DNA from: a virus
Length of the DNA: 27,605 nt
Reading direction: 5' to 3' (one strand)
IMG/VR virus record: IMGVR_UViG_3300025283_000003
Location: 1 to 27,605 of that record
Shown: positions 1 through 27,605 of the stretch, one piece after another
Position numbering within the stretch: the stretch's first letter is position 1
How the letters are laid out: every line of letters begins with the position of its first letter
Program-made: the position numbers and the translations under genes
Notes under the pieces: generated by a model
What the model was told of the DNA's origin: nothing
Database searches by the model: none
What the model saw: the letters and a program-made list of their open reading frames with translations, nothing else

Positions 1-15
1 TACGCATATGGGTAA

Positions 16-116
16 TTGACAGCTCGCGCATGTTCTTTTCATTGAATAGCAAATCGAAGATTTGCTTAGATAAATGTCGCCAATCGGAAACACCGAGACG
101 GCAGAAAGGAAGCACC
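16..116 (+). promoter_or_regulatory. Leader of first gene with two hairpins
   Basis: Non-coding leader before the gene at 117. Hairpin A at 48-66 has an 8-bp perfect stem closed by a GAA triloop (AGCAAATC-GAA-GATTTGCT). Hairpin B at 84-96 is TCGG-AAACA-CCGA. They are followed by a purine-rich ribosome binding site (GCAGAAAGGAAG). The same arrangement recurs before the gene at 348. A TTGACA at 16-21 resembles a -35 box, but no good -10 lies 16-18 bases downstream, so a promoter is only possible. The first bases of the window (TAC GCA TAT GGG TAA) may be the end of an upstream gene. Confidence 0.6.
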
Positions 117-281
117 ATGCCAAAAGGAATCACCAATCCCCAACGCAAGAACGGCAAGGCTTGGAAGAAGAAGCCAAAAGTCCAACGCAAGACAGGCAAG
201 ACAATCGGAGGCTACTCGCTACTCAAACTCGTAAAGCGAGCAGACAAACGCGCACCATTCACAGGTAACGCAATCAGATAG
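117..281 (+). CDS. Small basic protein, unknown
   Basis: Encodes a 54-residue lysine/arginine-rich protein (starts MPKGITNPQRKNGKAW) of unknown function. The frame is open to an ATG at 30, but the ATG at 117 follows a clear purine-rich ribosome binding site (AGAAAGGA) and is chosen. The charge suggests nucleic-acid binding, but no named domain is recognised. It is the first gene of the rightward block and sits behind a two-hairpin leader that is repeated before the next gene. Confidence 0.6.
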   Translation: MPKGITNPQRKNGKAWKKKPKVQRKTGKTIGGYSLLKLVKRADKRAPFTGNAIR

Positions 282-347
282 CACATCGAAGATGTGCTTA
301 AAAGATAGACCGCTAGTCGGAGATACCGACGGCAGAAGGGAAACACC
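280..347 (+). promoter_or_regulatory. Duplicated two-hairpin leader before gene at 348
   Basis: A second copy of the leader module. Hairpin A at 280-298 (AGCACATC-GAA-GATGTGCT) keeps the 8-bp stem and GAA loop of the hairpin at 48-66, with a paired change (A to C and T to G) that preserves pairing. Hairpin B at 316-330 is GTCGG-AGATA-CCGAC. Bases 328-350 match 97-119 at 21 of 23 positions. Distance from hairpin A to the ATG is 68 bases here and 69 in the first copy. No U-tract follows, so this is not a standard terminator; RNA processing, stability or translational control is more likely. Confidence 0.65.
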
Positions 348-596
348 ATGAGAAAAGTAGCAACCCAAACCCTCAGCGCCACAGTCAAGAACGGCGTTGT
401 TCATGTAAGCAAGGCGGATGACAAGCGAGTATTCGCGAAAGTCCGTATCACCACCAACACCGCCAAATCTTCAAAGAAGATTCAGGCAATCCTTGACTCG
501 TTCAAGGCATACCCCAACTTCGTAACACTCTTAGGCGAGATTCAGAAAGTCGAGCCAAAGGCTTACCTCACACTTAAGGGAGGCGTATCAGCATGA
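348..596 (+). CDS. Hypothetical phage protein (82 aa)
   Basis: Encodes an 82-residue basic protein (starts MRKVATQTLSATVKNG) with an alternating pattern that suggests a small alpha/beta fold. No family is recognised. A strong ribosome binding site (AGAAGGGAA) precedes the ATG. The stop overlaps the start of the next gene (ATGA at 593-596), suggesting translational coupling. Its leader is a near copy of the one before the gene at 117. Confidence 0.7.
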   Translation: MRKVATQTLSATVKNGVVHVSKADDKRVFAKVRITTNTAKSSKKIQAILDSFKAYPNFVTLLGEIQKVEPKAYLTLKGGVSA

Positions 597-787
597 GTGA
601 GGACACCACACTCTCCATCATAATGCTTTGCCTATTGGCAATGACATTCATAACTGGAGCCCTTATGGGCTCATTACGTCGCGACACCGAGTGGCGCAGG
701 TTCTTAGCAGAACAGAGTTCTGCTGATGATACTCATTGGGACACGACAATTCGTGAAACCGAGTCGAAATCCATATGGAACGACTAG
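593..787 (+). CDS. Small single-pass membrane protein
   Basis: Encodes 64 residues with one hydrophobic segment at about residues 7-27 (LSIIMLCLLAMTFITGALMG), followed by arginines and a polar acidic tail. This suggests an N-out/C-in inner membrane protein. Function is unknown. It overlaps the previous gene by ATGA and the next by 13 bases. A perfect 8-bp hairpin lies in the coding sequence at 706-724. Confidence 0.6.
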   Translation: MSEDTTLSIIMLCLLAMTFITGALMGSLRRDTEWRRFLAEQSSADDTHWDTTIRETESKSIWND

Positions 788-861
788 ACCAAGCAACGAC
801 AGAGGCAGTCATCACCTGCGGTGACTGCCTGCGTCCCGAATGTAAAGGATGTGAATACTGA
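775..861 (+). CDS. Micro-protein with CxxC pairs
   Basis: A 28-codon frame beginning MERLDQATTEAVITCGDC. It contains two CxxC pairs (CGDC and, after CLRPE, CKGC), a likely four-cysteine zinc site. It overlaps the preceding gene by 13 bases and its stop overlaps the next start as TGATG. No strong ribosome binding site is visible, so translation may be coupled. The function is unknown, and a chance frame cannot be excluded at this size. The packed overlaps and the cysteine spacing favour a real gene. Confidence 0.5.
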   Translation: MERLDQATTEAVITCGDCLRPECKGCEY

Positions 862-1013
862 TGATGGGTTATACAACCGACGACATTGACAAGTTCCAAG
901 GAACTTTAATGAATGTCTACGCCAGTGGCGTATGTAATAGCAAGCAAGCCGAAGTCCTAAAAGAAATCAAAGATTTCTTTGATGGGCTACTAGTGGAAGG
1001 AAGAATCCAATGA
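861..1013 (+). CDS. Hypothetical 50-aa protein
   Basis: A 50-residue frame (starts MMGYTTDDIDKFQGTL) linked at both ends: its start overlaps the previous stop (861) and its stop overlaps the next start (ATGA at 1010-1013). The sequence looks mainly helical, with an amphipathic C-terminal half. No family is recognised. A perfect 9-bp hairpin with an AAA loop lies inside it at 960-980. A second ATG at 864 is an equally possible start. Confidence 0.55.
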   Translation: MMGYTTDDIDKFQGTLMNVYASGVCNSKQAEVLKEIKDFFDGLLVEGRIQ

Positions 1014-1309
1014 GCAATTTTGACGCAAATGATTTCGCACATGACTGGCTATTGGTCATTGAAAATGACCATGAGTCATGGACACGTCTCGTAGATGATG
1101 TCAAGTCTATGGACTGTGACCGAATCGCAGTGACCACGTATCTCCGCGAAGAGTGGGATGTGCTGGTCGACCAAATGGCAAGCGCTGTCGAAGACAAGGT
1201 GTCAGATGTAGGCGCTTTACTGCTACGCCAGATGTTATTAACTGGCGACTATCCATTCCATCTCATTGCTAATCATGTGATTAGCAATATCAAAGAAACG
1301 GAGGTATAA
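1010..1309 (+). CDS. Hypothetical acidic protein (99 aa)
   Basis: Encodes a 99-residue acidic, probably helical protein (starts MSNFDANDFAHDWLLV) with no recognised domain. The start is fixed by the ATGA overlap with the previous gene and a GGAAGGA upstream. The coding sequence carries two remarkable inverted repeats: a nested hairpin at 1040-1080 (outer 7 bp, inner 8 bp with a GAA loop) and an 11-bp perfect inverted repeat at 1265-1288 near the 3' end. Confidence 0.65.
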   Translation: MSNFDANDFAHDWLLVIENDHESWTRLVDDVKSMDCDRIAVTTYLREEWDVLVDQMASAVEDKVSDVGALLLRQMLLTGDYPFHLIANHVISNIKETEV

Positions 1310-1311
1310 AC

Positions 1312-1659
1312 ATGGGAGCAAGGGTGAATTTCGTGTTCACACAGTTTGAGAACTCACCAAAGGTGGTGCTGTATTCACACTGGGGCGAGACCACATGGGA
1401 GTATGACCTGGCTTGTGCTCTGTCTGTAGCAGAGCCACGTTGGGACGACCCTACTTATGGAACTCGTATCGTCATCTCCAATTTAATTGGAGAACAATGG
1501 AAGTCAGAGACTGGCTTCGGTATCTACGCAACCACAGACATGACAGATGCCTGGGACTTGTGCGTAGAGATTGACTTTGTCAATAAGACTGTTGACAGAG
1601 TTCCTTTTAATACATTCACAAAATATCAAATAGCGAAAGGAGAATACCAAAATGCCTAA
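1312..1659 (+). CDS. Hypothetical protein (115 aa)
   Basis: Encodes 115 residues, rich in aromatic residues and beta-prone (starts MGARVNFVFTQFENSP; contains SHWGETTWEYDLACAL). It resembles small conserved phage proteins of unknown function. The ribosome binding site is GGAGG ending 8 bases before the ATG. It overlaps the next gene by 8 bases. An 8-bp hairpin lies at 1475-1493. Confidence 0.7.
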   Translation: MGARVNFVFTQFENSPKVVLYSHWGETTWEYDLACALSVAEPRWDDPTYGTRIVISNLIGEQWKSETGFGIYATTDMTDAWDLCVEIDFVNKTVDRVPFNTFTKYQIAKGEYQNA

Positions 1660-1870
1660 GTATCTCGTATGGCAAAAGCGCGAGTTCATGTTCTACCAGG
1701 AGGTAGAAGCACCAAGCAAGAAGCAAGCAGTCGAGCTCGCGCTAGAGCAAGGTGACTGGGAACAAGACCAGAACTATGCCGAAATGTTCTACGAAGTAGA
1801 ACCAATACCAAATGAACTACAACCTGAGGTCGATGACCTCATCAAATCAAAGGAGGAAAGCAATGCCTAA
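1652..1870 (+). CDS. Hypothetical acidic protein (72 aa)
   Basis: Encodes 72 residues (starts MPKYLVWQKREFMFYQ) with strong acidic character and a beta-beta-alpha pattern in the first half. This is like small phage proteins that pair a beta strand with an A-x-E-x-A helix (SKKQAVELALEQ). Function is unknown. The ribosome binding site AAAGGAG lies 8-9 bases before the start. It overlaps both neighbours by 8 bases. Confidence 0.65.
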   Translation: MPKYLVWQKREFMFYQEVEAPSKKQAVELALEQGDWEQDQNYAEMFYEVEPIPNELQPEVDDLIKSKEESNA

Positions 1871-2444
1871 TTGGGTAATGAACACGCTGTCTATCACTGG
1901 CACACCAGAGGTGATAGCACAGATGAAGGCGCAGTTATCTGCGCCATACGAAGTCAGTCACTACGACTGGCGTAGTGAAGAGATGGAAATTGTAAAGGTT
2001 GAACAACCTTTTAGTTTCTGGAACATCATCAAGCCAACAGACTTAGAGGCTTACTATGATGCGAAGGACAAGCCACAAACAGGAGCAGACCACTGGTATT
2101 CCTGGAACATCCGCAACTGGGGGACTAAGTGGGATGTCCGCGAAGTCCAAGCCAGCGAGTCACCCGAATCTTTAGGATTCGGATTCGATACCGCATGGGC
2201 TCCGCCAACCGAGGCAATCGACAAACTTGCTGAGCAATACCCAACCGCATCCATCGAGCTCGCATATACGGAAGAGCAAGGATGGGGTGGGGCTATTGAA
2301 TGGGAAGATGGAACTGGTTGCGAAACCGATTCATATGAATATAAATGCTGGAACTGCGACGAGAAGTTTCAGTCATACGAAGAGGCAGAGTTCGACGAAG
2401 AGTCGGGCGAACATCTATGTAAGGAGGAAACACATGGGAAGTAA
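1863..2444 (+). CDS. YubB/Api92-like ferredoxin-fold protein
   Basis: Encodes 193 residues. The N-terminus (MPNWVMNTLSITG), the SFWNII block and the W/G-rich centre (WNIRNWGTKWD, then GFGFDTAWAPP) match the YubB/Api92-like family (DUF1281) with a ferredoxin-like fold, found on phages and plasmids. Its molecular role is unknown. The C-terminus adds CWNCDEKF and a later cysteine, possibly a zinc site. The ATG at 1863 after AAAGGAGGAAAG is preferred to the upstream in-frame ATG at 1812. Several 7-8 bp hairpins lie in the first 150 bases. It overlaps the next gene by 11 bases. Confidence 0.75.
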   Translation: MPNWVMNTLSITGTPEVIAQMKAQLSAPYEVSHYDWRSEEMEIVKVEQPFSFWNIIKPTDLEAYYDAKDKPQTGADHWYSWNIRNWGTKWDVREVQASESPESLGFGFDTAWAPPTEAIDKLAEQYPTASIELAYTEEQGWGGAIEWEDGTGCETDSYEYKCWNCDEKFQSYEEAEFDEESGEHLCKEETHGK

Positions 2445-2691
2445 CACATCGAAAGACCTAGCAGAGAATGTCATTGACATTCGCACATCAATCGCAATCC
2501 AGTTGCGAGGTAATCATTATCCGCCAGTCCCATTGTCCATGGTCGAGCCATGTATAGAAGCCATCTATGCCTGCTCGGACGAGGACTACGACAAACAGAT
2601 AACACTCCCAGAGGGAGTGACATGGAAAGGCAAGACGACTGCGCCAGCATGGGCGATAGTCGAAGGACATCACCTAGAGCCTTGGCTGTAG
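2434..2691 (+). CDS. Conserved phage protein (85 aa)
   Basis: Encodes 85 residues (starts MGSNTSKDLAENVID). The block GNHYPPVPLSMVEPCIEA and the ending APAWAIVEGHHLEPWL look like a conserved actinophage protein of unknown function. A perfect Shine-Dalgarno (AAGGAGG) lies 6 bases before the ATG at 2434, so the longer upstream frame is not used. Perfect 7-bp hairpins occur at 2466-2482 and 2603-2619. Confidence 0.7.
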   Translation: MGSNTSKDLAENVIDIRTSIAIQLRGNHYPPVPLSMVEPCIEAIYACSDEDYDKQITLPEGVTWKGKTTAPAWAIVEGHHLEPWL

Positions 2692-2763
2692 CGCGTGTTC
2701 TTTTAGCACATCTTTAGATGTGCTGATAAATAGCAACGGCAAAACTCAACGAAAGGAGCAGTC
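2691..2763 (+). promoter_or_regulatory. Hairpin leader before Gp88-like gene
   Basis: Non-coding leader with a 9-bp perfect hairpin at 2705-2724 (AGCACATCT-TT-AGATGTGCT). The left arm starts with the same eight bases as the hairpin at 280-298. The upstream bases (GCGCGTGTTCTTTT) resemble those before the hairpin at 48 (CGCGCATGTTCTTTT). The ribosome binding site AAAGGAG lies close to the ATG at 2764. There is no U-tract, so a terminator is unlikely. It is a third, more divergent copy of the leader element. Confidence 0.5.
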
Positions 2764-3471
2764 ATGCCGAAACTCAAGCGGTCACATGACCGCAAGGTAA
2801 CCAACCTAGCAACGCCGAATGGCAAGCGGTCAGCAATCGCTAACACATTCGGTCTGCCTAGTGGCAAGCAATACTCATGCCCCTATGCCACCAGTATCTG
2901 CGAAAAGATTTGCTACGCAGGGAAACTGGAGAAGATGTATACCTCGGTTCGTGAAGTGTTACTTCACAACTGGAATGCCCTACGTGATGCCGATAGGTAT
3001 GACATGTGGGCAATGCTCGACACCATGATTCTGGATTTCAAATCAGAATGCGACACCAAAGGTGTCGAGAAACTATTCCGTATCCATTGGGATGGCGACT
3101 TCTTCAACGACCAATACACATGGGCGTGGAAGGTAGTCATCGAGAACCATCCCGACATACAGTTCTGGGTGTACACACGTAACCCAGACGCAGCTCGTGC
3201 GTTACGAGATATTCCCAATCTCTCGCTGTATTACTCTGCAGATGCAGAGAACTGGGAGTTCGCACCGCAAGGTGTGAAGATTGCCTACCTCGCTGACACT
3301 TTCAGTGATGGTAAGCGAATCATACTAGCAATGACAGGTAAAGCGGGAGCCTCATGTCCCGAACAACTCAAGCGCATCCCACTCATCTCCGAAAAGGGTG
3401 GAGCCTGTGCGGTATGCCGTCTCTGTGTAGATGGTAAGTCCGACATTCGATTCAGTATCACCAAACGATAG
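2764..3471 (+). CDS. Gp88-family cysteine-rich protein
   Basis: Encodes 235 residues resembling the phage 'gene product 88' family, whose function is unknown. Three cysteines near the N-terminus (C39, C46, C50, in CPYATSICEKICYAG) and four near the C-terminus (C198, then C215, C218, C221 in CAVCRLC) suggest metal or Fe-S sites. The middle (FRIHWDGDFFN, then FWVYTRN) has a barrel-like rhythm seen in radical-SAM-like phage proteins; that link is an inference. The ribosome binding site AAAGGAG precedes the ATG. Several perfect hairpins lie in the gene (2951-2967, 3051-3067, 3234-3249). Confidence 0.7.
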   Translation: MPKLKRSHDRKVTNLATPNGKRSAIANTFGLPSGKQYSCPYATSICEKICYAGKLEKMYTSVREVLLHNWNALRDADRYDMWAMLDTMILDFKSECDTKGVEKLFRIHWDGDFFNDQYTWAWKVVIENHPDIQFWVYTRNPDAARALRDIPNLSLYYSADAENWEFAPQGVKIAYLADTFSDGKRIILAMTGKAGASCPEQLKRIPLISEKGGACAVCRLCVDGKSDIRFSITKR

Positions 3472-3481
3472 GAGCAAACAT

Positions 3482-3943
3482 ATGGAAACAGAAACAGTAA
3501 CAGGAACAGAGTCACCCAAATTATTGGTTGACGAAATCAAGGAACAGATAGCAACACTCGAAGCACAGGTCAGCACCCTGCGTGACACGCTAACTCGTGA
3601 ACGTGGCAACGTTCGCACGTTATACACAAACATCAACGACGAGATTCAATCCAACGAGTTGGATGAGAACTCAACGCTCACCTATGGTGAGCTAAGCGAG
3701 CACCTAGAGAATGTCTTCGGCAACGCACTCTCATTCCTCAAAGAGTATGAGACACATATCGAGGTCAAGGTCAACGTGGTCGCTAAGTTCTGGGCTACGG
3801 ATGACGCGTCAGCACGTGAAGTCGCAGAGTCAATCGAACTCAATATCGACGAAGATAACGTCGACTGGAGTGGTGATGGTCAAGATGAAATCACCGAGGT
3901 ATATGTAGACGACACTCGCATCCGCAGTGTTGAAGAGCAATAG
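3482..3943 (+). CDS. Acidic coiled-coil protein, unknown
   Basis: Encodes 153 residues. Residues about 13-50 form a likely coiled coil (VDEIKEQIATLEAQVSTLRD). The rest is acidic, with a possible small alpha/beta domain (VEVK...VVAKFWATDDASA). No family is assigned. The ATG at 3482 follows GGAG just after the previous stop; an upstream in-frame ATG at 3431 lies inside the previous gene and is rejected. Confidence 0.65.
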   Translation: METETVTGTESPKLLVDEIKEQIATLEAQVSTLRDTLTRERGNVRTLYTNINDEIQSNELDENSTLTYGELSEHLENVFGNALSFLKEYETHIEVKVNVVAKFWATDDASAREVAESIELNIDEDNVDWSGDGQDEITEVYVDDTRIRSVEEQ

Positions 3944-3954
3944 AAAGGAAGCAC

Positions 3955-4272
3955 ATGGCTGAATACTCAGAAGAGCAACTACGCAGAAAGAGTCACTTAG
4001 AAAATGGTGGCACTATTGCTAACTATGACCGCTCAATCAAGAGCACACCGAGACGAGGTGACCGCGTCGCAAACGGCGCGGTCATACTCGATATCAAGAA
4101 GACTGTAGGCGATGGATGGATTGTCCTCTGCCTATGGTCAGATGAATCACCTCATCACCCATTCATTACATGGTGGGCGTACTGGTCTGAGACAGGCGAG
4201 CTACGTACCAGCATGGGTCATTACTATGACCAACTCTCTCAGGCGATTGTTGACTTTGACAATCGTTCGTGA
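3955..4272 (+). CDS. Hypothetical protein (105 aa)
   Basis: Encodes 105 residues (starts MAEYSEEQLRRKSHLE) with a beta-rich, tryptophan-rich second half (GWIVLCLWSDESPHHP, then ITWWAYWSETGE). No family is recognised. The ribosome binding site AAAGGAAG lies just before the ATG. It is followed by a 40-base gap with a small hairpin (GAGAT-ACT-ATCTC at about 4271-4283). Confidence 0.65.
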   Translation: MAEYSEEQLRRKSHLENGGTIANYDRSIKSTPRRGDRVANGAVILDIKKTVGDGWIVLCLWSDESPHHPFITWWAYWSETGELRTSMGHYYDQLSQAIVDFDNRS

Positions 4273-4312
4273 GATACTATCTCCCACACAACCACTAACG
4301 AAAGGAAACATA

Positions 4313-5275
4313 ATGACACGCAGAACGTCAGCAAGTATTGCTGGCTCAGCAGTAACCGCAACATCCGCACAAGACGCAGCACAACAGGCTGGTCTTGACT
4401 GGCACGTATCACTCGCAGAACTGGAGGCTGTCTCCGTCAGCGATGATGGGGTTTCACGACTCCCTGTTCCAGACCGATTCGCCACCGTCCGTACCAACAA
4501 AGATGGTACGGAATCAGCACTCGGTGTTATCGGTACACGTTACAAGGTGTTCCAGAATGGAGAGATGTTCTCCGCACTGGACTCACTGGTCGATTCAGGC
4601 GAGGCAAGGTATGCCAACGCAGGTGAACTGCGTGGCGGTGCTCAAGTCTGGATGCTCTTGGAGTTACCAAGAGAGGTCAAGATAAAGGGTGACCCACATG
4701 CAGCGTACCTGCTAGCTCGTACCTCACATGATGGTTCATGCTCACTCGGCGTTACGCCAGTGGTCAACCGTCTCTTCTGCTCCAACCAAATCAGTGGCAT
4801 CTTCCGTAAGGATTGCAAGTATTCCTTGCACCACACAACCAACTCTCGACTTAACGTCGAGCAGATGCGGAACATGCTCAACGTAATCTATACAGGTATA
4901 GAGACATACGAAACCATCGCCGACAAGTTACTCAACGAATCGGTAAACGATTGGCAAGTAGAAGGGTTCTTCCGCAGGATGTGGACGTTACCGTCTACCA
5001 TCGAGCAGACTCCGTACAACAAACTCACCACTGGTGAGCGACGTACATACAACAGGGTGATGGACTCACGTCAAACTGCGTTCAACATCTACAAGCATGG
5101 CAGTACACAGGAGAACATCCGAGGTACTAAGTTCGGTGCGTTCCAAGCAATCGTCGAGTATCTCGACTGGAACTCACACAAGTCAGAGGTTACTCGTGCA
5201 GAGCGAGTCATCTCAGGTAAGTACGATAAACTCAAGAGCAAAGCTCTTGATGTAGTCCAACTAATAGGGAGGTAG
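4313..5275 (+). CDS. DUF932 phage/plasmid-like protein
   Basis: Encodes 320 residues matching the DUF932 family (phage/plasmid-like protein, TIGR03299 type): the block LGVIGTRYKVFQNGEMF, then LARTSHDGSCSLGVTPVVNRLFCSNQ, and a helical C-terminal half. The biochemical function is unknown; relatives sit in early regions of phages and on plasmids. The ATG at 4313 follows AAAGGAAAC; the frame is open further upstream but lacks a ribosome binding site there. It is the largest gene of the early block. Hairpins occur at 4490-4510 and 5232-5250. Confidence 0.8.
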   Translation: MTRRTSASIAGSAVTATSAQDAAQQAGLDWHVSLAELEAVSVSDDGVSRLPVPDRFATVRTNKDGTESALGVIGTRYKVFQNGEMFSALDSLVDSGEARYANAGELRGGAQVWMLLELPREVKIKGDPHAAYLLARTSHDGSCSLGVTPVVNRLFCSNQISGIFRKDCKYSLHHTTNSRLNVEQMRNMLNVIYTGIETYETIADKLLNESVNDWQVEGFFRRMWTLPSTIEQTPYNKLTTGERRTYNRVMDSRQTAFNIYKHGSTQENIRGTKFGAFQAIVEYLDWNSHKSEVTRAERVISGKYDKLKSKALDVVQLIGR

Positions 5276-5276
5276 T

Positions 5277-5510
5277 ATGACCAACCCGCTAGAGAAATAC
5301 CTAACCAAACACAAGCATGTATCTGTGCCACTCACTCCACGAGTGGCGCAGTACTTACTAAAAGCGCTCGACTACCTGCACATCTACTCAGTCAAGCACA
5401 ATGAACCTGCTCTTGTAGAGCAGCCATTGCACAGCGAAGTTGAGGAGATGGTGGTCGATGTGATTGCATCCGCTCCAGAGGAGGATGATGATGGGAAAAC
5501 TACGCAATAA
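5277..5510 (+). CDS. Hypothetical protein (77 aa)
   Basis: Encodes 77 residues (starts MTNPLEKYLTKHKHVS), helical, with an acidic C-terminus. It starts one base after the DUF932 stop, with the ribosome binding site GGGAGG inside that gene's end. It overlaps the next gene by 20 bases. Perfect 7-bp hairpins lie at 5327-5347 and 5407-5423. Function is unknown. Confidence 0.6.
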   Translation: MTNPLEKYLTKHKHVSVPLTPRVAQYLLKALDYLHIYSVKHNEPALVEQPLHSEVEEMVVDVIASAPEEDDDGKTTQ

Positions 5511-5721
5511 TCAAACACTAGAAACCAACCCAGCCACGCTCGCGGTGCAACCGAGAGCAGGCTGGTCTTGGTACTGCGGTTACCATGACACTGCTGGCTC
5601 AGGCGATGACAAGAGTGAGGTGCAGTTCATGGCAGGAGCACATATGCATTACCATCAGATAGATGGTGACGTGTGTGAACTTTACTATCGTAAACACAAA
5701 ATAAAAAAGGAGGTAAGTTAG
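5491..5721 (+). CDS. Hypothetical protein (76 aa)
   Basis: Encodes 76 residues rich in His, Tyr and Trp (contains GWSWYCGYHDTAGSG and AGAHMHYHQIDGD). Three ATGs in a row begin at 5485; the one at 5491 is best spaced from the AGAGGAGG just upstream. The two cysteines and several histidines could bind a metal, but no family is recognised. It ends one base before the next start. Confidence 0.6.
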   Translation: MGKLRNNQTLETNPATLAVQPRAGWSWYCGYHDTAGSGDDKSEVQFMAGAHMHYHQIDGDVCELYYRKHKIKKEVS

Positions 5722-5722
5722 T

Positions 5723-5857
5723 ATGGTTATCTATCTGGCTAGCGTAATTCTTATCTGCCCTTTCTGTAGGGCAGAGATTGAAAGACCTACAGAGAAGGAA
5801 GCAGAAGAGGCACTGGCTCAACACAAACAATACGTTAAGTGTGAGGCAGGATACTGA
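5723..5857 (+). CDS. Micro zinc-finger-like protein (44 aa)
   Basis: A 44-residue frame starting MVIYLASVILICPFCRAEIE. It holds CPFC and, 19 residues later, H-x5-C (HKQYVKC), a plausible CCHC zinc site. A perfect ribosome binding site (AAGGAGG) precedes it, and its stop overlaps the next ATG (TGATG at 5855-5859), which strongly supports translation. An 8-bp hairpin (5754-5775) spans the CPFC codons. Function is unknown; a small regulator or host-takeover protein is possible. Confidence 0.65.
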   Translation: MVIYLASVILICPFCRAEIERPTEKEAEEALAQHKQYVKCEAGY

Positions 5858-6174
5858 TGCCACGTCTACGACCAACTGAAATCAAGTTAGTATCTAACTT
5901 ACTTGACCCTGATAACACTAACTCCGAAAGTGCTACGGAACTTGCGGAAGAAATCATCGAGGCTCTTGATGAATCAAGAGGCAAGCGTGATTCTTACGTG
6001 CTCGTAGCACAGCTAGCGTCATGGGCTCCAGTCCAAGCGTTCGGCGGGTTTGGTACTAAGTTACAGGCAGAGAAATTCGTATCTAATCTTGCCTCCCCTG
6101 ATGGGGGAGGCAAGGCTACGGTCTGCCGTCTGGAACTACCCGAAAATTTTTTACAACGGATAGGAGGTAAGTGA
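5857..6174 (+). CDS. Hypothetical protein (105 aa)
   Basis: Encodes 105 residues (starts MPRLRPTEIKLVSNLL): a helical N-terminal half and a C-terminal half with ASWAPVQAFGGFGTKLQAEK. This resembles small phage proteins of unknown function. The start overlaps the previous stop. The coding sequence contains an 8-bp hairpin (5963-5980) and an 11-bp GC-rich hairpin (6088-6114) encoding ASPDGGG. Confidence 0.65.
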   Translation: MPRLRPTEIKLVSNLLDPDNTNSESATELAEEIIEALDESRGKRDSYVLVAQLASWAPVQAFGGFGTKLQAEKFVSNLASPDGGGKATVCRLELPENFLQRIGGK

Positions 6175-6326
6175 TGTTACTAGAACTAATTATGCTCGTG
6201 CTCGGCGTTGCCGTCGGTTATTACCGAGGCAAGAAGGATGGCGAGGATGAGATGTACAGATTGTGTACAGGTGCTGACGAAGCACGTCGATTGTTCTATT
6301 CAGAGATATCTAAAAAAACTAAGTAG
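6174..6326 (+). CDS. Small membrane-anchored protein (50 aa)
   Basis: A 50-residue frame (starts MLLELIMLVLGVAVGYYRGKK) with one N-terminal transmembrane helix followed by a charged cytoplasmic tail. The ribosome binding site TAGGAGG lies upstream and the start overlaps the previous stop (TGATG). It is the last gene of the rightward block. Its final 8 bases overlap the 3' end of the opposing glycosyltransferase gene. Function is unknown. Confidence 0.6.
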   Translation: MLLELIMLVLGVAVGYYRGKKDGEDEMYRLCTGADEARRLFYSEISKKTK

Positions 6327-7137
6327 TACCACCAGGGGTGGGGGCTTGCGCCTCCGCCCCTTTTTCTTTACGCGCCTGCGTTTCCGAGTTTGCTTTAGTA
6401 ATCCAATACAATTTATAGAACTCTTCGTCGAATGCAAATCTCTTCATGTGTTTTACTGTTGCACCAGTATGTACATGTAATGGAATCCCAGCCTCTTTCA
6501 TCTTCATGAAGAACTGGATATCCTCACCGATGAATGTATCTTTTTCACCGTTAGTCTCATCCGTTGACTCCATAAAGAATGAGCAATCACCATGGAACTC
6601 ACGCATCTTGTCAGCCACTGACCTGTGCATCAGAAGGAATCCGAACCCAGCATAATCAACCTTGAGTAAAGCATTCGGTGGCAGGGGATGTACATAACTC
6701 ATCAAGTATTTATCACCTTCATGCGCCATGAAGATTGCAGGATACGGCTCCATGATTGAACTCTCCATCTGCTTGGAGATGAAGTAAGTTCCGCTAATAA
6801 CAGGTCGCTCTTGTGGATGTCTAGCAGCCCAGACTTTATGCAAAGCATCGTTAGTTAAAACGATATCGCTATCCACCCAAAGTAACCAATCGAAGTTAGT
6901 TTTCTTGTGCCAGACATCGAAGGCGGTTTGACGCTGCCTACCTATTTGGTTACCTTGTACGCGCTGAGCACTGGTGATGGGTAGTCCTGCTGTTAACACT
7001 GTGTAGACAACACCCTCCATGAACTTACCATCGACTGTTCCATTGTCACACCAGCAGACCATTATCTGGTCTACTGGTGTGCTATTAACAGCTTTTGCTT
7101 TCTCGGTTCTTTTCCATGGATTTCCTGACTTACCCAT
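6319..7137 (-). CDS. Glycosyltransferase (GT-A/family 2-like)
   Basis: Encodes 272 residues with GT-A features: a nucleotide-sugar-side region, the metal-binding WVDSD at about residues 88-92, the FIGEDIQFFMKMKEAG acceptor/catalytic block at about 202-217, and a late histidine motif (TGATVKHMK). Phage enzymes of this type glycosylate DNA bases, virion proteins or host surface. No base-modifying gene that would reveal the target is obvious nearby. The ribosome binding site AAAAGGAAC precedes the ATG. The last codons contain the terminator of the opposing operon, and its stop overlaps the opposing gene. Confidence 0.8.
   Translation of the reverse strand: MGKSGNPWKRTEKAKAVNSTPVDQIMVCWCDNGTVDGKFMEGVVYTVLTAGLPITSAQRVQGNQIGRQRQTAFDVWHKKTNFDWLLWVDSDIVLTNDALHKVWAARHPQERPVISGTYFISKQMESSIMEPYPAIFMAHEGDKYLMSYVHPLPPNALLKVDYAGFGFLLMHRSVADKMREFHGDCSFFMESTDETNGEKDTFIGEDIQFFMKMKEAGIPLHVHTGATVKHMKRFAFDEEFYKLYWITKANSETQARKEKGAEAQAPTPGGTT
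6334..6369 (+). terminator. Rho-independent terminator of rightward block
   Basis: A 12-bp stem (left arm 6334-6345, right arm 6350-6361, loop TTGC, two G-T pairs) runs into TTTTTCTTT. It ends rightward transcription just after the 50-aa membrane protein gene. It lies inside the 3' coding end of the opposing glycosyltransferase gene, so these bases serve as terminator on one strand and codons on the other. Confidence 0.85.
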
Positions 7138-7147
7138 TATGTTCCTT

Positions 7148-7309
7148 TTACTTTTTCTTTTTTCTAGTTACCGCTGCATTATCAACTAGGTTTGGATATG
7201 GACGACCCGCAGCTTTAGCACGAGCTCTGGCTGCTGTCTTCTGTGCTGGTGTCAACGGAGTTGACTTCTTCTTAGGATTAGCTGTCTTCCAAAAAGGTTT
7301 CTTCTTCAT
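7148..7309 (-). CDS. Small lysine-rich protein
   Basis: Encodes 53 residues, very basic (starts MKKKPFWKTANPKKKS, then ARARAKAAGRPYPNLVDN, ends RKKKK). The start overlaps the sigma-factor stop as TAATG at 7307-7311. The AGRPYPN stretch and the charge suggest nucleic-acid binding. It looks like a short conserved actinophage protein of unknown function. A longer frame upstream lies within the sigma gene and is rejected. Confidence 0.65.
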   Translation of the reverse strand: MKKKPFWKTANPKKKSTPLTPAQKTAARARAKAAGRPYPNLVDNAAVTRKKKK

Positions 7310-7947
7310 TAGTATGGTGTTACCCCTCCGAGATATTCTGATATATCTCTTAGTCCTTTGTTTATTATCTGCTCCACCCTTTGTGGAGAGATATCCCACT
7401 GTTTGGCAATCTCTGTAAGAGATTCGTCCTGACCGTACTTGGATTTTAATATGCTGTATGTACGTAAATCTAATTTAGACATGGCTCTATCTACATCCGC
7501 TAACATAGCCAGCAAGTTGTTTCCTTCATTCGGCTGTCTTTTCGCCCTGACTCCATGCACATTCGGGTCCATCACTTGGTTTGCCACTTGTGCATTATTG
7601 GAACCAAGAACTTTAATCAAAGTCTCAATCATAGCCAGACGATAAAAGTATTCATCACCCAGCTCATACCCAAGAGCCTTTGCTTTTTCTTTTCTGGCAT
7701 ACCGTTCGCCAGCCCTGCGAATGAATGTAGTAAATGCTTTATAACCCATCTTTTGTTCTATTGGATTGTCGCGGATTAGGTACTCAGCTACCTTGTCCTT
7801 ACGTTTCCATGCATACTCATTCATTGCCTGTTTCAAATCGTCAAGCTCAACAAACTTATGATACTTTTTTGATATGTTCCAGGCTATGGTTGTGGTTATC
7901 TCAACAACCTGTTGCCAGACATCGTCAGTCTTGTACAGTTCAACCAT
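7309..7947 (-). CDS. Phage sigma-70-like factor
   Basis: Encodes 212 residues. The C-terminus is a clear sigma region 4 helix-turn-helix (SLTEIAKQWDISPQRVEQII, about residues 177-196), which would contact the -35 element. The N-terminal part (FVELDDLKQAMNEYAW) resembles region 2, which binds core polymerase. The middle carries a basic insertion (about 125-145). It probably redirects host RNA polymerase to phage promoters, most likely for the late block. It overlaps the HNH gene by 8 bases and the next gene by one. Confidence 0.8.
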   Translation of the reverse strand: MVELYKTDDVWQQVVEITTTIAWNISKKYHKFVELDDLKQAMNEYAWKRKDKVAEYLIRDNPIEQKMGYKAFTTFIRRAGERYARKEKAKALGYELGDEYFYRLAMIETLIKVLGSNNAQVANQVMDPNVHGVRAKRQPNEGNNLLAMLADVDRAMSKLDLRTYSILKSKYGQDESLTEIAKQWDISPQRVEQIINKGLRDISEYLGGVTPY

Positions 7948-8227
7948 TAGACTTCACTAAATATTCCGTTGCTCTCAATAGTAATACAATGTCATCACTA
8001 AACAAACCCAAGGCGCGATTGTGATTAGAGCATAACAAGCCCCGCACTTTGCCAGTCTTATGGTTGTGGTCTATATCAAGAGCTCTCTTAGATGGTGGCT
8101 CCTTACATATAGCGCAGACACCATCTTGCTCAAAGAGCATACGTTCGTAGTCCTTAACGTCAATACCATAGTGACGTATTCTTGAGATGCGGTTTTCCGC
8201 GTATGTTTTATTTCTGTTTCTTGGCAT
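7940..8227 (-). CDS. HNH / endonuclease VII-like nuclease
   Basis: Encodes 95 residues of the recombination endonuclease VII type. CAIC at residues 38-41 starts the zinc site, DHNH at 53-56 is the catalytic core (LDIDHNHKTGKVRGLLC), and C66 with H69 completes the site; the usual fourth cysteine is replaced by histidine. It should resolve branched DNA before packaging. A GTG at 8245 is another possible start; the ATG at 8227 is preferred. It overlaps the preceding gene by 20 bases. Confidence 0.8.
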   Translation of the reverse strand: MPRNRNKTYAENRISRIRHYGIDVKDYERMLFEQDGVCAICKEPPSKRALDIDHNHKTGKVRGLLCSNHNRALGLFSDDIVLLLRATEYLVKSNG

Positions 8228-8528
8228 ACTTAGCCCACACTCCACGCTCTACCATTAGTGCAATGATTGCGTAGTTCGCTAAGTCAATAAATGAATCTTC
8301 AAGCGATTCATTTTCTGGGGCTATAGTCTTTGTACTATAGATAAGATTCTTCAATCTCTCCAGCTTGTCGGACATACGCACCATCAGCCCATTGGTTGCG
8401 CCACCTGGCGCATGCCAGATGTTGTATGGACCATAGTCGATTTGTTTTTTTACTAAAATTTTTAATAGCTCGTCAAAAATTTTTTGTGCATCTTCTTCGA
8501 ACTGTAAGATGGCTGTGTCTTCTGACAT
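8208..8528 (-). CDS. DUF1599 / MazG-like protein
   Basis: Encodes 106 residues. The blocks YGPYNIWHAPGG, VRMSDKLERLKNL and NESLEDSFIDLANYAIIA match the DUF1599 family (nucleotide-modification-associated domain 1), an all-alpha fold related to MazG/dUTPase-type pyrophosphohydrolases. Acidic residues E and D in the last block could bind magnesium. A role in the nucleotide pool or base modification is plausible. The ATG at 8528 follows AGGAG; an upstream in-frame ATG is rejected. Confidence 0.75.
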   Translation of the reverse strand: MSEDTAILQFEEDAQKIFDELLKILVKKQIDYGPYNIWHAPGGATNGLMVRMSDKLERLKNLIYSTKTIAPENESLEDSFIDLANYAIIALMVERGVWAKYAKKQK

Positions 8529-8535
8529 GGAGCTC

Positions 8536-9183
8536 CTATTCACTTAATGCCTTAACCAGTTTGGTTAACGCGTGAGCTCCTTGGTTGATAATTATACTAT
8601 TGATATCACTGTCGGGCGGTAGCGACACACGGACAGCCTGAGGGATTGCATCCTGTAACCGTCGAGCTAAATCCTGCCCAGGGTTAGAGCCATCTTCCTT
8701 AACGTCATTATCAGTCGCTATAACAACGCGACCAATCCCATCAAAACAACGGCTAAAGTGAGGCTTCCAAGCATTAACGCCAGCCACAGCGACAGCAGGA
8801 TGACCAACAAGAGTAGCACTAATCGCATCTATCTCTCCTTCCACTATTAAAACTTCATGTATTGCGTGGATAACTGCACTTACATTGTATAGGTGGTGCT
8901 TCTGACCAGTAGGAATCATGTACTTTGGTTCACTATCGTCAACGCGACGGAACTTAAATCCAACCACTCCAGCCTCGGTTATGTATGGGATAGACAAATG
9001 ATTCTTCAATCTTTCCTCATGACCAGGTGCTGGGTCGACCACGTAACCGAGCATGAATCGCTCAGCTCCAGCAAGGATGCCACGCTTTTCTAAGTATGCT
9101 TCAGCTGGTGAACCAATAAGGTTAGCGTGATAGGTCTTAGCAGCCTTGGTCCATAAGTCTATGAGTTTTTGATTAGGCTTCAC
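8536..9183 (-). CDS. DNA primase, TOPRIM part
   Basis: Encodes 215 residues. TOPRIM motifs: VLIVEGEIDAIS at about 111-122 (E115/E117) and VVIATDNDVKEDG at about 153-165 (D158, D160), the metal-binding core of DnaG-like primases. There is no zinc domain: that is encoded separately at 9710-10039, with an unrelated protease-like gene between. The start is a GTG overlapping the previous stop (GTGA at 9180-9183). It probably works with the zinc-domain protein and the RecA-fold helicase to prime replication. Confidence 0.85.
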   Translation of the reverse strand: MKPNQKLIDLWTKAAKTYHANLIGSPAEAYLEKRGILAGAERFMLGYVVDPAPGHEERLKNHLSIPYITEAGVVGFKFRRVDDSEPKYMIPTGQKHHLYNVSAVIHAIHEVLIVEGEIDAISATLVGHPAVAVAGVNAWKPHFSRCFDGIGRVVIATDNDVKEDGSNPGQDLARRLQDAIPQAVRVSLPPDSDINSIIINQGAHALTKLVKALSE

Positions 9184-9713
9184 TTCTTCTCCTGCCTGTG
9201 TACCACAAAGGGAGGAGCAGTGTACACATCATTCTTTGCTGCAACTTGTAGCGCCTTCTTCCAGCCAGCGCCAGATGCGATAGCACCTATGGCATAGGAA
9301 GACCCTGAACCTAAGCCATAGATACCATCATCGCGTAGGAAGACTGAGTACGTATCATCTATTTCATAGATGGTTCCGTTCACAGCCATTAAAAATAAAA
9401 ACTCATAATCTTCTGCCTTCTCATCATGAACAAAACCGTTATCTCGTAAGCACTCTCTCATATTGGGTATGACAGTTGTAATCATAAAATGGTAGATGTC
9501 TTTGGTATTAGCTGGAATAGTTGGTGGTTTCCATATATGTTGGACTATGTCACATGGCTGTGTAGTGCCAGCTCCAGCAATAAGGAACTTGCCTCGCTTT
9601 ATAATCTTAGTTGTAATCGGATGGGCATACGGTCTGCCCTTCTCGGTTGTAGTTCTGCTGTCGGCTGCGATGACGCAGCCGTCAGCTTCTTGAATACCAA
9701 TGATTGTAGTCAT
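9180..9713 (-). CDS. Proteasome beta / HslV-like Ntn-hydrolase
   Basis: Encodes 177 residues of the N-terminal-nucleophile hydrolase family. It begins M-T-T-I-I-G-I; removal of Met would expose Thr1, as in HslV. In mature numbering D17 (in CVIAADSRT), K35 in TTKIIK (cf. K33), the GSG motif with S135 (GLGSGSSYAIGAIASG) and D161 (KNDVYTAP) line up with the proteasome/HslV active-site set. No propeptide is present. Length is close to HslV (about 175). No HslU-like ATPase was seen in the window. It overlaps both neighbours by ATGA/GTGA and sits between the two primase parts. Possible roles: degrading host or phage proteins, or interfering with the host proteasome. Confidence 0.8.
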   Translation of the reverse strand: MTTIIGIQEADGCVIAADSRTTTEKGRPYAHPITTKIIKRGKFLIAGAGTTQPCDIVQHIWKPPTIPANTKDIYHFMITTVIPNMRECLRDNGFVHDEKAEDYEFLFLMAVNGTIYEIDDTYSVFLRDDGIYGLGSGSSYAIGAIASGAGWKKALQVAAKNDVYTAPPFVVHRQEKK

Positions 9714-10039
9714 AATGTCGCCCTCAATCTTGGTGGAGTCCAGCGACTCTTAGACTTACGTTTCCTCGTCGGGGCTTGACTCTTTGACTCCTTGCCAATG
9801 TTCTTCTCTGCCCATTTGCGAGCTTCTGGGTACGCCAAGTTTTCGCGAGCCATGACAATCTGTATACCAGCGCCACGTCCGTTACACGCATAGCATACCC
9901 AGACACCCTTCTCCGAGTTAACCGAGGCAGACTTACGTGAGTCATCATGTACAGGACAGTGAATGGATTTGTCCCCACCTAACGGTAGGTCTAATCCGTA
10001 ATGACTAAAGACTGCCTCAAGGAACTCAGACTGATTCAT
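9710..10039 (-). CDS. Primase zinc-binding (CHC2) domain protein
   Basis: Encodes 109 residues with a CHC2 zinc ribbon: C28-P-V-H31 and C49-Y-A-C52 (HCPVHDDSRKSASVN, then VWVCYACNGRG). This domain recognises template start sites in DnaG-type primases. The C-terminus is a long basic tail (RKRKSKSRWTPPR). It is the N-terminal half of a normal primase, encoded apart from the TOPRIM half at 8536-9183. It overlaps the protease-like gene by ATGA. Confidence 0.85.
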   Translation of the reverse strand: MNQSEFLEAVFSHYGLDLPLGGDKSIHCPVHDDSRKSASVNSEKGVWVCYACNGRGAGIQIVMARENLAYPEARKWAEKNIGKESKSQAPTRKRKSKSRWTPPRLRATL

Positions 10040-10042
10040 TTA

Positions 10043-10423
10043 TTAATACCAATTCCTTTCCTGGTGGAACCTGTACGCCCCGCACCAAGTTTCATAACGA
10101 TGTAGCACATACTTGTGTGCTTCTTCGGTCTGTTTGAGTAATGACCATTCGGGTTTACCCCAAAGTAATTGCCATACTCCACGTGCTCCACTCGATTTAT
10201 TGAATGAGTTCACGTTGTATCGGCTCTCCTTGTACGCTATTTGTAGCGCACACTGAACCTCGCGCTCGTTGATAGTAAACTGTGATATCGCGAACCTTAC
10301 TCGGTCCTTCTTGTCCGTGATAACGGACAACTGTTTCTCGATTGTAAGTGTTGGCGATATGGCTTGGGCTGGTGTTGCCAAAGGCAACAGCACTCCAAAC
10401 AGTATTACTAGTATTAACCGCAT
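10043..10423 (-). CDS. Secreted transglycosylase (SLT)-like protein
   Basis: Encodes 126 residues. A signal peptide (MRLILVILFGVLLPLATPAQ, cut near residue 21) is followed by a short lysozyme-like domain: AYKESRYNVNSF with catalytic-type E66, then SGARGVWQLLW. This resembles lytic transglycosylase SLT domains acting on peptidoglycan. It lies in the replication block, far from the lysis genes, so it may act early or before lysis rather than as the main endolysin. The ribosome binding site AAAAGAGG precedes the ATG. Confidence 0.7.
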   Translation of the reverse strand: MRLILVILFGVLLPLATPAQAISPTLTIEKQLSVITDKKDRVRFAISQFTINEREVQCALQIAYKESRYNVNSFNKSSGARGVWQLLWGKPEWSLLKQTEEAHKYVLHRYETWCGAYRFHQERNWY

Positions 10424-10461
10424 AGTTACCTCTTTTCATTTTGTGATGCACTGTCACTGCT

Positions 10462-10815
10462 TCACTGATGTCCATTGTAACCTGCCTGTTTAAGCAGATT
10501 CACCCAGAGCTCTGCGGTCATGACCGCGTATGACTCTGAGATATTAGATGTGCCACGCTTTTTGATGAGGACAACACCTGTCTCTGCATCTGCGTGTATC
10601 ATTTCATCCTCTAGCTCTTGTAAGTAGCCAGGAATATTAAACTTCTTTTCATTCTTACATTCAATAACCACACCATTGATACCGTCAATATCACCGACAT
10701 CGTCGTGTCGACCCGCACCGTAAGCTCGCTCCGCACATGAGTAGCCCATAGAGATTAGCCACTTGACTACGTCACGTTCGTACTGTGAACCTTTGCGCTT
10801 GGATGGCGTACTCAT
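10462..10815 (-). CDS. Holliday-junction resolvase-like PD-(D/E)XK nuclease
   Basis: Encodes 117 residues with the PD-(D/E)XK pattern of Hjc-like resolvases or VRR nucleases: E13 in GSQYERDVVKWL, D42 in GDIDG, and E52-x-K54 in VVIECKN. It should cut branched DNA during replication or recombination. The start overlaps the previous stop as TAATG. It is one of several junction or end-processing nucleases in this block. Confidence 0.8.
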   Translation of the reverse strand: MSTPSKRKGSQYERDVVKWLISMGYSCAERAYGAGRHDDVGDIDGINGVVIECKNEKKFNIPGYLQELEDEMIHADAETGVVLIKKRGTSNISESYAVMTAELWVNLLKQAGYNGHQ

Positions 10816-10964
10816 TACAGCTCAACTGATAGCCAGATTATTCCAAGGTCTAAGTTGATTGAGTAGCGGTCAACTGAGAATCCAAGAGCCAACCTCTTGA
10901 AGTTGTATCCGATACAAATATAAATCTTGCCAAGTCTGAGGTGCTTGCTTGCAAATAGTGTCAT
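10815..10964 (-). CDS. Small beta-rich protein (49 aa)
   Basis: A 49-residue frame (starts MTLFASKHLRLGKIYICIGY, ends IIWLSVEL), alternating hydrophobic residues typical of beta strands. It is tightly fixed between neighbours: ATGA overlap with the WhiB stop (10961-10964) and TAATG overlap with the resolvase start (10815). It resembles short conserved phage proteins with a FALGFS/YSLNLDLG-like rhythm. Function is unknown. Confidence 0.65.
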   Translation of the reverse strand: MTLFASKHLRLGKIYICIGYNFKRLALGFSVDRYSINLDLGIIWLSVEL

Positions 10965-11221
10965 ATAAAATCCTTCAATAATATTTCTTGTAACACAATC
11001 TTTCTCCTTCTCCTTAATTGTTTACGTTCTAGCGGGGTGGTTCCACCCCACATGCCGTGAGACTCGTGACGCACTGCCCATTCTAGGCACTGCTCACTGA
11101 CCCCACACCCTGAGCATACCGTACGAGCTAACTTGTAATCACCAACATCGCTAACATCTGGGAAAAAAATTTCTACGCCAATTTGCCTACACAACCCATT
11201 AGATAGATTTGGAAAGTTCAT
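10961..11221 (-). CDS. whiB: WhiB-family transcription regulator
   Basis: Encodes 86 residues with the WhiB set: C11, C36, C39 and C45 (CSGCGVSEQC) to hold a 4Fe-4S cluster, the GMWGG turn at 56-60, and a basic C-terminal helix (RKQLRRRRK) for DNA contact. The family is confined to Actinobacteria and their phages, where it binds the principal sigma factor and shifts host transcription. A phage copy may redirect host expression or act with the phage sigma factor. It is flanked by ATGA overlaps on both sides. Confidence 0.9.
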   Translation of the reverse strand: MNFPNLSNGLCRQIGVEIFFPDVSDVGDYKLARTVCSGCGVSEQCLEWAVRHESHGMWGGTTPLERKQLRRRRKIVLQEILLKDFI

Positions 11222-11601
11222 CTCAACTCCCTTGTTACCGTAAGTAAATCTTCGACTGTAATCAAAAAACCTTTGCTTCTATTCGGGGGAATCTCACAAG
11301 TAACCTCACGACCAAACTTTTTTACTGCGTGGTTAACGTGCTCTGTTGGAATCATCACTACACCTTTCTCAAGAACAAAAGCCCAATACTCAGCTTTAGT
11401 AACTGACAGTCCTGAAGGCTCCCAAGATTCGGACGAGAGATACCAGCATTCTACTTCTACGTAAACATTATTTGTAGACCACCACTTACGGTCACGCTTG
11501 ACTTCGACAGTCTTACCTTGGGTAAGAAGTTGCTCTACTAAATTCTCACCTCCCTTGCCGTAATTAAAATCTAAATCAAAACTAGAATTTTTTATTTCCA
11601 T
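11218..11601 (-). CDS. PD-(D/E)XK-like nuclease
   Basis: Encodes 127 residues. The blocks YGKGGENLVEQLL (E19), TVEVKRDRKW (E33-x-K35) and NNVYVEVECW, followed by SGLSVTKAEYWAFVL, match small phage PD-(D/E)XK proteins related to resolvases or restriction-type nucleases. It likely cleaves or trims DNA in recombination. It overlaps the ATPase gene by 10 bases and the WhiB gene by ATGA. Confidence 0.65.
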   Translation of the reverse strand: MEIKNSSFDLDFNYGKGGENLVEQLLTQGKTVEVKRDRKWWSTNNVYVEVECWYLSSESWEPSGLSVTKAEYWAFVLEKGVVMIPTEHVNHAVKKFGREVTCEIPPNRSKGFLITVEDLLTVTRELR

Positions 11602-12425
11602 TCACTTACAGTCCGAGCTCTATGTAAATCTGACGATGTGTTATATAGAATCATTTTACTAGCCTCAGCTGCAAGAGTTACATACTCTTCTGCATTCGGG
11701 TCTGCTTTACCATGACGGTTCTTTACAACCGCAACGCGATAAGCATTGGCTATGCTATCCAGCGCCACAGACAAAACCAATTCTGGTAGGGCTGCAACCT
11801 TGCCCATCAGGGCTTTGCGTGGCGCTGGATAATTTGGCTTACTCATTTTTTCATTCTCAGATACATGGTGCAAAACGATGAAAGCGGTTTCATATTCACG
11901 CGCCATGTAATGAAAGGCGGACATAGCGTCGCGTAACGCAGTCCATTCATTGTCGCTACTTGAAGCGACGTTCATTAAGTTATCTACATATACAGCTGTA
12001 GGGGCAGAGCCATGAAGTTCTATCCAGGCTTCTATCTCCTCCTCAATATCTTGAAGAGAAGGCGCTGGGTCGAAGCTGAATCGAATATGACCTGCCCCTT
12101 CAGACAGTGCGTCTTCGAGAAGAACGCTAGCTTCTGAATCCATAATCCGCTCAATATCAGTAACAACTTTATTCATGATGATTGCGCCAGCACGTGTTGC
12201 AATCGTACGTGAATCAGAGTCTGCTGATATGTACAGACCAGGGACTTTTGAAACTATGGCGTACCATAATGCAAGTAGGGTCTTACCGCCTCCAGGTTGC
12301 CCTGCAATCAAATGCAGTTGAGCCTGTCGAAAGGAGACAGAACAGGCAGTAAGTTGTGGAAGTAACTCTGGCAATTTCTTACCAGCTGGTGATTCCACAC
12401 CCACTACTTGCAATAAGGAACGCAT
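11592..12425 (-). CDS. DnaB/RecA-fold ATPase (helicase-like)
   Basis: Encodes 277 residues with a RecA-type ATPase core: Walker A GQPGGGKT at 42-49, Walker B AVYVDN at about 144-149, and a sensor-like FIVLHHVSE at about 181-189. The fold resembles DnaB-type replicative helicases or AAA_25/RepA-like ATPases. The N-terminal DnaB collar domain is absent, so it may be a minimal helicase or a recombinase-like loader. Its place in the same operon as the primase pieces supports replication. Confidence 0.8.
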   Translation of the reverse strand: MRSLLQVVGVESPAGKKLPELLPQLTACSVSFRQAQLHLIAGQPGGGKTLLALWYAIVSKVPGLYISADSDSRTIATRAGAIIMNKVVTDIERIMDSEASVLLEDALSEGAGHIRFSFDPAPSLQDIEEEIEAWIELHGSAPTAVYVDNLMNVASSSDNEWTALRDAMSAFHYMAREYETAFIVLHHVSENEKMSKPNYPAPRKALMGKVAALPELVLSVALDSIANAYRVAVVKNRHGKADPNAEEYVTLAAEASKMILYNTSSDLHRARTVSEWK

Positions 12426-12427
12426 GC

Positions 12428-12880
12428 TTAGGCTTTAGTCCAGATTGTTTCTGCTTCGGCGACACCAGGCTTAAAGGGTTTTGGTCCTTTGGATGGGTCA
12501 AACCAACCAACATAGGATTTGCCTGCCTTTGAGATACCCTTTTTCTTGGCGTATTTACCGCGACCATCTGGTAGTTGAGGCGCATCTGGATGTCCATATG
12601 TCCATTCATTACCGTATTTATCTTTAACAACCTCGATTGAATCGGGTGTTGTTGTAACAGACACTGGCTGCATGCCAGCATCTTGTATGGTTTGTATCGC
12701 TTTGTCTAAGCTGGTTTGCCCAGCACGACTTAGCAACTGCATCTGCAAGTCATTCGCCGAAGCGATTGCTAGTGATGCTGCTTGGAGATTGGCATTGAAC
12801 TCTTGGATAGTGTTACCTCGGACGGTAAACAGGTCCTGTCCATTGAGTTTGCCAGTATATGAAAACATAGACTCAGTCAT
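12428..12880 (-). CDS. Hypothetical protein, possible ssDNA-binding role
   Basis: Encodes 150 residues (starts MTESMFSYTGKLNGQD). The N-terminal 60 residues look like a beta-alpha unit. The C-terminus is basic and aromatic (GKSYVGWFDPSKGPKPFKPG), like the tail of some actinophage replication-associated proteins. A single-strand-binding role is only a guess from position between the helicase-like and nuclease genes. It overlaps the nuclease gene by ATGA. Confidence 0.55.
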   Translation of the reverse strand: MTESMFSYTGKLNGQDLFTVRGNTIQEFNANLQAASLAIASANDLQMQLLSRAGQTSLDKAIQTIQDAGMQPVSVTTTPDSIEVVKDKYGNEWTYGHPDAPQLPDGRGKYAKKKGISKAGKSYVGWFDPSKGPKPFKPGVAEAETIWTKA

Positions 12881-13548
12881 CTAGTTTTCCTTTCTTTCCC
12901 CTTTATTGTAGGTATTTGCAAAGGGAAATCTTTTGAACCCATAGCTGGGCATTTATCTTGGAACGAACACATCTTACAATTCTCACCAACCGATGGTGGG
13001 AACCAAGCTTTTGCGATGCTTTCGTTCATGGCACTAAAAACATATTCGAAATAATCTATTGTCAAATGTGATAAATCCATAAGGTCATCAAGTTGACCTT
13101 GACGTGTCATGAAAAAAGCGCCCCACTTAGGGCGAATGTTATACATCCGTTCAATACCAGAGGCGTATAGCCCTGCTTGAATCATGCCAAATGGTGTCCT
13201 AGCACCAGTCTTATAGTCAACGATTACCAAGTCTTCCCCTACTTGGTAAACAGCATCTACGACAAAGCGGACAGGTGTGCCTCCGAAATGCACACTTGCA
13301 TCCCACTCGATACCAGGACGACCATCAGGCATGGTGGCGATTTTCCACCCAGATTGCGTATACCACTTGTGGTATGCCTCAACCTGGCGCAGTCCATCGT
13401 CTTGCCAGAAAGACAAGTCCTCTCCATCTGGTCGAGCTATGGTCTTGCGACCACTGGTCTTCCATTCGGTAGAAGGTATACCTGTCTGTTCTTCGGAAAT
13501 TCTAACGGCTTCATTAAATACGTCAAGCCACTTCTCAGCTAAACTCAT
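12877..13548 (-). CDS. Cas4/RecB-like nuclease, C-terminal part
   Basis: Encodes 223 residues holding the catalytic part of a Cas4/RecB/AddB-type PD-(D/E)XK exonuclease: D98 (FVVDAVYQ), D111-Y-K113 (VIVDYKTG), Q124 (QAGLYA), and three Fe-S cysteines C191, C194 and C200 (CKMCSFQDKC). The N-terminal part with the first cysteine is a separate gene at 13731-13928. The frame has a stop shortly upstream of this ATG, so the two parts are not one frame. It likely resects DNA ends for recombination. It overlaps the zinc-ribbon gene by 14 bases. Confidence 0.8.
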   Translation of the reverse strand: MSLAEKWLDVFNEAVRISEEQTGIPSTEWKTSGRKTIARPDGEDLSFWQDDGLRQVEAYHKWYTQSGWKIATMPDGRPGIEWDASVHFGGTPVRFVVDAVYQVGEDLVIVDYKTGARTPFGMIQAGLYASGIERMYNIRPKWGAFFMTRQGQLDDLMDLSHLTIDYFEYVFSAMNESIAKAWFPPSVGENCKMCSFQDKCPAMGSKDFPLQIPTIKGKERKTR

Positions 13549-13762
13549 CGTAGTCCCCTGGCTTAAAATTTGGGTCGTCTATCGGTGTAGGCGTGGTCAT
13601 CGGTGAACCACACATGGCGCAGAAACTGTCAGTAAACCACATGACCAATTGGTAATCTTCGAACACGGCTCTAATAATCTGGATGTTGGAACCACAATTG
13701 ATACATTCATTACTGGGTATACCCCTTTGATTAATTAGACTTTTGCTGTTTATAGAACTCAC
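13535..13762 (-). CDS. Zinc-ribbon protein between nuclease halves
   Basis: Encodes up to 75 residues with two CxxC pairs (ECINCGS and SFCAMCGSP, about 24 residues apart), a zinc ribbon. The C-terminus is acidic (DDPNFKPGDYDEFS). The open frame begins at a GTG (13762) inside the upstream nuclease part, a 32-base overlap, with no in-frame ATG; the true start is uncertain. Its place between the two parts of a Cas4-like nuclease is unusual. Function is unknown. Confidence 0.55.
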   Translation of the reverse strand: MSSINSKSLINQRGIPSNECINCGSNIQIIRAVFEDYQLVMWFTDSFCAMCGSPMTTPTPIDDPNFKPGDYDEFS

Positions 13763-13928
13763 GATTCAACCATTCCAACATGGAGTGAACAGCAGAACCA
13801 GCAGCCAAATAAACCGCAGGTTTTTCTGGGACCATAGCTACTTTACTGAGGTAGTATTTTTGAGGGCAAGATTGCCAAGTGGTTAACTGGCTGTATGACC
13901 TATGTGGGGGAAGCTCATGCATTTTCAT
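13731..13928 (-). CDS. Cas4/RecB-like nuclease, N-terminal part
   Basis: Encodes 65 residues matching the N-terminal end of Cas4/RecB-like nucleases: SYSQLTTWQSCPQKYYLS with the first Fe-S cysteine (C21), then AAGSAVHSMLEW with the conserved G-x-x-x-H. It stops where relatives continue into the domain encoded at 12877-13548. The ATG at 13928 follows AGAAAGGA; a TTG seven codons upstream is less likely. It is the first gene of the leftward block. Confidence 0.75.
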   Translation of the reverse strand: MKMHELPPHRSYSQLTTWQSCPQKYYLSKVAMVPEKPAVYLAAGSAVHSMLEWLNREFYKQQKSN

Positions 13929-14041
13929 ACGATATCCTTTCTGATTCAATTACCAAGTAAGACACGCCGTTTGTTTTTTAACCAAGTCCGTGATAAGTTT
14001 GAGGGGTGGTGGGCGGGAAAGGCTCGCCAAAGGGCGAGCCG
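13929..14041. promoter_or_regulatory. Divergent intergenic region with RBS-blocking hairpin
   Basis: This 113-base gap separates leftward and rightward genes, so it should hold promoters for both. No convincing -35/-10 pair was found on either strand. At 14021-14040 a perfect 8-bp GC-rich hairpin (GGCTCGCC-AAAG-GGCGAGCC) ends one base before the ATG at 14042 and covers the only plausible ribosome binding site (AAAGGGCGAG). It could limit translation of the downstream pair or bind a regulator. Confidence 0.5.
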
Positions 14042-14191
14042 ATGAAAGAATTAGAGAAGTTCATAGAGAAGATTGAAGATGCGAAGACGCATCTTCCAAA
14101 GGGACACAAGGATTATGAATGGATGGATGGGTTTAACACTGGGTTAGACTGGGCTATCCGAATACTAAAGAAAGATAAGAGCGCATACTGA
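14042..14191 (+). CDS. Small helical protein (49 aa)
   Basis: Encodes 49 residues, highly charged and helical (starts MKELEKFIEKIEDAK; contains YEWMDGFNTGLDWAI). A GTG at 14006 would add 12 residues encoded by the hairpin region; the ATG is preferred. Its stop overlaps the methyltransferase start (TGATG at 14189-14193). Function is unknown; co-translation suggests a link with the methyltransferase. Confidence 0.6.
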   Translation: MKELEKFIEKIEDAKTHLPKGHKDYEWMDGFNTGLDWAIRILKKDKSAY

Positions 14192-14760
14192 TGTATCCAA
14201 ATTGGTTTGACATGACATATGCAAGAGAGAACTTTGAAAGATATGCACCACGTCGAAAGAAGATGTCCTGCCTTCAGGTAGGTGTCTACACAGGTGATGC
14301 AACCAAGTGGATGGTGGAGAACATGCTGACCGCAGATGGGTCTGTGCTATTTGATGTAGATACATGGGAAGGGTCAGAAGAACCAGTACATAAGAACATG
14401 GATTGGTCAGATGTATATGCCACCTATACAGAAAAAAATAAAGAAGCGATAGCTTCTGGAAAAGTCCTTCCAAGAATAACAACTAGCGATAAGTTCTTTG
14501 CCACACGTCCAAATGAAGAGTTTGATTTTATTTATATCGATGGTGACCATACTGCATTCGGTGTTGTCAGAGACATAACAAATGCTTACCGAGTATTAAA
14601 AGTCGGTGGCATACTGGCACTAGATGATTACACATGGAGTCTGAACCAAGGTGAGTTCTATGACCCTAAGCCAGCGATTGATTGGTTCATTAATGTATCT
14701 GGTGACCGATTAGAAAAAATAGTTCTCAATGGTCAAGGTTGGTTTAAGAAACTAAAATGA
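14191..14760 (+). CDS. SAM-dependent methyltransferase
   Basis: Encodes 189 residues of the class I methyltransferase fold (Methyltransf_24-like): SAM-binding motif I LQVGVYTGDATKWM (about 28-41), an acidic residue after the second strand (LFDVDTWEG), motif FDFIYIDGDHTAFG (about 111-124) and LKVGGILALDDYTW. The substrate is unknown; relatives modify sugars or small molecules, and pairing with the glycosyltransferase at 6319 is possible. This two-gene rightward unit sits between leftward operons and ends at a bidirectional terminator, like an independently acquired cassette. Confidence 0.75.
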   Translation: MYPNWFDMTYARENFERYAPRRKKMSCLQVGVYTGDATKWMVENMLTADGSVLFDVDTWEGSEEPVHKNMDWSDVYATYTEKNKEAIASGKVLPRITTSDKFFATRPNEEFDFIYIDGDHTAFGVVRDITNAYRVLKVGGILALDDYTWSLNQGEFYDPKPAIDWFINVSGDRLEKIVLNGQGWFKKLK

Positions 14761-14796
14761 AAAAGAGGGGGAACCATTTCTGATTCCCCCTCTTTT
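14761..14796. terminator. Bidirectional terminator
   Basis: A 13-bp perfect stem (AAAAGAGGGGGAA at 14761-14773, complement at 14784-14796) with a 10-base loop. It gives CTCTTTTATT on the plus strand and CTCTTTTTC on the minus strand. It separates the rightward methyltransferase from the end of the leftward late block, so it can stop transcription from both sides. Confidence 0.85.
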
Positions 14797-14804
14797 ATTG
14801 CTCC

Positions 14805-15023
14805 CTACCATTCAGGTGGAGCTACTGCGAGCGCATCCAGCGTGGCTAGGTTGATGCACCCGACTGCTGGGATGGAAAGCGTATGCTGCAAACCCTTTAG
14901 AACTTCAGCCAGGGGAGCATCGAGCACATCATCTCCAGCGATATTGAGCGCCAGTCTTACCGCATTGACCAACGGATGGCGCTCCCCTGGACTAACCAGG
15001 GATATTAGTTTGTTCTGTTCCAT
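14805..15023 (-). CDS. Possible peptidoglycan-binding-like protein
   Basis: Encodes 72 residues. The stretch LVNAVRLALNIAGDDVLD, then LKGLQHTLSIPAVGCINLAT, has the rhythm of peptidoglycan-binding type 1 repeats (helix, Q-x-x-x-G-I, T-x-x-x-L), but the match is loose. It would fit a tail or lysis accessory role. It is the last gene of the leftward late block; its start overlaps the previous stop as TAATG. Confidence 0.5.
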   Translation of the reverse strand: MEQNKLISLVSPGERHPLVNAVRLALNIAGDDVLDAPLAEVLKGLQHTLSIPAVGCINLATLDALAVAPPEW

Positions 15024-16939
15024 TATGTAATTGGAACCTCAGTGTCAATTGTTTGTAATTGAACTGTTAAGATTCCTCCGAATCCTGATGCAAATGTGGG
15101 TGGCGCAATCTGTTCAAACTGGATAGCACGGATTGTACAGACACGCTCTTCTCCCGAAGAAAAGTCTTGGAATAATACCGCTCCTCCATTTTGCTCAATA
15201 CGCTCAAGATAGTTGATACGTTCCCAGGGAATAGACACTTTTGTGACTCCGTTGACATCTCTTTCCTCCTCATAGCAAAGCAATGGAATTGTTAACGTTC
15301 TTGACCGAAGCGGTGCTGGTAATGCACGGCATTGCCACTCTTCAACCGTTGGTCCAACAGAGGAAGCGCTTGTGCTTCGACTCAACGTCAGTAAAACTTC
15401 AAAATGGTCTGCGGGGGCTAGACCTGCGGACAACTGGAACTCCGTTAAACCAGTTAATGGTATCGAATCAATTTGCGTAGTGTTAAGAGTTTGGTCGTAT
15501 ACAGAAAAACCAATAGTTCCACCTGTTCCCTCAGCTCTTACTGCTAAAGATACTGGTTGTTTTTTCTCTGCAGTACCCCAACGAATCCATCCAGATTTTA
15601 CCGTGCCAGATGTTGCAAGCTCGGTTTCGTGTTCTATCCAAACACCAGATGCTCCAACTATAAACTTCCGACCTGTTGTACCAAGAAATGAAACACCCTC
15701 TACCGTAGATGAATCTGTTTCTAAGTCAGCAGCGTAAGCGTAACCATTGTCCACTTCTTGACCAAGGTCAATTCGCCATAAACCTTTTTTAGAATTAATA
15801 TCCTTAGACCTTGTAGCAAAAACATATCTGCTGGTAAAAGCAATATCTTTAACTTCTCCAGAAACATTTAATGGACCATAAGAAAAAGATGTTCCATCGG
15901 AATTTTGTTCTCCAATACGTACGCCCTGTGTTGTAGCCATAACTACGTATTCGTTTAGATAGGTACGAACTTGGTTAAGTGTCTCACCCCTTGGAAGTTC
16001 AGCAATAACTATGGGGTCTTTTATTGCAGCTAATGGTGAAGTCTCGTCAATTGAAAAAGATAATACACGGCTTACAGCGCCAAGTGTGTAGCCAACAATA
16101 ATTGCACTATTAAGTTCTCCGATAGAATTATACACAAGGTTAGAGTCTTTAAACGTGTAACGTTCTTCAGTGTTTCCGATTGTAACTGGCGCAGAAGCTG
16201 GAAACCTTGATAACTCATAAACAACGCAAGCGGTTGTATCTTCCTTAGCCCCTATTACAATACGGTCTTTTACAAAGCCAATTGCCTGTATGGTAAACGT
16301 TGTCACACCGTTAGGCTTTGACCAAATTTTAGAAACCACCATTGAGGTACTGACGGTGTAGACACCATCACTACCCCCAACAATTGCGCTACTTCCATCG
16401 CTAGTTAGGACGTGTGCTGTGATAGATGTAGATAACGAAGTAGAGGTAGATGTATTGCTTGAGCTGTTATAGTAAAAAACATTACCACCTTGGATATAAA
16501 AAGCACCGCCAGTAGTGGTAGCAGGCTTAGCGGTAATTGCGGTTGTTGAAAAGTTTGTTGTTGCTGGTAATAAACTGATAGCACCAGTGTTTGTAAATAC
16601 GTCTATGTTATTAGATTCGTAAAATCTAAACTGGTCGGATGCGTCAGCATCATAGTAACGCTCGCCAGCACCATGATGCCAGGACGTGGCAGACCGAAGC
16701 CACCAGTTAGACAAGGAGTTTTCACCAGCAGATGCGCCTTGGTCAATACGTTCTTTTTGGTAAGTCGTGGTAATACGACTTACTTTATTTTCGTCAGACG
16801 CTGCCGAAAGCCATGGTGTATTACCAATAGCATAACTTGCAGCAAAATCTTCACGATTATATTTAACAAGCGCAGTGGGGATTGCTTGGCTAAGAATAAT
16901 CGGTAGGTCGCCAACAAGTTCCTTGTTGTTTGTAGCCAC
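15023..16939 (-). CDS. Large beta-rich tail/structural protein
   Basis: Encodes 638 residues, Ser/Thr/Gly/Val-rich, with repeated beta-strand blocks (VSKIWSKPNGVTT, DRIVIGAKEDTT, LNEYVVMATTQGVRIGE, RYVFATRS, GRKFIVGASGVWIEHE) that look like blades of a beta-propeller. In short-tailed phages the nozzle (tail tubular B) is a large propeller protein, so that role is plausible here but not proven. It lies downstream of the lysis genes and upstream of the small PG-binding-like protein. Confidence 0.65.
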   Translation of the reverse strand: MATNNKELVGDLPIILSQAIPTALVKYNREDFAASYAIGNTPWLSAASDENKVSRITTTYQKERIDQGASAGENSLSNWWLRSATSWHHGAGERYYDADASDQFRFYESNNIDVFTNTGAISLLPATTNFSTTAITAKPATTTGGAFYIQGGNVFYYNSSSNTSTSTSLSTSITAHVLTSDGSSAIVGGSDGVYTVSTSMVVSKIWSKPNGVTTFTIQAIGFVKDRIVIGAKEDTTACVVYELSRFPASAPVTIGNTEERYTFKDSNLVYNSIGELNSAIIVGYTLGAVSRVLSFSIDETSPLAAIKDPIVIAELPRGETLNQVRTYLNEYVVMATTQGVRIGEQNSDGTSFSYGPLNVSGEVKDIAFTSRYVFATRSKDINSKKGLWRIDLGQEVDNGYAYAADLETDSSTVEGVSFLGTTGRKFIVGASGVWIEHETELATSGTVKSGWIRWGTAEKKQPVSLAVRAEGTGGTIGFSVYDQTLNTTQIDSIPLTGLTEFQLSAGLAPADHFEVLLTLSRSTSASSVGPTVEEWQCRALPAPLRSRTLTIPLLCYEEERDVNGVTKVSIPWERINYLERIEQNGGAVLFQDFSSGEERVCTIRAIQFEQIAPPTFASGFGGILTVQLQTIDTEVPIT

Positions 16940-16948
16940 GAGTTACCT

Positions 16949-17467
16949 CTACTTCTTATTGATTGGACAATTTGGACAGCAGCAATAATGGTGCGTCTTT
17001 GGCGCAGGTACTGGTTTCTTATCTGGCAATACAGCAATTGCAGCTTTGATGCGGTTCTTTAACTTGGGTTCGTTTAACCACCAGAACCAAGGACTAGTAT
17101 CGTCACCGTGACCATCGTTAATAGAAATGTGTAAATGTTTTGTGTGCGGGTTGCTACCAGTATAAGAGCGATTTCCAAGGCGAGCCTTGTCTTTCGACCA
17201 AATTTTTTTGTTAAAAATAAGGTACTTAACTCGCTTATCTTCTTTAAGCTTTTCAAATATTTCACTACAGTCAACCCCACTATCGGGGTCATGGGTGAGG
17301 TCTACTGCTAGCCCAGTATTGTGGTCCGAAGTTGGGCTCGCTTTCAGGTGAGCTGCACTTGGCAACAATCCGTCCGACAACTTCTTTCGCTTCGGCGACA
17401 ATGCTGTCGCCTGACGAAGAACAGCAATAGCAGCAGGAGTGGCTTTCTTGGCAACAACTATTTTCAT
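16949..17467 (-). CDS. M15-type peptidase endolysin
   Basis: Encodes 172 residues. The zinc site of peptidase family M15 is visible: S47-D-H49 to D56 (SDHNTGLAVDLTHD) and H111-x-H113 (NPHTKHLHISIND). Such enzymes cut peptide cross-links of peptidoglycan (D-Ala-D-Ala carboxypeptidase/VanY-like or L-Ala-D-Glu endopeptidase). No signal peptide is seen, so export would need the holins. The C-terminus ends in a cysteine cluster (YCCCPNC), unusual for an endolysin. It overlaps the previous gene by ATGA (17464-17467). Confidence 0.85.
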   Translation of the reverse strand: MKIVVAKKATPAAIAVLRQATALSPKRKKLSDGLLPSAAHLKASPTSDHNTGLAVDLTHDPDSGVDCSEIFEKLKEDKRVKYLIFNKKIWSKDKARLGNRSYTGSNPHTKHLHISINDGHGDDTSPWFWWLNEPKLKNRIKAAIAVLPDKKPVPAPKTHHYCCCPNCPINKK

Positions 17468-18114
17468 TCATTGCCTTCCTTCCTTGTTATTATCTCATAA
17501 TGAAAAGCGTTAGAGTCTTCTGTACTCCATTTCTTCTTATCTTCAACATCCCATTTATATTCGTTAATAATCCTATGTATCAGCGGATTGCCATACTTGA
17601 CAGTATAGGACGGTTCAAATACAAAAATTCTATTGTTAGGCTGGATGGCATAGTTGCCATCATCTCGTTCTATTACATGACCGCATTTATGTTCATCAGG
17701 TGTTTCGGAGTATCCATCATCTAGCCTGTTGCTATCAGAGTTATGCCAGTCAAGGGTGAATAGATACTTGCCGTTGACCTTGGTCTTGTTCCTATCCACA
17801 TAGTGCAGGCTTAAGTTGGTTAGGTTAGCGAACTTGGTTACGGTTATAAAAGGGCTGAAAGAGTTCCATAGGACTAGGTTGTATAGGCTCTCTTGCGGTA
17901 CACCAGGTGTCTTACAGAACGCATTAATAGGCATACGCCACCATAGCCCGCCATCTTCCATCATGAAATGAAACAATGGGCTTCTGTTTTGCACACTGCT
18001 TACCCCAAATATTACACAAGGAAAGTATTGGTCAAAGCTATCTTTCTGATTACGCAGGAAGTTACCTCTGACAAAACAATCTATTGGCGGAATGTTAGCA
18101 TTTAACTCAGGCAT
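17464..18114 (-). CDS. Conserved aquatic-phage protein (216 aa)
   Basis: Encodes 216 residues resembling a protein common in marine and freshwater phages but without known function: IDCFVRGNFLRNQ, GGLWWRMPINAFC, LVLWNSFSPFITV, YSETPDEHKCGHV and YAIQPNNRIFVFEPS. It lies between the membrane proteins and the endolysin, so an assembly or lysis-related role is possible. It begins directly after the previous gene. Confidence 0.7.
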   Translation of the reverse strand: MPELNANIPPIDCFVRGNFLRNQKDSFDQYFPCVIFGVSSVQNRSPLFHFMMEDGGLWWRMPINAFCKTPGVPQESLYNLVLWNSFSPFITVTKFANLTNLSLHYVDRNKTKVNGKYLFTLDWHNSDSNRLDDGYSETPDEHKCGHVIERDDGNYAIQPNNRIFVFEPSYTVKYGNPLIHRIINEYKWDVEDKKKWSTEDSNAFHYEIITRKEGNE

Positions 18115-18318
18115 TTATTTTCTAATTGCTTCTTTAACCAATTCGGTAAGTAACTCTACCTTCTGTTCTAATAGGTCAACTTTATCTCGAAGGGATGTAC
18201 CGCCATTAGCTTTGAGTTCAGTAAGATAGTGTTTGACTAACCAACGAACTGAGCCAGCAAAGCTGGCGACTATTGTGGTAACCGCTACCGCGATACCAGC
18301 CCATTCGTTGGTACTCAT
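18115..18318 (-). CDS. Small membrane protein, holin/spanin-like
   Basis: Encodes 67 residues: an N-terminal transmembrane helix (about 7-28, WAGIAVAVTTIVASFAGSVR) and a C-terminal coiled coil (about 43-66, LRDKVDLLEQKVELLTELVK). This architecture occurs in some small phage holins or lysis accessory proteins. Adjacent to another holin-like gene and close to the endolysin. Start overlaps the previous stop. Confidence 0.6.
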   Translation of the reverse strand: MSTNEWAGIAVAVTTIVASFAGSVRWLVKHYLTELKANGGTSLRDKVDLLEQKVELLTELVKEAIRK

Positions 18319-18527
18319 TATTCTGTCTTACCGAACGCTGAATCGGATGTATCTAAAGCACGGAGCACGACGGGCAGCACTGCCACGACTCCCGCTGTGA
18401 AGATTGCTTTGAGTCCTGCTGTATCAAGAGTGAAGATATCCCCACCAGTAGCAGTAAAGGCAGCAAGGCAAGCACCGATAAAATGGCGGACATAGCTTTT
18501 AACAGCTGCAAAAGTTTTTTCATTCAT
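18318..18527 (-). CDS. Putative holin
   Basis: Encodes 69 residues with two hydrophobic helices (about 14-28 and 40-58), and the ending VLPVVLRALDTSDSAFG that resembles actinophage holins. It would form lesions in the cytoplasmic membrane that release the M15 endolysin. It overlaps the next small membrane gene by one base. Ribosome binding site AAAGGAG upstream. Confidence 0.75.
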   Translation of the reverse strand: MNEKTFAAVKSYVRHFIGACLAAFTATGGDIFTLDTAGLKAIFTAGVVAVLPVVLRALDTSDSAFGKTE

Positions 18528-18538
18528 TTATTTCTCCT

Positions 18539-18928
18539 TTAGTTTTCAGAAGGTATTTCTATTTCTACTTGAACCCACTCTTGATTTATTTCAGACCATA
18601 TACGGTCGTAGCCTTCAATATAATCTGGAGCAGGAAATGGTGCATCCCAAATAAATGTTTTATAATTTAACTTCCAAGAAGGATATGGTTTAGGTGGAAT
18701 AAAAGCATCAAAATCTGGGTCGTATATATAATCCTTACCAGCATAATGTTTTCTTTTATTTCCATTGTATGAAGTTTGAACCCACTTTGTATTTTCACCA
18801 TAAAGTGATTTACAAAAGGCAATACCTTTGGATTCTGACTCAACTCCATCTTCTAAAAGTTCATTATTATGAACAACAATAACTTGAGTTACTTTATTGT
18901 TTTCGTTTAATTGTGCAAAATGTGCCAT
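18539..18928 (-). CDS. Conserved tail-associated protein
   Basis: Encodes 129 residues of a family widespread in aquatic phages: MAHFAQLNENNKVTQVIVVH, KGIAFCKSLYGENTKW, VQTSYNGNKRKHYAG, and a W/P-rich C-terminus (YPSWKLNYKTFIWDAP). Function is unknown; it is usually encoded near tail fibres and is probably a fibre-associated structural protein. It overlaps the fibre gene by one base. Confidence 0.75.
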   Translation of the reverse strand: MAHFAQLNENNKVTQVIVVHNNELLEDGVESESKGIAFCKSLYGENTKWVQTSYNGNKRKHYAGKDYIYDPDFDAFIPPKPYPSWKLNYKTFIWDAPFPAPDYIEGYDRIWSEINQEWVQVEIEIPSEN

Positions 18929-20580
18929 TAGTAGGTTATACTCCCGCTTCCTGTAAATTTGTAGATGTGGTATGAACCTGATGTAGTATAGGTTGGAGAA
19001 CCTGTAGTAGATGCTGCTTGTTGGGTTGCACGAATAATAACTACTCCTGAACCGCCTGCTCCAGATGTTGCATTCTGAAGAGTTATTTGGTCATTTCGGC
19101 AAATTGCTCCACCGCCACCACCAAGATTTGTCCCTCCGTTATTACCTGTTGTAACATCACCAGCAAGACCAGCGCCACCACCACCAGTACCACCGCCAGC
19201 AGCAGGCGTTGTTGATGCTCCGTGACAAGCACCACCACCACCTCCAGCATAAGTTACAGAAGAACCAGTAATAGACACTGCAACACCATTACCACCAGCA
19301 GTGCAAGTACCACCTGAAGTATTACTCCCAGCAGCACCAGCACCACCACCACCTGCTCCTGCACGAGCTAAGTTAGTGCCGCTTGCGGTACCATTTCCAC
19401 CCGCATAGCCTTGATTAGCAGTTCCAGCGCCACCAGAAGGATTAGGAGGGTCACCAGCACCAGCACCACCGCCTGAACCGCCAGAAGATGCAGCATTAAC
19501 TTGGCTATATTGCCCACCCTGTGCTCCACCGCCACCAGTTGAAGTTATAGTAGTAAGACCAGACCCAGATATTGAAGAATTGTTGCCAGAATTAGCAAGA
19601 ACTCCGCTTTCGGTTGCAGCAGTAGTTGTCTGTGCAGAACCACCACCGCCAACTGTTACCGTATAGGTAGTTCCTAAATTTAAAGTAAGTGCTGATTCTA
19701 CAGAACCACCACCTCCAGTTGCAGTTACTGTTGACCTTAAGCCACCAGCACCTCCGCCACCAACACCAGTTCTTGCAATCCTAGATGCTCCAGCACCGCC
19801 ACCTGCAACTACTAAATAATCAACACCAAATACAGTGCTAGGCATAGTTGCACTATTTGTTGCATTTGAGTCAGCAGAAGTTCCATTAGCGTTAGTTGCT
19901 TTTACCTTAAATGTATATGAAGCACCAGCAGTTAATTGACCTTGTGTAAATGTATATGATGTAGAACTTGTAGTTGCTGCTGTACGAGGGGTTTCAGCAG
20001 TAACTCCGTTAAGAAATGGAGTGATAGTTATAGATGTAAGATTTTTACCGCCATTATTTCCATTAGTCCAAGTTACTGTTACTTCACTGGCAGAAGCTGA
20101 TGCTGTTGCAGTACCGATAGTTCTTACTTCGGGCAATGTTGTTGGAGTTACTGGAGCAGCATTTGCTGTATTAACAGTAGTTCCAAAGTTATTTTGAGCA
20201 TTACCATAAACGGTATAAGCAGTTCCTGGGGTGAGACCAGTAATAGTTACTGTTGTAGATGAACTTGATGCACTATTTCCACCAGCGGTTGTATAAGCAT
20301 TATACTGATTAGGGGTTCCACCACCGCTACCTTGTGTAAATACAACAGATAGTTTTCCAGCAGTAGCTGTATAAGCATCACCAGTTGAAGCATCAGTTGG
20401 TGTTGCAATAGTAGGTGTTGAAGGTGGGGCAGATACTGCTACAAATGTAGTTCCATTGAAAATCTCAAGGATTTCAAGTTGACCGTTATAGTAGGTATCT
20501 CCGATTACAGGGTTAGTTGGGCGACCAGCAGTATTGCCTGATGGTATGCCACCTTTAAAGGGATATTGTTGGAATGGCAT
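18928..20580 (-). CDS. Tail fibre with Fn3 and glycine-rich tip
   Basis: Encodes 550 residues. Two fibronectin type III-like domains (about 55-150 and 155-245; PSTPTIATPTD, ITGLTPGTAYTVYGNAQNN, TSITITPFLNG) are followed by a long glycine-rich domain beginning VDYLVVAGGGAGAS and continuing to about residue 520. The end is ITLQNATSGAGGSGVVIIRA plus a short aromatic tail. The glycine-rich part may form a polyglycine-II-like adhesin tip that binds the host surface. This is a strong receptor-binding candidate. Confidence 0.8.
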   Translation of the reverse strand: MPFQQYPFKGGIPSGNTAGRPTNPVIGDTYYNGQLEILEIFNGTTFVAVSAPPSTPTIATPTDASTGDAYTATAGKLSVVFTQGSGGGTPNQYNAYTTAGGNSASSSSTTVTITGLTPGTAYTVYGNAQNNFGTTVNTANAAPVTPTTLPEVRTIGTATASASASEVTVTWTNGNNGGKNLTSITITPFLNGVTAETPRTAATTSSTSYTFTQGQLTAGASYTFKVKATNANGTSADSNATNSATMPSTVFGVDYLVVAGGGAGASRIARTGVGGGGAGGLRSTVTATGGGGSVESALTLNLGTTYTVTVGGGGSAQTTTAATESGVLANSGNNSSISGSGLTTITSTGGGGAQGGQYSQVNAASSGGSGGGAGAGDPPNPSGGAGTANQGYAGGNGTASGTNLARAGAGGGGAGAAGSNTSGGTCTAGGNGVAVSITGSSVTYAGGGGGACHGASTTPAAGGGTGGGGAGLAGDVTTGNNGGTNLGGGGGAICRNDQITLQNATSGAGGSGVVIIRATQQAASTTGSPTYTTSGSYHIYKFTGSGSITY

Positions 20581-20894
20581 TAGGCAATCTCCACTCCGCT
20601 AATATGAAAGTTGACACCAGTTGTTGAAGCAAATCCAGTAATAGTCTTTGCTGGGTTGGCAGCGGGTATAACCTGCTTCATATCAAACCCAACTACAGAG
20701 TTGGCATCTACCTTGATTGTCGGTACAACTACTACGCCGTCGATTGCGATAGTCGCAGTCGACTGAGAAGTTGCAGTATTGGCAATAACTATATTAGTTA
20801 CTACCGCCAGTGTGCTCGTATTAGGAGCTGTGTATAGTGTTGCGCTAGATGTCGCTGCTGCGGTTCTAGCCAACACTTTAGTTGTCGTAGCCAT
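20580..20894 (-). CDS. Small beta-sandwich virion protein
   Basis: Encodes 104 residues of beta-rich sequence (starts MATTTKVLARTAAATS; TLAVVTNIVIANTATS, then ATIAIDGVVVVPTIK). It looks like a small fibre or decoration domain found beside actinophage tail fibres. It lies between the two large fibre genes. A specific role is not known. Confidence 0.65.
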   Translation of the reverse strand: MATTTKVLARTAAATSSATLYTAPNTSTLAVVTNIVIANTATSQSTATIAIDGVVVVPTIKVDANSVVGFDMKQVIPAANPAKTITGFASTTGVNFHISGVEIA

Positions 20895-20909
20895 TAGTTA
20901 CTACCTTTC

Positions 20910-22430
20910 TTAATACGCGCCCATGATGTTCATGAACGTTATGTTTATTTCTTTAGAGTCGGCATCAAGTGATGCATATGTTCCAGATATAAGTTTGGTA
21001 AATCCTTCTATTGTTGTAACTGTCGCGCCAGAATTTATAATAGTTGAACCAAGCGTTGGAGCGCTATAAGCATTAGCTGAATTAATAGGGCTCCATGTGG
21101 AACCAGTCCATACTGCCATAATGCCAGTTACTGAGTTGAAGTATAGAGCTCCAACAATAAGTGCGTTACCATCGTTATCTACAGATGGGTTGGATGTCTT
21201 GGTTCCAAGATACCTGTCATCAAATTGGTCATAAGTTGTTTCCGCACTTGAGGCAGAAGTTGCTGCCGAACTTGCTGAGGTGGCAGCTGATGATGCAGAT
21301 GTTGCAGCATTAGCTGCACTAGTCACCGCCGTTGCTGCAGAATTAGATGCCGAAGTTGCGCTATTTGCAGCAGAAGTTGCCGATGTAGCAGCAGCGGTTG
21401 CACTATTAGCAGCGCTTGTAGCGCTAGTGTCTGCAGATGTTTGCGATGTTAATGCGCTAGATGCTGATGTTGCTGCCGAAGATGCGCTTGTTGCTGCACT
21501 GGTAGCAGATGTTGCTGCAGCAGAAGCTGAGTTGGCTGCTGAGGTTTGCGAGTTGGCTGCAGAAGTTGCTGATGTGGCTGCCGAACTCTGAGATGTAAGA
21601 GCAGATGAGGCAGACGTTGCAGCGGAAGAAGCGCTATTACTAGCTGAAGTAGCGGAAGTGGCTGCAGATGTTGCCGATGTCGCTGCTGCTGTTTGAGACG
21701 CTAAAGCAGAAGTGGCGCTGGTTGCTGCAGCTGTTTGGCTAGCAAGCGCTGATGTTGCACTTGTACCTGCAGACGTTGCGCTTGTTAAAGCGCTCGATGC
21801 GCTAGTAGCAGCAGAAGATGCTGAAGTTGCAGCCGATGTTGCTGAAGTAGAAGCTGCAACCGCAGAACCAAGAATGCTATCAACATAATTTTTAGGAGTA
21901 GCAGAAGAATCAACCATTCCAGCAGATGACAGACCAGTAATGGTTGCACTACTTATTGTGCCACCAGTAATTGTTGCAGTAGAAGTAAACGTACCACTGA
22001 TTGTTGCACCAGCAATTGTTGGCGTATTAACTATTGGAGAAGTAAGGGTCTTTGGACCAGTGAGCGTTTGTGCTCCACCAGTACCAACTACGTCTCCAGT
22101 AACACCGTGTGCTGAGGTAGTAGCCTCGTGGCTGCGTGATTCTGAAAAATCACGAGCAGATACACCGTGTTCAACTGCTGCACCTACAGAGTGTGACTTT
22201 GCGGACGAACCGTCAACACCGCGTGTTACGGTAAAGGTAGAGCCGACTTTTGCTGTTACCTCTATGATTTCTTCGTTAGCGGTATCTTTTTCAAGAATTA
22301 ATGTGAATGGATACTGCGCTGGTAACCCTGTAGCAGCAGCCAAAGAGAAGCTTGTCGCGCTGGCATCAACCGCACTAGATAGTGTGGTCTTAGCAGCAGT
22401 AGAGCTGTAATAGCGTGAAATTGACGGCAT
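20910..22430 (-). CDS. Tail fibre with Ala/Ser/Thr repeat shaft
   Basis: Encodes 506 residues. The N-terminal domain (about 1-100; EEIIEVTAKVGSTFTVTRGV) resembles virion-attachment domains of fibres. A beta-rich stretch with TITGGTISSATITG repeats follows. Residues about 190-390 are a long Ala/Ser/Thr repeat (SATSAATSASSAA units) likely forming a trimeric shaft. The C-terminus (YDQFDDRYLGTKTSNP, then GALYFNSVTGIMAVWTGSTW) is a common fibre module. Opposite-strand open frames here are by-products of the repeats. Confidence 0.8.
   Translation of the reverse strand: MPSISRYYSSTAAKTTLSSAVDASATSFSLAAATGLPAQYPFTLILEKDTANEEIIEVTAKVGSTFTVTRGVDGSSAKSHSVGAAVEHGVSARDFSESRSHEATTSAHGVTGDVVGTGGAQTLTGPKTLTSPIVNTPTIAGATISGTFTSTATITGGTISSATITGLSSAGMVDSSATPKNYVDSILGSAVAASTSATSAATSASSAATSASSALTSATSAGTSATSALASQTAAATSATSALASQTAAATSATSAATSATSASNSASSAATSASSALTSQSSAATSATSAANSQTSAANSASAAATSATSAATSASSAATSASSALTSQTSADTSATSAANSATAAATSATSAANSATSASNSAATAVTSAANAATSASSAATSASSAATSASSAETTYDQFDDRYLGTKTSNPSVDNDGNALIVGALYFNSVTGIMAVWTGSTWSPINSANAYSAPTLGSTIINSGATVTTIEGFTKLISGTYASLDADSKEINITFMNIMGAY
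21250..21840. repeat. Low-complexity repeat encoding fibre shaft
   Basis: Imperfect short repeats of GCA/GCT/AGC/ACT-type codons (as read on the minus strand) encode the Ala/Ser/Thr shaft of the fibre at 20910-22430. Units of about seven residues recur with variation. The repeats are prone to length change by slippage or recombination. Confidence 0.7.
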
Positions 22431-22433
22431 TTA

Positions 22434-23333
22434 TTACCTCGTATACTGGATAGTGTTTAGGAATTTTGCTTGTTGTTTTGAAATTTCTTCCGTCAAGCGA
22501 ACGGTATAAAGATTAAATATGTATTTAGCTATAGATGTAGAAGCACCAGCTTGAACTGGTTGGTCTAGGGCATCGGCAGATACCGAAGTAGCTATAACCT
22601 TTCCAGGGTCTACTGTAGATAGCAAGCGATACATAGCGCCAAGACGTACTACATCTTCGCAAGATACAGGCAAGCCACTAACGGTTAATTCTTGATTTTC
22701 TGTAATCACGGTTGGAAGCTTTACGTATTGAACATTAACCGTACGACCAGGCATAGGCGATTCATTAAGAATCAAAGCTATTTTTATAGATGCCGTATCG
22801 GTATCATAATAGTTTTTATCAATCCTATAGCGTTTAATTATCTGCCATACACCAGTTGAATCTGGAACATCCCACGAAATACCAACAATATTTTTCAATG
22901 TGTCTGGCATTATGTATGAGTAATCAGCCCCATTAAACGTAAATGTATGATTTGCAATGCAAGGAAAATCCATACCTTTTATTGTTTCAAGGATGGCTCG
23001 TTTAACTTGATTACGTGGAAAAGTTGGATTGTTTCTTACTATCGAGCCAGTTACATGGCTTGCTGCTGAAGTGCCACGCCACCCACGACCAATAACATTA
23101 GCAGCAGTACCTAATGCTTGAATAGTGCCTGTTGTTGGAAATACTTTTTTTAGGTATATAAGCTCATCGTCAATTTCAACAATACCTCTACTCAATGCAG
23201 TAGGGTCATCTACTAACATTGTTAAATCACCAGCGGTTGTTGCGCTTGTTATTATAGTTACCGACTCTTGGTTTTGCACATAACTATTAATTTCGCCAAG
23301 CGTCTGCTCAATCAATTCTTTCAAGGTTGCCAT
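22434..23333 (-). CDS. Virion structural protein, probable head-tail adaptor
   Basis: Encodes 299 residues: an N-terminal helix (MATLKELIEQTLGEINSYV), a beta region with IDDELIYLKKV and IGRGWRGTSAASH, then NPTFPRNQVKRAILETIK and a helical C-terminus. This matches a conserved actinophage virion protein; in short-tailed phages an equivalent adaptor joins portal to nozzle. The role is inferred from place between the capsid cluster and the fibres. It overlaps the previous gene by one base. Confidence 0.65.
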   Translation of the reverse strand: MATLKELIEQTLGEINSYVQNQESVTIITSATTAGDLTMLVDDPTALSRGIVEIDDELIYLKKVFPTTGTIQALGTAANVIGRGWRGTSAASHVTGSIVRNNPTFPRNQVKRAILETIKGMDFPCIANHTFTFNGADYSYIMPDTLKNIVGISWDVPDSTGVWQIIKRYRIDKNYYDTDTASIKIALILNESPMPGRTVNVQYVKLPTVITENQELTVSGLPVSCEDVVRLGAMYRLLSTVDPGKVIATSVSADALDQPVQAGASTSIAKYIFNLYTVRLTEEISKQQAKFLNTIQYTR

Positions 23334-23587
23334 TACGCTTGCGCTGCCCTTCCGATAAGGTCAGATACTCTGACCGCTTTTTGAATGTCTTTCATTTTTG
23401 TCGATGCAGGCTGGATGCCTTGTTTGCGAGCGTCACGATAGGCACTTAATTCCCTATCGGTTGTCTTAATCGACTGTGCAATCGGGTCATTGCTAACAGC
23501 AATGTTTGCTGCACGTAAACAATCACCCCAAGACTCATGGTCTTGGGTGGGGCATCCAGTTCTACACTGTGACAATGTATTCTCCAT
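23333..23587 (-). CDS. Hypothetical protein with C-x-x-x-C start
   Basis: Encodes 84 residues from the ATG at 23587: MENTLSQCRTGCPTQDHES, then GDCLRAANIAVSN and a basic helical C-terminus. The cysteine/histidine pattern suggests a small metal site; similar short proteins occur near capsid genes in actinophages. The frame is open further upstream inside the neighbouring gene, so the start is uncertain. It overlaps that gene by 26 bases. Confidence 0.6.
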   Translation of the reverse strand: MENTLSQCRTGCPTQDHESWGDCLRAANIAVSNDPIAQSIKTTDRELSAYRDARKQGIQPASTKMKDIQKAVRVSDLIGRAAQA

Positions 23588-23816
23588 ATCCAGCAGCAGT
23601 AAGCTCTGCAGCTTCTGCATCTGTAATTGGGTTTTCGTAACCTCCACGCAGTACCCTGTCATAAGAGGACAAAGTACTGTCTTGTGGAGAAACAATTGTT
23701 GACCAAGTTCCATTCTTTTTCACTACAGTTTTAGCCCATGGGTATGAGACAAACCAGAGTTCATTACTCATTCCCAATTTAATTTTCATAGATGGTCCAC
23801 GAAAAATTTTAGGCAT
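23562..23816 (-). CDS. Small conserved head-associated protein
   Basis: Encodes 84 residues (starts MPKIFRGPSMKIKLG; ends NPITDAEAAELTAAGYGEYI). It resembles a short actinophage protein encoded just after the capsid gene cluster, of unknown role. An internal ATG at 23789 is an alternative start; neither start has a strong ribosome binding site. It overlaps the next gene. Confidence 0.6.
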   Translation of the reverse strand: MPKIFRGPSMKIKLGMSNELWFVSYPWAKTVVKKNGTWSTIVSPQDSTLSSYDRVLRGGYENPITDAEAAELTAAGYGEYIVTV

Positions 23817-23820
23817 AAAA

Positions 23821-24144
23821 TTACTTCATGTAGCTTCCAGCACCGCCACCGCGCATTTTTGGTTTGCTAGGTGACAAGCTTGAGATAAATGCATTGCGAG
23901 TGCGAGCATCCGCTCCCTGACCCTTAGCTGCGCTAGCGCGACGTGCGCCGTACATACGCTTGATTGCTTCCTGATACTCTGCATTGGATGAGGTCTGAGC
24001 CTTCTTCAATGACTTAGTCATACCCCTTGCCTTAATCTTGTCGATTGTAGCCTGAGATACTTTGATTCTTTTTCCTGCTGCAGCCTTCTTAGCTTGCTTA
24101 CGAGCGTAAGCAGCGCGAGCTGCATCTGGCGACTTTGCTGCCAT
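23821..24144 (-). CDS. Small basic protein (107 aa)
   Basis: Encodes 107 residues, lysine/arginine/alanine-rich and helical (AAYARKQAKKAAAGKRIK, then RMYGARRASAAKGQGAD), ending in glycine-rich GGGAGSYMK. The charge suggests DNA or RNA contact, perhaps within the head. The ATG at 24144 is chosen, but a GTG at 24153 is possible and closer to an AAGGTGA. Function is unknown. Confidence 0.6.
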   Translation of the reverse strand: MAAKSPDAARAAYARKQAKKAAAGKRIKVSQATIDKIKARGMTKSLKKAQTSSNAEYQEAIKRMYGARRASAAKGQGADARTRNAFISSLSPSKPKMRGGGAGSYMK

Positions 24145-24146
24145 AT

Positions 24147-24428
24147 TTACCACTTCACCTTATCTGCCCAAAATGCGGCACTTAGTTTTCCTTTTGCTAT
24201 ATTTTTTGCATGACGAGCTTTAAAACTTTTACGTTTTTTGGTCATTGAAGTGGACTCACCAGATTTAGGTGCTCCCGCTGTTTTTGCTCCTTGCTCGCCA
24301 AATCTAATTACTTTTGTTTTTCCGCCAACTTTAGCCACTACTACATGTGATTTTTTTGGATGAGTAGGCGTTGCTTTCGGTCTGTTATAACCAGATACCC
24401 CAATTCGTTTAAGCTTTGGGTCTAACAT
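24147..24428 (-). CDS. DUF6321-like protein
   Basis: Encodes 93 residues. The blocks PKLKRIGVSGYNRPKATP, THPKKSHVVVAK and KKRKSFKARHAKNIAKGK with the end AAFWADKVKW match the DUF6321-like family found in many aquatic phages. It is strongly basic and of unknown function; position beside the capsid gene suggests a virion or DNA-packing role. Its start overlaps the previous stop by one base. Confidence 0.75.
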   Translation of the reverse strand: MLDPKLKRIGVSGYNRPKATPTHPKKSHVVVAKVGGKTKVIRFGEQGAKTAGAPKSGESTSMTKKRKSFKARHAKNIAKGKLSAAFWADKVKW

Positions 24429-24628
24429 TATTCCTCATCCTTTTCTATAAAATCTGGTGCTTCTAATTCCCAATCAGGAAGATGACGAACCATTAGTTCC
24501 CACGCTTCACCCTCCGTAAATCCCGCCTGAGCAAAAGAGTTATACAACTCATGCGCCTGATGTGCGTACTCTTGTAATGGCGTAAAAAAATCTAATAGTA
24601 GTTCTTCAGCTTTTTTCTTTTTAGCCAT
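24428..24628 (-). CDS. Small acidic protein after capsid gene
   Basis: Encodes 66 residues, lysine-rich at the N-terminus (MAKKKKAEELLLDFF), then helical and acidic (FAQAGFTEGEAWELMVRHLP). Similar short proteins follow capsid genes in actinophages; function is unknown. The ribosome binding site AAAGGAG is just upstream. A hairpin at 24642 separates it from the capsid gene. Confidence 0.6.
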   Translation of the reverse strand: MAKKKKAEELLLDFFTPLQEYAHQAHELYNSFAQAGFTEGEAWELMVRHLPDWELEAPDFIEKDEE

Positions 24629-24641
24629 ATTTCTCCTTTTG

Positions 24642-24677
24642 TAAAGAGGGGTGGTTACCCACCCCTCTTTATTTTTT
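24642..24677. terminator. Hairpin downstream of capsid gene
   Basis: A 13-bp perfect stem (TAAAGAGGGGTGG at 24642-24654, complement 24659-24671, loop TTAC) follows the major capsid gene. The U-tract (ATTTTTT) is on the plus-strand side. Read leftward, in the direction of the genes, the hairpin is followed by CAAAAGGAG. It may therefore be a weak terminator or RNA stabiliser for the capsid transcript, and a proper terminator for antisense transcription. Confidence 0.65.
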
Positions 24678-24680
24678 AAA

Positions 24681-25655
24681 CTACGCAGCGATACTTGATT
24701 TCGTCTGAATGACGTAGCGAGCTTCTTTACGGAAGATATTCCAACCGATAAGAGCCTTCCAGCCAGCAGGACGGAACCGCATCAACTTGTCAGTTACAGG
24801 ACCAATAACTGTCTTTGGCTCGTAGCAAACAGCCTCAAGAAGAGCCTGCTTACCGAGAAGAACAGTTGCGTATACCTTGTTTGCGCCAGAGCCAGAAATT
24901 GACTCGCAGCGTGGAGATTCGATATAACGAACCTGGTCATAGATACCAATTTCACCGTTCCAAAGATTGGCAACGCCAGCCTCTGTATAGGTGTGAGGTA
25001 ACTGCCAAACAGCAGAACCAGAGGTCTGAGCTTCAGAACGAAGGTCGAAAGACACATCTGGGTGGATAAGTGCTGTATAGAGTCCGCCATCGCGTGGTTG
25101 TACGTTTGCGCCACGAAGCTTTGCAACACCTTTACGTGCAAGTGCAGCGGTAAGGTTTGCAGCTGTGGTGCTCGCAGATACGTTTTCACCATTGATGGTT
25201 GCTTCGTTAGCAGCAGTTGTTCCTGTAAAACGCATTGTTGCAAGCGATGTCAACTTGGTCCACACTAGTGAATCAAGTGAGTCACGCATGTTGAATGACA
25301 ACATGTCTGCAACAGCTGGGTCGATTGCGGAGATTGACTCAAGAGCCAAGCGCTCGGTTGTGATTACGGCATTGCCGTACTCATCAACAGTAACATTCAC
25401 CTTATTGGTGTTGTTAAGTTCTACAGCGTCTGGGTCCTGTGTCTGGGTTAGTGCAGTAGTTGCACGTGATAGGTCTTGGTAGACCTGAAAGACGACGGTG
25501 TTACCTGGGTTTGTTACATCGACTGGGCGCTTGTCCGCAAATTTACGGAACATTGGCTCAGAACGAAGGTTAAACTCAATGTACTTGTCATACGCCGTCT
25601 GAATCAAGTTCGACAATGTGCTTGTCGTAGTTGATGTTGCGGGTGTAGTAGGCAT
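24681..25655 (-). CDS. Major capsid protein
   Basis: Encodes 324 residues resembling the N4-gp56-type HK97-fold capsid family: a Thr-rich N-terminus, AYDKYIEFNLRSEPMFRKFA, RPVDVTNPGNTVVFQVYQDL, VNVTVDEYGNAVITTERLAL, and the C-terminal RPAGWKALIGWNIFRKEARY. It follows a scaffold-like gene, and a hairpin lies just downstream as expected for a highly expressed gene. The ribosome binding site AGAAGGAAATC precedes the ATG. Confidence 0.85.
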   Translation of the reverse strand: MPTTPATSTTTSTLSNLIQTAYDKYIEFNLRSEPMFRKFADKRPVDVTNPGNTVVFQVYQDLSRATTALTQTQDPDAVELNNTNKVNVTVDEYGNAVITTERLALESISAIDPAVADMLSFNMRDSLDSLVWTKLTSLATMRFTGTTAANEATINGENVSASTTAANLTAALARKGVAKLRGANVQPRDGGLYTALIHPDVSFDLRSEAQTSGSAVWQLPHTYTEAGVANLWNGEIGIYDQVRYIESPRCESISGSGANKVYATVLLGKQALLEAVCYEPKTVIGPVTDKLMRFRPAGWKALIGWNIFRKEARYVIQTKSSIAA

Positions 25656-25687
25656 GATTTCCTTCTAATTAGGTTTACTGTGGACTA

Positions 25688-26137
25688 TCAGCTTTTGAGA
25701 AGGTTACTCAATTCCTCTGGCGAACTAGCGTTCGCGATACGAGAAGCCAAGTCTTGACCCACGTATGGGTCAATGTCACCATTGTCAAAATCTGACATTC
25801 GCTCATATTCTTGAGCGTCGGGAGATTGCTCTCCCTCTTCAACGGCTTCGATACCAAAAGCATCGCCGTATTCATTTAACCATTCAGCTACCGCATCCTC
25901 ATCGGCTTCGATTTCCTCTGGGATGAATGCTGCGATTTTTGGGTTGAGTCCAAAGTTTTCTAAGATTTCTCCAACAGATGCTTCGTGACTGTAGGCTGTA
26001 ATCTCCTCAAGAATATCGTCTTGCTCTTTAATTTGTTTTGAAAGCCTGTCGATTTCTTTTCGAAGTTTTTTTACCAGGTCAGTACCGCTACCTGCGTCTT
26101 CATCTTCAAACTCGTACTCGTTATATTCTTCTGCCAT
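25688..26137 (-). CDS. Putative scaffolding protein
   Basis: Encodes 149 residues, strongly acidic. A likely coiled coil (LVKKLRKEIDRLSKQIKEQD, about residues 20-45) is followed by VGEILENFGLNPKIAAFIPE and ADEDAVAEWLNEYGDAFG, and a basic-helix-like end (SSPEELSNLLKS). This is the usual build of phage scaffolds, encoded just before the capsid gene. The ATG at 26137 follows AGGGAGAAAAC; upstream in-frame starts are rejected. Confidence 0.75.
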   Translation of the reverse strand: MAEEYNEYEFEDEDAGSGTDLVKKLRKEIDRLSKQIKEQDDILEEITAYSHEASVGEILENFGLNPKIAAFIPEEIEADEDAVAEWLNEYGDAFGIEAVEEGEQSPDAQEYERMSDFDNGDIDPYVGQDLASRIANASSPEELSNLLKS

Positions 26138-26150
26138 TGTTTTCTCCCTA

Positions 26151-26243
26151 TTAGTAGTTAAAACCCTCATCGGGTCCTGCACCACACGTACTCGTCAGCA
26201 GGGGTACTGATTCGTAGACGTGATGACTTCCAGGCTTATACAC
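26151..26243 (-). CDS. Possible small protein with GTG start
   Basis: In the 144-base gap between the head protein and the scaffold, one frame is open for 45 codons and ends just before the scaffold's ribosome binding site. It reads as protein-like (VYKPGSHHVYESVPLLTST, then CGAGPDEGFNY). The only conventional start is the GTG at 26243, giving 30 residues; the open frame continues upstream to 26288 without an ATG. Its amino-acid composition favours a real gene, but the start is unclear and it may be a remnant. Confidence 0.4.
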   Translation of the reverse strand: MYKPGSHHVYESVPLLTSTCGAGPDEGFNY

Positions 26244-26281
26244 ATCACCAGGGCTGGACGGTCTGGGACGGATTCTGTTTG

Positions 26282-27605
26282 TTATACGTCAGGTCTTTTT
26301 GAGCGAGAACCTAGCGACGCTCTATTAAGAGCGCTTTGTTGCTGGAATTTTGCACGTTCTTTGCTTGCTAGTTTCTTAATCTTAACTCCAACATCTGCTC
26401 CACCAGCAAGTGCAAGTGCTTCACGAGTCAAATCTTCGGTTCCAGCGGTTTCGCCATATAGACCCATAAGTCTTTGGTAATCTTCTTGTTCGCGAACTGA
26501 GCTTTGGAATGCACGTTCAGCCGAATCGCCTTTACCAGCTTTAAGAATTTCTTCGGCAAAATCTTTACTGATTCCAGTTTGCATACCAGCGCGAGTAGCT
26601 GCGCCACCGATTTCAGAGGCTTGATATTTACGTTTTAACTCGTCAGAGGTGTATGTAAACCTAGAATCAATTGCACGGAATGCTTTATCTGGGTCAAGTA
26701 GGTAGGCAACCATGTCACCTTCTGACAAACCGTAATACTGCTTTAAAGAGTTTTTAATGTTTTGGTCTGCATTTTGTAACGCTTGTTTAGCTAGATTTAC
26801 ACGAGCAGCAATCTCAGCGACAGAGGTTCCTAGCTCTCCAATAAACTTAGCAAAATCTTCTGGTTGGTCGTAGAAGTAACTAGGTAAGCCAGCCTCAGAC
26901 ATAATTTCCCTGTAAGCATCTTCGGTCTTAACGTATTCGGATGGGCTAAGTAACCTATCTCCTGGTAGACCTTTGCCATCTGCCATACGTTTACGAATAA
27001 TTTCATTGCCAGCGAATCTAGTTTTATAAGCATCGCTGTTATAGACAGTGTTTAAAACCTGTGCTTCGGTAGGCATAATATTTTCTTCATACACTTTGTC
27101 CATAATATCCATTAAACTTTTTGAAAATTGTTTATCAAGACCAGCGTTTTCAAACATCTTCATTGCTGAGTCACGAGCGCCAAGGTCTTTATAACTTTCA
27201 AGAACATTCCCAGTAGAGCCATCAGACATGACCTGAACAACTTCTACAATGCCACCTTTTTTACGTACGGTACGTGTTCCAACAACTTTTGGCTTAGCAG
27301 CTTCAATTGCTGCTGCGTTTTGCATTTTTGCTATTTGGTCGGTAAGCGCTTTAATTTGGTCCATAATTGCTTTTTGTGCAGCAGCATCTGGACCAGAACC
27401 GCCAGCGCCAGCACCTATACCAGTTGAAGTACCAGTTGAAGTACTAGTTGGAGTACCAGTTGAAGTACTAGTTGAAGTATCTGTTGAGGTACTAGTTGAA
27501 GTACCAGTTGAGGTACTAGTTGAAGTATCTGTTGAGGTACTAGTTGAAGTATCTGTTGAGGTACTAGTTGAAGTATCTGTTGAGGTACTAGTTGAAGTAT
27601 CTGTT
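26282..27605 (-). CDS. Head-associated protein (partial at right edge)
   Basis: The frame is open to the right edge, so the N-terminus is missing; 440 residues are visible. The start of the visible part is a Thr/Ser repeat (TSTD/TSTS units) followed by GIGAGAGGSGPDAA. The rest is helical, with LPSYFYDQPEDFAKFIGELG, YYGLSEGDMVAYLLDPDKAF, IGGAATRAGMQTGISKDFAE and a basic end (KRPDV). It resembles a protein encoded between portal and scaffold in actinophages; the function is not known. An ATG at 27364 lies inside this frame and is unlikely to be the true start. Confidence 0.65.
   Translation of the reverse strand, partial: TDTSTSTSTDTSTSTSTDTSTSTSTDTSTSTSTGTSTSTSTDTSTSTSTGTPTSTSTGTSTGIGAGAGGSGPDAAAQKAIMDQIKALTDQIAKMQNAAAIEAAKPKVVGTRTVRKKGGIVEVVQVMSDGSTGNVLESYKDLGARDSAMKMFENAGLDKQFSKSLMDIMDKVYEENIMPTEAQVLNTVYNSDAYKTRFAGNEIIRKRMADGKGLPGDRLLSPSEYVKTEDAYREIMSEAGLPSYFYDQPEDFAKFIGELGTSVAEIAARVNLAKQALQNADQNIKNSLKQYYGLSEGDMVAYLLDPDKAFRAIDSRFTYTSDELKRKYQASEIGGAATRAGMQTGISKDFAEEILKAGKGDSAERAFQSSVREQEDYQRLMGLYGETAGTEDLTREALALAGGADVGVKIKKLASKERAKFQQQSALNRASLGSRSKRPDV
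27419..27605. repeat. 12-bp tandem repeats encoding Thr/Ser linker
   Basis: At least fifteen 12-base units (consensus on the plus strand GTACTAGTTGAA, with GTATCTGTTGAG variants, mostly alternating as a 24-base pair) run to the window edge. On the minus strand they encode TSTS/TSTD repeats, a flexible linker in the head-associated protein. The array is truncated by the window, so its total length is unknown. Confidence 0.85.

Follow-up and report, generated by a model that had tools for sequence, protein, structure and literature searches.

A predicted proteasome-like Ntn-hydrolase between the primase genes of a freshwater actinophage lineage

The protease gene and its neighbors

The virus record analyzed here, hereafter called the window, is partial, with 27,605 bases and a G+C content of 45.0%. 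Its replication cassette contains an open reading frame for a proteasome-like Ntn-hydrolase, located between the two halves of a split primase (Table 1). The original prediction had given the coordinates of this frame exactly and left its strand unstated. The plus strand carries several stops in the same frame, whereas the minus strand encodes 177 residues. The gene overlaps both of its neighbors: the stop codon of the CHC2 gene overlaps the protease start (ATGA), and the protease stop overlaps the GTG start of the Toprim gene (GTGA). The DUF1599 gene is a downstream member of the same cassette.

The WhiB-like gene, also within the replication cassette, is far more variable than its neighbors (35–90% identity). 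Just upstream of the primase genes, and away from the lysis genes, lies a gene for a small SLT-like lytic transglycosylase that looks secreted, with a signal-peptide-like start. The ATPase of the cassette, with its KaiC and AAA_25 matches, is RecA/KaiC-like and not an HslU/Clp unfoldase.

Table 1 Genes and residues around the protease gene, in window coordinates
Feature	Position	Strand	Details
DUF1599 nucleotide-modification-associated protein	8208..8543	minus	PF07659, 30.7 bits (cut-off 25)
Primase, Toprim half	8536..9183	minus	215 aa; GTG start; Toprim_3, 39.7 bits
Proteasome-like Ntn-hydrolase (AAH-like)	9180..9713	minus	177 aa
Protease residues			Met1; Thr2 (mature Thr1); D18 (Asp17); K36 (Lys33-equivalent); G135-S136-G137
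Primase, zinc-binding (CHC2) half	9710..10039	minus	109 aa; Zn_ribbon_DnaG, 40.3 bits
SLT-like lytic transglycosylase	10043..10423		18.3 of 21.3 bits
WhiB-like protein, Actinobacteria host marker	10961..11221	minus	Cys and WGG motif conserved among relatives
RecA/KaiC-like (DnaB-type) ATPase of the replication cassette	11592..12425	minus	KaiC, 43.0 bits; AAA_25, 42.3 bits

Fold, active site and subgroup

The structure was predicted as a single chain with AlphaFold2, using an alignment of 19 relatives as input (pLDDT 90.5, pTM 0.86). The model places its strands and helices H1–H4 in proteasome order, with H1 at residues 51–60 and H2 at residues 73–91. The core fold of two β-sheets flanked by H1–H4, the four-layer arrangement whose absence had been named as the refuting observation, is present in both the model and the structural superpositions. 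A structural aligner returned the β-proteobacterial proteasome homologue BPH (Z 17.6), HslV (17.1), archaeal 20S (17.0) and Anbu (16.3), the first three being tied within tool error. Foldseek matched 981 PDB chains at E ≤ 0.001 and solved structures at E 5.8e-10; among the matches listed, all were HslV, BPH or 20S. When the profile of the 19 relatives was compared with PDB sequences, BPH ranked first (E 9.1e-8), followed by HslV and 20S, and these PDB sequence searches found no solved structure from this subgroup. It is nearly certain that the protein has the predicted fold and belongs to the proteasome-like family.

Family models indicated that the protein is a relative of HslV and the 20S β subunit and not plainly either one; in this respect the original prediction was not supported. 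It reached 20.3 of 137 bits with the HslV equivalog NF003964, 19.6 of 157.75 bits with TIGR03692 and 22.9 of 224 bits with the archaeal 20S β equivalog TIGR03634 (NCBIfam), whereas TIGR03690, another 20S β equivalog, did not match even at a threshold of E 1. The Pfam Proteasome model covered residues 2–50 only, at 17.3 bits against a cut-off of 22.4, and identity to 20S subunits was about 20%. With HslV the protein shares the fold, Thr1/Asp17/Lys, a similar length and the GSG motif, but it differs in these low equivalog scores and in having neither an HslU partner nor a propeptide. Its single match in PHROGs was phrog_1040, ‘peptidase HslV family’ (E 4.8e-26), which all relatives tested also match; this family is broad enough to include E. 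coli HslV and therefore does not resolve the subgroup.

The active site was compared across 117 distinct full-length sequences. Thr1, Asp17 and the Lys33-equivalent, the three residues whose conservation had been proposed as a check, are each present in 117/117. Both glycines of the GSG motif (134–136 in mature numbering) are likewise invariant and the serine occurs in 112, so the catalytic residues were read correctly, including the lysine, which stands two residues later in linear numbering as mature K35. One further residue of the proposed pattern, D161 (precursor D162), was lost from it: this position is Asp in only 80 of the 117 sequences and Asn, Thr, Ser or Val in the others, which puts it outside the conserved catalytic set. 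After Met1 the protein begins Thr-Thr, and a start codon (ATG, GTG or TTG) immediately precedes the Thr codon in every relative, confirming that there is no propeptide. A threonine at position 2 permits removal of Met1 by methionine aminopeptidase. Comparison with five relatives gave dN/dS values of 0.04–0.10, and the protease is thus under strong purifying selection. Together with the predicted fold and its BPH, HslV and 20S matches, the invariant residues uphold the proteasome-β/HslV-like character originally proposed.

Phage-encoded proteasome homologues are already known, and this protein belongs to a known kind. Fuchs, Alva and Lupas described 22 new proteasome homologues in 2021, including PPH and AAH in phages, with no AAA+ partners and no function given (PMC8665760). 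Other published cases are HslV-like genes without HslU in a jumbo phage of Salmonella (PMC7823757) and, in Alteromonas phage V22, a ‘proteasome-like’ gene (PMC7289586). A search of BFVD yielded 43 viral models at E ≤ 0.001, including proteins of Gordonia, Caulobacter, Vibrio, Erwinia and Serratia phages. Since so many other phage proteins have this fold, the idea of a first phage member, and with it the novelty originally attached to a phage copy, was dropped.

Within group I the protein comes closest to the AAH-like branch, a neighbor of BPH. It is likely an AAH member, an assignment made indirectly, from its size, its predicted helices and its cellular relatives. Like AAH, it is a group I protein of about 180 residues with no propeptide, and the model shows a compact subunit with H1–H4 and without the C-terminal S12/H5. 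AAH proteins also occur in phages. The cellular proteins closest to the window protein are on plasmids of Rhizobium, Sinorhizobium, Mesorhizobium and Streptomyces; in the plasmid collection searched, 17 of 20 records were rhizobial and 2 came from Streptomyces, a distribution that fits AAH, whose cellular members are in alpha-proteobacteria and Actinobacteria. A profile of six plasmid homologues from Rhizobium, Streptomyces and Bacillus (one from Bacillus) matched over the full length (E 2.6e-20), whereas a single E. coli HslV sequence, by design a weaker comparison than the six-member profile, matched over only 45 columns. In one respect the lineage departs from the earlier description: its WhiB gene and its relatives among cultured ‘Ca. 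Planktophila’ phages contrast with the 2021 survey, which found AAH in no phage specific to actinobacteria (PMC8665760). The relative on Sinorhizobium americanum plasmid B (L252, 2001–2546) lies among the nitrogen-fixation genes of a symbiotic plasmid, with nifQ upstream and, on the downstream side, nifS and a gene for an iron-sulfur assembly protein.

BPH (5OVS, 5OVT, 5OVU) leads the solved structures by sequence profile, with a structural score tied with those of HslV and 20S, and likewise has no known unfoldase. The window protein carries an acidic loop, DEKAEDYE, after H2, at the site of the long acidic pore loop of BPH, which has been linked to working without an unfoldase (PMC8665760). 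The two differ in that identity is only about 23%, BPH is cellular and BPH lacks a W/F-x-P-P motif. This motif follows H1 in phage and plasmid members, except the Bacillus plasmid protein, and is absent from HslV and BPH. PPH, found in phages and their hosts, is also a phage-encoded proteasome-like protein with no partner known (PMC8665760). It has about 140 residues and no H2, and the window protein was excluded from it by its 177 residues and its H2. A tree with HslV and BPH was dropped as a means of placement, as long branches left the deep forks unresolved.

Genome position, hosts and partners

Searches identified relatives on 111 contigs with a single-protein query and on at least 583 contigs with an alignment query, all of them IMG/VR virus contigs. 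That the gene is widespread in freshwater actinophages is a new detail. The phage origin and actinobacterial host proposed earlier agree with the WhiB gene, an accepted actinophage marker (PMC10202952, PMC6802176), and with homologues in cultured ‘Ca. Planktophila’ phages. The best matches among named phages, both full length, were OX376640 (37% identity) and OX376641 (36%). These are phages LanE43-AprE7 (E7) and AprF5 (F5), with which ‘Ca. Planktophila’ phages were isolated for the first time (PMC10202952). A distant homologue is encoded by Microbacterium phage Pumpernickel. Scanning a genome collection with the family alignment gave no relatives, and an Actinomycetota-wide profile search of 396 genomes gave only two weak partial matches and thus no close source on a chromosome. 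A 16S probe for the acI clade had no match in the same number of genomes; this is no evidence either way, as the probe may be inexact or 16S may be absent. PADLOC left the protease unmatched, so no known defense-system model covers it.

In a Toprim-anchored scan, the protease lies between the CHC2 and Toprim primase genes in all 78 informative relatives of the window lineage, one relative cut by a contig end being left out. Across 111 distinct sampled contexts, a sample that leans toward close relatives, CHC2 is directly upstream in 65 (62 also with Toprim downstream); in the others the gene follows Toprim (15), lies between helicase and nuclease genes (6), follows the portal gene (7) or is located elsewhere (18). 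The gene is therefore fixed within the lineage and moves between lineages, mostly within the replication cassette. In E7, the two primase genes overlap directly with no protease between them, and the protease directly follows the portal gene, a position also seen in L062, L066, L069 and others. The overlap of the E7 CHC2 and Toprim genes (L156, 34482–35346) is about 150 bases, in different frames. In a clade comprising L104–L114 and L130, about 200 extra bases separate the protease from the Toprim gene, leaving space for a small gene.

The late genes of a roughly 42-kb relative, G001, were inspected for other proteases, and none was recognized. A second protease hidden after the portal gene in window-type phages was rejected because that slot encodes a basic LysM protein. 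The late region of G001 contains three LysM-domain proteins (L165, 17016–18455, 9414–10673 and 7732–9411). Two of the three are encoded immediately upstream of the genes for scaffold and capsid. LysM domains are unusual in virion-region proteins and may here be linked to peptidoglycan binding.

The original prediction had reported no ATPase partner. The window is partial, so we judged this claim on 17 related records, of which 16 exceed the window in length (39–134 kb), and it held: none matched PF07724 (AAA_2, HslU/Clp-type), a search that succeeded in 14 of 14 control genomes. AAA matches in the relatives of about 40 kb correspond to the RecA/KaiC-like ATPase of the cassette, and further AAA proteins are encoded in the two largest related records, of 95.8 and 134 kb. 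The window record, itself partial, has one PF00227 match only and no accompanying α subunit.

Among actinobacteria, 20S-type proteins are present in 153 of 198 genomes of one class. In 28 small Actinomycetota genomes (1.0–1.5 Mb; G022 to G412), PF00227 had no match and a Clp-protease-family match was found in 26. Streamlining may remove the 20S proteasome, and streamlined hosts may lack 20S rings; this is only suggested, as none of these genomes is a proven host and several differ from the phage in G+C. Literature searches yielded no usable information on a 20S proteasome of ‘Ca. Nanopelagicales’. The earlier proposal that the phage protein mixes with host rings appears unlikely, given the low identity to 20S and the lack of PF00227 in the small genomes.

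Possible functions of the phage protease

We moderately favor a BPH-like, ATP-independent compartment protease made together with the replication genes. The protein is very probably catalytically active, as a threonine peptidase of the AAH-like, proteasome-like group I. Host methionine aminopeptidase would remove Met1 and expose Thr1, making a propeptide unnecessary. By analogy with BPH, one subunit type may form a small double ring, with neither α subunits nor an AAA+ unfoldase; a homo-oligomeric ring seems reasonably likely, and independence from an unfoldase a little likelier than that. Membership of the proteasome-like family does not by itself imply a ring or a protease, as connectase is a monomeric ligase (PMC8665760). 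The codon overlaps suggest that the protease may be translated together with the split primase, which would imply early action; whether it acts in the replication phase is evenly balanced. Any obligatory link to the primase or to early expression is weakened by the variable gene position, including the post-portal one of E7-type phages. The substrates would be limited in range and could be proteins of the host or the phage that are unfolded or exposed. An improbable extension concerns streamlined freshwater actinobacteria, which seemingly lost 20S: their phages would bring a one-gene, unfoldase-free compartment protease, made in fixed ratio with the split primase, which would trim or remove replication or defense proteins at the fork as a replication-coupled viral proteasome.

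The main rival is a virion maturation protease that processes head or internal virion proteins in place of a prohead protease. It is based on E7, F5, L062, L066, L069 and others, where the gene occupies the usual prohead protease place after the portal gene, and it also draws on the G001 late genes, in which there is no other recognized protease. However, in the window lineage the gene is always in the replication cassette, with the LysM protein in the post-portal slot, and the scaffold-like protein has its own gene. A maturation protease is often dispensable for phages whose scaffold is independent, which also argues against this role. Overall we consider it unlikely.

It is similarly doubtful that the protein is the peptidase of an HslUV-like pair, degrading proteins of the host or the phage in partnership with an AAA+ unfoldase of the host. 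The HslV-like fold and the lack of a phage-encoded unfoldase are consistent with such an arrangement, as is ClpP, and so presumably Clp unfoldases, in most of the small actinobacterial genomes. A host unfoldase such as ClpX or ClpC could be the partner and would be invisible in phage records. However, the HslV equivalog scores are so far under cut-off that HslU-type docking is not expected, and the small genomes encode neither 20S nor HslV, which makes a dedicated proteasomal partner there unlikely.

Slightly less probable still is a connectase-like processing enzyme, an amidase or ligase with a specific target and no general protease activity. The family includes monomeric ligases and 22 uncharacterized groups (PMC8665760), and the W/F-x-P-P motif might label a site specialized for substrate or assembly. 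Against this, the model lacks the connectase-type helical insertion between S3 and S4, the Pfam connectase domain matches weakly (E 0.23) and the nearest structural matches are peptidase rings. A chance or decayed frame, hinted at by the sub-threshold Pfam score, was dismissed on the strength of the purifying selection, an active site invariant in at least 117 distinct sequences, the PHROG match and the confident fold.

Phage proteasome homologues have had no assigned function since their description in 2021. What our analysis adds is a lineage: abundant in freshwater virus data, actinobacterial, and primase-linked in the group of the window. It has diverged homologues in two phages that are in culture together with their host, ‘Ca. 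Planktophila’ LanE-43, which makes the question of function testable. The strict position between two primase genes in the window lineage offers one concrete lead to that function.
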